A stretch of 64,000 bases of DNA from Alistipes sp. ZOR0009 (GTDB lineage Bacteria; Bacteroidota; Bacteroidia; Bacteroidales; ZOR0009): positions 141,438-205,437 of the forward strand of contig NZ_JTLD01000119.1 in NCBI RefSeq assembly GCF_000798815.1, read 5' to 3'. Positions within the stretch are counted from its first letter, which is position 1, and every line of letters starts with the position of its first letter. Below are positions 1 to 64,000 of this stretch, piece by piece. The notes under the pieces are model-generated. The model was not told the DNA's origin and searched no databases. It saw nothing but the letters and a program-made list of their open reading frames with translations. Made by a program: the position numbers and the translations under genes.

Positions 1-264
1 TAGGTTGTCCGACAGCATCGCATACCCTATGGAGTGAATGTCGTAGTCGAACATCCGATCCTGAAACTTTTGAACCCGAAAGGCATCCAGCAGCCCGCAG
101 GCGTAGAAATGCTGTTTGGCCTTTTGAATACTTTTTTCTTGTACCAATTCAAAAAGGGCAAATATCAAGTTACACCTAAATAAACGCCCTATTCTAGGGC
201 TATCCATCTCATATTTTAATAAAATAGACTCTAAATCCTGATAATCATTTCTAATTTCTACCAC
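1..264 (-). CDS. Partial unknown protein, candidate immunity gene (runs off left edge)
   Basis: The minus strand is open for 88 codons from a GTG at 262-264 to the window edge, so the C-terminus is missing. An in-frame TGA lies just upstream of the GTG, which makes this the likely start. The product is rich in aromatic and charged residues, looks helical and has no signal peptide. It starts two bases after the stop of a toxin-like 3' gene fragment on the same strand, an arrangement typical of toxin-immunity pairs in polymorphic toxin loci. The immunity role is inferred from position only; I do not recognise the family. Confidence 0.5.
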   Translation of the reverse strand, partial: MVEIRNDYQDLESILLKYEMDSPRIGRLFRCNLIFALFELVQEKSIQKAKQHFYACGLLDAFRVQKFQDRMFDYDIHSIGYAMLSDNL

Positions 265-266
265 GC

Positions 267-419
267 CTAAAAATCATTAGAAAGTTTTGTAAAGTAACCT
301 GCACCATCACTCTTATCTATAGTAAAGACATAACGTTCAACAATATTTTCGTTCTTTCTTAGCGTATTAGATAAATCTTTATGTATACCCCCCCGCTCGC
401 TGTAGTCTACATCAGCGCA
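267..419 (-). pseudogene. Remnant 3' end of a possible polymorphic toxin gene
   Basis: A 50-codon minus-strand frame ends at TAG (267-269) and is bounded upstream by a TAG at 420-422, with no start codon inside. Its translation has balanced composition and reads like a real C-terminal tail (VDYSERGG near the beginning, YFTKLSNDF at the end). A run of seven G lies inside it at 398-404. It directly precedes the partial gene at 1-264. This could be the displaced 3' end of an Rhs-type or other polymorphic toxin. It could also be a chance frame; the compositional quality and the tight spacing argue against that, but weakly. Confidence 0.3.
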
Positions 420-628
420 CTAGGCTGGGCGAAGATTAGCTTCGCTGAGCTCGCACTTCGTGCTCGGTTGCAACTTCGTCTTTGCTAAGTAGCAGTCTGC
501 AGCCCGCCATCCAAAAGTAGCAAAAAAGCAAAGCGCAGCTGTTGATAGGAGCATCTGCATTCTGCTGGTTTCTTCCCGCTACTTTTTTGTATCAAAAAAG
601 TAAAATCCCAACGCTTAATCTTCTATTG
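420..628. other. Non-coding stretch with short inverted repeats
   Basis: There is no convincing gene here. The segment contains several small hairpins: GCGAAG/CTTCGC (429-434 and 440-445), GCAC-TTC-GTGC around 453, and a nine-pair A/T-rich hairpin at 581-601 (ACTTTTTTG, TAT, CAAAAAAGT). The last lies just past the 3' end of the acetyltransferase gene on the minus strand and could end its transcript. Confidence 0.4.
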
Positions 629-1072
629 CTAAAGCTCCTTTTTAAGATAGATCATATCAACAAGCTGTATGTCGCCATCGAACATGGGATGGTCGTAGTT
701 GTCGGTGAAGAAATTCTTTACTCGATGCGATTTTTCGAACCCGCAGCTTTCGTAGAACGATAAGGTGGTGGGAGTTTCGCCTGTACCGACAAGCATCGTT
801 TGGTAGCTGTTTTTGTAGAAGTCAGAAATAAAGTTTATTAGAGTCCTACCATATCCTTTGCCCTGATACTTCTCGTAGGTTGCAATGTTTTTGAGCTCGC
901 AGGTTTCGTTGTTTATTGCTACCACAACGCAAATACTTTTCAAATCATTGTCGTATAAGGCAAACATTTCTCCATTCGGTAGATACCTGTCAACCATATC
1001 TTCCTGTTCGTCTGCCAATAGCAGTAAGTCGAGAAACTGCTTCTTGTTTTCGGTAATCTTCTCTATTTTCAT
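629..1072 (-). CDS. GNAT family N-acetyltransferase
   Basis: This 147-aa protein is a typical single-domain GNAT enzyme, transferring an acetyl group from acetyl-CoA to an unknown amine. The acetyl-CoA binding motif A is visible as [11 protein letters not shown] near residue 70, preceded by a beta strand ([16 protein letters not shown]) and followed by [12 protein letters not shown] near residue 107, the usual GNAT C-terminal FYxxxGF motif. The protein resembles the YvbK branch. It is cytoplasmic, with no signal peptide. It lies six bases downstream of the DUF3795 gene and is probably cotranscribed with it. The substrate cannot be told from the sequence. Confidence 0.85.
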
Positions 1073-1078
1073 GCGATC

Positions 1079-1522
1079 TCAGCTGTTGTTTTTAGTATAG
1101 TAAAAACCCTGCCCTTTTGCCTTCCGCTCATCTTGAAGCTTTCCCCACGATTCCCAGCCCTTCTCCCGTAAAACAGAGTTGTCGTTTTTTAGGAAGGAGT
1201 AGCCTTCGAATAGTTCTGGAAAATGTTGGCAAGGGTAGCTCTCACAGAATGCGCACATTTCAACATTCTTTTCCTTAGCGCACAATCTTATTTTGCAGCC
1301 TGGATTTCCGCTCCCCGCCTTACACGATATGCATACGCCTCCGGTGGTCATCCCTTTTAGAAACGACCAAAACTTATCTCCATCGGGGAAGAAGGACATA
1401 ATTTCGGCAAACCCTAGCTTCTGCATTTCTTCATACAAAACTTTTGCAGCCGGTTCAACCTTCATCTTAACATCGCAATTTTCGCAGTAAAGACCGCAAT
1501 AGCAGCTGTATTGTTTGTCCAT
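1079..1522 (-). CDS. DUF3795 cysteine-rich protein
   Basis: This 147-aa protein has the Cys pattern of DUF3795: CYCGLYCENC at residues 7-16, then CISC near 64, CKIRLC near 76 and CAFC...YPC near 90-98. Such clusters usually bind zinc or an iron-sulfur cluster; no enzymatic role is established for the family. It is soluble, with no signal peptide. The ATG at 1522 is the only sensible start. The acetyltransferase gene follows after six bases, which suggests a two-gene unit. Confidence 0.8.
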   Translation of the reverse strand: MDKQYSCYCGLYCENCDVKMKVEPAAKVLYEEMQKLGFAEIMSFFPDGDKFWSFLKGMTTGGVCISCKAGSGNPGCKIRLCAKEKNVEMCAFCESYPCQHFPELFEGYSFLKNDNSVLREKGWESWGKLQDERKAKGQGFYYTKNNS

Positions 1523-1628
1523 TTTTAGTGTACTATTTAGTCAATTTGTAGTTTACAGGCTCATTGTAGTTTAGATCGAGCCATTTTTATCTTACAGCCA
1601 ACCCTAATATATAGGCTACTGGCAGCGC

Positions 1629-2144
1629 TTACTTTATCTTTTTACTTTTCCCTTCGACGTAGGTGGTAAAGTTCACGCCGTCTCTAGATATTTGGAACCT
1701 TGTATTTACCGTTTCGTTTTCGAGCAACTCGTAGGTTAACCTAAAAAATGGAGCGTTCTCCACCTTTACGCTTGTCAACGTAATAGATTTGTCGGTGTAT
1801 GCTACCGAGTAGCTAATCGTGTGGCCTTCATTATCAAAGTATATTGCCTTTGTAGAGCTATCGCTGGCATCAAAGTGGACTATCATTAAATCGTCGTGTA
1901 CGATTTTTGGTTTATTATTAGCTGCAGGATACTCCGAGTGACTTTTGCGGACTACTATATTTTTATCTAAGTCAAACGAAAAAGAAAATGTCCCGCTACC
2001 TTGACCGGGCTGTCCACCACCTTCACCCTTCCATTCGCCTATTAGCCAGCTCCATTTATTCCAGTTGGTGTTCTGTTGACTGTGACAAACAGCAGTCAGG
2101 GCAAGGAAAGCTATAATTAATGGTAGTCTTGTCTTCATTTTCAT
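1629..2144 (-). CDS. Secreted lipocalin-like beta-barrel protein
   Basis: This 171-aa protein begins with a signal peptide (about residues 1-22, ending CHSQ). The mature part opens with WSWLIGEWKGEGGGQPGQG, the W-x-x-G-x-W signature of DUF1579/lipocalin-like, heme-binding-type small beta-barrels. The rest is alternating beta strand down to YVEGKSKK. It is probably periplasmic and binds a small hydrophobic ligand; the ligand is unknown. Its start overlaps the end of the YdeI/OmdA gene by four bases, so the two are translationally coupled. Confidence 0.65.
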   Translation of the reverse strand: MKMKTRLPLIIAFLALTAVCHSQQNTNWNKWSWLIGEWKGEGGGQPGQGSGTFSFSFDLDKNIVVRKSHSEYPAANNKPKIVHDDLMIVHFDASDSSTKAIYFDNEGHTISYSVAYTDKSITLTSVKVENAPFFRLTYELLENETVNTRFQISRDGVNFTTYVEGKSKKIK

Positions 2145-2365
2145 ACCGTCTTTAATGTTTTTTGATTATTCCGAAGCATTAAAATGGCCTTCTCTGCTCT
2201 AGCTTGTCTTGTTGATTCTTGCTTGGCAGAGCCAACCCAGTCGCAATATCCCTGTTTGTACGATTTTGATAGTGTATTGAAAAAATCCTGAGCATCCTTG
2301 TCGTTATCTAGCAGCTTTTGTAGCTCTTGAGGAACTCCTTCTATGTGATTACCTTTTTCCATCAT
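2141..2365 (-). CDS. Short YdeI/OmpD-associated (OmdA) domain protein
   Basis: This 74-aa protein matches the C-terminal OmdA domain of YdeI-type bacteriocin-protection proteins: LDNDKDAQDFFNTLSKSYKQ, then a helix with QARAEKAILMLRNNQ. Full YdeI proteins are near 190 aa and carry an extra N-terminal domain, which is absent here, but the OmdA domain itself is complete. Two adjacent ATG codons (2365 and 2362) could serve as start. The gene overlaps the lipocalin-like gene by four bases. The biochemical role of this family is poorly known. Confidence 0.65.
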   Translation of the reverse strand: MMEKGNHIEGVPQELQKLLDNDKDAQDFFNTLSKSYKQGYCDWVGSAKQESTRQARAEKAILMLRNNQKTLKTV

Positions 2366-2812
2366 GGTATTAATCCTTTATAAGTTTTTGCTAGCTACCT
2401 AATCTATGTGTAGGCGCTACTTGCAGCATACTTTATGGCAAGCAGGGCGAAAACGAATTGTTACTTAACGCCATCCTTATTTTAGGCTTACGGTTATTAA
2501 GTAGGGTGGCAATATAGCATTTATTAGTAGGCGTTATTGTACGTGAGCCAAAGCAACCCTATCTTTTTTGCCGTATTGGCCCAAAATATTCTTTTCGAAA
2601 GCGCTTCTCCGTCAAAAAAAGTGGCAATATCGGGGTTTTTAGCCCCTTTTTCGAAAATCACAAAAGCTGTAAAAACGACCAGTTATCGGGATGAAACGAC
2701 CAGTTATCGGCTAAATCGTACCACTTAATTATTTTTTTCAATTTGTTGATACCAACAGCTGGTTTTGTTACTATTTTGGTGTTACAATAAATGTTAAACA
2801 AAATTCTAACGT
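2366..2812. other. Intergenic region with a 21-bp-period duplication
   Basis: I find no gene in these 447 bases. A 14-base word, CGACCAGTTATCGG, occurs at 2676 and again exactly 21 bases later at 2697. The same spacing is used by the minisatellite at 35586-35795, whose unit shares part of this word. The start of the 309-aa gene follows at 2813. No clear TAnnTTTG box could be placed. Confidence 0.5.
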
Positions 2813-3742
2813 ATGAACGAGTCAAATACTCTTTTTTATCGTTTGCTTACTGGCCTCAATAAATATGTCAAAGGGAATGACGTGCTTATGGGGATTCCAG
2901 CCATAGAAGCAGCAACTTCGAAGATAGATTTGATCATCTCGAAGATAGATAAAACGGCAGTGCTTGTTGATACCGAAAACAAGGGAGTGTATATCGCCGT
3001 AGAGGTTGCTACCAAAAGGGTTGTTGCGCCGCTGTTTGCGGTGGTAAAGTCTATGGAGCTCTACTACGGTTCGCAAAACGATGCGGCCAAGATGGCCGAG
3101 CTGCACACCACCCGTTCGGAGATACAGCGCATGCCGTACAAGATGCTCGATGCTACGGTAAAAACGATACTAAAGTTTGCATCGGCCAACCTTGCCATTT
3201 TGGGTACCTATGGCATTACAGCTGCAACCTTAAAGGAGATAGAGGATGGGATGAAGCAGCTGCAGCTTGCCAATACGGTGCTCGAAGCCTACCTCGAGGA
3301 GAAGAGCCAGAATAGGGCCGTACTTTCCGCGCTGGTAGAGGACGGGAAAAAGATTCTCGTCGAGTGCGATATGCTGGTCGAGATTATCAGCCTAACCCAC
3401 CCCGCTATTTACAAGGGGTATATGGAGATACGTAGTAAAAAGGAGTACTCCGAGCGGCTGCTAACCATTACCGTGCTTAATAGCGAGACCAGGAAGCCGG
3501 AGGAGAACGCTAGGGTGGTGATGGTATCTACCACTCGGACGGTAAAGGGTGAGCCCTACGTGCTCCTCGATAGAAAAACGGGAAAGTTGGGCGAAGTTCG
3601 TAATAGCCGTCGCGAGTTTGATATTTACAAGCTGACCGTCGAGAAGGTTGGCTGCGATTTACAGGAAGAGATTGTTACAGTTGCCGATAATACACCGCTA
3701 CGGCTGGTGGTGCTGCTTAAAAAGAAGCAGGTGTCGAGCTAG
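2813..3742 (+). CDS. Unrecognised 309-aa protein, helical N-terminus and beta C-terminal domain
   Basis: I do not recognise this gene. Residues 1-220 look almost wholly alpha-helical with heptad-like hydrophobic spacing (for example AILGTYGITAATLKEIEDGMKQ). Residues 225-305 look like a small beta-sandwich resembling carboxypeptidase-regulatory folds (LLTITVLNSETRKPEENARV). There is no signal peptide or membrane segment. The gene is solitary, with a strong hairpin terminator 34 bases after its stop. Codon use matches its neighbours, so there is no sign of recent transfer. Confidence 0.6.
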   Translation: MNESNTLFYRLLTGLNKYVKGNDVLMGIPAIEAATSKIDLIISKIDKTAVLVDTENKGVYIAVEVATKRVVAPLFAVVKSMELYYGSQNDAAKMAELHTTRSEIQRMPYKMLDATVKTILKFASANLAILGTYGITAATLKEIEDGMKQLQLANTVLEAYLEEKSQNRAVLSALVEDGKKILVECDMLVEIISLTHPAIYKGYMEIRSKKEYSERLLTITVLNSETRKPEENARVVMVSTTRTVKGEPYVLLDRKTGKLGEVRNSRREFDIYKLTVEKVGCDLQEEIVTVADNTPLRLVVLLKKKQVSS

Positions 3743-3775
3743 ATTGTTCTTTATTTGGATAGGTTTGTTACACTC

Positions 3776-3809
3776 AAAGGCGCAGCTGCTATTTAGCAGC
3801 TGCGCCTTT
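3776..3809 (+). terminator. Strong hairpin terminator
   Basis: A perfect 14-bp inverted repeat (AAAGGCGCAGCTGC and its complement) surrounds a six-base loop, TATTTA. The right arm ends in TTT. It lies 34 bases after the stop of the 309-aa gene. Confidence 0.75.
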
Positions 3810-4005
3810 GATATGTGGTAGGCTGTAGCTGCGGGCTATGCAGCATCACCAAAAAAATAGCGGCGTTGTACTGTCGCAAATTTGCCTAAATGTAGTCTTA
3901 GAGTCAACAGGCTGTAGTCAGGGCCCTTTTAGGGTCCCTGTAGCAGGGAGGTTTGAGCTCACCTTATCCCTGCAGGCAGCCTTATTCTAAAATAAACATA
4001 TTAGG

Positions 4006-6477
4006 ATGAAACATAGCTGTTTTTTAAAATTTACTCTATTGGTAGGTCTTCTTATGGCTGCTGGGGGTGTATCTGCAGCCATTAATAGGGGGAATATTAC
4101 CGGAAACGTTGTTGATAAGCTAAGCAGTAAGCCCATTCCGTATGCTGTTGTTACCCTAGGGCTGCTTCCCGATACCACCGTAAAAAAGTCGGTGCAGACC
4201 GATGCTAGCGGGAGCTACGTTTTTAATCAGGTTCCCGACGGGAGTTACGTGGTAACGGCCCACATGGTGGGCTATGGGCGTAAGCACTCGAGCCCGCTGG
4301 TGTGCCGGCAAAATGCGGTAACGGTGGAGACGCTGGCCATGGAAAATCTGGTTATTAGCGGGGTAACGGTGTACGGTAAGCGTCCCGAAATTGAGGTGAA
4401 GGCCGACAGAACGGTGGTTAACGTTGATAATAGCGTCACCGCCACCAGCGAAAATGCCTACGAGGTGCTGCGAAAGGCTCCGGGCATAAATATCGATAAG
4501 GATGAGAATATCTCCTTGAAGGGTAAGGATGGGGTGATGGTTACCATTAACGATAAGCCCACCTACCTTTCGGGTGCAGAGCTGGCCAGCTACCTTAAAA
4601 CCCTTAGCGGTACAGAGATCGAAAAGGTGGAGTTGATTACCACGCCACCTTCGCGCTACGAGGCTGCTGGTAACACCGGCATCATCAACATTAAGCTAAA
4701 ACGGAATAACCTAGTAGGGGTAAACGGATCGGTAAATGCTGGTGCTGGCATTACCCATAAGGTTAGCGAGTATGGTGGGCTGTCGCTTAACCTGCGTAGG
4801 GGGAAGTTGAACACCTTTGGCTCTATTAATGGCAGGTATAGCCAATATAAGAATAGCCTCGATATTGAGCGAAAGCTGAAGGGTGACGCCGATACCTCGC
4901 TAATTACGCAAAGCTCCACGTCGCGAGGCACCAGCAAGGGCTACAGCTACAGGGTAGGCGCCGATTACGAGCTAAATCGCCGTCATACTTTTGGGGTGAT
5001 GGCCAATGGCTCGGTATACGAGTCGAACTCGGTGCAGAACGTGGGTACCTCCCTGCTGCTTAAGGATGGGATGCTAGCCAAAAGCCTCGCTAGTACTACC
5101 AGCAGAAGTGGTAGCTACCAAAATATCCTTTTAAATGCCAACTACAAGATGGCTATTGATACGAATGGGCGAACGCTTAACGTCGATGCCGACTTTGTAA
5201 AGTACTACAACCGTGCTACAGAGTTTAGCGACACCTACTACTTTGGTTCTTCGGGTGCCGAGGTCGCGATGCCGTTGCTTCTTCAAAGTCATACACCTTC
5301 TGATATCTACGTCAAATCGTTTAGGGCAGATTACGTGCATCCTTTCTCGAAAACGGCCATTTGGGAGGCCGGAGTAAAGGGTAGTATGGTTAATAGCGAC
5401 AACGACCTGCGCTACGAGCGTTCGGTAGATGGTAGCCACTCGTATGTAGATGATCCCAGCCGCTCTAACCATTTTAAGTTTGACGAGCGTATCGCCGCAG
5501 CCTACACCTCTATGGCCTACGATGCCGGAGGATGGAGCCTGAAGGGCGGGCTACGGGCGGAGCATACTTGGAATAGGGGCAACCAGGTTACCACTGGTGC
5601 TGTAAATAGGAGCAGCTACCTCGATCTATTCCCCAGCCTATTTGTGCAGCGCCGCATTAACGAGAAAAACTCGCTGGGGGTGAGCTACAATCGCCGTATC
5701 GATAGGCCTAGCTACGGCAAGCTAAATCCGTTTGTGTGGAGAATTGATGAGTATAGCTATCGGGGAGGTAGTCCAAACCTACGACCTCAGTATTCCAATA
5801 ATATAGAGGTTAGCTACTCGTGGAATAGCCGTGTCTTTTCGAGTATTGGCTACTCGTACACCAACGATATACAGACGCAGGTTGCCGAGGAGGTGGATAT
5901 TATACGCCCTGCAGGCGGATCGAGCCCCGCAAAACCGATTAAGGCGGTAATGCTTATCGATAGAAACTTGAGCAGCCTTAAAACCTTTAACGGTAATGTG
6001 AGCGTAAACCTAAATCCTGTAAAGTGGTTTCGGACTAGCAGCAGTATATCGGCCTCCTACAGGGAGTACGGTAGAGGAGGCGACCAATCGGGTAAAAGCA
6101 CCTTTATGTACTTACTTCAATCTACCAGCAGCTTTATCCTACCCAAGCAGTATACCTTCGAGGTCTCGGGTTGGTATCGCAGCCCTACAGTGTACGGAAT
6201 GATGGACCTAGATCCGCAGTATATAGTGAATGTTGGCGTTCAAAAGAAGTTTTTAAATGATCGGCTATCGGTAAAGGTTAGCTTCGACGATGTTTTTCAT
6301 ACAATGGAAAACAAGTCGTGGGCTAGATACGACAATATGGATATCTCCTTCTACAACAGGTGGGATAGCCAGCGGCTCAACCTCTCGCTCTCCTACCGTT
6401 TTGGGAGTAAGGATGTGAAGCAGTCGCGCCAGCGCACCATTGGCGCAGACGAGGAACAAAAGCGTATGGGCAACTAG
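4006..6477 (+). CDS. Outer-membrane beta-barrel protein, TonB-receptor-like (OMP_b-brl_3 type)
   Basis: This 823-aa protein has a signal peptide (1-25), a carboxypeptidase-regulatory-like domain (about 29-112, GNVVDKLSSKPIPYAVVTL), a plug-like domain (about 118-232, VLRKAPGINIDKDENISLKG and YEAAGNTGIINIKLKR) and a long beta-barrel to about residue 795. The family is common in Bacteroidetes and probably moves or binds an unknown ligand at the outer membrane. The last strand (LSLSYRFG) is followed by about 25 polar residues rather than ending in an aromatic residue, which is unusual for a barrel. There is no SusD partner next to it, so this is not a polysaccharide-utilisation pair. Confidence 0.8.
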   Translation: MKHSCFLKFTLLVGLLMAAGGVSAAINRGNITGNVVDKLSSKPIPYAVVTLGLLPDTTVKKSVQTDASGSYVFNQVPDGSYVVTAHMVGYGRKHSSPLVCRQNAVTVETLAMENLVISGVTVYGKRPEIEVKADRTVVNVDNSVTATSENAYEVLRKAPGINIDKDENISLKGKDGVMVTINDKPTYLSGAELASYLKTLSGTEIEKVELITTPPSRYEAAGNTGIINIKLKRNNLVGVNGSVNAGAGITHKVSEYGGLSLNLRRGKLNTFGSINGRYSQYKNSLDIERKLKGDADTSLITQSSTSRGTSKGYSYRVGADYELNRRHTFGVMANGSVYESNSVQNVGTSLLLKDGMLAKSLASTTSRSGSYQNILLNANYKMAIDTNGRTLNVDADFVKYYNRATEFSDTYYFGSSGAEVAMPLLLQSHTPSDIYVKSFRADYVHPFSKTAIWEAGVKGSMVNSDNDLRYERSVDGSHSYVDDPSRSNHFKFDERIAAAYTSMAYDAGGWSLKGGLRAEHTWNRGNQVTTGAVNRSSYLDLFPSLFVQRRINEKNSLGVSYNRRIDRPSYGKLNPFVWRIDEYSYRGGSPNLRPQYSNNIEVSYSWNSRVFSSIGYSYTNDIQTQVAEEVDIIRPAGGSSPAKPIKAVMLIDRNLSSLKTFNGNVSVNLNPVKWFRTSSSISASYREYGRGGDQSGKSTFMYLLQSTSSFILPKQYTFEVSGWYRSPTVYGMMDLDPQYIVNVGVQKKFLNDRLSVKVSFDDVFHTMENKSWARYDNMDISFYNRWDSQRLNLSLSYRFGSKDVKQSRQRTIGADEEQKRMGN

Positions 6478-6494
6478 GCCTTTTAACAAGAGAA

Positions 6495-6525
6495 GCAAGA
6501 GGACGTTTAAAGAACGTCCTCTTGC
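6495..6525. terminator. Bidirectional hairpin terminator
   Basis: A 13-bp perfect stem (GCAAGAGGACGTT) has a five-base loop. It sits between the convergent barrel gene and the 1745-aa repeat-protein gene and can serve both. Confidence 0.7.
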
Positions 6526-6592
6526 TTTGCATATTTGAAGTAGATTTTTTTTTAGTTAGATGGTTCTGCAAGGAGTGTCGTGTAGCCTTGCG

Positions 6593-9500
6593 CTACTGCT
6601 GATTCTTCATTCCGTACACTGCTCCTGTTTCGGGGCGGCGATAGAACTTAACTCTTTTCGATAGGCTTCCCTTTTTGCCGCTAGGTAGCGTAAATTCGAC
6701 TATCACATCCAGCTCTACCATTATTACCCCTTTGGCGAAGTAGCTGTTGTCTGTCCAAGTTACTATCATCTCGCTGGGGTTGCCTGTTGCACTTACTCCT
6801 CCTGCTACAGGATCAGACAGCCTCCAAGAGTAGGAGTACCCGTCGTACTTGGTAACTTTAAATACCGTTTGCCCTTTGGCACAAGCAATGTTGCCCGAGG
6901 GTTCCTCCCAGCTTATAGGCTGGCGGATGTTAGCCTGAAGGGCATCCTCGGCCCAGCAACCTGTAGTTGTATTTACGGCTCGCACTTTTAGCTCATCGCC
7001 GTTAATCAGGGCATCGGAAGTAAACGTGTTAGACTTTCCTGCTGCTTGAACTGAGCTGCCGTTTACAAAAAACTCGTAGGTGCAATCCGCTGCCGAGGAA
7101 GTGGCCGTAAAGGTTATAGAGGTACCTGGCTCTACCATGCCAGCAGCGCTCGATTTCAGGTTGACGGAGATGTTATCTACCTGAATCTTCTTCGTTGATG
7201 TTGATATGCAGCCATCATCGAGCGTATAGGTTAGCCTTATTGCTCCTGAAAGACCCTTAGGGTCAAACGTATTAGCGGTAACTCCCGTTCCGCTAAAGGT
7301 TCCTCCTTCCGGCGTAGCAACTAGCGCTATTGTACTGCCCGACGAGCATGTCGAGGCGGGTAGGTTAAAGGTTATAGATGGTTTTGTTTTGACCGTCACC
7401 TCTACCTGCGTACGGTTGCTTTGGCATTGGGTTAGATTGTGCACCGCTACCCAGTAGGTGGTATTGGTGGAGAGCGCCTCGGTTTGTAGCTGCGAGCTGG
7501 TGGCAATGGCAGCTCCACCATCGGCTGTGGTGTACCATGTAAATATTGGATTGTCAATGGTCGATGTTGCTGTGAGCGTTGCACGTTCGCCTTGGCAAAC
7601 TGGCTTTGTGCTAACGCTAGGTGCTGGTGCTTTTTGGGTTGCTACCACAACCTCTACTGCGGGCGACTGCGCCGAACAGCCGTTAGCATCTACCACCGCA
7701 ACCGTGAATGTTTGACCGGGGGTATCAACCGTAATCTGCCTATCGGTCTTTCCATTTGACCATTGGTAGGATACCGCCTCGGAAGAGGTGAGGGTAACGG
7801 TTGAACTGGGGCATATAGGTACCTTGCCCGATGGCATTATGGTAGGTTTAGGTAGCGGATTGACCTTTATAACAACAGGACGAGACTCCTTTTTGCAACC
7901 TGTTTTGTCGCTAACCACCACCGTGTAGCTTCCCGATTGTGTAACCTCTAGGCTTTTTAAGTTGGCTGTTGCAATATCTATCCCATCGCGTCGCCACTGG
8001 TAGTTTTTACTTAACGTGCACGAAAGTTTTACCGAGCTGCCTTCACAAAAGGTGGTGGAACCATCAGCTGTAATTGTAGGTTCGGGAATTTGTGCTCTCG
8101 AACGCACCTCAACGTATTCGGAGGTTTGCGAGCAGCCTTTTTCGTTGGTAACAGTAACCTTGTAGTAGCCGGGTTGGTTTACCGTAATGGACGAGGTCTT
8201 TTCGCCCGACGACCATCGATATTCAGTGGCATTTTGTATCGATGAAGAGAGTTTGATTGAGCCAACGTCGCAAATGTTTATTGGTCCCGAAGGATCGATG
8301 GTAACTTTTGCAGATATCAGCTTGTCAACCACCATTTCGTCCGAGCGGCTGCTGCATCCTGTGAGCTTATCAGAAACCTTTACCCAATAGTTACCTGGTT
8401 TATTGGCTACAATCCCAAACGTTTTAGCACCCGTAGACCATTCGTAGTTATAGCCATCGGACTGTGTAGCAATGAGAGCTATTGACGGATCGGGACAAAT
8501 ATCATTGGACGCAACGCTGAATATCTCCGGTTTATTGGGATTTCGGTTTACTTTGATGTAAACCTCAGGCGAGGTATAGGTACACCCTTCGGGGTAGGTA
8601 ACCGCTACGGAGTAGCTAAAGGATCCAAACTTTGTTTCCTCCTTTACAGGAATGGTCGATGTAGTTGCCCCGTTGTTCCATAGGAAGGTGGTCCCTTCGG
8701 ATGGAGCTGCGAGCGTAAGCTCCTCTCCTTGGCAGATGGTTAGTCCTCCTGCAACTTCGATCACAGGGTTTCGGACAGGATGCTTGCCGATGGTTACAGA
8801 GGGCGATGTTGCGGTACATCCGTTTGCATCGGTGGTGGTAATAGAATAGGATCCTGCATCTTTAACAGTTATAGATTGGGATACCTCTCCCGTACTCCAT
8901 TGATAGGCGATGGCGTTGCTGGCATTAAGAACTACTGATTCATTAGTACAGAGCATATTCTTGCCCGAAAGGGTAACCGTGGGTTTTGTCACCTCGAACA
9001 TGGTAACATCAACGGCATCGGAAGCTAGCGTACAGCCATATTCGTCGATAACCGTTGCAAAGTAGGTGCCTGCTTTATCAATCTCAATTTTTTGTGTATG
9101 CTGGCCGCTATTCCATACAAACGAACTTCCATGGTCTAACTCCAGCGTTAGCTTTTCACCTGGACAAATTGCGGTTCTTCCGTCTACCGTAATCATCGGT
9201 CTTCGGCTGCGTATTAGCACCTCCACCTCTTTTGATACGGATGTACAGGTGCTTCCATAGGTAAGAGCAACAGAATATCTTCCGGGTTTACTAACCTTTA
9301 TTGTGCGGGTAGATTCTCCTGTGCTCCATCTGTACTCTGCCGCTTCGTTTGCTTCGAGGGTTACCTCATCATCTGGACATATATATATTTTATCGTCGAC
9401 TACTGGTTGTGACGAAGATATGGTTGCAGGAGGTATTTCTCCTGTATACTGTTGCACTGCTAACGGGGCCGTGTTAAAGCGGCATCCATTTTCGTCTGTT

Positions 9501-11830
9501 ATGATAGCAGAATAATCACCTGCTTTGGTTACGGTGATGGATGGCGTTTTTGCTCCAGTACTCCATTCGTACGCTATCGCATTTAATGTCCGTAGCTCTA
9601 ATGCATCACCAGCACAAAGAATGGTTTTACCCATTGGTTCAACGGTTGGCTTCTTTTCTGGATAAACCGAAACCTCAATGGTTGGTGTTTGAACATCGCA
9701 GCCGTTGGCATCGTATACTGTAGCCTTGTAAACTCCAGCAGAAGAAACCTGAATCGTTTTATCTGTTTGTCCCGTATTCCATGCGTAGGCATTTCCTTCG
9801 CTAACGGTAAGCGAAAGGCTTTCGCCCGGACATAACTTTGTTGATCTAGAAGCAATAACTGAAGGCTTGATGGTTACAGGCACCTCCTTAACGGTAATAC
9901 TAGCCGAAGAAGGGCAGCCAAAGCCATCAGTTACCGTTACCGCGTAATCACCAGGTTTCATAATAGAGATTTCGCGCTTAGTATCCAAGGTAGACCATTG
10001 GTAGCTTGCTGCATCGGGGGCTGTTAGCGTTATCGCTCCACCCTGACAGAGCGTACTCCTTGAAGAGGAGATGGAGGCTAGAGGCGTAAGCGTTCCGTTT
10101 GAGATCACAGTAACCTTGTTTGACGTAAATACGCAGCCAAAAGCATTGGTAACCCGAGCCTCGTAAATGCCGGCTTGGCTTACGTTGATATTGGCTCCAG
10201 CTAGCGGCACAAGGGCGCCATCTTTATACCATTCAACCCTTGCTCCTGCTGGCATTACGCTAAGTGCAACAGGCTTGCCGTAGCAAATGGTGGTTGATGA
10301 TGCTAAAACCTTTGGTTCTAGGTTATGTACAATTACAGAAACAGGTGCAGAGGTAGCCTCGCATCCATTTGCGTCGCCAATGCGTACGGTGTAGGTGCCG
10401 CTTTGGGTGGCATCAATACTTTTAGAGGTTGATCCATTCGACCAGCGGTAGTATGCGGCATCAACAGAGGTTAACCGAACAGCGCTCCCCATACAGAACT
10501 CGGTGGCACCTTCGGGCGTAATAATCGATGTTGGAGAGGGAAGCGATGCCTGCTTTATCTCGATAGGTTCGGACGTTGCCACGCATCCATTCTCATCCTC
10601 AACTGTTACCTGATAAGTTCCTGCAACGCTTGCTTCTATTGCTGCTGAAGTAGCTCCGGTGCTCCAAGAATACTTAAACGCTTTAGAAGTTGTAAGAGGG
10701 ACGGAGCCTCCCAAGCAGATGGTAGAGGAACCTCCAATATCAATAGTAGGCTTAGGTAAGCCATCATTAAACTCGGCAAAAAAGATCTTAGACTCCTTTG
10801 AGCATCCTTTAGTGCCGTAGATAATCAACTTAAAATATCCCGACTCTTTTACTTCTACGCTTTTCGATGTGCCATATTTTGTCCATGTTCCTGTAGGAGT
10901 ATCCGCTCGCAACCATTCATAGGTTGTAGCTTCCGATCCTGTAAGAGTTAATGTCTTTCCTTTACAAATGGGTATCGTTCCAGATGCAGTAATAGTTGCT
11001 GGCTTCAACTCAATGCAAGGATCCGTGAAGCAAGATAGCGGTTGCTGCTTAGAAGCGCCTCCGTTGTAGCATCCAAGGACATTACCCAACGAGCTAGAGG
11101 CGTCGGCACAGGCAAGCCTATTGAAACGAGCAATACCTCCGCCGTATAAATTTGCAGCATTAGGATTTTCATCGGCTACCGTTTTACAGGCTACAGCCAT
11201 TGCCTTAGAGATACCTCCCTTAAACATACTGGCACCATCAGTGAGGCTTGTTCCTGCATTGCTACAGCCTAAAGCGGTAATTGTCGATGATCCACCTCTG
11301 TATACATCCACCTTTCGTCCCATGGCAATCGGTTCGCCGCAGCTGATGGAGGTGTAGCTGCGCCCTCCTTGAAATACGGGGTAGATATAGTTAAGAAGAG
11401 TTGGGGCATCAAGGCACGAAATAGCAGGTAGTGTACTTACCGAGCCTTTATAAAGTCCTGTTAAAGTCTCATCAGGGGTTAGTATAGAGGGGGCTCCGCA
11501 TGATATTGGCTCTACATTGCTGTCTCCTCCCTTGTAAATTCCTCCATGGATCTTTCCATCGGCAGATAGTACAGCTCCTTTTAGGCATCCTGCGGGGAGG
11601 GTATTCAGCGGAGGTGTATCACCTTTATATATGGATAAAAAAATTCCAGCCTGTAATAGCATACCACAGCTATGCAACGAAGAATTGGACGTACTTCCCC
11701 TATAACAAGGTAAGTCTTCGTCTCCTTCAGTTAAGGAGGATAGGGATGTCGTTTTGCTACCGTTTGCTGCTAAGGCAGACATAACTACTGCAAAAACGAG
11801 CAGTATGCAGGAGTATAGGACTCTCAACAA
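6593..11830 (-). CDS. Giant secreted Ig-like repeat protein (1745 aa), adhesin-like
   Basis: A signal peptide spans residues 1-21. Residues about 42-267 hold nine copies of a short unit near 25 aa with the pattern [YF]-x-G-G-x-S then a Cys about seven residues on (for example YKGGDSNVEPISC, YRGGSSTITALGC). Residues about 275-1475 hold roughly fifteen Ig/PKD-like modules of 75-85 aa, each with a Y-x-W-S-T-G strand and an ending of the type DANGCTATS. Two less regular beta domains follow; the last (about 1640-1745) is PKD-like. I see no standard T9SS sorting domain at the end, so the export route is unclear. The start is a TTG at 11830 (another TTG lies one codon upstream); no ATG fits the signal peptide. 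It is probably a surface adhesin or matrix protein. Confidence 0.75.
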   Translation of the reverse strand: MLRVLYSCILLVFAVVMSALAANGSKTTSLSSLTEGDEDLPCYRGSTSNSSLHSCGMLLQAGIFLSIYKGDTPPLNTLPAGCLKGAVLSADGKIHGGIYKGGDSNVEPISCGAPSILTPDETLTGLYKGSVSTLPAISCLDAPTLLNYIYPVFQGGRSYTSISCGEPIAMGRKVDVYRGGSSTITALGCSNAGTSLTDGASMFKGGISKAMAVACKTVADENPNAANLYGGGIARFNRLACADASSSLGNVLGCYNGGASKQQPLSCFTDPCIELKPATITASGTIPICKGKTLTLTGSEATTYEWLRADTPTGTWTKYGTSKSVEVKESGYFKLIIYGTKGCSKESKIFFAEFNDGLPKPTIDIGGSSTICLGGSVPLTTSKAFKYSWSTGATSAAIEASVAGTYQVTVEDENGCVATSEPIEIKQASLPSPTSIITPEGATEFCMGSAVRLTSVDAAYYRWSNGSTSKSIDATQSGTYTVRIGDANGCEATSAPVSVIVHNLEPKVLASSTTICYGKPVALSVMPAGARVEWYKDGALVPLAGANINVSQAGIYEARVTNAFGCVFTSNKVTVISNGTLTPLASISSSRSTLCQGGAITLTAPDAASYQWSTLDTKREISIMKPGDYAVTVTDGFGCPSSASITVKEVPVTIKPSVIASRSTKLCPGESLSLTVSEGNAYAWNTGQTDKTIQVSSAGVYKATVYDANGCDVQTPTIEVSVYPEKKPTVEPMGKTILCAGDALELRTLNAIAYEWSTGAKTPSITVTKAGDYSAIITDENGCRFNTAPLAVQQYTGEIPPATISSSQPVVDDKIYICPDDEVTLEANEAAEYRWSTGESTRTIKVSKPGRYSVALTYGSTCTSVSKEVEVLIRSRRPMITVDGRTAICPGEKLTLELDHGSSFVWNSGQHTQKIEIDKAGTYFATVIDEYGCTLASDAVDVTMFEVTKPTVTLSGKNMLCTNESVVLNASNAIAYQWSTGEVSQSITVKDAGSYSITTTDANGCTATSPSVTIGKHPVRNPVIEVAGGLTICQGEELTLAAPSEGTTFLWNNGATTSTIPVKEETKFGSFSYSVAVTYPEGCTYTSPEVYIKVNRNPNKPEIFSVASNDICPDPSIALIATQSDGYNYEWSTGAKTFGIVANKPGNYWVKVSDKLTGCSSRSDEMVVDKLISAKVTIDPSGPINICDVGSIKLSSSIQNATEYRWSSGEKTSSITVNQPGYYKVTVTNEKGCSQTSEYVEVRSRAQIPEPTITADGSTTFCEGSSVKLSCTLSKNYQWRRDGIDIATANLKSLEVTQSGSYTVVVSDKTGCKKESRPVVIKVNPLPKPTIMPSGKVPICPSSTVTLTSSEAVSYQWSNGKTDRQITVDTPGQTFTVAVVDANGCSAQSPAVEVVVATQKAPAPSVSTKPVCQGERATLTATSTIDNPIFTWYTTADGGAAIATSSQLQTEALSTNTTYWVAVHNLTQCQSNRTQVEVTVKTKPSITFNLPASTCSSGSTIALVATPEGGTFSGTGVTANTFDPKGLSGAIRLTYTLDDGCISTSTKKIQVDNISVNLKSSAAGMVEPGTSITFTATSSAADCTYEFFVNGSSVQAAGKSNTFTSDALINGDELKVRAVNTTTGCWAEDALQANIRQPISWEEPSGNIACAKGQTVFKVTKYDGYSYSWRLSDPVAGGVSATGNPSEMIVTWTDNSYFAKGVIMVELDVIVEFTLPSGKKGSLSKRVKFYRRPETGAVYGMKNQQ

Positions 11831-11932
11831 GATGCTTTTTAGTAGATTAATAGGAGTATTAGAGAATAAATGAAGCGTTTGGGCGTATTTTGTGCCACCG
11901 GTAATACCCCAAACTATAATATAAGAACGATA

Positions 11933-13507
11933 TTATGGTGCAGTGCGAACACCTCTACCACCATAGCTATCCTGTCGTGAAGCGTCAGTATCGTTTGCTT
12001 TAAGCCTATCAGAAATTCGCGCTCTATCAGGATGATCCTCGAAGCTGCCACCTCTGAATCCTAGTCCTGTACCATTAATATTGGGCCAAGTTCCAGGCAA
12101 ATCAGGATTAACGCCTGGGCCTATCTCTCCGTTACCATGGTTACCTATAAAGGTACGACCTGTGGCATTACCTAAGCCAACGCAGCGTTCCCATAGGTTT
12201 CCTGACATCTCCATAATACCCCAGTAGGTTGCTCCAGCTTTTGTTCTGCTGCTTACAGGAGTGGCAAAACCACCCGATCTTATTGGTCCAGAAAGTACTG
12301 CGGTAACTTTACTATCTGAACCAACCTTTCCTACAGCGCAGTTGGCCTCGACGTTTGAGGGAGCCTCGTTGTTCATTCCCTCATTAGATAAACCTAGCGC
12401 ATTATTAATGCTAATGCTACCCCATGCGTACTGCGTATTATTGGGTGCGGATGGCACGGCAAGGGTGCCTCTACATGCTTTTTCATACTCTAATTCGGTC
12501 ATAGGTCTAAGGCCAGCCCAATCGAGGTATGCAAGCACGTCTTTTGCAGATAAAAAATTACAAGCTCTAAACGCATCGCCTGCATTCTTTAGGTCGTACG
12601 ACGCAGGTGTTGTCCCTGTTCCCCCATTCTTGACAATCCCATGACGGGCTTCAGCCTTGTTTGGGAAATATGTTCCAGCATTTTTTACTGCAACGGAGAC
12701 CTTATTTAAGAATAATACATACTCTCCTTGAGTTATTTCATGCTTCATACAGTAGAAACCTGCATATCCTTTGGGATAGTTAGCGTCAAGATTTCGTCCT
12801 GTATAGTAATCGAAATCATCGCCAACACCAGCACCAGCACCAGTCCAGCTTTTATACGATTCGCTAAAGTACGAGCGCATATGAGATGGGGTTGTTTCTG
12901 CATTTATGAAGGCAGGAGCAGTGCTGGTATAGTTGATTAGCCTACCTGTAGAAGAAAAGTCTCCAGCATAAAAAGCACCCTCAGGGACATATACCATTTC
13001 TGTTGCAAGCACGCAAACCTCAACCTGTTCTCCGCCAGTAAGCCCATTGGCTTCGTAGTCCCACTCCAACTCTACGTCCTGAGCGGTAAAGTTTCCGTTT
13101 CCATCCGTTTTACGGTAGATAAATGCGCCTACTCCTGGGTTTACATCCTTGCCGTTGATGTTCGCAGGGCTTGTTCCTACCTTGTAGTCTGCATTATCTG
13201 GAACCTTATGTTTTACTCCTGTACCTGTTGCTAGGTAGCCGTGGTACCAATCTTCGTTGGGAACTTCCCTGAACTTAATAAACACCCATGCTGCATCCCA
13301 GTTTTTGGGGCCTGTTGCTTCTGATGATATTCTCCACGAGTGATCCCAAGTTACGGTGAACTTTACCTGAGCTGTTTTTTTGTCGGAGTTAGTAGTGACG
13401 GTGGTGTTGAGAACCTGAATTCCGCTTGCCAATACCTTACATGGAACAGCTATTACAGCGAATAGACAAACAAGCGCTCCCAACAGCGTTGACTTACAAT
13501 TTCTCAT
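11933..13507 (-). CDS. Secreted SUMF1/formylglycine-generating-enzyme-fold protein, probably non-catalytic
   Basis: This 524-aa protein has a signal peptide (1-27), a beta-rich N-terminal domain (about 28-168) and a SUMF1 domain (about 171-522) starting MVYVPEGAFYAGDF, with GLRPMTELEYEKACRG in the middle and GFRGGSFEDHPDRARISDR near the end. Catalytic sulfatase-activating enzymes carry an active-site Cys close to a terminal GFRC; here the end is GVRTAP and the Cys is absent. A structural role is therefore more likely, as for GldJ/GldK-type relatives. It lies 102 bases upstream of the 1745-aa gene on the same strand, and the two may be cotranscribed. Confidence 0.8.
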   Translation of the reverse strand: MRNCKSTLLGALVCLFAVIAVPCKVLASGIQVLNTTVTTNSDKKTAQVKFTVTWDHSWRISSEATGPKNWDAAWVFIKFREVPNEDWYHGYLATGTGVKHKVPDNADYKVGTSPANINGKDVNPGVGAFIYRKTDGNGNFTAQDVELEWDYEANGLTGGEQVEVCVLATEMVYVPEGAFYAGDFSSTGRLINYTSTAPAFINAETTPSHMRSYFSESYKSWTGAGAGVGDDFDYYTGRNLDANYPKGYAGFYCMKHEITQGEYVLFLNKVSVAVKNAGTYFPNKAEARHGIVKNGGTGTTPASYDLKNAGDAFRACNFLSAKDVLAYLDWAGLRPMTELEYEKACRGTLAVPSAPNNTQYAWGSISINNALGLSNEGMNNEAPSNVEANCAVGKVGSDSKVTAVLSGPIRSGGFATPVSSRTKAGATYWGIMEMSGNLWERCVGLGNATGRTFIGNHGNGEIGPGVNPDLPGTWPNINGTGLGFRGGSFEDHPDRARISDRLKANDTDASRQDSYGGRGVRTAP

Positions 13508-13918
13508 ATTTATATTTTACTTAGCCAGATTTTTTTAAATTATGGCAAAGATAGGCTCTAAGGCTTCTGTATTTTTACAATAATTACCGCTCTGCCGCTT
13601 TTAAACTTTAATTAAGTAAGTTTTTGCTAACTAGGTTAAGGTGTCTTGGGGTGTGTTGTCGTTTCCTGATTTTAATCTCTTAGTAATCAAATTTAGGGAG
13701 CATGTTTTGGTTGGCTTATAAGTATTTCATGCAAGTGTACTTTAACATACAAAAAATGGGGCGGCATAAATTTTATCCCGCCCAATCCTAGTTGTAGCGT
13801 TGTAGCGTTTTTTATTTTGTTAGAATGCTCAGGTTTGTTGTTTGATGGTTGTTTTGTTGCGGGTTGGAAAAGTGTCATTTTGCAATATCTCGCCGAATGT
13901 TTGGCAGTATACATAAAA
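13508..13918. other. Intergenic region, no gene seen
   Basis: This AT-rich stretch lies between the SUMF1-fold gene and the terminator of the FN3 lipoprotein gene. Short open frames on both strands have poor composition and no recognisable product. It probably holds the promoter and leader of the SUMF1-fold gene. Confidence 0.5.
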
Positions 13919-13949
13919 AAGAGGGTGCTCTACTGCACCCTCTTCTTTT
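13919..13949. terminator. Hairpin terminator after the FN3 lipoprotein gene
   Basis: The stem AAGAGGGTGC pairs with GCACCCTCTT around the loop TCTACT, with A-rich and T-rich flanks on both sides. It lies 45 bases past the stop of the minus-strand lipoprotein gene and separates it from the SUMF1-fold gene. Confidence 0.75.
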
Positions 13950-13993
13950 TATCTATGTCTTTAGCTATTGATCCGTTAAGTAGAGCCTGCTTC

Positions 13994-14671
13994 TTAAATT
14001 ATACGGAATGAGCCTACTGTTGAAACGGAAGTGTTTCCAGCCGCATCTTTAGTAACCACCTTCCAGAAGTAGGTTTTACCGCTGTCGAGTTTCTGTTTAG
14101 TGCTTGATTCTGTTAATGATTTAACTACCTGCGTCGAAGCATCCTTGTTGTCGAGGTAAAAAGAGTAGCTGACAATGTCGTTATCTAGATCATTACCCTT
14201 CCAGCTGAAAGATACTTCTATAGATGTCGCTCCATCAGAGCTGATAGCTGTTCCATTTATTGGCGTTTGCAGTTCGGCCGGGAATGGCACATATTTTTCG
14301 GCTATCTGGCCTGCAAGATAAAAGAACCACGTTTCGGAGGTTGTTTTACCCGTTACATTAATAGCCTTTACGCACCAAGAGTAGGGTTTGTTTGGCTCTA
14401 GTGCAACCTTACAGGATGTCTCTTTTGCAGTGTAGGTTGTTGCTTTTTGAGTTTTTAAATCTTTAACCTCAATTTCGTAGCTATCAGCATTGGCGGATTT
14501 TGCCCACTTAAGCTCGACTTCTGGCTTATCATTTTTAATACAGGCGCTATTGTTCGCTGGTTGCGATAGTAAAAATAAGCCTGGTGCTGGTTCGCTATCC
14601 GACTTCCCACAGCTGGCAAGTGTTGCGCAAATGGCAACTATAGAGAGAACCGTAGAAATTCTATGTAACAT
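13994..14671 (-). CDS. Lipoprotein with two fibronectin type III-like domains
   Basis: This 225-aa protein starts with a lipoprotein signal (lipobox LASC, Cys near residue 21). It is followed by two FN3-like domains, about residues 35-118 (VELKWAKSANADSYEIEV, then YSWCVKAIN) and about 130-224 (VSFSWKGNDLDNDIVSYSFYL, then TYFWKVVTKDAAGN). It is anchored in a membrane, most likely the outer one. It lies 102 bases downstream of the 2087-aa T9SS gene on the same strand and may help hold or present that protein; this is inferred from position alone. Confidence 0.75.
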   Translation of the reverse strand: MLHRISTVLSIVAICATLASCGKSDSEPAPGLFLLSQPANNSACIKNDKPEVELKWAKSANADSYEIEVKDLKTQKATTYTAKETSCKVALEPNKPYSWCVKAINVTGKTTSETWFFYLAGQIAEKYVPFPAELQTPINGTAISSDGATSIEVSFSWKGNDLDNDIVSYSFYLDNKDASTQVVKSLTESSTKQKLDSGKTYFWKVVTKDAAGNTSVSTVGSFRII

Positions 14672-14695
14672 AACTTTTAATTTAGTGGTAAGGAG

Positions 14696-14735
14696 TCGAC
14701 GTAAGAGTGTTTCTTTATTGAAATTCTTACGTCGA
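14696..14735. repeat. Inverted repeat between T9SS cargo gene and FN3 lipoprotein gene
   Basis: An 11-bp perfect inverted repeat (TCGACGTAAGA and TCTTACGTCGA) is separated by 18 bases. It lacks a T-run on either side, so it may be an mRNA-processing or attenuation hairpin between the two minus-strand genes rather than a full terminator. Confidence 0.45.
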
Positions 14736-14773
14736 GCTCATGTTTATTTCACGTTTATTTTTCGGTAGCACTG

Positions 14774-17700
14774 CTACATCTTTATCAGCTTTTGGTTGTA
14801 GCTAAGTTTTGTACCCTTGATGATAACGCCATAGGTTCCAGAAGGAAGGTTCGATACGTTTAGTTCAATCGTGCTCCCTGAGTAGATTGCATATTTTTGG
14901 CTGAAGCATATGCTGCCACTTGGTAGAGATACAATTTGAAGGAAGATATCCTTTTCTTCTGTCTCTGGAATTCTTACGGTAACCTTATCGGTTGCTGGAT
15001 TAGGGTACATGATGAAGTTTGTACTACCGTCATTATGAACAACCTCCTCAAACACTCCTTGACAAAGTTTTTCTGTTGCAATCCTAATTCTGTTTTCACC
15101 CAACTTTAATGAAAGTTGTAGATCAGAATCGTAGGTTTGCGTAGTATTTCCGTTAAGGGTAACATAGTACTGCTCTCCTCCCTTTAGGTGGTAGCTGGCC
15201 ATATTTTTGGCATTGTCAACTTTTTGGACGTTGAGTGCTTCTGGCTCTGCTATGGTGACATCGAAATTTTGTTCGTAGCCACTGAGTGCGGCAATCCTAA
15301 AGGTTACGGTGTAGTTGTCAGGTACAAGATTCGTTACTGTTAACTCAGTTCCAGAGGTGAGGTAGGGAGTCTTAGATCCTGTCTTTTCCCCTTTTATGCT
15401 GATCTCGTAGTCAAAAGCTTTGCTCATATTCAGTTTGAGGATCCCATCGTTGGTTCCTCTACAGCTACAGTTGGTGGCTTTTAACTGGTAGTTAGTGGTA
15501 GCGACTAATTCCGATATACCAACAACGGCCAGCTTTGAGGCTTCATAGATTGTACCATCTGATACCTTTTTCAGCGTAATGGTGTAGGTGCCAACCGGGA
15601 TATCAGAGAATACGTTGCTGCTTTGGTAGGTTGTTCCGTTGATGCTGTATTCGAAACCAGCGGCAGGTGTAACCGTAATTGCTCCCGCTAATTTTTTATC
15701 GGTTGGCTGAGTAACCGTAAAATCAATGGGTTCAAAAGAGGCAACAAGAGTACGGTCTGACGCATCAACATTAAAGGTGTATGCAGAGTTGGAGGCAACA
15801 TCTACAAGATTTTCTTTCCAACCCGTGAATGCATAACCGCGTTTTGCTGTTGCTGTTAGCGTGCAGCTTGCGTTGTAGGGGTACGATCCAGCACCAGAAA
15901 TGTTTCCTGCTGCATCAATTGATGTAGTAGCAGCAATGGTGTAGCTGTTTACAGTCCATTGTGCTTGGGCTGTTTGGTTTGATGAATAATTCCAAACTTT
16001 TGAAGCATCTATGCTGCTGTCCCCGATTTTCCAGCCTGCAAAGGTGTGTCCTTTTTTGGTAGGAGTAGGAAGATCGCCAAAGGTGTCGCCGTAGCTCAAA
16101 TTTTTACTTGTGGTGGTAGTTTCGCCTCCAATTGCATCGAAGGTGAGGGTGAAAATACTGCTCCAGCTACAAATTTTTTGGTTCCAAGCGCCTTCTGTAA
16201 TGAACGATTGCGGGCCGAATTTAGGAATCGCATTGGATGCTCGATCTCCTCCTTTCAGTGTTCCCATACCGCCTGTAATAGTAACGTCGTTGTACCAGTT
16301 TAGAAGAGCAGTGCTTGTATAACTACAAGGGAAAGTTGTTGCAATAATATTTCCGCCTCGAATAGTAATAGTATTGGCTGCTATCGAACTTGTGCTATTA
16401 CAATTCTGGCCACCTGTGATTTGTATGTTTCCACTTTGAATTGTAATAGAGTCATTGGCTACAATTCCTTGCGTGTTAGATACTTTTCCAGGTGCAGTTA
16501 TAGTAAGTGTTCCTTTTCCTGCAATGTTTAGGCTCGAGTAGCTTTGTAGAGCCACATTGCTATTTATATTAGAAGGTGATGTTATGGAGTTACTCCCTTC
16601 AAAAGCAATGTTTATAGTGTTTGTTGCGTCAAATGATACGATGCCAAACTCTATATTGTTAAGCTTATAAGTATTGGTAATGTCTGCATTTTTGAGTTTT
16701 AGAGTAAAGCTGTTAGGGTCGTAAGTTGCCATTCCCTTTCCACACGCAATGGAGAGTTGGTTGGCCGTAAATTCTTGTCCATTAGCGTATACTCCATAAG
16801 GGGTTGCCCCACCTTTATTCCATTGGCATTCGGTCCCATTCCAACTTCCAGAGGTAATTCCAACTCCATTTTTAAAGAAGGGGAGCGAATTGAAGGCTAT
16901 ATCAGTTGTTGTTTGGGTGTTTGCTTTTGCACTTCCACTTCCTCCACTAATGTTGAATGTCGACTGATTGCAAAAAACACCCCAAGAGTGAGCTTCGTTT
17001 GAAATGGCTCCTCCTGTGATATTAACATTCCCACCAGCAATTGTGATGGAGGATTGGGTTGCGTAAATACCGCTACTAATCCCTTGTTTGTAACTTACAT
17101 CACCACCTATGATAGAAACACTACCGTTACCATCGATTGTGATATTGGCTAAATTAGTGGAAATTCCAGCAGATAGTGATTCTTCGGTAGGGGCAGGATG
17201 AATGCTATTATTACCTTCGAGCATAATTTTCACCTCTCCATACTTTGCTACTATGCCAGCCTTGGGTTGGTTGGGTGTTGTGGCGGTTATTTCCGCATTG
17301 TTTAGCGTAAGTGTACTATTACTTGCATTGTATGTTGCAGATCCGCTTCCACATGCTACCGTATTGTTGGGAGCTGTAATGATATTAGTTCCGTTTACAT
17401 ATAACTCTAAGTTAGCTTCTTTTGCTGTTAATTCATAACTACCCGTCATTCTCGGGAAATGAGAGCATTGTAGCAAGTAGTATTCACCGGGCATTAACAT
17501 CTTGTCTGCATCCCAGAGGTTTTTATTTATGAGGCTAAAGTTGTTCTCTCCATTCTTTTTGTAAATGAAAAACTCAGAATTTGAAGATCTGGTAAATGAT
17601 ACTATTTGTTTTTTTGCGATAGTCAACTTGTGGGCTACTGCAAAGTAGGCGCCTCCTGCCTCCATAAAAGCAGGTACATTTTGTCCTAAAATGAGAGGAG

Positions 17701-20700
17701 ATTCTTCTGTAAATTCACCTTTTCTAGAAAAAGGAAGTTTTTCGATTGAAGGTGCTGCATTTAAAAAGTCGTTAAGAGTTAAGGCTGGGGATTTTTTTAC
17801 CTCAAGAGCATATTCTCCCGTTTCGCGTGGTTCGTACGCACTTCCTACAATATAGTATTCGCCAGCAGATAATTGCATCTCTAGCGAAGTGGTTGATCCT
17901 CTTCGATACTTTGCCTCTAATTGGCATTTGCCACTGGCACCTTTCTTATAAAGGAAAATGGTGCTAGCCCTTCTGCTTGTAAAACTTATTTCAACCGATT
18001 GAGGAGTGCTTACGATTACCTTATGGGCTACAGCATAGTAACTGTTTCCGTATTCTCCAAATTCGGGTAGGGTTTGGCTTAGAACTGGAGTTGATTGATT
18101 GGTAAATTCTCCGCTTGTATTAAAAGGTAATGTTTTAATTTCAGTGGCTCCAGAAATAAGTTCGGATAGCGTGATTGATGTAGAGGCATCTGCCGTTAAG
18201 GAATAGGTTCCCGTTGTTCTTGGAGTGCTCGTTGTTCCTACAATGTAGTAGTCTCCTGCTTGGAGAAGAATATCAAGAGGTGAGACGCCATTTTTGCTGT
18301 TGTTTGTAACAAGACTAAAGCTATTGTCTGCATTCTTTTTGTACAGGTAAATGCGGGAATTTGTGGCCTGTGAAAAGGTCGCTCTTAGTTTTTTAGGAGT
18401 GTCTGTTGCTATTTTGTAGGCTACTGCATAGTAACCGCAGCTTTGTTCTCCAAACATAGGCTCTGTTTGTCCTAAAACAAAATTTGATTGGCTGGTAAAC
18501 TCTCCTTCTTTAGAAGAAGGAATAACTCCTAAATCGGGAGCATTTGTTAGCAGCTCATTTAGGGAAATGGCTGTTGATCTGCTCACGTTAAAGGTGAATG
18601 CCCCAACTTCTCTATAGTTTTCAGAACTTCCTACAAAATAGTATTCGCCGGGTGTGAGGGTGATATCGAATCCTGTATTTCCATTGCTATTAGCCTTTTT
18701 TTTGGATACCAAAACGTAGCCTTTGTTGCTATTTCTTTGGTAAAGGTAGATGTTAGCCTTTGATGAGTTTAATTTAGAGTATGTTACGGCAATGTTTTGA
18801 GATGTTTCGATTGTTAGTTTGTAGGCCGTAGCATAGTGACTTCTGATATTGTACCCAAACGGTGGTTGACTTTGGGCTAACACTGCTGTTGACTGATTGT
18901 TAAATTCTCCGCTATTAGCGTATGGTAAAGCATCTATTACAGTCGCTTTTTCGAGTAGATCGTTTAAGGATATTGCAGTAGATTCGTTAACCTTAAAGCT
19001 ATAGGATCCTTTTGTTTGAGGGATTCTGGTGGATCCAACTAGGTAGTACTCTCCTGCGTTGAGTTTTATATCAAAACTTGGATCTGGCTCGAATGAGTAA
19101 CCCATTACATCAGAGTAGTTATTGCCATCTTTTTTGTAGATGTAAAATCTTCCTTCTTTTTGAGAATGTTCATATTTGAAAGCAAGATTTTTAGTTGTGC
19201 TAAGATTTATTTTGTAGGCTACGGCATAGTGTACCTCGTCAGAAAAACCAAAACCTGGGTTATTTTGACCTATTACACGAGCAGATCGGTCGTTGAATTC
19301 TCCGCTTTGTGTGAAATTTAGAGGATCTATTTCTGTGGCTCCTTTTAAGAATTCTTTAAGTGTAGTTATAGTTGATTGTTCAACTACGAATGAGTAAGTT
19401 TCATTGGTTGCAACCTCAGACGAATATCCTACTATGTAGTAGTCTCCTGGAGCGAAAATTTGTTCAATAGTTGGATTGTCAGAACTATAGGTCTGCTTGT
19501 ATAGTTCGTATTTATTGTCGGTATTCCTCCTATACACGTAAAGATTAGAGTAGTAACCTTTCTTAAACTTTATCGCGAGATATTTGGATTCGCTGAGGGT
19601 TAACTTACGGGCTATAGCATAGCTGGCCTTGCTGTCGTCTCCAAAAATGGGGTTGGATTGACCAAAAACAGACTTGGCTTGGGCTAAGAACTCGCCAGAT
19701 ATGGAAAATGGCATAGATCCGATTGGATCAGCTTCATTTAATAGCTGGTTTAAGGTTATTGTGGATGAGTTTGTTATTTCTAGCGAGTAAGTTCCTGTAG
19801 CATTTTCGTTGTTGGAAGTTCCTACTATATAGTATTCGCCAGCTGCAAGCTGACGATCTATTTTCGTAGAGTTTCCATTCCAATTGTATTTTTTTTCTAT
19901 GAGGGTATAGCTGTTGTCGGTATTCTTTTTATACAGATAGATAGCTGGACTTATTGCGAATGTGAACGTTGCAGAAATCGCTTTAGGTGTATCTAGTATT
20001 AACTTTTTTGCTATTGCATAGTAAGATCCACCTATTTCTCCAAAGTTGGGGGTTTGTTGCCCAAACGTAGATGTAGATTGTAGGGTAAACTCTCCGGATG
20101 TAGATGCTGGTAATGCTTCTATATTGCTAGCACGAAGCAGCAGCTGGTCTAGGTCTAGAGACGTAGAGTTGGTTACTTCAAACGTGTAGGCTCCTTGAGC
20201 TTTTGGGTTCTCTGTAGTTCCTACTAAATAGTATTCTCCAGTGGTAAGCTTGAGGTTTAATTTGCAAGATCTACTATTGCCATTTTGGGCTACAACAGTG
20301 TAGCTGTTATTGGCGTTCTTTTTATAAAGGTATAGGGTGGCATTTGAGTCAAATGAGAACGTTGCAGTAATTGCTTTAGGTGTATCAATTGTTACTTTTT
20401 TTGATACAGCATAGTAAGTACTTCCTGTATTTTTAAAAGATGGATTGGTCTGCCCAGGAACTAAGTCGGATTGAACGGTAAACCCTCCACTTTCTGTAAA
20501 GGGCAGAGTAGCTATAGCAGGTGCTTTATCTAAAAGCTCATTTAGAGTAGTGAGTTTTATATGATCTACGGACATCGTATAATTCCCCAAGGTATTAGGC
20601 TGGTAGCTGGTGCCTACAAAGTAGTATTCACCAGGTTTGAGAGAGAGCTCTAGCAAAGAGTTGCTATTTCCAGCTCTGTCATCATCGCTATTCACTAGTT

Positions 20701-21037
20701 CGTAGCTGTTGTCTGCGTTTTTTTGGTAAACATAAAGGTAGGCATCTGAGCTTAATTCAAATTTGATGCTTACATTTTCGGTTCTACTGGTTGTTAACTT
20801 ATATGCTACCGAATAGTAGTTGCTTCCGCTGTTTCTAAAACTGGGGCTTGATTGTCCTGCAACTAAAACAGACTGGCTAGTAAACGTTCCTTTTTCAGTA
20901 AAGGGTAACGTGCTTATTTCAGAGGCTTTACTTAAAAGCTCTGAAAGAGGAATGGCGCTGGATTGTGCTCGAAGCGGCAAAGACGCAACAGCAAAAAAGA
21001 TCCATGCCATTAGACTGACAATTGTTTTGGATTTCAT
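14774..21037 (-). CDS. Giant T9SS cargo protein (2087 aa) with nine tandem modules and type A sorting domain
   Basis: A signal peptide spans residues 1-24. Residues about 28-1195 hold nine tandem modules of about 125-130 aa. Each has an LNELL-type start, LPF-x3-GEF, Q-S-x3-GQ, a YYAVAYKLT strand, LYLYKKNADNSY and a GEYYIVGT strand. Residues about 1200-1630 are beta-helix-like repeats (TLTLNNAEIT, ITIQSGNIQITGG). Next come a Listeria-Bacteroides/InlB-type repeat (about 1630-1700, HTFAGWKIG), a related repeat (about 1700-1780, GYAFTGWKE) and SprB-like beta repeats (about 1780-2000). The last 80 residues are a T9SS type A sorting domain (MYPNPATDKVTVRIP ... NLPSGTYGVIIKG), so the protein is exported and probably anchored at the cell surface. 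The function of the modules is unknown. Confidence 0.85.
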   Translation of the reverse strand: MKSKTIVSLMAWIFFAVASLPLRAQSSAIPLSELLSKASEISTLPFTEKGTFTSQSVLVAGQSSPSFRNSGSNYYSVAYKLTTSRTENVSIKFELSSDAYLYVYQKNADNSYELVNSDDDRAGNSNSLLELSLKPGEYYFVGTSYQPNTLGNYTMSVDHIKLTTLNELLDKAPAIATLPFTESGGFTVQSDLVPGQTNPSFKNTGSTYYAVSKKVTIDTPKAITATFSFDSNATLYLYKKNANNSYTVVAQNGNSRSCKLNLKLTTGEYYLVGTTENPKAQGAYTFEVTNSTSLDLDQLLLRASNIEALPASTSGEFTLQSTSTFGQQTPNFGEIGGSYYAIAKKLILDTPKAISATFTFAISPAIYLYKKNTDNSYTLIEKKYNWNGNSTKIDRQLAAGEYYIVGTSNNENATGTYSLEITNSSTITLNQLLNEADPIGSMPFSISGEFLAQAKSVFGQSNPIFGDDSKASYAIARKLTLSESKYLAIKFKKGYYSNLYVYRRNTDNKYELYKQTYSSDNPTIEQIFAPGDYYIVGYSSEVATNETYSFVVEQSTITTLKEFLKGATEIDPLNFTQSGEFNDRSARVIGQNNPGFGFSDEVHYAVAYKINLSTTKNLAFKYEHSQKEGRFYIYKKDGNNYSDVMGYSFEPDPSFDIKLNAGEYYLVGSTRIPQTKGSYSFKVNESTAISLNDLLEKATVIDALPYANSGEFNNQSTAVLAQSQPPFGYNIRSHYATAYKLTIETSQNIAVTYSKLNSSKANIYLYQRNSNKGYVLVSKKKANSNGNTGFDITLTPGEYYFVGSSENYREVGAFTFNVSRSTAISLNELLTNAPDLGVIPSSKEGEFTSQSNFVLGQTEPMFGEQSCGYYAVAYKIATDTPKKLRATFSQATNSRIYLYKKNADNSFSLVTNNSKNGVSPLDILLQAGDYYIVGTTSTPRTTGTYSLTADASTSITLSELISGATEIKTLPFNTSGEFTNQSTPVLSQTLPEFGEYGNSYYAVAHKVIVSTPQSVEISFTSRRASTIFLYKKGASGKCQLEAKYRRGSTTSLEMQLSAGEYYIVGSAYEPRETGEYALEVKKSPALTLNDFLNAAPSIEKLPFSRKGEFTEESPLILGQNVPAFMEAGGAYFAVAHKLTIAKKQIVSFTRSSNSEFFIYKKNGENNFSLINKNLWDADKMLMPGEYYLLQCSHFPRMTGSYELTAKEANLELYVNGTNIITAPNNTVACGSGSATYNASNSTLTLNNAEITATTPNQPKAGIVAKYGEVKIMLEGNNSIHPAPTEESLSAGISTNLANITIDGNGSVSIIGGDVSYKQGISSGIYATQSSITIAGGNVNITGGAISNEAHSWGVFCNQSTFNISGGSGSAKANTQTTTDIAFNSLPFFKNGVGITSGSWNGTECQWNKGGATPYGVYANGQEFTANQLSIACGKGMATYDPNSFTLKLKNADITNTYKLNNIEFGIVSFDATNTINIAFEGSNSITSPSNINSNVALQSYSSLNIAGKGTLTITAPGKVSNTQGIVANDSITIQSGNIQITGGQNCNSTSSIAANTITIRGGNIIATTFPCSYTSTALLNWYNDVTITGGMGTLKGGDRASNAIPKFGPQSFITEGAWNQKICSWSSIFTLTFDAIGGETTTTSKNLSYGDTFGDLPTPTKKGHTFAGWKIGDSSIDASKVWNYSSNQTAQAQWTVNSYTIAATTSIDAAGNISGAGSYPYNASCTLTATAKRGYAFTGWKENLVDVASNSAYTFNVDASDRTLVASFEPIDFTVTQPTDKKLAGAITVTPAAGFEYSINGTTYQSSNVFSDIPVGTYTITLKKVSDGTIYEASKLAVVGISELVATTNYQLKATNCSCRGTNDGILKLNMSKAFDYEISIKGEKTGSKTPYLTSGTELTVTNLVPDNYTVTFRIAALSGYEQNFDVTIAEPEALNVQKVDNAKNMASYHLKGGEQYYVTLNGNTTQTYDSDLQLSLKLGENRIRIATEKLCQGVFEEVVHNDGSTNFIMYPNPATDKVTVRIPETEEKDIFLQIVSLPSGSICFSQKYAIYSGSTIELNVSNLPSGTYGVIIKGTKLSYNQKLIKM

Positions 21038-21097
21038 AAGAGATTAATTTCAATGTATGTTGATTTTTTTTACATCTACTTAAAATAGTTGTGTTAT

Positions 21098-21124
21098 TCT
21101 AGATGTTGCTAGAAAACATCTAGA
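21098..21124. repeat. Leader hairpin upstream of the T9SS cargo gene
   Basis: A perfect 10-bp inverted repeat (TCTAGATGTT and AACATCTAGA) with a seven-base loop lies 61-87 bases upstream of the 2087-aa gene's start. It may be a leader structure or an operator. The rest of the gap to 21581 is AT-rich and shows no gene I can support. Confidence 0.4.
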
Positions 21125-21581
21125 AGGGAGTGTCTGCTTTTATTTATACCCCCAAAAAGATACTATGTGGAAAAAATGGGAACTACGCTCATAAAGAGCG
21201 TTTGCTTGTGAAAGAATAATGTCATGCTAACTTAATAGGTAAAAGATAATTTAAATTATGCAGCATACAGATTGGAATGTGGGCATGTTTCATCCCACCT
21301 AATTAATATCTCCCGATTCTATTCGTAGATTTTATAGCTAAAACTTCCAACAGCTGTTTGCTTGCGGTGCAAAGTTAAAAAAATTAATGAAGTCTTTTTG
21401 TTCCGATAGTTGTTGCAATGCAGTAGGTCTGCTTTTGTCGTTTTTATTTAGCTCACATATCCTTGTTTTTCTTGTTTTGGGTTGTGCGGTGTGGTCTAAT
21501 TTCCTTCTTAATAGCAATACATCCAACAGTTTTTCTCGAAATATTAGGAATGGAGTATCTATGAGCTGAACTCAATAAAAA

Positions 21582-21607
21582 GAAGGCTGTACAATTGTAC
21601 AGCCTTC
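21582..21607 (-). terminator. Palindromic terminator of the fucosidase gene
   Basis: A perfect 26-bp palindrome (each half GAAGGCTGTACAA) sits 15 bases past the fucosidase stop. On the minus strand it is followed by a T-rich stretch (TTTTTATTG). Confidence 0.75.
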
Positions 21608-21621
21608 CTTTTATTATATTC

Positions 21622-23772
21622 CTATTTGGTAATCACCCCAATCTCACCTACTGATACCCAGCCTTGATGCAGCACATCGTCTAGCGAAACCAACTTGAAG
21701 TATTTACCCTGTAGGGGCTGGTTGAAGCGAATGTACTGCTTTACCGTGTTGTTGGCCATGTTGGCAAACTCTCCGTTGCAGTCGGCCTTCTGCCAGGTTG
21801 CTCCATCCATCGAGGTGTAGAACTCGAACTTTGTGATTGTACCGCTTTTGTTTCCATCTACTCGGGGCGAGTAGGTGAAGCCTTTCAGCGTTAGCGTTTC
21901 GCCCATGTCAACTACGATGGAGTAGGGGTGCTGCTTTATCTTTCCCTCCCAGGGGGTATGCCACATGGTGGTGCTCTTTCCGTCTATGGCGTTGGAGGCG
22001 GGGAACGAGATGTCGGCGCTATCGGCAAATACGATTTGCCATTTTGCGCTGCAGATGTCAAATGGTTCTGCTACCACTTCGCTCATGTCTTTCCCGTTGT
22101 TGATGTAGGTACGAGCCTTTACTACTCCACCTTTTGCTAAGCTAAAGGGCTGGCGGTAGATGGGAGATTTTGCGGTAGGAGTGCTGCCGTCTGTGGTATA
22201 TCTTACGGTGGCGGTTTCCGATTCAGCCGCAATACTTACCATTCCCTGCTTGTTGCGCGATATGGTGGGTAGCGACATTATTTCGGGAGCCTTAAAAAGC
22301 CCAATGTTGCTGATGTTAGGAAGCGCTCTTGCCTTGGTGATGGTGACCTTTATCTTACTAATGGCCATTGTTGGGAATTGAAGCAGGCGCTTGTAACCAA
22401 TGGTTGTTTCGTTGCCAATGGTAATCCATCTTTTGCCATCGAACGCTTCTACACGAAACTCCTCCACGCGTTGTCCTTTCCCTATATTTTCCTGTATTTG
22501 AAAAACGTTGGCAATAGCAGGTTTGGTAAAGGAGAACTCTGCCACTGCAGGTAGCGTGGAGGGACTCCAGTCTGTAGCGCTATTTCCATCTGTGGCAAAT
22601 TTGGCATTGGTCGATTTTGCTTTACGCATCAAATCTACCGCAAAAGTTTGCTTAAGGTATGCCCCAAACTCCTTTAGGCGGGCTGCATCCTCCTCTTTTA
22701 TAAGGCCGCGGGTATCGGGTGGTATGTTAAGCAGCAGAACGGAGTTGCGTCCTACCGAGGTGTAGTAGATGTTGGCCAGCTGCCCAAGAGTCTTTACTCG
22801 GCTATCTTCCGACTTGTGGTAAAACCACCCTGGACGGATTGAAACGTCGACCTCGGAGGGATACCAGTAAACGCTGCTGGCTTTATTAAGTAGCTCGCGG
22901 CTACCTAAGTCCTTTGCCTCTGCATGGATATTAAGTGCCGCATTCTTTTTTACCATCTCAGGGCGTGCGCCTGGGGCAAATGGGGTAACGCTCCATTCCG
23001 TGGTTCTGCCTTCGCCATGCTCGTTGCCAACCCAGCGAACATCTTCGCCGCTAACGGCAACAACGGCGTTAGGTTGTAGCTTATGGATTAAGTCGTAGTA
23101 GGCATCCCAGTTGTAAATTTGCTTTTTGCCGTTTGGTCCTTCGCCACAGGCGCCATCGAACCATACCTCGTCTACTTTGCCATAGTTTGTTAGCAGCTCG
23201 GTTAGCTGCTCCATAAAGTAGCTGTCGTAGGCAGGAGAGTCGCCGTAGCTTTTGGCATTCCTATCCCACGGAGATAGGTACACCCCAAACTTCATTCCAT
23301 ACTTGGTGCAGGCATCACGAAGCATACGTACAACGTCGCCTTTGCCACCCTTCCATGGGCTGCTGGCTACCGAGTGGGTGGTGGTTTTTGTTGGCCACAA
23401 GCAAAATCCGTCGTGATGCTTTGCTGTTAGGATGGCCATCTTAAAGCCAGCCTCCTTTAGGGTACGCACCCACTGTTCGGCATCGAGCTGCGAGGGATTG
23501 AATATTTGAGGAGATTCGGTTCCGTGTCCCCACTCCAAATCGGTAAAGGTATTTACGGTAAAATGGAGAAATGCAGTCATCTCGAGCTCCTGCCAAGCCT
23601 TTTGCTGCGGCGAAGGAACCACCCTAGAGGCCAGCTCCATCTTTTGCTCGATGGTAGAATTTGGGGGGAATGCAACCGATTTGGGATAGTACGTTGGGCT
23701 ATCCTGTCCCATAACATTCACCTGAGACAATAGCCCAAGAGCAACGATGTGGGCAATTATTGTACGTTTCAT
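21622..23772 (-). CDS. Alpha-L-fucosidase (GH29)
   Basis: This secreted enzyme of about 716 aa removes terminal alpha-L-fucose from glycans. A signal peptide spans 1-23. The GH29 domain runs about 30-365 with the motifs ILTAKHHDGFCLWPT, FGVYLSPWDRN and EVWFDGACGE; the Asp of the last motif, near residue 206, is the predicted nucleophile. It is followed by an F5/8-type C-like domain (about 380-495), a chitobiase-like beta domain (RYTTDGSTPTAKSPIY) and a second F5/8 type C domain to the end, both likely carbohydrate-binding. I chose the ATG at 23772 because it begins the signal peptide; the frame stays open seven codons further upstream. It is transcribed divergently from the GH20 hexosaminidase. 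Confidence 0.9.
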   Translation of the reverse strand: MKRTIIAHIVALGLLSQVNVMGQDSPTYYPKSVAFPPNSTIEQKMELASRVVPSPQQKAWQELEMTAFLHFTVNTFTDLEWGHGTESPQIFNPSQLDAEQWVRTLKEAGFKMAILTAKHHDGFCLWPTKTTTHSVASSPWKGGKGDVVRMLRDACTKYGMKFGVYLSPWDRNAKSYGDSPAYDSYFMEQLTELLTNYGKVDEVWFDGACGEGPNGKKQIYNWDAYYDLIHKLQPNAVVAVSGEDVRWVGNEHGEGRTTEWSVTPFAPGARPEMVKKNAALNIHAEAKDLGSRELLNKASSVYWYPSEVDVSIRPGWFYHKSEDSRVKTLGQLANIYYTSVGRNSVLLLNIPPDTRGLIKEEDAARLKEFGAYLKQTFAVDLMRKAKSTNAKFATDGNSATDWSPSTLPAVAEFSFTKPAIANVFQIQENIGKGQRVEEFRVEAFDGKRWITIGNETTIGYKRLLQFPTMAISKIKVTITKARALPNISNIGLFKAPEIMSLPTISRNKQGMVSIAAESETATVRYTTDGSTPTAKSPIYRQPFSLAKGGVVKARTYINNGKDMSEVVAEPFDICSAKWQIVFADSADISFPASNAIDGKSTTMWHTPWEGKIKQHPYSIVVDMGETLTLKGFTYSPRVDGNKSGTITKFEFYTSMDGATWQKADCNGEFANMANNTVKQYIRFNQPLQGKYFKLVSLDDVLHQGWVSVGEIGVITK

Positions 23773-24111
23773 ACTAATAAAATTAAGAAGCACGCTTTAC
23801 CGGTGCCTGCACTTCGGTAAGGCGTCTTTGGGTTAATGGTGTTTATACTCCAAAAGAGCAAATAATTATTAATTCTTGAAACATCATTTTTATCTGTGCG
23901 GCTATGAAAATATGAGGCACGCTAATAACCCGCAGTGTATGCTCAAGTAATTATCTATGAGTGAATGATTTTATAAATTGGGCCTAAAGTCGTTAGTTCC
24001 TACCAGTTGGGTGTTTATATGTATAACATACCTTTTGTTAAGCTTTATATAAATAAGATGAACTCTTTTATGGCATACATTTGCTTACGACAAACCCCAT
24101 TTAGTTAAAAC
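23773..24111. promoter_or_regulatory. Divergent control region of fucosidase and hexosaminidase
   Basis: The 339-base AT-rich gap between the two divergent glycosidase genes carries no gene. A Bacteroidetes -7 box, TACATTTG, is at 24076-24083, 28 bases before the hexosaminidase ATG. No clear -33 TTG lies at the usual distance. No matching box was placed for the fucosidase side. Confidence 0.45.
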
Positions 24112-26343
24112 ATGAGAACACTTATCTACTGTTTTTTAATTATGCTTATTCCCTTTGCCTCTATAGGGAAAAGCAGCAAACCCCAACGGGCGAATCTTAT
24201 TCCTCAGCCAACTTCTGTGGAATGGAAGTCTGGTGGCTTTAACCTTAAGAATGGTATAACCATTTATGCCGACAACAGCGTCGCTCCAATTGCAGGTTAC
24301 CTGAAAGATATCCTTAAAAAGGGAGGTAACGTTGCTGCCAATGTAAAGGCTTTCGATGCCAATGCCAAGGGTGGTATTACCCTTTCGTTGGTTGATGATG
24401 GCCAGTATGGCGATCAGGGCTACCGGTTAGATGTATCCGCTAAAGGTATTGAAGTTAAGGCTAAGACTGCACAGGGTCTTTTCAACTCGGTGGCAACCAT
24501 CCATCAGCTAATCCCTGTTAGCGGAAAGATGCAGATTCCTGCGGTTTCCATTACCGACAAGCCTCAGTTTGTTTGGCGCGAAATGATGCTCGACGTAGGT
24601 CGTCACTTCTTTAGTAAGGATGAGGTGAAGCGCTTTATTGAGCTTGGCGCTATGTACAAGTTCAACGTTTTTCACTGGCACCTAACCGAAGATCAGGGTT
24701 GGAGAATTGAGATCAAGAAGTATCCTAAGCTTGCTGAGGTTGCTGCTTGGCGTACCGAGGCCGATGGCAAAAGGTATGGCGGATTCTATACTCAGGAAGA
24801 TATAAAGGAAGTTGTTGCCTTTGCCGCCTCAAGAGGGGTAACCATCATCCCCGAAATTGAGCTGCCAGGCCATAGCGTTGCAGCACTTGCTGCCTATCCT
24901 GAGCTATCCTGTACGGGAGGTCCTTTTGAGGTGCCTAACTCTTGGGGCGTATTCCCTGATGTGTATTGTGCTGGTAACGATAAAACATTTGCCTTCCTTC
25001 AGGATGTTCTAACAGAGGTTATGGCGCTATTCCCCGGTAAGTATATTCATATTGGTGGAGACGAGTGCCCCAAGGATCGCTGGGAGAAGTGCCCTAAATG
25101 CCAGCAGCGCATTAAAGATAACGGACTAAAGAACGAGCACGAGCTGCAAAGCTACTTTGTAAAGAGAATAGAGAAGTTCTTGAACGATAATGGGCGTAAG
25201 CTTATTGGCTGGGACGAGATACTTGAAGGTGGTTTAGCACCTAATGCTACGGTTCAGCTTTGGAGAGACTGGGACCACGCCGTTAAGGCAGCAGAGGAGG
25301 GGCATGATGTGATTATGACCCCAACAACGCATTGCTACTTCGACTATCTTCAAAAGAATTTAGATTTAGAAAAGGTGTACTCCTTCAATCCAATTCCCGA
25401 GAAGCTGGCCGCTGAGCACCAAATGCATATCTTAGGTGGCGGTGCCAACCTTTGGACCGAGCGCGTACCCAACAGCGATCGTGCTGACTTCATGCTATTC
25501 CCTCGTCTTTTTGCCATCTCCGAATGTTTGTGGAATGGTAAGGCGCGTCCTGCCTTCAGCGAGTTTTTGGAGAAGGTGCGTACCGAGAATACACGCCTAG
25601 AGAAGCTAGGTGTTAAGTACGGTCCAGAGGGACGCGATTTTGATACAAAGGCAACGCCTGATATTGCCAACCGTCAGCTTAAGGTAGCCATTAAGTCCGA
25701 TTTAAAGGACATTGAGTTCCGCTACTCTGTTGACGCTTCGGTGCCAACCACCGCTTCGCCTTTGGTTAAAAATGGCGAGTTTAGCGTAAAGGATAAGGCA
25801 TCCATTACCATTAGCGCTTTCCGCAATGGTAAAACATTTGGTAGCCCAGTTCTCTACAACTTTAATGCCCACAAGGCTTTTGGTAGCCCAGTGAAGATAA
25901 AGAATCCTCTTGGCAGTAGCTACAAGGGCCTTTACAACGACTGTATTACCGATGGGCTAAAAGGTTCTCCAACCGACTTCAGAGATGGATTCTGGCAGGG
26001 AACTCCTTTAAACGATTTTGTTGCTGATGTGGAGCTACCTGCTGTTACAGAGGTGCGCTCGCTATCGCTAAATGCTTTTCAGGATGTTGGTTCTTGGATC
26101 TTCTTCCCAGTTACCGTTGTTTACGAGGTTTCGGAAGACGGTGTTAAGTACACTCCTGTAGCATCGGCGCAGGTGCCATTAAAGAGCAAGACGCTTAGCA
26201 CCTACGACTTTAAGGTAACCATCGAACCCGTAAAGGCTAAGTTTATTCGTGTAACAGCGAAGAACATCGGGCTGTGTCCACAGGACCATTCGGGCAAGGG
26301 TAATGCTGCCTGGGTATTTGTAGACGAACTTACGGTAGAGTAA
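24112..26343 (+). CDS. Beta-N-acetylhexosaminidase (GH20)
   Basis: This 743-aa secreted enzyme removes terminal GlcNAc or GalNAc. It has a signal peptide (1-19), a GH20b domain (about 28-148, NLIPQPTSVEW), a GH20 catalytic barrel (about 150-500, HWHLTEDQGWRIEIKKYP) and the catalytic Asp317-Glu318 pair in HIGGDECPK. The C-terminus (about 540-743) has a chitobiase-like domain and an F5/8 type C-like domain. The length and domain order are usual for Bacteroidetes. Together with the divergent fucosidase it would strip host or environmental glycoproteins from the non-reducing end. No SusC/SusD pair is adjacent. Confidence 0.92.
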   Translation: MRTLIYCFLIMLIPFASIGKSSKPQRANLIPQPTSVEWKSGGFNLKNGITIYADNSVAPIAGYLKDILKKGGNVAANVKAFDANAKGGITLSLVDDGQYGDQGYRLDVSAKGIEVKAKTAQGLFNSVATIHQLIPVSGKMQIPAVSITDKPQFVWREMMLDVGRHFFSKDEVKRFIELGAMYKFNVFHWHLTEDQGWRIEIKKYPKLAEVAAWRTEADGKRYGGFYTQEDIKEVVAFAASRGVTIIPEIELPGHSVAALAAYPELSCTGGPFEVPNSWGVFPDVYCAGNDKTFAFLQDVLTEVMALFPGKYIHIGGDECPKDRWEKCPKCQQRIKDNGLKNEHELQSYFVKRIEKFLNDNGRKLIGWDEILEGGLAPNATVQLWRDWDHAVKAAEEGHDVIMTPTTHCYFDYLQKNLDLEKVYSFNPIPEKLAAEHQMHILGGGANLWTERVPNSDRADFMLFPRLFAISECLWNGKARPAFSEFLEKVRTENTRLEKLGVKYGPEGRDFDTKATPDIANRQLKVAIKSDLKDIEFRYSVDASVPTTASPLVKNGEFSVKDKASITISAFRNGKTFGSPVLYNFNAHKAFGSPVKIKNPLGSSYKGLYNDCITDGLKGSPTDFRDGFWQGTPLNDFVADVELPAVTEVRSLSLNAFQDVGSWIFFPVTVVYEVSEDGVKYTPVASAQVPLKSKTLSTYDFKVTIEPVKAKFIRVTAKNIGLCPQDHSGKGNAAWVFVDELTVE

Positions 26344-26367
26344 ATCATAAGATATTGTTAGGTTGTG

Positions 26368-26399
26368 AAGGGATGCGTAGCTGTACGCATCCCTTTTTT
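26368..26399 (+). terminator. Terminator of the hexosaminidase gene
   Basis: The stem AAGGGATGCGT pairs with ACGCATCCCTT around the loop AGCTGT, followed by more T residues. It is a classic intrinsic terminator 24 bases after the stop. Confidence 0.85.
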
Positions 26400-26439
26400 G
26401 TGGGTATACTTTCTGCTTGAATGGGTGCTTAAGTCCCAC

Positions 26440-26479
26440 GAGGCATCAACATATACCAACATTTGGGGATTGATGCCTC
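26440..26479 (+). repeat. Inverted repeat upstream of the PepSY gene
   Basis: GAGGCATCAA (26440-26449) pairs with TTGATGCCTC (26470-26479) across 20 bases, with CTTATTTA following. It lies 45 bases before the PepSY gene. It may be a second terminator or a regulatory leader; the sequence does not decide. Confidence 0.4.
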
Positions 26480-26523
26480 CTTATTTATAATCTTTCTTTG
26501 TTGCGTAAAATCGACACGCCACA

Positions 26524-27645
26524 ATGAAGAAGTTTTTAAGGTATGCTCATCGCTATTTGGGCTATGTAACGGGTGTAATACTTGCCGTTACCTGCCTCAC
26601 CGGAGCCATTCTCGTTTTTGAGAAGGAGATAACCTCCGCTCTTAACCATCACCTTTATAGAATCGAAAATGTAGCCAACCAGCAGCGGCTGTCGCCCGAG
26701 GGTTTACTAACGAAGGTAAGCTCCGTGCTGAATGGAGAGATCGAATCGTTGACGGTTAACGCTGGCGACAACCAGAGCTGGGGCGTAGCGCTAAAGGATA
26801 GCGAAAAGATTACCTATATCAACCCTTATACGGGCGCGGTACTTGGCGAGGCTGCTGGCCGTCATCCGTTTTTTATTGGGGTGATGAAGCTGCATCGCTT
26901 TCTACTGGCCGACGATGCAGGCCGTATGGTTGTCGGCATATCAACCATCATATTTACGTTAATGCTTATAAGCGGTCTGGTTGTATGGCTTCCGCCATAC
27001 CTTGGCCGACTACGCAGCTATATTCGTTCCATTAGAAAAAAGGCCTCCTTTGCACGCGGAGGTAACCGCTACCGCAAGCTCTACGATTGGCATGTTCTTC
27101 CCGCGCTTGTGGCCCTGCCTTTGCTGCTGCTGATGTCGCTAACGGGGCCAACATGGTCGTTTAAGTGGTACCGAAGCGGAGCTTATGCCGTGCTGGGAGC
27201 CGAGGCTCCAGAGCACAAAAAGCCGGAGCGAGATGGGGAGAACGCAAAGCAGCAGCCATCGAGCTATACGTATGTTGGGTTAGACGCTGCCGTTGCCAGC
27301 GTAAAGGAGGCAAGCCCCCTGGCGCAGAGCCTAACGGTTAAGCTACCAGCACGCAAAGGGGTGTACTCCATCACCACGCTCGGCAAAAATCCGCTTACGC
27401 GTCGTCAAACAGACAGCTTTACCTACAGCATCGAAAAGGCTAAGATTGTAAAGAGTGAGCTGTGGAAGGACAGGCCTCGATCGGCAAAGATGCCCGCGTG
27501 GATATACGCTTTTCACACCGGAACTTGGGGTGGCGTCTTCTCGAAGGTACTCTACCTGCTGGCGGTGCTGGTTGGCGCGGCATTGCCTATCTTGGGTTTC
27601 ATGATGTTTGTAGCCCGTACCCGTCGGCGTTCGTTGAGGCAGTAG
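26524..27645 (+). CDS. PepSY-associated membrane protein (iron-uptake type)
   Basis: This 373-aa inner-membrane protein of the PepSY_TM family has four clear membrane segments: about 13-33 (VTGVILAVTCLTGAILVF), 136-160 (ISTIIFTLMLISGLVVWLPP), 195-215 (LPALVALPLLLLMSLTG) and 340-365 (VLYLLAVLVGAALPILGFMMFV). A periplasmic PepSY-like region lies between segments three and four. Relatives are linked to ferric-siderophore reduction or export of iron-loaded compounds. It is followed after 105 bases by a siderophore-type TonB receptor, which supports a role in iron acquisition. Confidence 0.8.
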   Translation: MKKFLRYAHRYLGYVTGVILAVTCLTGAILVFEKEITSALNHHLYRIENVANQQRLSPEGLLTKVSSVLNGEIESLTVNAGDNQSWGVALKDSEKITYINPYTGAVLGEAAGRHPFFIGVMKLHRFLLADDAGRMVVGISTIIFTLMLISGLVVWLPPYLGRLRSYIRSIRKKASFARGGNRYRKLYDWHVLPALVALPLLLLMSLTGPTWSFKWYRSGAYAVLGAEAPEHKKPERDGENAKQQPSSYTYVGLDAAVASVKEASPLAQSLTVKLPARKGVYSITTLGKNPLTRRQTDSFTYSIEKAKIVKSELWKDRPRSAKMPAWIYAFHTGTWGGVFSKVLYLLAVLVGAALPILGFMMFVARTRRRSLRQ

Positions 27646-27692
27646 CCTTACGGCCGATATACTAGCAATCAGTAATTTCTTAAATAAATACA

Positions 27693-27711
27693 CCGTGGTG
27701 TTTTGCCACGG
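27693..27711 (+). repeat. Short hairpin between PepSY gene and TonB receptor
   Basis: CCGTGG and CCACGG flank a seven-base loop, TGTTTTG, 40 bases before the receptor ATG. It could modulate expression of the receptor relative to the PepSY gene. Confidence 0.35.
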
Positions 27712-27750
27712 CTAGCCACGCTTTTGTCAAATTTATAACATACTAAATCG

Positions 27751-30183
27751 ATGAGAAGATTAATCTTGGCCATTCTGCTTATGGGATGCGCGCTAGGCTT
27801 TAGTGTCGCGGCGCCTGTAGAGCGGCTCTCTGTTAGGGGCACCGTAAAAAGTGCGAAGGGGGATGTCCTTCCGTTTGCCACCATTGTGATTGATGGTAGC
27901 AACCTAGGAACCACCTCGGATGAGAATGGAACCTACTCCGTATTTAACCTACGTCCAGGAAAATATACGCTTAAGGTTTCGATGGTGGGATTTGCCACCG
28001 TTTCGAGGGTGGTGTTTGTGCAGCCACGAGAGACTACCGAAGCCGACTTTGTGCTCGACGAGCAGGCGCTAGTGCTCGAAGGCGCAGAGGTGTTTGGTGT
28101 TCGCAACCGCCAGCCCGAAAAGATGGACGTTATTACGCGTCTCCCTTTAAAGGTAAACGAGCAGCTGCAGAGCATCTCGGTGGTGTCCGATAAGCTTATT
28201 GCCGATCAGGGTGCCCTTACCATTGCCGATGTAAGCCGTAACGTTCCCGGAACCTACACCTATGCCACCTACGGAAACACCAAGGAGAGCATCTCCTCGC
28301 GCGGCTTTCGTGGTATTCCGGTGCTAAAGAATGGCGTGCGTATCAACTCCGACTTTAGAGGTCAAGGCTTTATTACCGACATGAGCGGGGTGGAGAGCAT
28401 GCAGGTGATGAAGGGAGCCGCTGCGGTAACGCAGGGGGTGGCTACCGACCTGGGAAGCCCCGGTGGTGTGGTTAACATCGTTACCAAGACACCTAAGTTT
28501 GTAAACTCGGGGTTGGTGTCGCTGCGTGCAGGTAGCTGGGGGCAGATTCGCCCTACCTTCGATGTGCAAAGCGTGCTCGACAACCGACAAACCGTAGCCA
28601 TCCGCTTTAATGGAGCCTACGAGCGTGCCGACAGCTACCGCCCGGTAGTTGGTTTAGAAAAGATGTACCTTAACCCTTCGGTAGAGTGGCGCCCCAACGA
28701 TAAGACAACCGTAACTTTGGAGCTCGACTACCTAAACGATAGCCGTACCCCCGACGTGGGAACCGTTAACCTCTCGCTTACCGAAAATAAAATATATAAG
28801 ATACCTAACGACCGCTTCCTAGGCTTTAAGTCGGATAGGCAGCAGACCCACAATACCACTTTTGGGCTTCGTTTCCGTCGCGATATCTCCGATAAGTTCT
28901 ACGTTCGTGCAGCGCTGTTTGGTTCTGACCTCTCCATCGAGAAGTCGGCCGCCTCGTTGGCCGCATTTACCACTACCGATAAGGCGGGGGCCATCTCCAT
29001 TCAGAAGCCGCTAAACTTTCGTAAGCGCTCCATTACCCGCGACGACCGTTTTGATAACAACCGCGTTATGCAGCTCGACTTTGTGGGCAAGGATCTTATA
29101 ACGGGGCCGTTAAAGCATACCCTTCAGCTAGGTTTCGACTACTCCGATTACGATGTTACCACCGTAGCCTACAACGCCAAGCTGGTAGATACCATCGACG
29201 TGTATGCCCCAGTTTCGAATAAGCTGCGAGGCGGCAGCAGCTCGCTTACCGAAAAGAGCCGCGTTAACGCCAAGTCGCAGCGCATGGGGGTAATGTTTCA
29301 GGATGTGATTTCGTACAGCAGCTGGCTGCGCATGTACTTTGGCGGCCGATACAGCTCGGTACAAACCTTCTCGCCGGGGGCAGCTGTTGCCGATCGTACG
29401 AACACCTTTAACCCGTTAGTAGGGGTTATGGTTACGCCCATAAAGAATGTAAGCCTATTTGCCTCGTACACCAACAGCACTGCACCATCGAGCGCTACCG
29501 AGGTAGACTCGAAGGGCAACCAGCTGGGAAACTCCAGCATAACCCAGCTCGAGGCGGGTATTAAAACGGAATGGTTCGACAACCGCCTTCGCTTTAATGT
29601 TACCCTTTACAAGATAAGTAATAAGGATATGAACCTACAGGCCGCAGAGGTTAATCCAGCTACCGGCTTGGTGGAGTTTACCGGCTACTATGTTAAGGGT
29701 GGCAACGACGAACGTAAGGGGGTAGAGGTCGATCTGTCGGGCCGCGTGCTGCCCAACCTCGAAATTGTGGCCGGCTACTCGTATATCGATGCCCGCTACC
29801 GCGAGCACACCACCTTTGTACGAAATTCGAGACCCAACAACACCCCTAAGCATACGGCTAACCTGTGGGTTAACTACTATGTGGCTAGCGGCCTACTAAA
29901 AGGGCTAAGCGCCGGTGCGGGAGTTTACTACCTCTCCGAGCGTCCTAACAACGACTGGACGGTAACCAGCTGGCACGGTATAGAGCCCGGCGTGGCGCCT
30001 TGGTATATGAAGCCCTACACTACCGTAAACGCGCAGCTGGGGTACGCCATTACCAAAAGCTTAGATGTACGCCTTGTTGCTAGTAACCTGCTGAATAAGG
30101 AGGGATACAACGCCTACCGTACCGTCTACATAAACCAGATAGATCCTCGTAGCGTTGCCGCTACCGTTTCGTATCGCTTTTAG
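27751..30183 (+). CDS. TonB-dependent siderophore receptor
   Basis: This 810-aa outer-membrane receptor takes up ferric siderophores. It has a signal peptide (1-20), a carboxypeptidase-regulatory-like domain (about 27-110, GTVKSAKGDVLPFATIVI), a plug (about 125-245, NVPGTYTYATYGNTKESISS and GSPGGVVNIVTKTP) and a 22-strand-type barrel ending in VAATVSYRF, the usual terminal aromatic residue. The SSRGFRG motif is characteristic of FpvA/FhuE-type receptors. The PepSY gene upstream is its natural partner. Regulation by iron is likely but no Fur-type box was identified. Confidence 0.9.
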   Translation: MRRLILAILLMGCALGFSVAAPVERLSVRGTVKSAKGDVLPFATIVIDGSNLGTTSDENGTYSVFNLRPGKYTLKVSMVGFATVSRVVFVQPRETTEADFVLDEQALVLEGAEVFGVRNRQPEKMDVITRLPLKVNEQLQSISVVSDKLIADQGALTIADVSRNVPGTYTYATYGNTKESISSRGFRGIPVLKNGVRINSDFRGQGFITDMSGVESMQVMKGAAAVTQGVATDLGSPGGVVNIVTKTPKFVNSGLVSLRAGSWGQIRPTFDVQSVLDNRQTVAIRFNGAYERADSYRPVVGLEKMYLNPSVEWRPNDKTTVTLELDYLNDSRTPDVGTVNLSLTENKIYKIPNDRFLGFKSDRQQTHNTTFGLRFRRDISDKFYVRAALFGSDLSIEKSAASLAAFTTTDKAGAISIQKPLNFRKRSITRDDRFDNNRVMQLDFVGKDLITGPLKHTLQLGFDYSDYDVTTVAYNAKLVDTIDVYAPVSNKLRGGSSSLTEKSRVNAKSQRMGVMFQDVISYSSWLRMYFGGRYSSVQTFSPGAAVADRTNTFNPLVGVMVTPIKNVSLFASYTNSTAPSSATEVDSKGNQLGNSSITQLEAGIKTEWFDNRLRFNVTLYKISNKDMNLQAAEVNPATGLVEFTGYYVKGGNDERKGVEVDLSGRVLPNLEIVAGYSYIDARYREHTTFVRNSRPNNTPKHTANLWVNYYVASGLLKGLSAGAGVYYLSERPNNDWTVTSWHGIEPGVAPWYMKPYTTVNAQLGYAITKSLDVRLVASNLLNKEGYNAYRTVYINQIDPRSVAATVSYRF

Positions 30184-30215
30184 TGTTTTTTCTTTGTTTT
30201 TAGCAGCTACTCGTG

Positions 30216-30250
30216 GGCGATACCGGGGCATTCCCGGTATCGCCTTTTTT
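30216..30250 (+). terminator. Terminator of the TonB receptor gene
   Basis: A 12-bp perfect stem (GGCGATACCGGG) with the loop GCATT is followed by six T residues, 33 bases after the receptor stop. Confidence 0.9.
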
Positions 30251-30946
30251 CTACAGGTTGTGGAGTATTTTGACGTTCCAAAGCGGGCCGTTTTTTGAAG
30301 AGTTAGCTAACGTTGTTGTTTTTGCAATACTCTTCTCCCGTTTTTGTAAAAGGCGTGCAGCTTTTACGCTTTGCGAAAAGGACGACCTGCTTTTCGCCCC
30401 CATTTCCCGCTTTTGGCTGTAAATTGGCTCACTATCTGTATCCTTTTGTTTTACTTTAGAGTATTGCTTCTACGAAAAATAGATACTAATACCTATGTTT
30501 TGAAGCATTAAAACAATTTATATTTGTCTTGCTGCTCGATATAAGCTGTTGAAATCGAGCGTATGTTATAAAAATCTTTGGAATATTGGTGTATTTAACA
30601 AAACTTTCGTTAAGTTTAAGCAACGGAAAGATGTAAGTCTGTGAGAAAAACTGTTAATTTGTGAGGTGGATATGGGAGTAGGATGGTGAGGAAGATAAAG
30701 CAGAAGATAACCACGAAAAAGCCAAAGATTTTAATCGCACCCTTATTTCCCCTACCGTATTTTTAGAAAATCGCCACAGCCACGCAAACTTTGCTGCAGG
30801 GGCGATGCTGTTTTTTTAATGTAATGGCCATTCCAACGACTGGTGACGAAGGGATATGTGAGGGAATGGGCCTAAAATGTAAAAACCACGACAAGGATTT
30901 GGGAACACAAACGACAATTCATAATAACGTTTTAACACTCTTTCGT
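30251..30946. promoter_or_regulatory. Long leader region upstream of the secreted protein and CHU_C genes
   Basis: Nearly 700 bases hold no gene I can support. A hairpin at 30770-30806 has an outer ATCGCC/GGCGAT stem and an inner CAGC/GCTG stem, and a run of seven T follows at 30811-30817. This looks like a terminator or attenuator placed 130 bases before the secreted-protein ATG. It suggests a long 5' leader, or a short RNA that ends here. Confidence 0.4.
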
Positions 30947-32104
30947 ATGAAGAAAACTAGAGTTTTAGGGGTAGCCCTAACCCTCGCTGCTACAATGGCT
31001 GTTGGTGGTGCAATGGGGCAAGCAAATACAACAACGGCAGGTTATGTAAAGACAGGGGCTACAGATGCTGCTGATGCAACTAACCAAAGAAGTTATATCA
31101 CTAAAGGGAAAAAGTTAGGTTTTTTTGTTGAACCAGATATGGCATTTCACCCAAACTGGACTGCTGCTGGTACTTGGAAATTGACTCCTGATTTTTCATG
31201 GATTTGGTCTGTTTATGCTGCAGATGGAACAACTCCAAGTTCGAATATCAAGTTTGGTGCTGCTGTTGCTGGTGCTCCTAGTTATACAGGAACAGCCGCT
31301 AAGCCTGCAATTGCAAATGACCCTGCAAACTTTGTGGAAATGACTGCAGTTAATTCTGGTGTTTACACTATTAAGGTTGCTGAAAAAGCTGCTGCAGCTT
31401 TCGGATCATGTACGGGGGCTGCCAAAACTTTTAGTTTAGTTGTGATGGACGAACCTGAAATTTCTATAGATGCAGATGTTGCTCCTGCAGTAGCAACTCC
31501 TACAACTGGAGGAACTAATAATAGAACTCTACTTGCAGATGGATGTGGTGATCTAACAAATTGGAATGTGAATTTTTCAATTAAAGCGGCTGATTATTTT
31601 AATGCACAGATTAAGTTAGAAGAAATATCTGTGAAAATAGATGCAGCAGGTGTTCCTACTGAAGCAGCAACACCTCGTAATACCTATACTTACGATTTCA
31701 GAAATCAGGCTGTAACAGCAACTTCTGCAGTTGCAACATTGAGCGGGACAGCACCTTCTGTAACTGGATGGAATGCAGATTGGAACGTAAAGGCTGATGC
31801 TGCGTTTAGCTATCTGACAACAGATGCTAATAGAAATATAACATTGAAGCATCAGCGTGATTTTAAAGTGTATGTTGATGGAGCAGATGCTACAAAAAGT
31901 GATATTGTGACCCTATTTAGATATACTGTATTGGGTGTAAATGACTTTGTTTCTAGAAAAAGCGACTTAGTTGCAAATAATACAACTTTAGGAGCTCTAT
32001 ATGGTGCTTCAACTGTTGGAACACCTAAGATTATTGATATCTACGTTAAGCGTGCTCCAAAAACTGGTCCAGTTTACCACATCAACAACAACATTGCGAA
32101 GTAA
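30947..32104 (+). CDS. Secreted protein of unknown function in T9SS type B cluster
   Basis: This protein is about 385 aa. The frame is open 52 codons further upstream, but the ATG at 30947 begins a clear signal peptide (MKKTRVLGVALTLAATMAVGGAMGQ), so I chose it. The mature part is rich in Ala, Thr, Asn and Lys, mostly beta-like and without a recognised domain; it has an isolated Cys pair (about residues 157 and 200). Third positions are mostly A/T, unlike the GC-richer receptor upstream and PorP/SprF downstream. The CHU_C protein gene follows after 45 bases and then PorP/SprF. It is probably a surface or secreted partner of these, possibly highly expressed. Confidence 0.65.
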   Translation: MKKTRVLGVALTLAATMAVGGAMGQANTTTAGYVKTGATDAADATNQRSYITKGKKLGFFVEPDMAFHPNWTAAGTWKLTPDFSWIWSVYAADGTTPSSNIKFGAAVAGAPSYTGTAAKPAIANDPANFVEMTAVNSGVYTIKVAEKAAAAFGSCTGAAKTFSLVVMDEPEISIDADVAPAVATPTTGGTNNRTLLADGCGDLTNWNVNFSIKAADYFNAQIKLEEISVKIDAAGVPTEAATPRNTYTYDFRNQAVTATSAVATLSGTAPSVTGWNADWNVKADAAFSYLTTDANRNITLKHQRDFKVYVDGADATKSDIVTLFRYTVLGVNDFVSRKSDLVANNTTLGALYGASTVGTPKIIDIYVKRAPKTGPVYHINNNIAK

Positions 32105-32149
32105 TTTTTGCTAGCAATTTAACCGCACTAGAACCGTTAATACGATTTA

Positions 32150-33325
32150 ATGCTTAAACGACTCCACATACTATTTGTGGTAGCCACAATATTTACCTCG
32201 GTGGCATACGGTCAAACCTCCATAACGGATTTACCGTATGCCTGCCAGGGTAGTATAGAGAGCTACTGGGTTAAGGGCAACAATGGCGTTTCGAACTTTA
32301 CGTGGCGCGTTACTGATCCTAAAGGTAACGAGGTGCCTGCAAGTGCCATTCAGTTTCTCAATGCCGGTGGCGACACTGTAAAGATTAACTGGAACTTTCC
32401 GGGAATGGTTGGAGGGGTTTACACCTTCCATATTGTAGAGAAGAGCGGAATGTGTACCGGCGAGGAGTATACCCAGGATATTCAGGTAAATACCCCCGTG
32501 CTATACGTACCAATCTCCTCCTTTGTAAATGTAAAAGATAACCTTATCGATCTCTGCTCTAACGGTAAGTTCGAGCTCGAGGTAGAGCATAAGGATAGCA
32601 AGCGTAAGTTTATAAACGAGCTTAGCAAGTGGTCCGATCTCTCATCGGCATTCTCCGTTAAGCGAATCGTTTCCGAGGCCGGAACCTATACGGTGAAGGT
32701 TGTCGACGATTTGGCAAGCTGTTCGTTCGATACCGCAAAGGTGGTACTGCACGAATTGCCTAAAGTTAGTTTAGGCGACGATATTAGCATCTGCAATTCG
32801 CTAGGTGCTACCATACAATCAACCGTCGACCATGGTAGCTACTATTCATGGTTTGTAGACGGGGCTCAATCTTCTGCAACTGGCTCTAGCTTTACCATCG
32901 AAAAGCCAGGTGTTGTATCTCTTACCGTAAAAGACGACTACGGTTGCGAGGGTTCCGATGCTGTTACGGTCTCAGGATGTGACCCTAGGAATATCCGAAT
33001 CCCTGCCGCCTTTACCCCTAACGATGATGGGGTGAATGATGAGTGGTATATCCCCGGAATAGAGTACGACTGGGTGCTAACCAAGGTGGGAAGCAACAAC
33101 GTACCCCTTCCTAAGGAAGGAAAGATGAAGGTTGACAACCTTAAGATAGAGATTTTTACCCGTTGGGGTAAGCGTGTTTACAGCCTAAAGTCTGATAGAA
33201 AGGCTTGGGATGGAAAGGACGAGTCGGGTAGCCCGCTACCAGTCGATTCGTACCACTACCTGATACGTTTCGAGGTTAACGGCGAGAAGATTCAGCTTCG
33301 AGGCCCAGTTACCATTCTACTTTAG
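32150..33325 (+). CDS. T9SS type B cargo protein (gliding motility-associated C-terminal domain)
   Basis: This 391-aa protein has a signal peptide (1-21), a PKD/Ig-like domain (about 25-125, ESYWVKGNNGVSNFTWRVTD), a second and third Ig-like stretch (about 130-280) and a C-terminal CHU_C type B sorting domain (about 283-391). The type B signature is visible as IPAAFTPNDDGVNDEWYIPG, IEIFTRWGKRVY and AWDGKDESGSPLPVDSYHY. Type B cargo is exported by T9SS without the usual lipid anchoring and often needs the neighbouring PorP/SprF protein, which is encoded 18 bases downstream. Confidence 0.88.
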   Translation: MLKRLHILFVVATIFTSVAYGQTSITDLPYACQGSIESYWVKGNNGVSNFTWRVTDPKGNEVPASAIQFLNAGGDTVKINWNFPGMVGGVYTFHIVEKSGMCTGEEYTQDIQVNTPVLYVPISSFVNVKDNLIDLCSNGKFELEVEHKDSKRKFINELSKWSDLSSAFSVKRIVSEAGTYTVKVVDDLASCSFDTAKVVLHELPKVSLGDDISICNSLGATIQSTVDHGSYYSWFVDGAQSSATGSSFTIEKPGVVSLTVKDDYGCEGSDAVTVSGCDPRNIRIPAAFTPNDDGVNDEWYIPGIEYDWVLTKVGSNNVPLPKEGKMKVDNLKIEIFTRWGKRVYSLKSDRKAWDGKDESGSPLPVDSYHYLIRFEVNGEKIQLRGPVTILL

Positions 33326-33343
33326 CAATAACCACAACCGCTG

Positions 33344-34336
33344 ATGAAATTAAATAGAACATATAGGCTCATTTTACTACTTGGATTTCTTGCCATGCTG
33401 GCACCCGCTAGGGTAATGGCGCAGCAGGAGCCGCTTATTGGGCAGTATATGTTCAACCCATACCTTATAAACCCCGCCTTTGCGGGCTACGAGGGAGGTA
33501 CCTTCCTTGCATTTACCGCCTCTAACCAGTGGGCGGGCTACTCTAAGGGACCGCAAACCTACACCGCCTCGGCCCAAACGCGTATCGACATGAACTTCCT
33601 CCGCCAATTTGGGGGTAAGTACCGCTACAAGCGCACCTCCGGTAAAACGGGGCTTGGTGTGATGCTTTTTAGCGACTGGAACGGTAACGTATCGCGTAAC
33701 GGATTTCAGGGAACCTACGCCTACCATACCGAGTTAAGGGGTAACGACCTGCTTTCGATGGGCGTTTCGTTGAGCATCTTCCAGTTTAGGGCTAGCGTTA
33801 CCAACGAGGATCTTCCTAATCCCGACGGCTCGGATGTGACCCTCCAAAAGACGCCCTCGCAGATGTCGCCCGAGGCCAACGTGGGTATCACCTACACCAA
33901 GGAGAACTTTTATGTGGGGCTATCGGCAAATAACCTCTTCCAAACCAAGATTCGCTTTGCCGTAACCGACAACAATGCCCACCCCGAGTTCCTACGCCAC
34001 TACTACGTGCTAGGGGGATATAAGTTTAAGGCTAACTACGCTGTCGATGTTGAGCCATCTATTCTATTTACAGCTACCGAGCGCGGCACGTTTAATGCCG
34101 ATATCAACATAAAGGGATACTACAAAAAGGACTACTGGGCGGGTATCTCGTACCGCTCATCGGGATCGGCCCTGTTTTTGGTGGGAGGTAGCTACATGCA
34201 GTTTAAGTTTGGATACGGCTTTAACTTCGGTTTTGGCGATGTATCAGCCCTCTCCAAAATTGGTTCGCACGAGCTGATGGTGGGTTACTCTATTGGCGAT
34301 AGAACTAAGCGCTACCGCTGGATGCGCCGCTACTAG
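33344..34336 (+). CDS. PorP/SprF family T9SS outer-membrane protein
   Basis: This 330-aa outer-membrane barrel has a signal peptide (1-26) and the family hallmark straight after it: QQEPLIGQYMFNPYLINPAFAGYEGG. The remainder is alternating beta strand with a C-terminal ELMVGYSIGDRTKRYRWMRRY. PorP/SprF proteins help to export or anchor specific type B T9SS cargo. The position directly after a CHU_C gene is the typical pairing, so this protein most likely serves the 391-aa protein and perhaps the secreted protein before it. Confidence 0.9.
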   Translation: MKLNRTYRLILLLGFLAMLAPARVMAQQEPLIGQYMFNPYLINPAFAGYEGGTFLAFTASNQWAGYSKGPQTYTASAQTRIDMNFLRQFGGKYRYKRTSGKTGLGVMLFSDWNGNVSRNGFQGTYAYHTELRGNDLLSMGVSLSIFQFRASVTNEDLPNPDGSDVTLQKTPSQMSPEANVGITYTKENFYVGLSANNLFQTKIRFAVTDNNAHPEFLRHYYVLGGYKFKANYAVDVEPSILFTATERGTFNADINIKGYYKKDYWAGISYRSSGSALFLVGGSYMQFKFGYGFNFGFGDVSALSKIGSHELMVGYSIGDRTKRYRWMRRY

Positions 34337-34476
34337 CACGCCGTGGCGCTCTGCGCTATATCCTCCTCCTTACTACTCCGACAAAAGATTCTGGCGAGCT
34401 GCTGATGGCCTTCCCAATTTGGCATTTGGCGGTTGGTATAATGCGTAGGGGCGTTTCTTATTCGCCGAAATCTTAC

Positions 34477-34484
34477 TACTTTTG
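34477..34484 (+). promoter_or_regulatory. Bacteroidetes -7 promoter box (TACTTTTG)
   Basis: A TAnnTTTG match lies 53 bases before the DUF4296 gene start. No good -33 TTG is present at 19-21 bases upstream, so the promoter may be weak. Confidence 0.4.
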
Positions 34485-34536
34485 TCTGTTGCGTTGGCTA
34501 CCAGCGGTAGGCGGCGCTACCAATAAAACCTATAGG

Positions 34537-34965
34537 ATGAAGAATTACATACTTGCCATAGCAATTGCCCTAGTGGTGGGCGCCTGCTCCAACAGCAGCA
34601 ACGTTATTTCGGAGAAAAAGATGGTTTCGGTACTGGCCGACATCTACCTAACTGATGGTACCGTGGATACCTACCGCTATGGAATGAATAAATACCAGAA
34701 TATTGACTCTCTGTACCTCTACAAAACGGCCTTCGAGCGCAACGGCGTTACCCGCGAGGAGTTTGTAGCCAGCTTTCAGTACTACGCTCGTTCTCCTAAG
34801 GTTATGGATAAGATTTACACCGAGGTGGTAAACAAGCTCTCGGCGCTGCAGCAGGAGACAATGGCCATTTCCGAAAAGGAGCACAAGAAGAAGCAGGGGG
34901 CAAAGCATCCTAGTAAGAAGGATTTGGATGTGAGCAAAAAGCAGCTTACCCAACCCCAGCAGTAG
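34537..34965 (+). CDS. DUF4296 lipoprotein
   Basis: This 142-aa lipoprotein has the lipobox VVGAC (Cys near residue 17). The DUF4296 domain follows (about 25-110: VISEKKMVSVLADIYLTDG and GVTREEFVASFQYYARSP), then a Lys-rich tail. The frame extends 44 codons upstream, but the ATG at 34537, preceded by ATAGG, starts the signal sequence. The family's function is unknown. The stop is one base before the TTG start of thpR, so the two are cotranscribed. Confidence 0.82.
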   Translation: MKNYILAIAIALVVGACSNSSNVISEKKMVSVLADIYLTDGTVDTYRYGMNKYQNIDSLYLYKTAFERNGVTREEFVASFQYYARSPKVMDKIYTEVVNKLSALQQETMAISEKEHKKKQGAKHPSKKDLDVSKKQLTQPQQ

Positions 34966-34966
34966 C

Positions 34967-35527
34967 TTGAAGCGTACCTTTCTGGCAATCGCCATTCCTT
35001 TTACCCCGGCGCTACAGGCCGTATGGGGCGAGTTGCAGGAGGCGTTTGCCGCCATTCCTACCCGCTGGGTTTCGCCCAGCACCCTTCACGTAACGCTTGC
35101 CTTTATTGGCCCTACAACACCCGCAATGGAGGCCAGCATCTGCACCCTTGGTACAGCGGTGGCAGCCCATCACGTACCATTTCGGATGGTGGTGCAGGGC
35201 GTTGGCACCTTTGGCAAACCGAACCCTAAGGTCTTATGGCTGGGGGTAGGTTCGGGCGCCGATCCCTTAACCCGTTTAGCTTCCGATATCTGCCGTGCCC
35301 TTACCGATGTGGGGATCGCACTCTCTGCCCAGAATTACACCCCGCATGTTACCTTAGCCCGCTTTCGGGGCGCGGTACCTCCCGAAGCACCCGCCCGCGC
35401 TGTGACAGCTTTTGGCTCGCTGCGCCTGCTACCCACCGAGGTGAGCGAGGTGGTTCTCTACGAAAGTATCTTGGAGGATGGCCGTCCGCCGCTTTACCGC
35501 CCCATTGCCACCTTTCCGCTAGGCTAG
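34967..35527 (+). CDS. thpR: RNA 2',3'-cyclic phosphodiesterase
   Basis: This 186-aa cytoplasmic protein belongs to the 2H phosphoesterase superfamily (LigT/ThpR), which opens 2',3'-cyclic RNA ends. Both H-x-T-x motifs are present: HVTLAF near residue 41 and HVTLAR near residue 125. The length is normal. The start is a TTG one base after the DUF4296 stop; the N-terminus KRTFLAIAIPF matches the family, so this start is well supported despite the rare codon. Downstream begins a tandem-repeat region. Confidence 0.88.
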   Translation: MKRTFLAIAIPFTPALQAVWGELQEAFAAIPTRWVSPSTLHVTLAFIGPTTPAMEASICTLGTAVAAHHVPFRMVVQGVGTFGKPNPKVLWLGVGSGADPLTRLASDICRALTDVGIALSAQNYTPHVTLARFRGAVPPEAPARAVTAFGSLRLLPTEVSEVVLYESILEDGRPPLYRPIATFPLG

Positions 35528-35585
35528 CCGCTCTGGCTCCTTTTTGGCCTATACAGCGCTTATAAAGGCCTTTACCCTTTTACCT

Positions 35586-35795
35586 ATGGCTTATTACTTA
35601 TCGGTTTTGCGTTATTTCCGATCAGTTATGGCTTATAACCGATCAGTTTTACGTTATTTCCGATCAGTTATGGCTCATTTCCGATCGGTTTTGCGTTATT
35701 TCCGATCGGTTATGGCTTATTTCCGATCGGTTTTGCGTTATTTCCGATCGGTTTTAAGGCATTTCCGATTAGTTATGGCGCATTTCCGATCGGTT
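35586..35795. repeat. 21-bp minisatellite, ten units
   Basis: Ten back-to-back 21-base units with no spacers. Two variants alternate: one begins ATGGCTTATTTCC and one TTGCGTTATTTCC, both followed by GATCGGTT or GATCAGTT. Many units contain the palindrome CCGATCGG. The flanks (35528-35585 and 35796-35914) show no gene. Because 21 is a multiple of three, a plus-strand frame stays open across the array and would give a seven-residue repeat (SVLRYFR/SVMAYFR), but it has no support as a gene. Confidence 0.9.
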
Positions 35796-35914
35796 TTGAG
35801 GGGCGTATTCACGGAACTGTGTCTACCCTATTTTTTCTCGGAAGCCGGAATCGTGAATGCCTTTATAAATCGATTGGGTAGCCTATGTGTTTTGGAGGGT
35901 AGGGGGTAAAGCAA

Positions 35915-35944
35915 AAAGGGAGCAATCCGAAGACTACTCCCTTT
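35915..35944 (-). terminator. Terminator of the DUF4382 lipoprotein gene (TTCG loop)
   Basis: On the minus strand, AAAGGGAG pairs with CTCCCTTT. An inner AGTC/GATT stem is closed by a TTCG tetraloop, and T residues follow. It lies 19 bases past the lipoprotein stop. Confidence 0.75.
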
Positions 35945-35962
35945 CGTATTATCAAATTCAGC

Positions 35963-36757
35963 TTACTGGAATGCAACCACTCCTAGGTCAAAGATATCTC
36001 CAACTTTTACATTTACGTTCTGCACACTTTTAGGCGCATACTTGTAGGCAGGAGCTACCTGTACGGTATATCCACCCTCTGCAAGCCCACCAATTAGGAA
36101 GCTACCCGATTTTACAATGGAGGTAGCAACGGTATCGTTTTTTTGGCTAACGGTGTTCATCTTAAGTAGGTAAACGGTGGCCGATAGGGTGTCGGGAGTC
36201 ACCTTCCCTGCTACAGCGCCGCTAACGGCCTTTTCGTACGTTCTTAGGCAGGGCTTTAACGAGTATTTGCCGTTACCCTCTTTTACAACCGACTTAGCAG
36301 CATCAAAATCAACGGTTAGCACGTAGGTAATCCCAGCCTTTAGCTCGGCGTGGAGGTTAAGCTTAAGGCCCGACTCTGAGCCGCTTGGTACCTTCATGCT
36401 AATGGTTTCGCCACTCTTAGTAACTACGCTATTATTTTCACCTAGCTTCAGCCTGATTTGGCTAATCTTTCCTGCCGAAATCTCGGCACCCGCTAGCAGC
36501 GTATCTACGCCATTTCTAAAGTCGAGAAGGTTGTAAACGCCAGTTCGAGATAGCGGAAGAACCTTCCAGTCGCCATCGTTTCCGCTTACGTTGTACTCTA
36601 CTCCTTGTATATCAACCAGCACCTTTGCATAGTCGGCTGGCGCATCGGTTAGGCGAACCTCAAATCGGCTGGTGGTTGCGTTATCATTCGAGCATGACGA
36701 AAATCCTCCTAATGCAATCCCCCCAGCAATCAAACCTAAAATCAAATTCTTTCTCAT
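35963..36757 (-). CDS. DUF4382 lipoprotein
   Basis: This 264-aa lipoprotein has the lipobox FSSC (Cys near residue 22). The DUF4382 domain (about 30-170) is recognisable from FEVRLTDAPADYAKVLVDIQGVE and the LLDFRNGVDTLLAG motif. A carboxypeptidase-regulatory-like domain follows (about 180-262, GAVAGKVTPDTLSATVYLL). The family is common in Bacteroidetes envelopes, with unknown function. It is a single gene with its own terminator. Confidence 0.85.
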   Translation of the reverse strand: MRKNLILGLIAGGIALGGFSSCSNDNATTSRFEVRLTDAPADYAKVLVDIQGVEYNVSGNDGDWKVLPLSRTGVYNLLDFRNGVDTLLAGAEISAGKISQIRLKLGENNSVVTKSGETISMKVPSGSESGLKLNLHAELKAGITYVLTVDFDAAKSVVKEGNGKYSLKPCLRTYEKAVSGAVAGKVTPDTLSATVYLLKMNTVSQKNDTVATSIVKSGSFLIGGLAEGGYTVQVAPAYKYAPKSVQNVNVKVGDIFDLGVVAFQ

Positions 36758-36860
36758 AATGCTGTAATGTTTAATTTATCGTATATGGTACAACTGAGAT
36801 TAACGTCACCCTACCTGTTTGTGGGATTATTTTTGATGGTGGTTAGATTGGGGGAGCGAT

Positions 36861-37112
36861 GCGTTGCATGCGTCTCCCTTTCTTCTGTAGGATCTGTTTC
36901 TGCTTTAGGCCGTTTAATGCGAGGTATTCCTAATAAAGGAGACGCGAGCATCGCGTCTCTACAAGTTTGATTATGCGTGGCTTGTAGAGACGCATTGCAT
37001 GCGTCTCCCTTTTTTCGGCAGGATCTGTTTCTGCTTTAGGCCGTTTAATGCGAGGTATTCCCAATAAAGGAGACGCGAGCATCGCGTCTCTACATGCTTG
37101 ATTATACGTTGC
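36861..37112. repeat. 131-bp tandem duplication with palindromic (REP-like) ends
   Basis: Two nearly identical copies are offset by exactly 131 bases (36861 and 36992). Each carries GCGAGCATCGC-type hairpins (GAGACGCGA-GCA-TCGCGTCTC at 36939-36959 and 37070-37090). A second palindrome, GAGACGCA-TTGCA-TGCGTCTC, is at 36987-37007. A 45-base core starting GGATCTGTTTCTGC separates the palindromes. No gene lies in this 378-base gap. It resembles dispersed REP/BIME or MITE-type elements. Confidence 0.8.
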
Positions 37113-37135
37113 CACGCCTGCATCTACTGCTGCTG

Positions 37136-38353
37136 CTATCTTGTTAGTGGCTGCTTTTCCGTGTTATACAGAAATTCTTTTATCTGAATGTCTGTTTGAT
37201 TTTCCTTTAGAAGCTCCTCGCGTACCTGCTGGTAGTAGGCAAGGGCGTTGGTTCTATCTCCTTTAAGGTCGTAGCAGAAGCCAATGGTGCGGAGGCTGTA
37301 GTAGTTGGGAAACTCTTTGGTTTTGGCGTCAGATGCAAGATCCTTCTTACAGTATTTGATAGCCTCGTCGTAGTTCCCGTTAAGGAAATGGTACCAACCC
37401 CATTCGTAGGGAAGCCTAGAACAGGTGGGGAGATCTTTACTCCACTTATCCAGCGTAATCTTTACTAGTGGGAGATTGGCGAGGTTGATAATCTTGAAGT
37501 TGAAGTCCATGTTCATTCCATGCACAAGGGGAAGAAGGGCGTAGAAGTAGTACTGTTCAATTTTTGTGGAATCTACGTTGGTATAGTATAGCTTGGGTGA
37601 CTCCTTTTCGAGAAGGTTGGCAAAATCGAACTTGGGGAGTTGCCCTAGCTGGTTTAGCTGAACCACCTCGCAATGCTCCTCGTTGGCAAAGGCATCGTCT
37701 ACAAAGCTCTTATGCTCGCCCCCGGTAAGTACTACCACCCGCTTGGCCTTATACTTGGCAATGCTTGCTTTAATGTTGTTGCACATCTTAGCGTTTCGCG
37801 TAACGGCATGCAGGTTAAAGGGGCTATCGCCAAACACGGAAATTGATATCCGGTAGTTTTCGCGGTTAACGTTGTTATACTCCTGCCCATTCCAGAAGTT
37901 GATGTCGAGCTCCTTGTTTTGGTAGGGGTTGCCATACTTGCTGCTAAAGTTCTTCAGCAGCTCGCTGTTTTGTTCGAGCGAGTCGGCCTTTTTGATAAGA
38001 AGCTGGTAGGCTTCAAGCTTACCTAGCGAGTCTCGTTCAGCGCGGTCGTCGTTTTTATCGTCCCACCAGTCTATGGGCGCAACGGCTATCTTATTGATGT
38101 CGCCGTAGGCAGTTGCCAGCATCATCTCGCGGAGGTAGGGCTCGGTTCTAAACTCTTGAGGGCGTATTTCCACGCAAATAAGGTCGGGCTTAAAGGCGGC
38201 AACGGCAGCCATCATGTCGGCGAACGAATACTTGGAGGTGCTATGACCATTGTGTATGGTTCCAAGTGTAAGCACCTTAGTTTTGGCGCTTTTGCCACAA
38301 AAGGCGGTAAATCCTATCGCCACTAGTAGCGATAGCAGAAGAATCTTTTTCAT
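37136..38353 (-). CDS. Secreted TIKI/TraB-fold protein with C-terminal TPR-like repeats
   Basis: This 405-aa protein has a signal peptide (1-19). The first 260 residues fit the TIKI superfamily (TraB, GumN, EreA, ChaN): VLTLGTIHNGHS near residue 27, FKPDLICVEIRPQEF near 54 and RNAKMCNNI...VVVLTGGEHKSF near 187-215. These are the conserved G-x-x-H and E motifs thought to bind metal. Residues about 310-400 look like TPR repeats (GNYDEAIKYCKKDL, GDRTNALAYYQQV). Family members include peptidases and esterases. The target here is unknown. Confidence 0.65.
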   Translation of the reverse strand: MKKILLLSLLVAIGFTAFCGKSAKTKVLTLGTIHNGHSTSKYSFADMMAAVAAFKPDLICVEIRPQEFRTEPYLREMMLATAYGDINKIAVAPIDWWDDKNDDRAERDSLGKLEAYQLLIKKADSLEQNSELLKNFSSKYGNPYQNKELDINFWNGQEYNNVNRENYRISISVFGDSPFNLHAVTRNAKMCNNIKASIAKYKAKRVVVLTGGEHKSFVDDAFANEEHCEVVQLNQLGQLPKFDFANLLEKESPKLYYTNVDSTKIEQYYFYALLPLVHGMNMDFNFKIINLANLPLVKITLDKWSKDLPTCSRLPYEWGWYHFLNGNYDEAIKYCKKDLASDAKTKEFPNYYSLRTIGFCYDLKGDRTNALAYYQQVREELLKENQTDIQIKEFLYNTEKQPLTR

Positions 38354-38525
38354 TGTTGATAATATTTACTGGTTATAGTTTAGTATATGCTAGACGATGA
38401 AATTGGAAAAATATTACACGCTAGCGAGTTTTTTTTCTTTTGGTCGTTGCTTTCGTGCTGCTACGCTTTGTTTGGTGTATTGCGGAAATTTAGGTTTTGC
38501 TTTTTTAAGGTTTATCGGCTGGGTT

Positions 38526-38567
38526 AAAAAGAAGAACCCCCAACCAACATGATAGTCGGCTAGGGGT
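38526..38567 (-). terminator. Terminator of the small acidic protein gene
   Basis: A 13-pair stem with three G-T pairs (ACCCCTAGCCGAC on the minus strand) has a six-base loop and a T-rich tail. It lies 53 bases past the stop of the gene at 38620-39105. Confidence 0.7.
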
Positions 38568-38619
38568 GCTGCGTTTAGTCAAAATATCGTTTTCGGGGGT
38601 AATGCTACCTCCTTCATGC

Positions 38620-39105
38620 TTAGTCGATAAAGGTTTTGATACGCTCGCTCTTGATGTCGGCAGGATCGTTGCTTTCGTGAAGGTAGATTAGGCCATCCCA
38701 AGCACGCTTCGATTTTGCGCCCATCCAGTTGTCAAAAGCCTTGTGGTAGTCGATCTGCTCCATGTCGCAGCCGTTTTGTATACCTTCAAGAATACCGGTA
38801 ACGATAAGCTCCTTGGTATCTTGCGATGGGTTTTGGAATGCTTGCTCAATTCTGTCGAAAAGCTCGTATAGCAGTCCGGTATCGTCGCTGCGGTACTTTT
38901 CGATGATATAGTCTACCACGGTGATAATGTCTACAAGGTCTTGGCGATTCTCTGCGTAAGAGCCTTCGTACTCCTCTTCAATCGTGTTTTCCCAGTAAGC
39001 TTTAAGCTCAGAATTGGCGTTTACAATGAGGTTAATAGCCTCATCAACGGTGGTCTTCCCCTCTTCGTTCACTTCCTCTAAAAACTCGCGTTCTTGTTCT
39101 TGCAT
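38620..39105 (-). CDS. Small acidic helical protein of unknown function
   Basis: This 161-aa protein is strongly acidic and almost entirely helical by composition, with no signal peptide. The segment FDRIEQAFQNPSQDTKELIVTGILEGIQN recalls DUF7674-type cytoplasmic proteins that are often found near toxin loci, but I am not certain of the family. It is a single gene with its own terminator. Its codon use is like that of its neighbours. Confidence 0.6.
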   Translation of the reverse strand: MQEQEREFLEEVNEEGKTTVDEAINLIVNANSELKAYWENTIEEEYEGSYAENRQDLVDIITVVDYIIEKYRSDDTGLLYELFDRIEQAFQNPSQDTKELIVTGILEGIQNGCDMEQIDYHKAFDNWMGAKSKRAWDGLIYLHESNDPADIKSERIKTFID

Positions 39106-39400
39106 GGTAGTTTTTCGCTTTATATTTTGCTCAAAAATACTAAAACATTGTAGAAAATTTGGCGACCGAAAGGAGGCTAATTTGCTAAAGTTTCATATAG
39201 AAAATGGTTGGGCTTAGCTGCTAACTAGTTACTCGGGGCAAAAATAGTCCCCTTTCTGCATTATTTTTTGGGCTTGCCGAAAACTCAGTCCAAAGATTCT
39301 GGCAATAATTCTGGCTCTTTGCGTTTCTTTTTTGTTAGGAGTGTGGGGCTTGCTCCATCTCTCGATTTTTAGGGAAGTATTAGCAGTAAAACGACTCGAG

Positions 39401-40858
39401 ATGAAAGCCATTAATAGTTTTCAGGTAAGATTCTGGGTGCTTTTTTTGTTGGCAATACCAGCTCTGTCTCATGCTCAGTATGCCGATAGGTATGAACGGG
39501 TGGTATTTGATACCACTAAAAAGGAGGTTCGCTACGCGCCTCTTTCCGATCCTTTTCGTAATGAACCGTTGGAAAATAGCTTTCAGCGAATTACCACCAG
39601 CCGGGCATTTCAGATATCCTACATTCCTATCGGGCTATTTACTTTTTCGGCCTTAGCCTCTAAAAGCGACGACTACGTGCACTCGGCTCGTAACTATAAC
39701 GTTCCTAACTTTAGCTACCGATACGACGATTATCTGCAGTATGCACCGGGTGTTTTAACCTACGGATTAAAGGCCTTAGGCGTTGACGGGCGTAGCTCGT
39801 GGGGGCGATTGGCTACGTCTACCGCTTTTTCGAGCGTTGTTATGGGAATTACTGTAAACACCCTAAAAGGAAGCGTGAGTAAAAGGCGCCCCGATGGTTC
39901 CGCCAACAACTCCTTCCCTTCGGGGCATACCACCATGGCCTTTATGATGGCCACTTGGCTGCATAAGGAGTATGGCGTTACCCGTAGTCCTTTATATAGC
40001 ATCTTTGGATATGCCACTGCAACATCAATTGCGATGGGGAGGGTTATGAACAACAAGCACTGGCTTTCGGATGTGGTTGCGGGTGCCGGATTGGGCATTT
40101 TGTCTACGAATCTGGGTTACTATTTTGGAGATTTGATTTATCGGGATAAAGGAATATCGAGTAGGGCTATTAACCAAGCTTTACCGCCCACCGATTTCAG
40201 GCCTAGCTTTTGGAATATCAGCTCGGGCTACTCCATCCTGAATAGCCTTATAGAGCTGGATAAGGGAACGAACATAACGCTAAATCCCGGTTTTTGCGTA
40301 AGCACCGAAGGCGCATGGTTTTTAAATTCTTACGTAGGCTTGGGCGCAAAATTTTCTGTAAATACCAGCACGTTGAGTCTCAACCAGTCTTCTTTTTTAG
40401 AGAATCAGCCACTTTTTAAGGATCAGGTAGACTACATTCAACCTGGTAGCATGTCGGTGGTGCACTTTTTTGTGGGTCCCTATTTCTCTTATCCTATATC
40501 CCGTAGGTTTTATTTAAATACTAAGCTTATTGGAGGGTATGCATCCTCTTCGGCTTCGGAGATTGTTTTTGTAAAGAAGATAGCCGATGCAGCAGGTAAT
40601 CCCGAAAAGGTGGTTGGCTACAAATCTAAAAAGGACAGCCATTGGGGTTTTGAGACAGGTGTTGCAGCGGTGACGATGGTTTCTCGTAGTATGGGACTTC
40701 GTTTTTTTGCAGATTATTCGGTAAGCGTTGCTCGTCCTCGTTACGCTCAAATACTAGATATTAATGCGGGTATTCCATCTTACTCTCCGTTTAAAGATAG
40801 CCACGATGCTACTCAGAACTTGGTAGTGGGAATTGGGATTAACGCTTTCTTTGATTAG
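39401..40858 (+). CDS. PAP2 phosphatase with C-terminal beta-barrel-like domain
   Basis: This 485-aa protein has a signal peptide (1-26; MKAINSFQVRFWVLF, start at 39401, although the frame is open 23 codons upstream). The PAP2 domain (about 75-245) has all three phosphatase motifs: KGSVSKRRP, PSGHTTMAF and GRVMNNKHWLSDVVAG. The C-terminal 220 residues are alternating beta strand (YVGLGAKFSVNTS, GLRFFADYSVSVARP) and look like an outer-membrane barrel. It would dephosphorylate a lipid phosphate, such as lipid A or an undecaprenyl or phosphatidyl phosphate, in the periplasm. The substrate is unknown. Confidence 0.8.
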   Translation: MKAINSFQVRFWVLFLLAIPALSHAQYADRYERVVFDTTKKEVRYAPLSDPFRNEPLENSFQRITTSRAFQISYIPIGLFTFSALASKSDDYVHSARNYNVPNFSYRYDDYLQYAPGVLTYGLKALGVDGRSSWGRLATSTAFSSVVMGITVNTLKGSVSKRRPDGSANNSFPSGHTTMAFMMATWLHKEYGVTRSPLYSIFGYATATSIAMGRVMNNKHWLSDVVAGAGLGILSTNLGYYFGDLIYRDKGISSRAINQALPPTDFRPSFWNISSGYSILNSLIELDKGTNITLNPGFCVSTEGAWFLNSYVGLGAKFSVNTSTLSLNQSSFLENQPLFKDQVDYIQPGSMSVVHFFVGPYFSYPISRRFYLNTKLIGGYASSSASEIVFVKKIADAAGNPEKVVGYKSKKDSHWGFETGVAAVTMVSRSMGLRFFADYSVSVARPRYAQILDINAGIPSYSPFKDSHDATQNLVVGIGINAFFD

Positions 40859-40873
40859 CATACTAAAAGAAAT

Positions 40874-40896
40874 AGAGCGAGCCAGCGGCTCGCTCT
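40874..40896. terminator. Bidirectional terminator
   Basis: AGAGCGAGCC pairs with GGCTCGCTCT around the loop AGC. It lies between the convergent PAP2 and DUF5686 genes. Confidence 0.75.
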
Positions 40897-40904
40897 TGCT
40901 TATG

Positions 40905-43280
40905 CTAGAAGTCGAACTCCATTTTAAGCTTATATGCCAGCGTTTTATCTATTGGCTTGTCCACGGCATCGCCGTAGGCGGCAAACACGCCCGCGCCAAA
41001 TCCAAGATAGAAAACGTTGAATACCTTTTGGCGTAGCACGTTTCCAATAATAATCCCCGACTCAAAGTAGCCTTTCCGCATATCCTTTACATCGAGCATG
41101 TCGAAATCTTTGAGGCTAGCGAGCTCAGACCAACCTGCTGCCTGAAAGAGGGAGACGGTTGGCTTGAATTTCTTGGAGTTGTAAAGGAGCGAGCTTAGAT
41201 CGTAGTAAAGGAATAGGTTGGCGTATCTATCGGAGGCATACTCGAAAGGTTTGGCGCAGTTAAATGAGTTGGAAACAAGAAACGGGAAGTAGCCCGTGTT
41301 GGTTCCGTTAGCCCCAAAGAGAAGGGAGTAGGGGGTATCTCCTTTAAGGGCACCTCCCAGCGCAGTGATTCGAAGGATACCTGCTTTCCTTATTTTAAAT
41401 GCCTTGAACACTCCACCTTCGACGCTTAGGTAGCTGTAATCGCCAGCAAGCGTCTTTATCCCCTTTCTGATGTTAAGCCCCACAACGGGATAGTCTTGGG
41501 TGTCGAAGAAGGAGAGGTTAAAAAAGCGGGTTTCCTTTTCTTTTAATCCCAACCGGAGGTTTAGGCTGATCTCTGCGTTGTTACTCCAATGCTCTTGCTG
41601 CTGCACGCCTTTATAGAGGTAGCTGTACATTGGCGCAAAGTGTTGGTATGTAGCGGCCACCTTGTAGTCGATGTCCCAAGTGCGCGAGCTTACACCTATT
41701 TTGTGCTCCTCTACCTTATCGGCCCTATTAAGCAAAAAGCGATTTATAAAGCTGCTTCTTCGGTCGTCTACAAGGAAGATGGAGGTGGGCATCTCTAGGT
41801 CTTTTTTGTAGGCGTAGGTAAAGGAGGTTATGTGATCTTTGTGCGGATAGAGGGCTAGGTAGCCTCCGTACTTCCACTCCGCATCTTTTGTTCCATAGGC
41901 AAAGTAACCCCCTACTTTGAAGTAGTTGCTAATGGTTCTGTTGGTTTCGAGTCCTAAGCCCAACCGATGTTTTTCGTACTCGTTGGTGCTGTATAGCGAT
42001 TTGATTGGCATGCATAGCGGACCAATAGGTAGCAGCCCCTGTCCAAAATATTCTATCCACGATTGTATGTTATCTAGGTTGCGCTTCTGGGCAATAACCT
42101 TATCCATGCGGAGGTAGGTAGAGGAGTCTTTGCGAGTAAGCGGGGTAGGCCTGTGCTCTTCGATGGTTTTGTAGGCTTTATCGGCGCTATCGGCAAGGGT
42201 GATGGTACTTTTCGTAACTTTTGATGGTGTGCGGGCTATGCTTACATCGTATACGCTTCCTATTCCCTCGTAGTAGGTATCCCCGTAGTTGGGCGGATAG
42301 TTTTTCAGCTCGTAGCGGTAGCGGTATTCGTCGGGGAACCATTTTCCTTTTTTGATGCTGTAGTGCTGCTCTATTTTTACATTTACTCCTGAGTTTATAG
42401 CGCGCTCTGCAACTACGTTCTGTATAGCCCATCCTTGGGTGCTAATGTGGATAAAACCTTTGAAACCTTCGAAGTTGGTGTTTCGTCGCGGGGTAAATTC
42501 AATGACGAAGGTGCTATCTTTTCCGGTAATGATGGTGTCTTTGATTTGGAAGAAGTAGTTCTTAGTACTATTAGCACTTATCGGGTTAAGCAGCTGCTTG
42601 TTGAATAGAGGGATGTAGGTGTTGTAAAAATGGAAGGGTTGGAAGATGGAGTTGGTGAGGGCAAAAAGAGGGTGCTTAAAGCCACTTACCCTGTTTGCAA
42701 TAACCGTTTCCTTCGACTTGTCTTTGTAGCTGTAGCTTTTATCTACCACCGATTCGGTAATCATGAGGTTGGTTGTATCCATCAAAGATTTTAGGCGGAC
42801 AGCATTTTTATTCTTTAGAAAGGGATCAATCCCAATGGTTGTCTTATTGTATATTCTGCAGGTGTAAGATGGATTTTCGTCTGGATTATTAAGCGGTATG
42901 TTGGCTATGGCGTTGCGAATAATTCGGTGAGCGGGATTTTCGGTTGGGTAAACGGTTACTTCGTTTATGGAGAAGGTTGATGGTGTTAGGAGTATCTCGT
43001 TGTTGGCAGCGTCGCGTCTAAGTGTCGAAATCGGGACAACTTTGGTCTCATACCCCATGTAGCTTACTATTAGCTGTTGGTCTTTTTCGGAAACGGAGAG
43101 GACGAACTGTCCGTTAAGCCGAGTTGTTGTACCTTTCGTATTTTGCTTATCAATAACGATGGTAGCAAAGGGGAGTGGCTTGCTGTTGCTACCATCTTTA
43201 ACAACGCCTTCTAATCTGTTTTGAGAAAAGGAGAGAAGAGAAATACATAGTAGAACGGAGAGGGTTATGAGAAATTTCAT
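40905..43280 (-). CDS. DUF5686 outer-membrane protein with carboxypeptidase-regulatory domain
   Basis: This protein is about 791 aa. The ATG at 43280 starts the signal peptide (MKFLITLSVLLCISLLSFSQ); the frame extends 27 codons upstream without a better start. Residues 22-105 form a carboxypeptidase-regulatory-like domain (LEGVVKDGSNSKPLPFATIVI). The DUF5686 region follows, with a large barrel ending in LAYKLKMEFDF, a terminal Phe typical of barrels. The family is frequent in Bacteroidetes and has no established role. It is transcribed alone. Confidence 0.82.
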   Translation of the reverse strand: MKFLITLSVLLCISLLSFSQNRLEGVVKDGSNSKPLPFATIVIDKQNTKGTTTRLNGQFVLSVSEKDQQLIVSYMGYETKVVPISTLRRDAANNEILLTPSTFSINEVTVYPTENPAHRIIRNAIANIPLNNPDENPSYTCRIYNKTTIGIDPFLKNKNAVRLKSLMDTTNLMITESVVDKSYSYKDKSKETVIANRVSGFKHPLFALTNSIFQPFHFYNTYIPLFNKQLLNPISANSTKNYFFQIKDTIITGKDSTFVIEFTPRRNTNFEGFKGFIHISTQGWAIQNVVAERAINSGVNVKIEQHYSIKKGKWFPDEYRYRYELKNYPPNYGDTYYEGIGSVYDVSIARTPSKVTKSTITLADSADKAYKTIEEHRPTPLTRKDSSTYLRMDKVIAQKRNLDNIQSWIEYFGQGLLPIGPLCMPIKSLYSTNEYEKHRLGLGLETNRTISNYFKVGGYFAYGTKDAEWKYGGYLALYPHKDHITSFTYAYKKDLEMPTSIFLVDDRRSSFINRFLLNRADKVEEHKIGVSSRTWDIDYKVAATYQHFAPMYSYLYKGVQQQEHWSNNAEISLNLRLGLKEKETRFFNLSFFDTQDYPVVGLNIRKGIKTLAGDYSYLSVEGGVFKAFKIRKAGILRITALGGALKGDTPYSLLFGANGTNTGYFPFLVSNSFNCAKPFEYASDRYANLFLYYDLSSLLYNSKKFKPTVSLFQAAGWSELASLKDFDMLDVKDMRKGYFESGIIIGNVLRQKVFNVFYLGFGAGVFAAYGDAVDKPIDKTLAYKLKMEFDF

Positions 43281-43429
43281 TTGTATATTTTTACTATTAT
43301 GAGCTGTAAAAATATACATTTTACAAACATGTGAAATATGGATGCTGTTTTTTATAGCCAATAGTTGTTACTGGCGGTTTTACCGCTTAAAAGCAGTTTC
43401 TACTTGTTTTATAAATTGTTGCTCGGAGG

Positions 43430-43828
43430 CTAAAGGTTAGTAGATGATATTGATACCAGCATCCACTTTCCCTTAATTCTTTTGAAGGTGCAAATGTTTT
43501 GGAAGCCGCTGTTGGGGATAAAAACTGTCTGGGTTACGGTTTCCTTTCCAACCGTTAGCTTCTTTTGGTACCTCTCCCCGTTAATAATGGTGTCTTTGGG
43601 GATGGTGTAGATTACGTTCCACCTTTCGGCGGGGATCTGAATGCTGCTAATGCCGCTTGGTGTCTCATCCTTTTGTGCAAGAGGAAACTTCACCCGGCTT
43701 CGTTGGAAGTTGCTGTCACTATAAAAACGCTTATAAAAGAGATTAAAATCTTCCTTATAATCCTTTTTCAGGGGCGTACAGCCAATTCCAACTACCAAAA
43801 TAAGGAGTAGAGCCTTAACCTTTCCCAT
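43430..43828 (-). CDS. DUF4348-type lipoprotein
   Basis: This protein is about 132 aa. The ATG at 43828 begins a lipoprotein signal (MGKVKALLLILVVGIGC, lipobox Cys at 17); two earlier in-frame ATG codons would put charged residues before it. The mature part contains FNLFYKRFYSDSNFQRSRVKFPL, the characteristic pattern of DUF4348, followed by beta strands to WMLVSISSTNL. The function is unknown. It is a single gene on the minus strand, downstream of marC. Confidence 0.7.
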   Translation of the reverse strand: MGKVKALLLILVVGIGCTPLKKDYKEDFNLFYKRFYSDSNFQRSRVKFPLAQKDETPSGISSIQIPAERWNVIYTIPKDTIINGERYQKKLTVGKETVTQTVFIPNSGFQNICTFKRIKGKWMLVSISSTNL

Positions 43829-43915
43829 GATGTTGACTTTTATCATAACTTCATCCTTCAATTTACGAATAAGATGCGACAAATGCCAACCGAGAAAGGT
43901 TATATCTCCATGCGA

Positions 43916-44563
43916 TTATTTTACTAAGAACTGGAGCATGTCCGTAACAATGGGGCGTAAACCGCTAAAGAAAAACTCTACGGCAATTACCATCACAATT
44001 AATCCCATAAGTCGCATCATCACGTTGTTGCCCGTTTCTCCTAGCACCTTTACGATTTTTGAAGAGCTGTATAGAATGATGTAGGTGAGGAGCATTACCA
44101 CAGTTAGCGTAAGTATAAGTACCAGCTTGTGGCTAATGCTATGGGCATCTTCCATAAGAACGATGGCATTTGTTATGGCGCCTGGTCCGCAAATCATGGG
44201 TATGGCAAGCGGTGTAATTGCTATGTTGTTGACATACGATTTCACCTCCGAGTCTTTTATTTTGGTGCTGGTAAGGCGGGCGTTTAGCATGTCTAGTCCC
44301 ATCATGAAGAATATAACGCCGCCCACAATCCGGAAGCTGTTGACAGAAATACCGAAGAACTTAAAAAGTAGCTGTCCGGAGAAGGCGAAAGCAAGAATGG
44401 TGATCATTGCCGCTACGGTTGCCTTTTTTGCCGTACGCGTTCTATCTACATCGCTAAGGGTCGATGTCATGGTCATGAAGATGGTCATTATCCCTAGCGG
44501 ATTTATCAGTGTAAAAAAGGAGGTGAAGCACAGAAGCCCAAATCCAAGAAGTTCGCCAATCAT
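43916..44563 (-). CDS. MarC family integral membrane protein
   Basis: This 215-aa protein has six membrane segments and MarC/UPF0056 landmarks: FFTLINPLGIMTIFMTMT at residues 16-33 and PLAIPMICGPGAITNAIVLM near 117-136. The two NP-x-G / GPGAI half-motifs reflect the internal duplication of this family. MarC was once linked to multidrug resistance, but its function is not settled. It is divergent from the TetR gene of the efflux operon. Confidence 0.88.
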   Translation of the reverse strand: MIGELLGFGLLCFTSFFTLINPLGIMTIFMTMTSTLSDVDRTRTAKKATVAAMITILAFAFSGQLLFKFFGISVNSFRIVGGVIFFMMGLDMLNARLTSTKIKDSEVKSYVNNIAITPLAIPMICGPGAITNAIVLMEDAHSISHKLVLILTLTVVMLLTYIILYSSSKIVKVLGETGNNVMMRLMGLIVMVIAVEFFFSGLRPIVTDMLQFLVK

Positions 44564-44686
44564 TTAATTCGAATTAGTAGTGTTTATTATGCAAAATAGT
44601 GACAATATTTTGGGCTTGGTGAAAGAAATGCATTCTCTTTAAATAAGATTAAGCTCTATTTAAATGAATAATAGGTGATGTCGTTG

Positions 44687-44694
44687 TAATTTTG
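44687..44694 (+). promoter_or_regulatory. -7 promoter box of the TetR-efflux operon
   Basis: TAATTTTG matches the TAnnTTTG consensus, 39 bases before the TetR start. The -33 element is not clear. Confidence 0.45.
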
Positions 44695-44717
44695 ACCCGT
44701 TAAATGAAATGGTCAAA
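44691..44717. promoter_or_regulatory. Candidate TetR operator
   Basis: TTTGACC (44691-44697) and GGTCAAA (44711-44717) form a perfect 7-bp inverted repeat with a 13-base spacer. It overlaps the -7 box and lies 16 bases before the TetR ATG. Its placement fits autorepression by the TetR protein encoded next to it. No second copy is seen before the emrA-like gene. Confidence 0.5.
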
Positions 44718-44733
44718 TAGTTAGTAGCGTAAT

Positions 44734-45351
44734 ATGGTTCTTGTAACGCATCAAGGCGATAACTCAGATAGGTTGAATGCCATACTAGAAGCGGCGCAGC
44801 GGCGCTTTGGCATGTACGGATACGATAAGGTTACGGTTAGTGAAATTGCGGCCGACTTAAGTCTTTCAAAAGCTTCGATATACTACTATTTTCAGGATAA
44901 GCCGCAGCTTTTTGCCGCTGTGGTAGAGAAGGAGCATTTCCAGTTTGTGGAGTTGGTAAATGAGCAAATCGATCTTTTGGAGGATCCCCGAGATATGCTG
45001 TCGGTCTATTTGGATGTAAACGTGGAGCACTTTAGAAAGATGCTAAACCTTACTCGGCTAAAGCATTCCGACTATACCAACAAGCAGATGTATATCGATA
45101 TTGTATCCCGATTCCGGCAACGGGAGGCAGAGATTATTCGTCGAATCCTTCAGAAGGGAGTTGATTCTGGCTTTTTCCGGATAGATGATCCAGAAAAGGT
45201 TGCTCATCTATTTTTGGATCTGCTAAAAGGGTTGCGGAAAATAAGCATCGGGTATAGGGATATCATTTATTTGGATGATGAAGAATTTCAGGGACTTGTT
45301 GTGAAACTGAAGCTTTTTGTCTCCATTTTTATAAAAGGAATAAGTGTGTAA
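44734..45351 (+). CDS. TetR family transcriptional regulator
   Basis: This 205-aa protein has an N-terminal helix-turn-helix at about 13-60 (LNAILEAAQRRFGMYGYDKV, EIAADLSLSKASIYYYFQDK). The YYYF-x-x-K recognition end is typical of TetR. The C-terminal helical part would bind an inducer. It is the first gene before an EmrA-EmrB-TolC set, so it probably represses the pump until a substrate is present. A palindrome overlapping its promoter is a plausible operator. Confidence 0.9.
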   Translation: MVLVTHQGDNSDRLNAILEAAQRRFGMYGYDKVTVSEIAADLSLSKASIYYYFQDKPQLFAAVVEKEHFQFVELVNEQIDLLEDPRDMLSVYLDVNVEHFRKMLNLTRLKHSDYTNKQMYIDIVSRFRQREAEIIRRILQKGVDSGFFRIDDPEKVAHLFLDLLKGLRKISIGYRDIIYLDDEEFQGLVVKLKLFVSIFIKGISV

Positions 45352-45414
45352 CACCACATATTAAAAGAGAGTTGCAATTTTATAAAGTAGCTAGTTAATT
45401 AATAAAAGAGGTAG

Positions 45415-46419
45415 ATGGAAAAGGAAAGTAAGAAAAGCAAGAAAGTTTATATTCCTCTAATTGTCATTATTGCTGCAGTAATTGGGGCAGCGGTATATTA
45501 CTATGTAGAATATTCAAAGTACATCTCTACTGATGACGCTAAGGTTGATTCTGATAATGTCTCGGTAAGTTCGAAAATTTTAGGTCGAATATCGACTTTA
45601 TATGTTGATGAGCAAGATTCCGTTCATAAAGGGCAGCTAATCGCAGAACTTGATAGTGCAGATCTGGTATCACAAAAAATGCAGGCACAAGCGTTGGTTG
45701 GGCAGGCAGATGCTAATCAGGTGCAATCCGTTGCTAAGCTTAGGTATGACGAAGAAAATCTAAAAGTTTTAGAGGTTAACCTAGGGAAGGCTAAGGAAGA
45801 TTATGGTAGGGCAAAGGAGCAAATCGCTGCAGATGTAATCACAAAGGAGCAGTTTGATCATGTCAAGAAGGCTTTCGAAACAGCATCGGCTCAGCTTAAT
45901 GCTGCTAAAACACAGCTTGAAGTTTCCAAGGCTCAAATAGGAAGTGCAGGGGCAGCCGTTGCTAACGCTCATGCTCAGGTCGGAGTTCTTTCTGCTCAGC
46001 TGCGAAATACAAAGCTTTATGCGCCGATGGATGGCGTAATTGCAAAGCGCTGGTTACTTGCAGGTGATGTGGCGCAGCCAAGCCAGTCGATATTTACCGT
46101 AACCAATACCAATAAGTTGTGGGTTACGATGTTTATTGAGGAGACAAAACTTGCAGATGTGTATATTGGGCAACCTGCTATTTACAGCATTGATGCTTTT
46201 GAAGGTGTTCGGTTTACAGGTAAGGTGTATGCTATTAGCTCAAATACGGCGTCTCAGTTTTCTTTGATTCCTGCAAATAATGCTTCGGGAAACTTTACCA
46301 AGGTAACACAGCGTGTTGCTGTGAAGATATCTATAGATGGAACGGCAGATGGCTCTCCATTAACTAATTACCGTGTATTATCTGGGATGTCTGCTGTTGT
46401 TAAGCTAATTAAAAGGTAG
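45415..46419 (+). CDS. EmrA/HlyD-type membrane fusion protein
   Basis: This 334-aa periplasmic adaptor is anchored by one N-terminal membrane segment (about 11-30). It has the biotinyl-lipoyl half-motif KYISTDDAKVDSDNVSVSSKILGRI (about 36-60), a long coiled coil (about 80-180) and a beta-barrel starting LYAPMDGVIAKRWLLAGDVA. The DDA-x-V signature is usual for EmrA relatives paired with DHA2 pumps. It is followed two bases later by the EmrB-type gene, so the two are cotranscribed. Confidence 0.9.
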   Translation: MEKESKKSKKVYIPLIVIIAAVIGAAVYYYVEYSKYISTDDAKVDSDNVSVSSKILGRISTLYVDEQDSVHKGQLIAELDSADLVSQKMQAQALVGQADANQVQSVAKLRYDEENLKVLEVNLGKAKEDYGRAKEQIAADVITKEQFDHVKKAFETASAQLNAAKTQLEVSKAQIGSAGAAVANAHAQVGVLSAQLRNTKLYAPMDGVIAKRWLLAGDVAQPSQSIFTVTNTNKLWVTMFIEETKLADVYIGQPAIYSIDAFEGVRFTGKVYAISSNTASQFSLIPANNASGNFTKVTQRVAVKISIDGTADGSPLTNYRVLSGMSAVVKLIKR

Positions 46420-46421
46420 AT

Positions 46422-48050
46422 ATGCGAAGGAAAATAACACCTTCTCATCGATTTAGACAGCTCATACGGAAGCGCCATCATGGTTATCATCCTCAGCATA
46501 ACTCCTATAAGTGGTGGGTGCTGGCAAATGTAATGATTGGAACATTTATGGCAGTGCTCGATGCGACTATCGTCAATGTGGGGCTGCCTAAAATTATGGC
46601 ATCGTTTGGTGTTGGTCTTGATAAAATCGAATGGGTTATAACCGCTTATATGCTTGCTATGGCCGTAATGCTGCCAACCGCTGGTTGGTTGGCTGATAGG
46701 TTTGGTTATAAGAGGCTTTACTTCTTGGGTTTACTTCTTTTTACATTTGGTTCATTCCTATGCGGGATGTCGGGTAATGAGAATATGCTTATTATTTCAC
46801 GGATCATACAAGGGTTAGGGGCAGGTGCTATTCAACCTGTTGGTATGGCTATTGTAACAAGGGAATTTCCTCCGAAGCAACGAGGGGTTGCCCTTGGTTT
46901 TTGGGCTATTTCTGCAGCTGCATCAGTTTCGTTTGGTCCGCTGATCGGTGGCTATCTTGTTGATAAATTTAGCTGGCCTTTGATTTTTGATGTCAATGTA
47001 CCAGTGGGGATTATTGGCTTATTGGCTACGCTCGTTATTCAGCGCGAGTATATTAACCGGAAGGTGAAAGGTTTCGATTTCTGGGGTTTTATAACCATTA
47101 GTATATTTCTTCCAGTGATTCTTTATGCCTTAACAGAGGGAAATGCTGCAACCAATTCGGCGGGGTGGCATGCTCCTTACATAATGGTTTGCTTTGCAAT
47201 TGCAGCAGTAGCCTTTGTCGGTTTTATAACGGCTGAATTAACGGTTAAACATCCTTTGATAGATTTGAAACTACTGGCTAATCATAACTTTGGATTGGCT
47301 AATCTGGTCGTTTTTATTTTTAGCCTAGGTATGTTTGGGAGCACTTTTTTGATGCCAATATACCTTCAAAATGCATTAGGATATACTGCAATTCAATCTG
47401 GTGCAGTCTTTTTGCCTGTTGGAATTATTCAAGGTTTTATTTCGCCTATAGCAGGAATTGCCAGCGATAAAATAAATCCTAAGATACCTATAGCTCTAGG
47501 TTTAATGCTTTTGGCTACCTCGTTCTTTCTCAATTCGAAGCTTTCGTTTCTTACAGAACGCGATTTTATAATGCTAAGCTTATATCTGAGAGGGTTAGGA
47601 ATGGGGATGCTGTTTACTCCGCTTAGTGCAATTTCCTTGTCAGAAATTCCGAGAGATAAGATGGGACAAGCTTCTGGTATTTCTAATGTCGTAAGGCAGC
47701 TGGCTGGGAGTTTTGGTGTTGCAATTTTGGCCACCATGCTTACAACTCGGGTGAACTATCATACCGAAATGTATTCTCAGAGTGTTAATTCTCAGTCTGA
47801 AATTTATAAAGAGGTGGCTAGGAACTCATCAACATACATTCGTACTAATGCGGGATATTCTCCAGCAAATGCTCAGCTGCTAGGTCGATCTGTAATTTCT
47901 CAGCATCTGTCTAAAGAGGCTTATATACAAGGAGTAGATGACGATTTTCTTTTAGCAGGGGTTTTTACATTATTGGGAGGCATTCCGCTTTTTTGGCTTC
48001 ACACAAAAAAGAGTAAAACAAAACAAGAAAAGGGAGTTCATTATGAATAG
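46422..48050 (+). CDS. EmrB/DHA2-type multidrug efflux transporter
   Basis: This 542-aa major facilitator protein has about fourteen membrane segments. Motif D1 (MAVLDATIVNVGLPKIMASF) lies in helix 1 and motif A (GWLADRFGYKRLY) in the loop after helix 2. The antiporter motif C region (LGFWAISAAASVSFGPLIGG) is near residue 157. It would export drugs or other amphipathic compounds using the proton gradient. It lies between emrA and tolC genes and overlaps tolC by eight bases. Confidence 0.92.
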   Translation: MRRKITPSHRFRQLIRKRHHGYHPQHNSYKWWVLANVMIGTFMAVLDATIVNVGLPKIMASFGVGLDKIEWVITAYMLAMAVMLPTAGWLADRFGYKRLYFLGLLLFTFGSFLCGMSGNENMLIISRIIQGLGAGAIQPVGMAIVTREFPPKQRGVALGFWAISAAASVSFGPLIGGYLVDKFSWPLIFDVNVPVGIIGLLATLVIQREYINRKVKGFDFWGFITISIFLPVILYALTEGNAATNSAGWHAPYIMVCFAIAAVAFVGFITAELTVKHPLIDLKLLANHNFGLANLVVFIFSLGMFGSTFLMPIYLQNALGYTAIQSGAVFLPVGIIQGFISPIAGIASDKINPKIPIALGLMLLATSFFLNSKLSFLTERDFIMLSLYLRGLGMGMLFTPLSAISLSEIPRDKMGQASGISNVVRQLAGSFGVAILATMLTTRVNYHTEMYSQSVNSQSEIYKEVARNSSTYIRTNAGYSPANAQLLGRSVISQHLSKEAYIQGVDDDFLLAGVFTLLGGIPLFWLHTKKSKTKQEKGVHYE

Positions 48051-49353
48051 AAAAGTGCTATTGATATCTGTGATGGTGTGCTTTATTTCCATCAGTTTTG
48101 TTGGCGCTGTAAATGCGCAGGTTGCGGATTCTTTAATTTTGGCAAGTGCTATAAAGGAGGCTGTAAACTCACATCCTACCATATTGCAGGCCCAAGAGGC
48201 GCTGAAGATGGCAGATGCAAGAATTGCGCTTTCAAAATCTAACTATTTGCCAACGGTTGAAGGGAACGCTACCTTTTCAAGCATAGGTCCAGTTCCAAGT
48301 GTTGAATTTGCAGGAAAGTCTTTTAAAATGGCTCCTCAAAATTCGTATAATGCAGGAGTTACCGTTAGCCAGTTGGTATACGATTTTGGACGGAATTCGA
48401 ATGGTGATGCAGTCGAAGAAGAAAGTAAAAACTTGGCAGGAATTAATATAGAGCAGGCGAAGCAGCGTATTGCAGCATCTGTTGTAAACAGTTTTTTTAC
48501 TCTAGTTTATCTTCAGAATGCTATAGCCATTAAAGAAGAGCAGCTACGTACATTAAATAGACATCTCGAATTTATTTTGAAGAAAAAGGAGACGGGATCG
48601 GCAACCGAATATGAGGTTCTATCAACAAAGGTCAGAATTAGTAGTATCGAAAGTCAGAAAACTGATATAGAAGCGGCTAAAGGTATTCAGCAAAGCGTGA
48701 TGAATACGCTATTAGGTCGAGACGTAAATGCTGTGATTGTGGTTGCTAATAGCATTAGTTCTCAATCTTTAGGAATGAATTTGGAGTCTGTTTATAATCA
48801 TGCTTTATCCAATAGGCGTGATTTGATGGCAATTTATGAAAAAACCAAAATCGCAGAATTGCGCTATAAGTTTACTCGATCGCAAAATAATCCAACCTTA
48901 GCAGCATTTGCAACCGGTGGTGTAAAAAATGGTTATACGCCTTATCTAGGAGATCCTAAGTTAAATTATGTCGTAGGGATATCATTAAAAGTTCCAATTT
49001 TTGATGCTAATAAAAAGGAGAATAATACATTATTAGCTCAGTCTTCTATTGTAAGTAGCAGGTTGGATGAGGAGTTGATGCGACGTAGTATAAGTACAGA
49101 GATTGTAGAAGCACGTTTAAATATCGAATCAGCAGAAAAAAAAGTAAAGCAAATAGAATTACAGCTTCAGCAGGCTATTAAGGCTTTACATTTAGCAGAA
49201 GTAAGCTACAAAAGTGGGGTTATTACAAATTTAGATTTGTTAGATGCAACAACATCTTTGTCTGAAAGTCAACTGAATTTTTTAAAGTCAAAAGTTGATT
49301 ATACAATTAGTACATATCGCCTTAAAGTAGCAATGGGAGATAATCTTTATTGA
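48043..49353 (+). CDS. TolC family outer-membrane efflux channel
   Basis: This 436-aa protein has a signal peptide (1-25) and two repeated outer-membrane-efflux (OEP) halves, about 30-225 and 240-430, each with long coiled helices (for example SAEKKVKQIELQLQQAIKAL). The motif SYKSGVITNLDLLDATTSL near the end is typical of TolC proteins. It completes the tripartite pump with the two genes before it, overlapping the transporter gene by eight bases. Confidence 0.9.
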   Translation: MNRKVLLISVMVCFISISFVGAVNAQVADSLILASAIKEAVNSHPTILQAQEALKMADARIALSKSNYLPTVEGNATFSSIGPVPSVEFAGKSFKMAPQNSYNAGVTVSQLVYDFGRNSNGDAVEEESKNLAGINIEQAKQRIAASVVNSFFTLVYLQNAIAIKEEQLRTLNRHLEFILKKKETGSATEYEVLSTKVRISSIESQKTDIEAAKGIQQSVMNTLLGRDVNAVIVVANSISSQSLGMNLESVYNHALSNRRDLMAIYEKTKIAELRYKFTRSQNNPTLAAFATGGVKNGYTPYLGDPKLNYVVGISLKVPIFDANKKENNTLLAQSSIVSSRLDEELMRRSISTEIVEARLNIESAEKKVKQIELQLQQAIKALHLAEVSYKSGVITNLDLLDATTSLSESQLNFLKSKVDYTISTYRLKVAMGDNLY

Positions 49354-49358
49354 TGTTT

Positions 49359-49402
49359 ACATATAAAAAAGGGGGAGTTAAAACTCCCCCTTTTTTATAT
49401 GT
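49359..49402. terminator. Strong bidirectional terminator
   Basis: A perfect 20-bp inverted repeat surrounds the loop TAAA, with a GGGGGAGT core and A/T tails on both sides. It ends tolC on the plus strand and ompA on the minus strand. Confidence 0.92.
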
Positions 49403-49406
49403 ATTC

Positions 49407-50771
49407 CTAGAATACTAGGAAAATTTCAGATCTACGGTTTAGTATTCGTCCTTTCCTTGTTGCGTTGTCTGCAACTGGATTTTCAGAACCCTTACCTAGC
49501 GTGGTAATTCTATCTGCAGCAATGCCCTTCTTTATTAAGTAATCTCTTACAGCTTTGGCTCGAGATTCAGAAAGAGGATTGTTGATGTTATCGTTACCAG
49601 TTATGTCTGTATAGCCATAAATTGTGGCTCCGTATTCAGGATTCTCATTAAGTTTCTTAACGACGTTGTCAAGAGTCTTAAATGATTCTTTCTTTAAATC
49701 AGCTTTGTTGAGTTCAAACTGAATATTTGGAGGTAGTGGGTGTTCCTCCTTATTTGGTTGAACTGCAACAGGGCATCCATTATTAGATGCTGGACCTGCT
49801 TCATTTGGACATCTGTCGTCAATATCAGGTACTCCATCTCCATCAGTGTCAGGGCAACCTTGGAATCGAACTAATCCAGGAGTGTCTGGGCATCTGTCGT
49901 CGATATCAGCGACACCATCACCGTCTCTATCAGGACAACCTTTTAGAGCTGCAGGACCTGCTGCGTCTGGGCATCTATCTTCACTGTCAATTATACCGTC
50001 GCCATCGCGGTCTGGACATCCTTGATTTTCTACGGTACCTGCTTCATTAGGACATTTATCGTCGGCATCAGCAATACCATCTCCATCAGTGTCAGGACAA
50101 CCTTTAAGTGCAACGACACCAGGAACGGTTGGACATAAGTCGTACTTGTCTTTTACACCATCCTTATCTTGATCTCGCATCTTTCCGAAGCTAAATACAA
50201 ATCCTACTGAATGGGCTGCGTACTGTTCGTTATGGCCATTCGTTGGTTGGTGGTCGCGTTTGTCATGGCTGGTAAAGTTGTATAGCAGCTGATACTGCAA
50301 TGCAAACCAGTTTGTAATGTTTAATTTTAAACCTCCACCGACAGGAATAATGTAGTCTCTACCGTTCCATACTCTATTGCCATGATAGTGAGCCATCCCC
50401 ACCCCTGCAGATATGTAAGGAGTAACCAAGGCATCTTCTTTAAATATGTACCCATTCGATAATTTGTAGGTTAGAAGAAGACTGACATCAAACTTCTCTC
50501 CAAAAAAACGACGATCAGGCGTTTTTTTATACCCGTATTCGCCATACGAAGAGTAAACACCTAAATCAAATGATGGATTAAGATAGCGATTGATAGAAAT
50601 CGCACCGAAAGGATAAAAAGCTTTGTCGAATTTAATGAAGGCATTCCCTAAATCACCGTTGTACTCGGTTTTACCTCCAAAGAGTCCTATCGACCACTTG
50701 TGATCTGAATTTTGGGCGCTTGCCACAGCTACTGTGCATGCAATGAGCCCCATCAAAATAAACTTTCTCAT
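49407..50771 (-). CDS. OmpA family protein with thrombospondin type 3 calcium-binding repeats
   Basis: This 454-aa protein has a signal peptide (1-19), an N-terminal eight-strand barrel (about 22-195), five type 3 repeats (about 198-335) of the form DTDGDGIADADDKCP with CPD between them, and a C-terminal OmpA peptidoglycan-binding domain (about 345-454; IQFELNKADLKKE, GYTDITGN, NPLSESRAKAV). The Asp-rich repeats would bind calcium and act as a rigid spacer from outer membrane to cell wall. The layout is typical of major Bacteroidetes porin-like proteins. It is transcribed alone. Confidence 0.92.
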   Translation of the reverse strand: MRKFILMGLIACTVAVASAQNSDHKWSIGLFGGKTEYNGDLGNAFIKFDKAFYPFGAISINRYLNPSFDLGVYSSYGEYGYKKTPDRRFFGEKFDVSLLLTYKLSNGYIFKEDALVTPYISAGVGMAHYHGNRVWNGRDYIIPVGGGLKLNITNWFALQYQLLYNFTSHDKRDHQPTNGHNEQYAAHSVGFVFSFGKMRDQDKDGVKDKYDLCPTVPGVVALKGCPDTDGDGIADADDKCPNEAGTVENQGCPDRDGDGIIDSEDRCPDAAGPAALKGCPDRDGDGVADIDDRCPDTPGLVRFQGCPDTDGDGVPDIDDRCPNEAGPASNNGCPVAVQPNKEEHPLPPNIQFELNKADLKKESFKTLDNVVKKLNENPEYGATIYGYTDITGNDNINNPLSESRAKAVRDYLIKKGIAADRITTLGKGSENPVADNATRKGRILNRRSEIFLVF

Positions 50772-51276
50772 AGATATAAACTAAGTCGTCCTACTCGTAA
50801 GGCTTTTCGGAATCGCCCCGTTTTTTAAGTGGTGTCATGCCTCCACATTCAATTGCATTAGCAGTTTAATGCTAAACCTTACAGATAGAACACAAGTCGT
50901 TGGTTGTGTTCAATTTTTATTGAGCTAAAAGTTTGTTGGTGTTAACTATAATTAGCTTTAGTCTTATTCTGTAATGTCGCGTAAACTTGCTCGCGCTATA
51001 TTCTCTTGATGTTATTGCTAACATTATTCTAGTTTCTCATTATATCTCTCTGAAAAAATTTACTTGTTAAATTTTTGGAGGTTTATCTTACTCATATTTT
51101 GTGAATCCAATTTACGGTATGACGACTACGTAAGTCAATGGATATGTTTTATTGACTCCTTGATTTTAAGAATGAAAAACTCTTTTTGAATTATTTTAAT
51201 GATTTATTGTAGGTGTTCGTTGTGTTGATTGCTGGCGCATAATTTTTAACTTCGCAAGCATAACGCGTTAGCTGCA
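50772..51276. promoter_or_regulatory. AT-rich divergent intergenic region
   Basis: This 505-base gap between ompA and the glycosyltransferase gene holds no gene I can support. Promoters for both directions must lie here. TAATTTTT at 51239-51246 is one mismatch from TAnnTTTG and sits 31 bases before the glycosyltransferase ATG. Confidence 0.4.
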
Positions 51277-52593
51277 ATGATTTTGAAAAAAGCTCTTATT
51301 ATTACCTACTACTGGCCTCCAAGTGGCGGAGCAGGAGTTCAACGTTGGCTTAAGTTTGTAAAGTATTTGAGGAATTTTGGTTATGAACCAGTTATTTATA
51401 CTGCAGAGAATGGCGAAATGCCAGTTTATGATCCGTCTCTACAACATGACATCCCGGCAGGTATTGAGGTAATTAGAACAAAAATATGGGAGCCATACCA
51501 TTTGTATCGAAAACTTGTTGGACATAAATCTCAGGATAAGTTAAACACAGGGTTTTTATCAGAAACTTCAAAGCCAAAATTTTCGCAGAAATTTGGAATT
51601 TGGGTGAGAGGAAATTTTTTTATTCCAGATGCTCGTTGTTTTTGGATTAAGCCTTCGGTAAAATACTTGTCGCGATACTTAAAAGAGCATCCTGTAGATG
51701 TTATTATATCAACAGGACCTCCGCATTCTATGCATATGATTGCGCTAGATCTCAAAAAGAAACTTAACGTTCCTTGGGTTGCCGATTTTAGAGATCCTTG
51801 GACAAATATTGATTTCTATAAGGATTTGATGCTCACAAAATTGGCGGATTATAGGCATTGTGTGATGGAGCGTAAAGTTGTGAGGGGTGCCGATTATGTG
51901 GTAACTGTTACCAAGCAAGATAGGGACGATTACATTAAACTTGGAGCCAGAAAAGCAACTACCATTACCAATGGTTATGACGATGATGATTTTAAAGCTG
52001 GCGATGTAAAGCCTGACGAGATGTTTACCCTTTCTCATATAGGAACGATACCTCCGTCTCGTAATCCAGAAGCATTGTGGAAAGCAATTTCTTCTCTAGT
52101 CAAAAGAAATACGGATTTTGCAAAAGACTTCAGGCTTAAGTTGGTTGGTAAGGTGGATGTTTCCGTTCGGGATATGATTAATAGGTATGGGCTTCGTAGT
52201 AATGTTGTTTTTATAGATTACTTGCCTCATGCAGAAGCTGTGCAGCAGCAGCTAAAGTCAAGAGTGTTGCTCCTTTTGGTAAATAATACGCCTAATGCTA
52301 AAGGAATTCTTACAGGTAAATTTTTTGAGTACTTGGCAAGTCGGCGTCCAGTTCTCGCAATAGGACCTGTTGATGGAGAAGTTGCGTCTGTTTTGCAAGA
52401 TACAGGAGCAGGTTTTTGCTCTGATTTTGCTGATGCAGATACTCTATCTGCAAATTTAGAAAGTCTTTATGAGCAGTACCGACTAAATGGAGATTGCCTG
52501 TTGAATTCTTCTGGGGCTTCCCAGTTCTCTCGTTATAATTTAACTCGCCAAATGGCAGCTGTGTTAGATGTCGTTACGGCAACAAGAGGGTAG
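51277..52593 (+). CDS. Glycosyltransferase, GT4-like
   Basis: This 438-aa protein has a GT-B fold. The N-terminal acceptor half starts with LIITYYWPPSGGAGVQRWLKF, a frequent start of family 4 enzymes. The linker ITNGYDDDDF is at about 230, and a C-terminal donor half has HIGTIPPSRNPEALWKAI and GKFFEYLASRRPVLAIGP. It transfers a sugar from a nucleotide donor to a growing polysaccharide or glycan; donor and acceptor are unknown. Codon use is AT-rich. wecB follows after 23 bases, which suggests that a HexNAc-containing surface polysaccharide is being made. Confidence 0.85.
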   Translation: MILKKALIITYYWPPSGGAGVQRWLKFVKYLRNFGYEPVIYTAENGEMPVYDPSLQHDIPAGIEVIRTKIWEPYHLYRKLVGHKSQDKLNTGFLSETSKPKFSQKFGIWVRGNFFIPDARCFWIKPSVKYLSRYLKEHPVDVIISTGPPHSMHMIALDLKKKLNVPWVADFRDPWTNIDFYKDLMLTKLADYRHCVMERKVVRGADYVVTVTKQDRDDYIKLGARKATTITNGYDDDDFKAGDVKPDEMFTLSHIGTIPPSRNPEALWKAISSLVKRNTDFAKDFRLKLVGKVDVSVRDMINRYGLRSNVVFIDYLPHAEAVQQQLKSRVLLLLVNNTPNAKGILTGKFFEYLASRRPVLAIGPVDGEVASVLQDTGAGFCSDFADADTLSANLESLYEQYRLNGDCLLNSSGASQFSRYNLTRQMAAVLDVVTATRG

Positions 52594-52616
52594 TGAACAA
52601 TTTTATTTGAAAAGAA

Positions 52617-53690
52617 ATGAGGAAGATAATTACAATAGTTGGAGCTCGTCCCCAATTCGTAAAAGCCGCAGCGGTGTCGCGTGCTATTGCGAAAACAAGC
52701 ATTAAAGAAGTGCTGGTCCACACCGGGCAGCATTTTGATAAGAATATGTCCGATGTTTTTTTCGAGGAGATGGAAATCCCTGTTCCTAACTATAATCTGG
52801 ACATACATAGTCTGAGCCACGGTGCAATGACTGGGCGAATGATTGAAAAGATTGAGGAGATTCTTCTGGTCGAAAAACCTGATGGATTGATGGTTTATGG
52901 GGATACTAATTCAACTTTGGCTGGAGCCATTGCTGCATCAAAATTACATATCCCAATTATCCATGTAGAAGCTGGTTTAAGATCCTTCAATATGATGATG
53001 CCAGAGGAGGTTAACCGTATTCTTACAGATCGCATATCGAGCCTTTTGTTTTGTCCCACCGATGCCGCAATATCAAATCTAAAGAGGGAAGGATTTGATG
53101 GCTATGGGGCAAAGGTGGTTAAAAATGGAGATGTAATGCAGGATGCTGCGCTTTTCTATGCTGCTCGTTCTGCTGCTAAATCTCGCATTATTTCAGATCT
53201 AGGGTTGGAGAGTGGATTTGTGTTAGCTACGCTACATCGACAAGAAAATACGGACGATCCACAAAAATTACGATCAATAATAAATGGGTTAAATGCTGTA
53301 AATCGAGAGGCGCGAGTCGTGGTTCCTCTACACCCCAGAACTCGTAGCATATTAGCGAAACAGGGGATAAATCCAGAGTTTGATGTTGTTGATCCTGTTG
53401 GATATTTTGATATGGTTGAACTACTTAAGCATTGCTCTCTGGTCGTTACTGATAGCGGAGGTGTTCAGAAAGAAGCCTTCTTTTTTAGGAAGCCATGCAT
53501 AACAGTTCGAGAACAAACAGAGTGGGTTGAACTCGTTGATGGAGGTTTTAATACCTTGGTTGGCGCAGATACTAACCTGTTGATTAGTGCGTTTAATCAG
53601 GCAAAAAATAAAAAATGCAATTTTGATGTTAACCTTTACGGGAACGGGGTGGCATCTCAAATTGTGGCACAGGAGATTGAAGCTTTTTAG
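52617..53690 (+). CDS. wecB: UDP-N-acetylglucosamine 2-epimerase (non-hydrolysing)
   Basis: This 357-aa cytoplasmic enzyme interconverts UDP-GlcNAc and UDP-ManNAc. Recognisable motifs are GARPQFVKAAAVSRAI at 7-22, VHTGQHFDKNMSDVFF near 34-49, HVEAGLRSFNMMMPEEVNR near 117-135 and VTDSGGVQKEAFFF near 277-290. The length is standard. It probably supplies ManNAc for surface polysaccharide together with the glycosyltransferase upstream, in the same operon. Confidence 0.95.
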   Translation: MRKIITIVGARPQFVKAAAVSRAIAKTSIKEVLVHTGQHFDKNMSDVFFEEMEIPVPNYNLDIHSLSHGAMTGRMIEKIEEILLVEKPDGLMVYGDTNSTLAGAIAASKLHIPIIHVEAGLRSFNMMMPEEVNRILTDRISSLLFCPTDAAISNLKREGFDGYGAKVVKNGDVMQDAALFYAARSAAKSRIISDLGLESGFVLATLHRQENTDDPQKLRSIINGLNAVNREARVVVPLHPRTRSILAKQGINPEFDVVDPVGYFDMVELLKHCSLVVTDSGGVQKEAFFFRKPCITVREQTEWVELVDGGFNTLVGADTNLLISAFNQAKNKKCNFDVNLYGNGVASQIVAQEIEAF

Positions 53691-53799
53691 TTCATTTAAA
53701 AGCCATTCATCTTTAGAAATCGAAATGTTTTTTACTTTTACGAGTTAATTGCAGACAGGTTGTTTGCATGCTAGTATTTTTTTAACGATAAAATAGCCA

Positions 53800-56220
53800 A
53801 TGCATCCACTTTTGAAGAAATCGTTGCCACATATTGCGGCCATTCTATTTTTCTTGGGATTATCTTATGCGTATTTTGCACCTCAGCTGCAGGGTAAGCA
53901 CCTGCAGCAGAGCGATACGGAGCAATTTTTAGGAATGTCGAAAGAGATAGTCGACTATAGAGCGGCAACTGGTGAGGAGGCGCTTTGGACTGACAGCATG
54001 TTTGGCGGAATGCCCGCTTACTTGATATCAACTGTTTATAAAACAAACTATATTCGATACGTTGATGACTTTTTTCAGTTGGGGCACTCTCGTCCAGCGA
54101 GTTTCCTTTTTATTATGCTCGTCGGAAGTTACATCCTGATGCTCGCTTTTGGAATGAATCCTTGGTTGGGTATTATTGGCTCATTGGCTCTTTCATTATC
54201 GTCGTACTACTTTATTATTATTGCAGTAGGGCATAACTCGAAGATGATTGCAATTGCATACTTAGTCGCTCTTATTGGAAGTATTGTTCTTGCTTATCGA
54301 CGAAAAATGTGGCTAGGAGTGTCTTTAGCAGCGTTGTTTTTAGGGTTGGAATTATATTCGGGGCACCCACAAATTACCTATTATGGTGGATTTTTGGTGT
54401 TCTTTTTCTTGGTGGCAGAGTTTATTCGTTCGTATAAAGAAAAGATTGTAAGTCAATTTGTAAAGGTTTCTGCGGCGTTAACCATTTCGTTAATTCTAGG
54501 GATTGGTGCAAACTTTTCTCATTTGTATTTAGTTTGGGATTACGGTAAAGATTCCATACGTGGAAAAAGCGAGCTTACTCACAATCAGGAAAATAAAACG
54601 ACAGGTTTAGATAAAGATTATGCCTTGGCTTGGAGTTATGGAATTGCAGAATCTTTCAATATGTTCATTCCTAACTTGATGGGAGGTTCTTCTGTGGTTG
54701 GACTTAAAACAGATGGCGAAACTGCCAAAGTTTTATCGCAGGTAGGTTACCCTGCTGATGCAGCAACCCAGATACCTTCATATTGGGGGCCGCAGCCAAT
54801 GACGATGGGGCCTGTATATATTGGAGCTGTTGTTATTTTCTTCTTCATACTGGGGCTGTTTTATATAAAGGGAACATCAAAGTGGTGGCTTGTAGGAGCG
54901 ACCATTCTTTCTATTCTTTTAGCGTGGGGAAGTAACTTGCTGTTCTTTTCTGAGTTCTTCTTGTCCTATTTCCCAATGTATAGTAAGTTTCGTACTGTTT
55001 CAATGGTTCTTGTTATTGCAGAAATTGCGGTTCCGATACTTGCAATGCTTGCCCTTAAGAAAATGCTTGAGCCCAATTTTAATAAAGAAGAGGGAATTCA
55101 TGGATTGAAATGGGCTACTGGTATTGCTGGTGGAGTTGCGCTATTTTTTGCATTGTTTGGAGGATCGATGTTTAACTTCCTTTCTACTAATGACCAGCAG
55201 TTACCAAAAGAACTGCTAGGCGCAATTGCGACCGACAGAGCAGCTCTTTTGTCTGCTGATGCTTGGCGTACTTTTGCGTTTGTTGTAGTAGCGGCAGCGG
55301 CATCTTGGCTTTTGATCACAAAGAAGATAAAGTCACCTCTGTTTTTGGGTGCAATAGGGTTGCTCATTCTTGTAGATATGATTCCTGTAAATCACAGGTA
55401 TTTGAATGAGAAAAATTGGGTTCCGGCTATGCAAGCTGCAGTTCCTTTTACACCTAGTCAAGCCGATCAGGCCATAATGAAGGATACTACTCACTATCGC
55501 GTACTCAATCTTTCTGTTAATCCGTTTAATGATGCTTCTACGTCATACTTCCATAAATCGGTAGGAGGGTATCATGCTGCCAAGATGCGACGTTATCAAG
55601 AGTTGATAGATTTTCATCTATCTCAAAATAACATGGCGGCATTTAATATGCTTAATACCAAGTATATTATTGTTCCAGATCAAAAAAGTCAAACTCTTCA
55701 AGTTCAGGTGAATAGTGGTGCCCTTGGTAATGCTTGGTTTGTGAATGAAATTAAGATGGTTCCGAATGCGGATGCTGAAATTGAGGCCTTGAAGGGGTTT
55801 GATCCTAAGCACTTGGCTATTGTTGATAAGCGTTTTGAGAAGGAACTCGGATCATTTAAATCAAGTGCAGATACAGCTGGGAGTATTGTTTTGACCAAAT
55901 ATAAGCCGAACTATCTAAGCTATCATTCGAACAATAAAACAGAGCAATTGGCCGTTTTCTCCGAAATATACTATGAAAAAGGTTGGGATGCGTATATTGA
56001 TGGAAAGTTAGCCCCTTATTTAAGAGCTAATTACGTTCTTCGTGCAATGGTTATTCCTGCTGGTGAGCATACTGTTGAGTTTAAATTTCAGCCAGTAATG
56101 TTTAAGGTTGGTAAAATCGTCGACTTGGCTTGTTCTTTGACATTAATTTTATTGGCAATAGGCATTATTGGGGTTGAGTTATATCGTTTAGGTTGTCCAA
56201 AAAAGAACCAACTTAGTTAG
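53800..56220 (+). CDS. YfhO family membrane protein
   Basis: This 806-aa polytopic membrane protein has about twelve to thirteen membrane segments up to residue 530. A soluble beta-rich part follows (about 540-770; NWVPAMQAAVPFTPSQADQ, IYYEKGWDAYIDGKLAPY), then a final membrane helix. This layout and the terminal GWDAYIDG motif are those of YfhO proteins, thought to move glycosyl groups to lipid-linked polymers outside the cell. The gene lies between wecB and ftsX. Confidence 0.85.
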   Translation: MHPLLKKSLPHIAAILFFLGLSYAYFAPQLQGKHLQQSDTEQFLGMSKEIVDYRAATGEEALWTDSMFGGMPAYLISTVYKTNYIRYVDDFFQLGHSRPASFLFIMLVGSYILMLAFGMNPWLGIIGSLALSLSSYYFIIIAVGHNSKMIAIAYLVALIGSIVLAYRRKMWLGVSLAALFLGLELYSGHPQITYYGGFLVFFFLVAEFIRSYKEKIVSQFVKVSAALTISLILGIGANFSHLYLVWDYGKDSIRGKSELTHNQENKTTGLDKDYALAWSYGIAESFNMFIPNLMGGSSVVGLKTDGETAKVLSQVGYPADAATQIPSYWGPQPMTMGPVYIGAVVIFFFILGLFYIKGTSKWWLVGATILSILLAWGSNLLFFSEFFLSYFPMYSKFRTVSMVLVIAEIAVPILAMLALKKMLEPNFNKEEGIHGLKWATGIAGGVALFFALFGGSMFNFLSTNDQQLPKELLGAIATDRAALLSADAWRTFAFVVVAAAASWLLITKKIKSPLFLGAIGLLILVDMIPVNHRYLNEKNWVPAMQAAVPFTPSQADQAIMKDTTHYRVLNLSVNPFNDASTSYFHKSVGGYHAAKMRRYQELIDFHLSQNNMAAFNMLNTKYIIVPDQKSQTLQVQVNSGALGNAWFVNEIKMVPNADAEIEALKGFDPKHLAIVDKRFEKELGSFKSSADTAGSIVLTKYKPNYLSYHSNNKTEQLAVFSEIYYEKGWDAYIDGKLAPYLRANYVLRAMVIPAGEHTVEFKFQPVMFKVGKIVDLACSLTLILLAIGIIGVELYRLGCPKKNQLS

Positions 56221-56225
56221 GGATT

Positions 56226-57104
56226 ATGGCAAAAAGCGAAAACAAATCGATTAGACGAGGCATTAGAAATTCATACTTATCTTCTATAGTAAGCGTTACT
56301 CTGGTGCTTTTCCTGTTGGGGGCAATGGGGCTGATTATGCTTAATGCTAAGCAGCTGTCTGATAATGTTAAAGAAAATGTTGGATTCAATGTGTTTCTTG
56401 CAGATTCATTGTCTAATGCCGAAATAAACTTGTTTAATAAATCGTTGAATGGCAAGTCTTATGTGTACGAAACTACACTTACAACCAAGGCTGAGGCTGC
56501 TCAGCAATTCTCGCAAGAGTTAGGGGAAGATTTTGTGAAGTTTCTTGGTGTTAATCCGTTGCCTGCTTCTATTACAATAAAATTAAAGGCGGAATACCTT
56601 CACCCTTCTGCTCTAGCAAAGGTAAAAGCAGAAATAGAGAGAATGCCTCAAGTTCAGGAAATAGTATTTCAAGACAACCTAGTAGAAGCAATTAATGCGA
56701 ATGTAAAGAAGATTAGTCTTATAATTTTAATTTTTGCAGGATTGCTTTTGTTTGTTTCTATTGTATTGATTAATAATACGATTAGGCTTGCTATTTATGC
56801 CCGAAGATATATTATTAATACGATGAAGCTTGTAGGAGCAACAGCTGGATTTATTCAGAAACCATTTCTGCTTAGAAGCATTGCGCATGGCTTGTATGCA
56901 GGGTTGTTTGCGGTTGTGCTTTTGGTTGGATTAGTTTTTGTGGCTTTAGAAGAGCTTCGCGAGGTAATCTACCTTAATAACATAAACTGGATCATTATTT
57001 TATTTGGAGGAATAATAGTTCTTGGTGTTGTTATAAACTTTATATGTACTTTCTTTGCAGTAAATAAGTTTCTTCGATTAGGTTCTGAAGAAATTCATTA
57101 TTAA
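56226..57104 (+). CDS. ftsX: Cell division ABC transporter permease FtsX
   Basis: This 292-aa protein has one N-terminal membrane segment (about 20-41), an extracytoplasmic domain (about 45-160) and three C-terminal membrane segments (about 165-185, 215-240, 255-280). That four-helix layout is FtsX. With FtsE it links cell division to activation of peptidoglycan hydrolases; no ftsE lies in this window. DUF3098, uppP, truB and queA follow. Confidence 0.92.
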   Translation: MAKSENKSIRRGIRNSYLSSIVSVTLVLFLLGAMGLIMLNAKQLSDNVKENVGFNVFLADSLSNAEINLFNKSLNGKSYVYETTLTTKAEAAQQFSQELGEDFVKFLGVNPLPASITIKLKAEYLHPSALAKVKAEIERMPQVQEIVFQDNLVEAINANVKKISLIILIFAGLLLFVSIVLINNTIRLAIYARRYIINTMKLVGATAGFIQKPFLLRSIAHGLYAGLFAVVLLVGLVFVALEELREVIYLNNINWIIILFGGIIVLGVVINFICTFFAVNKFLRLGSEEIHY

Positions 57105-57114
57105 AAATTTGATT

Positions 57115-57360
57115 ATGGCTAACGAAACAAGTAATGAGCGTAAAAATTTTGCGCTAGGTAAGGAGAATCTAAAGTTGCTTCTTATTGGTTTTGTAATCAT
57201 CATACTTGGATTTGTATTAATGGCGGGTGGCGGATCAACCGATCCAAAGGTGTTTGATGAGAGCATTTTTAGCTTCCGCCGTATAACCTTAGCTCCGATT
57301 GTGGTTCTTATAGGTTTCGGGTTTGAAATCTATGCAATAATGAAAAAGCCTAAAGAGTAG
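57115..57360 (+). CDS. DUF3098 membrane protein
   Basis: This 81-aa protein has two membrane segments (about 17-36 and 58-74) around a short loop with GGGSTDPKVFDESIFSFRR, the DUF3098 signature. I chose the ATG at 57115 over a TTG two codons upstream. It always tends to lie between ftsX and uppP in Bacteroidetes; its function is unknown. A nested hairpin lies 35-75 bases downstream (57395-57435). Confidence 0.85.
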   Translation: MANETSNERKNFALGKENLKLLLIGFVIIILGFVLMAGGGSTDPKVFDESIFSFRRITLAPIVVLIGFGFEIYAIMKKPKE

Positions 57361-57394
57361 GCTGAACAGCCTTGGGCATATAGAAATTGCTTGT

Positions 57395-57435
57395 CATAGC
57401 CTCTGTTTTTGCATTCAATGCAGGCAGAGGCTATG
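57395..57435 (+). repeat. Nested hairpin between DUF3098 gene and uppP
   Basis: CATAGCCTCTG pairs with CAGAGGCTATG, with a second hairpin (GCATT/AATGC) inside. No T-run follows. It may be a transcript processing or partial termination point ahead of uppP. Confidence 0.5.
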
Positions 57436-57460
57436 GCAATTCGTCGTTTAAAAGAGAATA

Positions 57461-58306
57461 ATGGATACATTACAGGCAGTTATTATTTCGATTGTAGAGG
57501 GGATTACCGAATTTCTTCCGATATCGTCAACGGGGCATATGATAATTGCCCAAAAGTTACTAGGAGTTGAAAGCACTGAGTTTGTGAAAGCGTTTACCGT
57601 AAATATTCAGTTTGGTGCCATTCTTTCAGTGGTAGTATTGTACTGGAAGCGCTTTGTGTCAGGACGTTTTCAACGCGAGGTTTTGGAGCAAGCAGGAGTT
57701 GGTGGTGACGATTATTTCTCTAGGCTTTTTAAATTTTATTCAAAACTGTTTGTCGCATTTCTACCGGCTGCTTTTGTTGGGTTTATATTTAGCGATGATA
57801 TCGATCGCCTGTTAGAGAATGTAACTGTAGTTGCAGTATCTCTTATTTTAGGAGGTATACTGCTACTGTTTATAGATCGTATGTTTGGGAAAGCATCCGA
57901 AGATCAGGAGGTAACCTACAAAAAAGCTTTTAAAATTGGGGTTTTCCAATGTATTGCAATGGTTCCTGGAGTCTCTCGTTCTGCAGCAACAATTATTGGA
58001 GGGATGGCCTCTAAGCTAACACGTCAGAATGCTGCCGAATTTTCTTTTTTCTTAGCGGTTCCTACCATGTTTGCTGCATCGGCATACAAGTTGTTGAAAG
58101 ATTATCAGATACTTCTGGAATGGAATAACCTAGTTATTCTTCTGGTCGGAAACGTTGTTTCTTTTTTAGTCGCAATGGTTGCGATAAAGTACCTAATGAA
58201 GTACCTCACCCATCATGGATTTAAAATGTTTGGATGGTATAGAATTATTGTTGGTGCTGTTATTTTAATACTACTGGCATTAGGTGTCGATCTACAGGTA
58301 ATGTAG
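57461..58306 (+). CDS. uppP: Undecaprenyl-diphosphatase UppP (BacA)
   Basis: This 281-aa integral membrane enzyme dephosphorylates undecaprenyl diphosphate to recycle the lipid carrier of cell-wall synthesis. Both active-site regions are present: [19 protein letters not shown] at residues 14-32 and [17 protein letters not shown] near 169-185. About eight membrane segments are visible. The length is normal. truB follows after eight bases. Extra copies of this enzyme can give bacitracin tolerance in other bacteria. Confidence 0.95.
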
Positions 58307-58314
58307 GGCCTTTC

Positions 58315-59058
58315 ATGTTAAATAGAAATTTGATGATTGTTAATCAGATAGATGTAAATACAAAATTTGAGGATGGCGTTGTTTTGGTAATCGACAAGCC
58401 CTATAAGTGGACTTCTTTCGATGTTATACGCAAAATCCAAGCCATGCTGAAGCATAACCTGGGTTATAAGAAAATTAAGATTGGTCATGCAGGAACGCTT
58501 GATCCTTTGGCAACAGGCTTACTGGTGGTTTGTATTGGAAAAGCAACCAAGCAGATAGAGAAATTGCAGGCTCAAGAAAAAGAGTATATCGCAAATGTTA
58601 GATTTGGTGCTACAACCCCTTGTTTTGATCTAGAAAAGCCTGTTGATGTAGAATATCCCTATGAGCATATAACAAGAGAGTCTGTCGAGGCTATTTTGCC
58701 CCAATTTTTAGGAGTGCAGGATCAGATCCCTCCACTGTTTTCCGCTAAGCTGGTTGATGGAGTAAGAGCTTACGAACTTGCTCGGGGGGGCGTAGACATG
58801 GAGTTGAAGCCTAATAAAGTAGAAATAAGAGAGATTTCTATTTTAAACTACGCAGGCAGGGATGTAGATTTTCTGGTTAAATGTAGCAAAGGAACCTACA
58901 TTAGGGCACTTGCTCGAGATTTGGGCTTGGCGCTGGATAGTGGAGCGCATCTTACAGGGTTAAGGCGCACTGCGAATGGGGTGTTTCGGGTAGAAGATGC
59001 CCTTAGCATGGAAAAAGTTGAAAATATTTTCAACGAATTGAAACAACTACGAAAATAA
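58315..59058 (+). CDS. truB: tRNA pseudouridine(55) synthase
   Basis: This 247-aa cytoplasmic enzyme makes pseudouridine 55 in the T loop of tRNAs. The catalytic motif GHAGTLDPLATGLLVV (Asp of GTLDP) is at residues 60-75, followed by IGKATKQIEKL. The second motif, CSKGTYIRALARDLG, is near 196-210. The start may be the ATG at 58315 or at 58333. It sits eight bases after uppP in the conserved cluster. Confidence 0.95.
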   Translation: MLNRNLMIVNQIDVNTKFEDGVVLVIDKPYKWTSFDVIRKIQAMLKHNLGYKKIKIGHAGTLDPLATGLLVVCIGKATKQIEKLQAQEKEYIANVRFGATTPCFDLEKPVDVEYPYEHITRESVEAILPQFLGVQDQIPPLFSAKLVDGVRAYELARGGVDMELKPNKVEIREISILNYAGRDVDFLVKCSKGTYIRALARDLGLALDSGAHLTGLRRTANGVFRVEDALSMEKVENIFNELKQLRK

Positions 59059-59100
59059 CCCGTATAAAGGACACCGACTGTATCATATAACGTATCACAA

Positions 59101-60150
59101 ATGAAGCTTTCTCAGTACAAATTTGATTTACCGGCTGAATTGATAGCCAAATTTCCAACCCCAAATCGCGACGAATCGAGGTTGATGGTGCTAAATAGAA
59201 AAGAAAAAACTATTGAGCATAAGGTTTTTAAGGATATTATCAACTATTTTGATGATGGTGATGTGATGGTATTCAATAACACCAAGGTTTTTCCTGCTCG
59301 TTTATACGGCAATAAAGAAAAAACGGGTGCTCAAATTGAGGTGTTTTTGCTTCGCGAGTTAAATCGAGAGCAGCGTCTTTGGGATGTTTTAGTTGATCCA
59401 GCACGTAAAATTCGTATTGGAAACAAGCTTTATTTTGGAGATGATGACTTGTTGGTTGCCGAGGTGATTGATAATACAACGTCCAGAGGTCGAACTCTTC
59501 GTTTCCTTTTTGATGGAAACTATGAGGAGTTTAAGGACGCCCTTTATAAGATGGGTGAAACTCCGCTACCAAAGTGGGTTCGTAAAGAGGTGGTTCCAGA
59601 AGATGCAGAACGCTACCAAACGATCTTTGCAAAGCACGAAGGAGCTGTTGCTGCTCCAACTGCAGGGTTGCATTTCAGCCGCGAGCTGTTGAAGAGAATG
59701 GAGATTAAAGGTTTAGATTTTGCTGAAATTACCCTCCATGTGGGATTGGGGAATTTTAGAACTGTTGATGTAGAGGATCTGACTAAGCATAAGATGGATT
59801 CAGAGCAGATTATAATACCAGAGGATGCTGCTCAAATTGTAAATGCTGCAAAGGATAATAAAAAGAATGTTTGTGCTGTAGGAACTACAGTGTTACGAAC
59901 ATTGGAGAGTTCTGTGGCTACAACAGGGCATTTGAAGCCCTACAGCGGGTGGACTAATAAGTTTATTTTCCCTCCTTATGATTTCTCGGTGCCAACAAGC
60001 ATGATTACGAACTTTCATCTTCCCTTGTCTACATTGTTGATGATGGTTTCTGCTTTTGCTGGATATGATTTTCTTTTTGATGCCTATGAGGAAGCATTGA
60101 AGGAAAAATATCGTTTTGGAACTTACGGCGATGCAATGCTTATATTGTAA
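59101..60150 (+). CDS. queA: S-adenosylmethionine:tRNA ribosyltransferase-isomerase
   Basis: This 349-aa enzyme makes epoxyqueuosine in tRNAs with GUN anticodons by transferring ribose from S-adenosylmethionine. The N-terminus [19 protein letters not shown] and the motifs [14 protein letters not shown] near residue 184 and [21 protein letters not shown] near 301 are diagnostic. The length is normal. It is the last gene of the cluster and is followed by a strong hairpin. The adjacent tRNA-Asn (GUU anticodon) is a natural substrate class for QueA. Confidence 0.95.
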
Positions 60151-60163
60151 ACACAGTTAGAAC

Positions 60164-60206
60164 TATACAAACGAAGGGCTGCAATTTGCAGCCCTTCGTT
60201 TGTATA
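60164..60206 (+). terminator. Terminator after queA
   Basis: A perfect 20-bp inverted repeat (TATACAAACGAAGGGCTGCA and its complement) has a three-base loop, ATT. It ends the ftsX-queA unit. Confidence 0.8.
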
Positions 60207-60244
60207 AAAAATCTGGTGTTTGAAGAAAAAGTTGCTCTAGGGGC

Positions 60245-60275
60245 TTGCAGGATTAAAATAGAGGGGTTATATTTG
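60245..60275 (+). promoter_or_regulatory. Promoter of the first tRNA-Asn
   Basis: TTG (60245-60247) and TATATTTG (60268-60275) are separated by 20 bases, matching the Bacteroidetes -33/-7 consensus. They lie 36 bases before the tRNA. Confidence 0.8.
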
Positions 60276-60310
60276 CACCGCGTTTGAGGGAAACCTTAGG
60301 CGAAAAACCT

Positions 60311-60384
60311 TCCTCAATAGCTCAGTCGGTTAGAGCACCTGACTGTTAATCAGGGGGTCCTAGGTTCAAGTCCTAGTTGAGGAG
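60311..60384 (+). tRNA. tRNA-Asn (GUU), first copy
   Basis: This is a 74-nt cloverleaf. The acceptor TCCTCAA pairs with TTGAGGA, the discriminator is G, the anticodon stem CCTGA/TCAGG encloses CTGTTAA with anticodon GTT, and the T loop GTTCAAG is normal. CCA is not encoded. It is identical to the second copy at 61746-61819, which faces the opposite way. Confidence 0.97.
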
Positions 60385-60388
60385 CAAA

Positions 60389-60415
60389 AGCCCGAACGAA
60401 AGTTCGGGCTTTTTT
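60389..60415 (+). terminator. Terminator of the first tRNA-Asn
   Basis: AGCCCGAAC-GAAA-GTTCGGGCT is a nine-pair stem with a GAAA tetraloop, followed by T residues. It lies five bases past the tRNA. Confidence 0.92.
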
Positions 60416-60487
60416 GTTTTCCTTCTTTAGAAGAATGAATTCGTGCGATTTTTTCTTACTATTGCTTGAAATAATAAATTTTGAGTC

Positions 60488-61714
60488 GTGAGAAAAATAT
60501 TGTTACTACTATTCGGCTTTTTGTCTATAGCCAAACTTGCAGATGCCTGTACCACATTTATAGTGTCTGGAAAGTATACTTCCGATGGACGCCCTCTCTT
60601 GTTTAAGCAGCGTGATACCGATAACTTGGAGAATGCGTTGGCTTACTTCAGGGACGGAAAGTACAGTTATTGCGGGATTGTTAACTCGAATAAGGATGCA
60701 TCTCGGATGGTTTGGGGCGGTTATAATACAGTTGGGTTTGCTATAATAAATTCTGCTGCCTATAATAACAATGTTGGTGACTTCTCGAAAGAGAAGGATC
60801 AGGAGGGCGTTGTTATGAAAAAGGCATTGATGCAATGTCGGACTGTAGATGATTTTGAACTTTTGCTGAAAACGTTGCCAAAACCCTTGGGTGTCGACGC
60901 CAATTTTGGGGTGATCGATGCCGCTGGGAATGGGGCTTATTTTGAGACCGGCAACTATACCTATAGGAAGGTTGATGTGAATGACCCTATGGTAGCTCCT
61001 CATGGCTTTTTAATCCGAACAAATTATTCTTACGGAGGACCTCTAGAGGAAGGGTATGGCTTTATTCGGTATAATACGGCAAATGACGCCTTGATGGGAA
61101 TGTCTGCTGAAGGCGATTTTAGCGTAGAGAGAGTATTAAAGGATGTTTCTAGGAGTTTATCCCATTCGCTTACAAAAACGAATCTGTGGAATGCCGTTCC
61201 AAAGAGCGCGAATGGCGCTGATTTTCGCTTTTTTATTGACTATATAGCACGTTATTCAACTTCCTCTGCTATGTTGGTGGTTGGGCTAAAGAACGGCGAA
61301 AATCCAGATCGTATGATGATGTGGACTGTTCTTGGTTTTCCTTTTACAACAGTCGCTATTCCGACGTGGAATGCAGGGGGAGACTCTTACCCGAATTTCA
61401 TGAAGCCTCAACTGGATAGTGTTGCTCCTATTTGTAGCGTAGGCTTGCAGATGAAGTCTAAGTGCTATCCTTATAAAAGGAGAGAGGGTGGCAGCTATGT
61501 AAACCTTGCTGCGATTATAAATCAAGATAATTCGGGCTTTTTGCAACGAATTTTGCCGATTGAAAGCGAGGTTGTTCGGCGTGCTGGTTTGGTTAGTGCT
61601 TCTTCTGATGCGGAATTTAAGCGTCAAGTTGTAATTTTTAACCAGTGGGTGGAGGGTTTTGTTGCAGATAAATATACGGAGCAGTTTCACCTAGATTTAA
61701 AAAGTAGGCCATAA
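60488..61714 (+). CDS. Ntn-hydrolase family protein, choloylglycine hydrolase/C45-like
   Basis: This 408-aa protein has a signal peptide that ends ADA before Cys21. The mature chain would start CTTFIVSGKYTSDGRPLLF, the N-terminal Cys nucleophile layout of the choloylglycine hydrolase/penicillin V acylase and acyltransferase C45 superfamily. Other landmarks are KQRDTDN near 38-44, WGGYNTVGFAIINSAAYNN near 76-94 and NFGVIDAAGNGAYFETG near 138-154. It would cleave an amide bond outside the cytoplasm; the substrate is unknown. The start is a GTG at 60488. Its stop codon overlaps the first base of the right inverted-repeat arm, so the gene exactly fills the space between two inward-facing tRNA-Asn units. 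Confidence 0.75.
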   Translation: MRKILLLLFGFLSIAKLADACTTFIVSGKYTSDGRPLLFKQRDTDNLENALAYFRDGKYSYCGIVNSNKDASRMVWGGYNTVGFAIINSAAYNNNVGDFSKEKDQEGVVMKKALMQCRTVDDFELLLKTLPKPLGVDANFGVIDAAGNGAYFETGNYTYRKVDVNDPMVAPHGFLIRTNYSYGGPLEEGYGFIRYNTANDALMGMSAEGDFSVERVLKDVSRSLSHSLTKTNLWNAVPKSANGADFRFFIDYIARYSTSSAMLVVGLKNGENPDRMMMWTVLGFPFTTVAIPTWNAGGDSYPNFMKPQLDSVAPICSVGLQMKSKCYPYKRREGGSYVNLAAIINQDNSGFLQRILPIESEVVRRAGLVSASSDAEFKRQVVIFNQWVEGFVADKYTEQFHLDLKSRP

Positions 61715-61719
61715 AAAAA

Positions 61720-61740
61720 GCCCGAACGAAAGTTCGGGCT
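61720..61740. terminator. Shared terminator of second tRNA-Asn and Ntn-hydrolase gene
   Basis: It has the same GAAA-loop hairpin as the first copy. It is flanked by A-run and T-run on both sides, so it ends the tRNA on the minus strand and the hydrolase transcript on the plus strand. Confidence 0.9.
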
Positions 61741-61745
61741 TTTTG

Positions 61746-61819
61746 CTCCTCAACTAGGACTTGAACCTAGGACCCCCTGATTAACAGTCAGGTGCTCTAA
61801 CCGACTGAGCTATTGAGGA
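61746..61819 (-). tRNA. tRNA-Asn (GUU), second copy
   Basis: It has the same 74-nt sequence as the copy at 60311-60384, on the opposite strand, with anticodon GTT and discriminator G. It is transcribed toward the first copy and ends 31 bases past the hydrolase stop. Confidence 0.97.
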
Positions 61820-61854
61820 AGGTTTTTTGCCTGAGGTTTCCCTCAAATGCGGTG

Positions 61855-61885
61855 CAAATATAACCCCTCTATTTTAATCCTGCAA
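61855..61885 (-). promoter_or_regulatory. Promoter of the second tRNA-Asn
   Basis: On the minus strand TTG (61883-61885) and TATATTTG (61855-61862) are 20 bases apart, as in the first copy. Confidence 0.8.
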
Positions 61886-62014
61886 GCCTTTTTTTAATAA
61901 AACGTCATTGTACAAATTATAAAAACTTATAATCTGAATAGATGGGGCTGTCGGTCAGGTTGTTATTTCTGTGGTAAAATAAGGTGATGTTCGTTATTAT
62001 TTGGGTAAAGTAGA

Positions 62015-62022
62015 TATCTTTG
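62015..62022 (+). promoter_or_regulatory. -7 promoter box before the PfkB kinase gene
   Basis: TATCTTTG matches TAnnTTTG, 36 bases before the kinase ATG. No convincing -33 TTG at the standard distance. Confidence 0.45.
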
Positions 62023-62058
62023 CGGCTGATATCAATAAAAGACAAAGACAATAAATAG

Positions 62059-63042
62059 ATGGCATCAGTTTTAGGACTAGGAAATGCGCTAGTAGACATA
62101 CTGGCAGGGGTACCCAATGATGATTTTCTACACCATTTTGATCTTCCGAAGGGTAGCATGCAGCTAATCGATGAGAATACCGCACATAAGATTACAGGTC
62201 ATTTAAAATCGTTTGAATTGCGCAAGGCTCCTGGTGGTTCTGCCGCGAATACTATAAGTGGGCTATCTAAGCTTGCGGTGGATACTGGCTTTATCGGAAA
62301 GATCGGGGATGACGAAATCGGTAAATTCTTCAAAGAAGACATGATTCGTAGCGGTATCAAACCGATGCTTTCGGTAGGAAGAGCCCCATCTGGAAGAGCG
62401 CTAGTTTTTGTTACTCCTGATTCTGAGCGCACATTTGCAACCTACCTTGGTGCTGCTGTCGAGTTGGTTCCAGAGGAATTGGCAGAAACTGATTTTAAGG
62501 GCTATTCCTATTTCCATATCGAAGGGTATATGGTTCAAAATCACGATTTGGTTCGACAAGCTGTGAAAATTGCCAAACGACATGGTTTAAAAATATCGTT
62601 AGACCTAGCCAGCTACAATGTTGTTGAGCAAAATATGGAGTTTTTGGATGAGATCCTTCGCGACTATGTTGATATTGTTTTTGCGAATCAAGATGAAGCA
62701 AAGGCGTTTACGGGGCTTGATCCAGAAGGAGCTCTTTCGGAGTTGGCGGGACTGTGTGAAATTGCAGTCGTTAAAGTTGGCCGTAAAGGTTCTTACATCA
62801 AAAAGGGGATGGAAGTTCATAAAATTGGCATAATTGACGCAATACCGTTGGATAAAACTGGAGCTGGAGACTTGTACGCGTCTGGATTTATTTATGGGCT
62901 AATCAATAAGTATCCGCTCAATATTTGTGGAGAACTCGGATCCATTCTTTCTGGAAAAGTGATTGAGGTGGTAGGGCCTAAGATGGAGGATCAGGTATGG
63001 GATACAATTAAAGAAATGATAGCTGATGTTCTAAATCGATAG
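62059..63042 (+). CDS. PfkB family carbohydrate/nucleoside kinase (adenosine kinase-like)
   Basis: This 327-aa cytoplasmic kinase has PfkB signatures: APGGSAANTISGLSKL near residues 55-70, GFIGKIGDDEIGKFF near 76-90 and the catalytic DKTGAGDLYASGFIYG near 263-278, with the Asp of GAGD as base. The start GLGNALVDILAGVP is typical of the adenosine kinase subgroup. It probably phosphorylates a nucleoside or sugar; the exact substrate is not settled. The aminopeptidase gene follows after 72 bases. Confidence 0.88.
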   Translation: MASVLGLGNALVDILAGVPNDDFLHHFDLPKGSMQLIDENTAHKITGHLKSFELRKAPGGSAANTISGLSKLAVDTGFIGKIGDDEIGKFFKEDMIRSGIKPMLSVGRAPSGRALVFVTPDSERTFATYLGAAVELVPEELAETDFKGYSYFHIEGYMVQNHDLVRQAVKIAKRHGLKISLDLASYNVVEQNMEFLDEILRDYVDIVFANQDEAKAFTGLDPEGALSELAGLCEIAVVKVGRKGSYIKKGMEVHKIGIIDAIPLDKTGAGDLYASGFIYGLINKYPLNICGELGSILSGKVIEVVGPKMEDQVWDTIKEMIADVLNR

Positions 63043-63065
63043 TCTAGCTTTTGTTTTCGTTTGTA

Positions 63066-63073
63066 TATCTTTG
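63066..63073 (+). promoter_or_regulatory. -7 promoter box before the aminopeptidase gene
   Basis: TATCTTTG matches TAnnTTTG, 41 bases before the ATG at 63115. The -33 element is unclear. Confidence 0.45.
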
Positions 63074-63114
63074 AAGAGAGACATTCTTTAAAACAACTAT
63101 TAACAGATTATATT

Positions 63115-64000
63115 ATGTTTCCAAAAGAAATCTACTCAGAGCGTAGGAGTAAGTTGCGCGCAAAGTTGCATTCAGGGATTGCCCTTTTCTTAGGCAACTT
63201 TGAAGTGCCAATGAACTATAGGTCTAATACATATCGTTTTCGTCAGGATAGTACATTTCTTTACTTCTTTGGCTTAAATCAGCCTGATTTGGCGGCCATT
63301 GTTGATTTTGAGCAGGGGGTAGATGCTATTTACGGGAATGATGTTGATATTGAAGATGTTATCTGGATGGGGCCTCAGCCAAGTCTTAAGGATAGGGCTG
63401 CTGAAGTTGGCGTTGTTGCTACGCATCCTTTGAGTGAACTTCAAAATGCGGTGACATCAGCCCTTAAAAAGGGGCGTAAAGTCCACTTCTTGCCGCCTTA
63501 CCGTCACGAAAACATGGTTGTAATAGGCGATTTGTTAGGTGTTACGACTAGTAAACTATCTAATTATGTATCTGTAGATTTAATTAAGGCTGTTGTATCT
63601 CTTCGATCTATAAAAGATATTTACGAAATTGCAGAAATAGATAGAGCATGCGAGGTTGGTTACCAAATGCATGTGGCTGCGATGAGAATGTGTAAACCAG
63701 GTGTATATGAGCGAGAAATTGCTGGTGCTATTGAAGGGATATCCCTTTCGGCTGGAGGCGGAGTTTCTTTCCCTGTAATTTTATCTCAGCATGGCGAAAT
63801 TCTTCATAACCATCATCATGGTAATATGCTAGAAGCAGGTAGGCTAATGATCGTAGATTCTGGAGCAGAAACAGCTCTTGGCTATGCTTCTGATTTTACC
63901 CGTGTTACTCCTGTTGGAGGAAAATTCACTTCGAAGCAGAAAGATGTTTACAACATTGTGCTTGCTGCAAATAATTTGGCAACAAGTATGGCTCGCCCTG
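63115..64000 (+). CDS. Aminopeptidase P family (M24) protein, truncated at window edge
   Basis: The first 295 codons of a Xaa-Pro aminopeptidase-type gene are present; the 3' end lies outside the window. The N-terminal creatinase-like domain spans about 1-160 (YRFRQDSTFLYFFGLNQPD is characteristic of the AMP_N domain). The M24 metallopeptidase domain starts near 175. Visible metal-site regions are the HNHHHGNML segment near 224 and VDSGAETALGYASDFTR near 242-258, with both Asp ligands. It would remove an N-terminal residue before proline in peptides. It is cytoplasmic, with no signal peptide. Confidence 0.92.
   Translation, partial: MFPKEIYSERRSKLRAKLHSGIALFLGNFEVPMNYRSNTYRFRQDSTFLYFFGLNQPDLAAIVDFEQGVDAIYGNDVDIEDVIWMGPQPSLKDRAAEVGVVATHPLSELQNAVTSALKKGRKVHFLPPYRHENMVVIGDLLGVTTSKLSNYVSVDLIKAVVSLRSIKDIYEIAEIDRACEVGYQMHVAAMRMCKPGVYEREIAGAIEGISLSAGGGVSFPVILSQHGEILHNHHHGNMLEAGRLMIVDSGAETALGYASDFTRVTPVGGKFTSKQKDVYNIVLAANNLATSMARP

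Follow-up and report, generated by a model that had tools for sequence, protein, structure and literature searches.

Inversions whose breakpoints lie in oppositely oriented tRNA genes have been reported in Thermococcus, and the portion of that study on which we draw attributes them to an integrase (PMC5495485). Among Bacteroidetes-type promoters, the consensus given in the part of a second source used here is TAnnTTTG, with TTTG at −33 (PMC7366714). Judged by titles and abstract openings, the papers retrieved in literature searches describe no convergent tRNA cassette around a gene.

Here, we describe such a cassette in the draft genome of Alistipes sp. ZOR0009 (4.4 Mb, 125 contigs). The window, that is, the whole stretch of DNA analyzed, comprises 64,000 nucleotides of contig 119. 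The locus appears to have arisen by ordinary local rearrangement and later homogenization of its sequences and does not look like a gene switch.

Organization of the two tRNA-Asn units

The left arm of the inverted repeat spans positions 60242 to 60415 on the + strand and consists of a TTGC box (60245-60248), the sequence TATATTTG (60268-60275), a tRNA-Asn gene (60311-60385), and then a terminator. The right arm (61714-61888, − strand) has TTGC at 61882-61885, TATATTTG at 61855-61862, and tRNA-Asn at 61745-61819, likewise followed by a terminator. ARAGORN calls both genes, on the + and − strands, respectively, as tRNA-Asn(GTT), with the tRNA fold and the GTT anticodon present in both copies. 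The two tRNA sequences are identical, and the arms share 66 of 69 bases from the −33 region to the tRNA. Aligned in inverted orientation over 174 and 175 bases, the arms show three substitutions and, past the tRNA, a 1-base indel, and they also diverge in the 4-base loop of the terminator; with the loop included, the difference amounts to 7 bases and 1 indel. An earlier note on this DNA had described a repeat of this length with about three substitutions and one indel, which holds for everything outside the loop, and had placed its beginning at the −33 box, in agreement with a start three bases 5' of TTGC. Each predicted promoter contains an exact TAnnTTTG box (TATATTTG) and a TTGC box, the latter near, but not equal to, the TTTG of the consensus as given in the consulted part of PMC7366714. 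Each arm thereby has the predicted makeup of a complete Bacteroidetes-type unit, with promoter, tRNA-Asn gene, and terminator.

The inverted repeat is real and does not reflect chance. None of 100 shuffles of the window contained a match to a longer hairpin pattern, even with up to three mismatches permitted. A similarity search of the draft assembly with an arm as the query returned five matches, namely, the two arms, the right hairpin read again, a tRNA-Met gene (L003), and a short hit without a tRNA (L005); beyond the two arms, this search detected no tRNA-Asn in the draft genome.

The terminator hairpins lie at 60386-60414 (+ strand) and 61716-61744 and form a 29-base direct repeat. Both have the same stem, a predicted folding energy of −19.5 kcal/mol, and a GAAA loop on the + strand, so the terminator loop does not follow the inversion. 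Read in this direction, GAAA holds for the hydrolase transcript as well as the left unit but not for the right tRNA, whose own transcript has UUUC. The earlier description of each arm as a complete unit thus stands for the promoter, the tRNA-Asn, and the terminator, but the GAAA loop that it assigned to the right tRNA does not. The exact hairpin pattern, GCCCGAACNNNNGTTCGGGC, occurs in the assembly at these two sites only, which rules it out as a widespread genomic repeat. The hydrolase stop codon and the right arm share one base, 61714, the last of the former and the first of the latter, a contact that had been noticed previously. The right hairpin therefore also follows the gene: it lies directly 3' of the stop codon (−20.9 kcal/mol in the hydrolase sense) and is positioned to serve the right tRNA (−) as well as the hydrolase (+). 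A separate perfect 21-base inverted repeat with a 1-base spacer follows queA (60164-60206) and is likely to act as a bidirectional terminator of that gene.

Comparison with sister genomes

We compared the locus across three genomes of the family, the window's and two sisters of the same genus (G001 and G002). It is anchored on the left by queA (59101-60150, + strand; Pfam Queuosine_synth, E value of 1.6e-134) and on the right by a PfkB-family carbohydrate kinase gene (62059-63042, + strand; Pfam PfkB, E value of 2.3e-40), which are 94% and 84 to 85% identical, respectively, to the genes at the same places in G001 and G002. Both sisters have the order queA, tRNA-Asn, tRNA-Asn, PfkB kinase; both tRNAs point to queA, and the tandem genes are separated by spacer only, with no hydrolase between them. 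The tRNA-Asn of the right arm has the orientation seen in the sisters. For the sake of clarity, we refer to the kinase-side unit as t1 and to the queA-side unit as t2. The tandem pair is differently built in the two sisters: the spacer measures 62 bases in G001 (L052 3618-3829), with no evident hairpin, and 148 bases in G002 (L051 3777-4074), where promoter boxes and a hairpin are present for each copy. The G001 spacer contains TAAATTTG.

The earlier note had envisaged relatives with a single tRNA-Asn and no hydrolase. Neither sister has the hydrolase here, but a single tRNA-Asn at the locus occurs in none of the three family genomes. The same note had set against its own reading an outcome in which every relative carries the same arrangement, in a single orientation and with diverged arms; the relatives instead differ from the window.

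We also carried out an order-wide tRNA query of 148 genomes, 96 of which, including the window's, had a match at an E value of 1e-17 or better. In 22 other genomes, tRNA-Asn matches share a contig at a distance of under 10 kb, and in all 22 they are on the same strand, a tally made at this E value, which weaker copies would escape. ARAGORN confirmed seven codirectional pairs in the loci examined (six of these genomes and G002). Given codirectional copies in these 22 genomes and tandem copies in the sisters, the convergent arrangement is most likely the derived state, and its geometry appears unusual.

Probable sequence homogenization and the origin of the left unit

The promoter-leader stretches of the two G002 units agree at 42 of 63 bases, compared to 66 of 69 in the window. 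The earlier proposal of a recent duplication or gene conversion is supported to the extent that the homogenization appears recent, and on a plain reading, gene conversion or unequal exchange homogenized the arms after the species split. The terminator stem of G002 t1 resembles both window stems, and that of G002 t2 does not. At the three substituted sites, the right arm has the base of the sisters' t1, and G002 t2 shares that base at two of them. Of 21 sites that differ between t1 and t2 of G002, the right arm follows t1 at 11 and t2 at 8 and departs from both at 2; the corresponding figures for the left arm are 10, 8, and 3. Replacing G002 t1 with G001 t1 leaves 20 sites, with respective counts of 13, 6, and 1 in the right arm and 12, 6, and 2 in the left arm. 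This split of the informative sites between t1 and t2 indicates that the donor of the homogenization was mixed. The second tRNA of G001 was left out of the arm comparisons, since the first tRNA falls within its upstream stretch and throws its row out of alignment.

The outer flank of the left arm (60226-60241, + strand) lies outside the repeat and matches the flank upstream of G002 t2 at 14 of 16 bases. In register with the TTGC box, none of 1,363 other TTGC sites scores as high; for the right flank against the same G002 t2 flank, 673 of 1,363 do, which is unremarkable. This pool was drawn from six sequences, of which the window and L054 overlap, and some sites are counted twice. Disregarding the register, the match is of moderate strength: its score was reached by 4 of 500 plain shuffles (64-base target) and by 17 of 1,000 dinucleotide shuffles (whole spacer), and it is absent from the results of 36 comparisons at a cut of 20 per 1,000 dinucleotide shuffles. 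A pattern joining flank and promoter, composed after the 14/16 match had been seen, finds one site in G000, one in G002, and none in G001 or the controls. Since the left-arm flank matches that of G002 t2, the most likely ancestor of the left unit is the queA-side copy, which would have turned along with part of the flank upstream of it.

The segment at 60440-60464 (+ strand) may be left over from the intergenic DNA that lay between queA and the tRNA in the ancestor, still in the original orientation. Its score against the corresponding sister stretch was reached by 4 (G001) and 16 (G002) of 1,000 dinucleotide shuffles, and the only other matches listed among the 36 comparisons are two expected ones before the kinase gene, at 0 of 1,000 each. 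The identification as a remnant is suggestive only. A simple in-place inversion would have left it on the other side of the left tRNA, and its original orientation would fit better with an inverted copy plus loss of the tandem copy or with two overlapping inversions.

The hydrolase gene between the arms

The 1.3-kb interval between the arms holds a 408-codon gene (60488-61714, + strand) for a putative C45/AAT-like Ntn hydrolase, with a GTG start, a hydrophobic leader, and then Cys21. This cysteine is invariant in all 31 rows of the alignment, which, like the tree, comprises the window protein and 30 of the 33 extracted relatives; L045, L048, and L073, with longer translations, are excluded from both, and L041, L043, L047, and L049, which have an internal stop or are fragments, were never among the extracted relatives. 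Upon putative cleavage of the leader, Cys21 could become the N-terminal nucleophile.

The structure model of the protein (pLDDT of 90.6) has Ntn hydrolases as its best PDB matches (best E value of 1.2e-9; TM score by query of 0.56), and the nearest solved folds are C69 dipeptidase, NAAA, acid ceramidase, isopenicillin N acyltransferase, and penicillin V acylase. We take these solved enzymes to share the Ntn fold, which the window protein is predicted to adopt as well. By sequence, no solved relative was found for it at an E value of 1, and a profile search of solved structures returned only three carbon monoxide dehydrogenase chains (E values of 0.84 to 0.9). The protein resembles C45/AAT-like Ntn hydrolases (NF040521, PF03417) in its conserved cysteine after a leader and its predicted fold. 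However, it scores 38 bits against NCBIfam NF040521 (C45 proenzyme), below the curated cutoff of 85, and has no Pfam match of its own at an E value of 0.1, a threshold that 22 of the 31 proteins in the alignment pass for Pfam AAT.

The family is patchy, with relatives in 77 of 393 sampled genomes of the order, including the window's; one named relative is from a Bacteroidales bin. No relative was found in G001. The G002 copy resides on another contig (L053 4012-5265), about 1.3 kb from a gene that, by sequence, is argininosuccinate synthase-like, and is 42% identical to the window hydrolase, compared to 76 to 94% for five neighboring genes. The tree groups the window hydrolase with bin.736 and the sequences of three other genomes (support, 100/99) and separates it from the G002 copy. 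Its position on another branch than the sister's copy suggests that the hydrolase was acquired or differentially kept, and it would be either a newcomer or an old copy that was differentially retained.

No tRNA was found near the hydrolase at any of the 33 relatives' loci scanned, most with at most 1.5 kb on each side, which rules out the hydrolase as a habitual tRNA neighbor; a search of genome contigs found one related hydrolase locus, also without a tRNA. The GC3 of the gene is 0.409 and does not deviate from that of 36 window open reading frames (mean, 0.443; standard deviation, 0.114), so it gives no compositional sign of a recent foreign origin. In a promoter scan covering 60415-60500, an imperfect −7 box at 60475 was the only match. 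Transcription of the hydrolase may begin within the interval or occur by read-through from the left tRNA unit.

Evolutionary origin of the convergent arrangement

We consider it probable that a tandem tRNA-Asn pair was rearranged into a convergent one with the hydrolase between and that the units were homogenized afterward. Both sisters already have the tandem pair, so an existing pair would have been rearranged in the window lineage. In the ancestral state, t1 would have stood beside the kinase gene and t2 beside queA, as in both sisters. The queA-side unit would then have turned round together with part of its upstream flank, either by in-place inversion or by an inverted copy and loss of the tandem copy, with the kinase-side copy keeping its orientation. 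The C45/AAT-like hydrolase would have become seated between the units, the hairpin of the right tRNA serving as its terminator, and gene conversion or unequal exchange would have homogenized the units from the −33 box to the terminator. The order of these events, the mechanism of the turn, the conversion, and the transcription are what we infer, using arms from a draft assembly and only two sister genomes. The mixed donor, the remnant on the wrong side, the uninverted loop, and the moderate flank match count against this account.

The uninverted loop would be explained by a variant that overlaps with this rearrangement and differs in mechanism, in which fold-back copying at the terminator hairpin gave an inverted duplication, followed by loss of the tandem copy and then by entry of the hydrolase. 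Had the converging units first shared a central terminator, its duplication upon entry of the gene would give two loops with GAAA in one direction, as seen, and the uniqueness of the hairpin and the possible remnant between the left terminator and the hydrolase also speak for this variant. It would, however, require further template switches to place the t2 flank outside the repeat at the left arm, and no intermediate was found among the genomes examined; we regard it as possible but doubtful. Far less probable is the insertion scar raised by the earlier note, in which a hydrolase-bearing element targeted tRNA-Asn and duplicated the whole unit. The absence of the hydrolase from this locus in both sisters and the patchiness of its family agree with an insertion, but a second tRNA made in this way is disfavored by the tandem pair already present without a hydrolase in G001 and G002, and neither the tRNA-less loci of the relatives nor the GC3 of the gene points to such an element.

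The earlier note had also pointed out that the geometry allows inversion by homologous recombination, and this is upheld: arms of 174 and 175 bases flank the hydrolase segment in inverted orientation, and inversion of the gene between them is possible. Exchange between the arms would turn the hydrolase yet leave all three units intact. Both arms are inward-facing, terminated units, so the flipped state would be equivalent and the effect of inversion small; by inspection of the layout, no promoter or coding context would change. Phase-variable expression of the hydrolase is disfavored by this symmetric and terminated layout. An active cassette, in which the hydrolase is flipped by RecA-dependent recombination of the 175-base arms and occurs in both orientations side by side, is permitted by the arm geometry, and a past turn of the middle segment is one path to the remnant at 60440-60464. 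We nevertheless judge it improbable: the six neighboring genes scanned are of housekeeping types, none a recombinase, and both tRNA units terminate before the gene in mirror symmetry, so a turn should hardly alter expression. Equally improbable is an elaborated form, a live flip cassette whose central segment has turned at least once, with palindromic terminators guiding a fold-back duplication and the captured gene serving as a spacer that stabilizes a long and otherwise unstable palindrome of tRNA units; the misplaced remnant and the uninverted loop would be the traces of that past turn.

Comparison with described systems

Under the rearrangement of an existing tandem pair, the locus presumably comprises two ordinary tRNA-Asn genes, their units working as usual, and an ordinary gene. 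It offers a small, traceable case of a tandem tRNA pair that has become convergent and of tRNA transcription units that have been kept alike over their full length, from promoter to terminator. It also calls for caution, as an inverted repeat around a gene need not be a phase switch, and the synteny of the sisters gives a plainer account. The tandem pairs of G001 and G002 share with the window the same tRNA and the same location between queA and the PfkB kinase gene, but the window's pair converges and has a protein gene between its members. Unlike in the Thermococcus inversions, as far as the part of that report used here describes them (PMC5495485), no integrase is present among the genes scanned and no inverted form was observed in the window. 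The likeness lies in oppositely oriented tRNA genes as inversion partners, in large chromosomal inversions in Thermococcus and around a 1.3-kb interval of a bacterium in the window.
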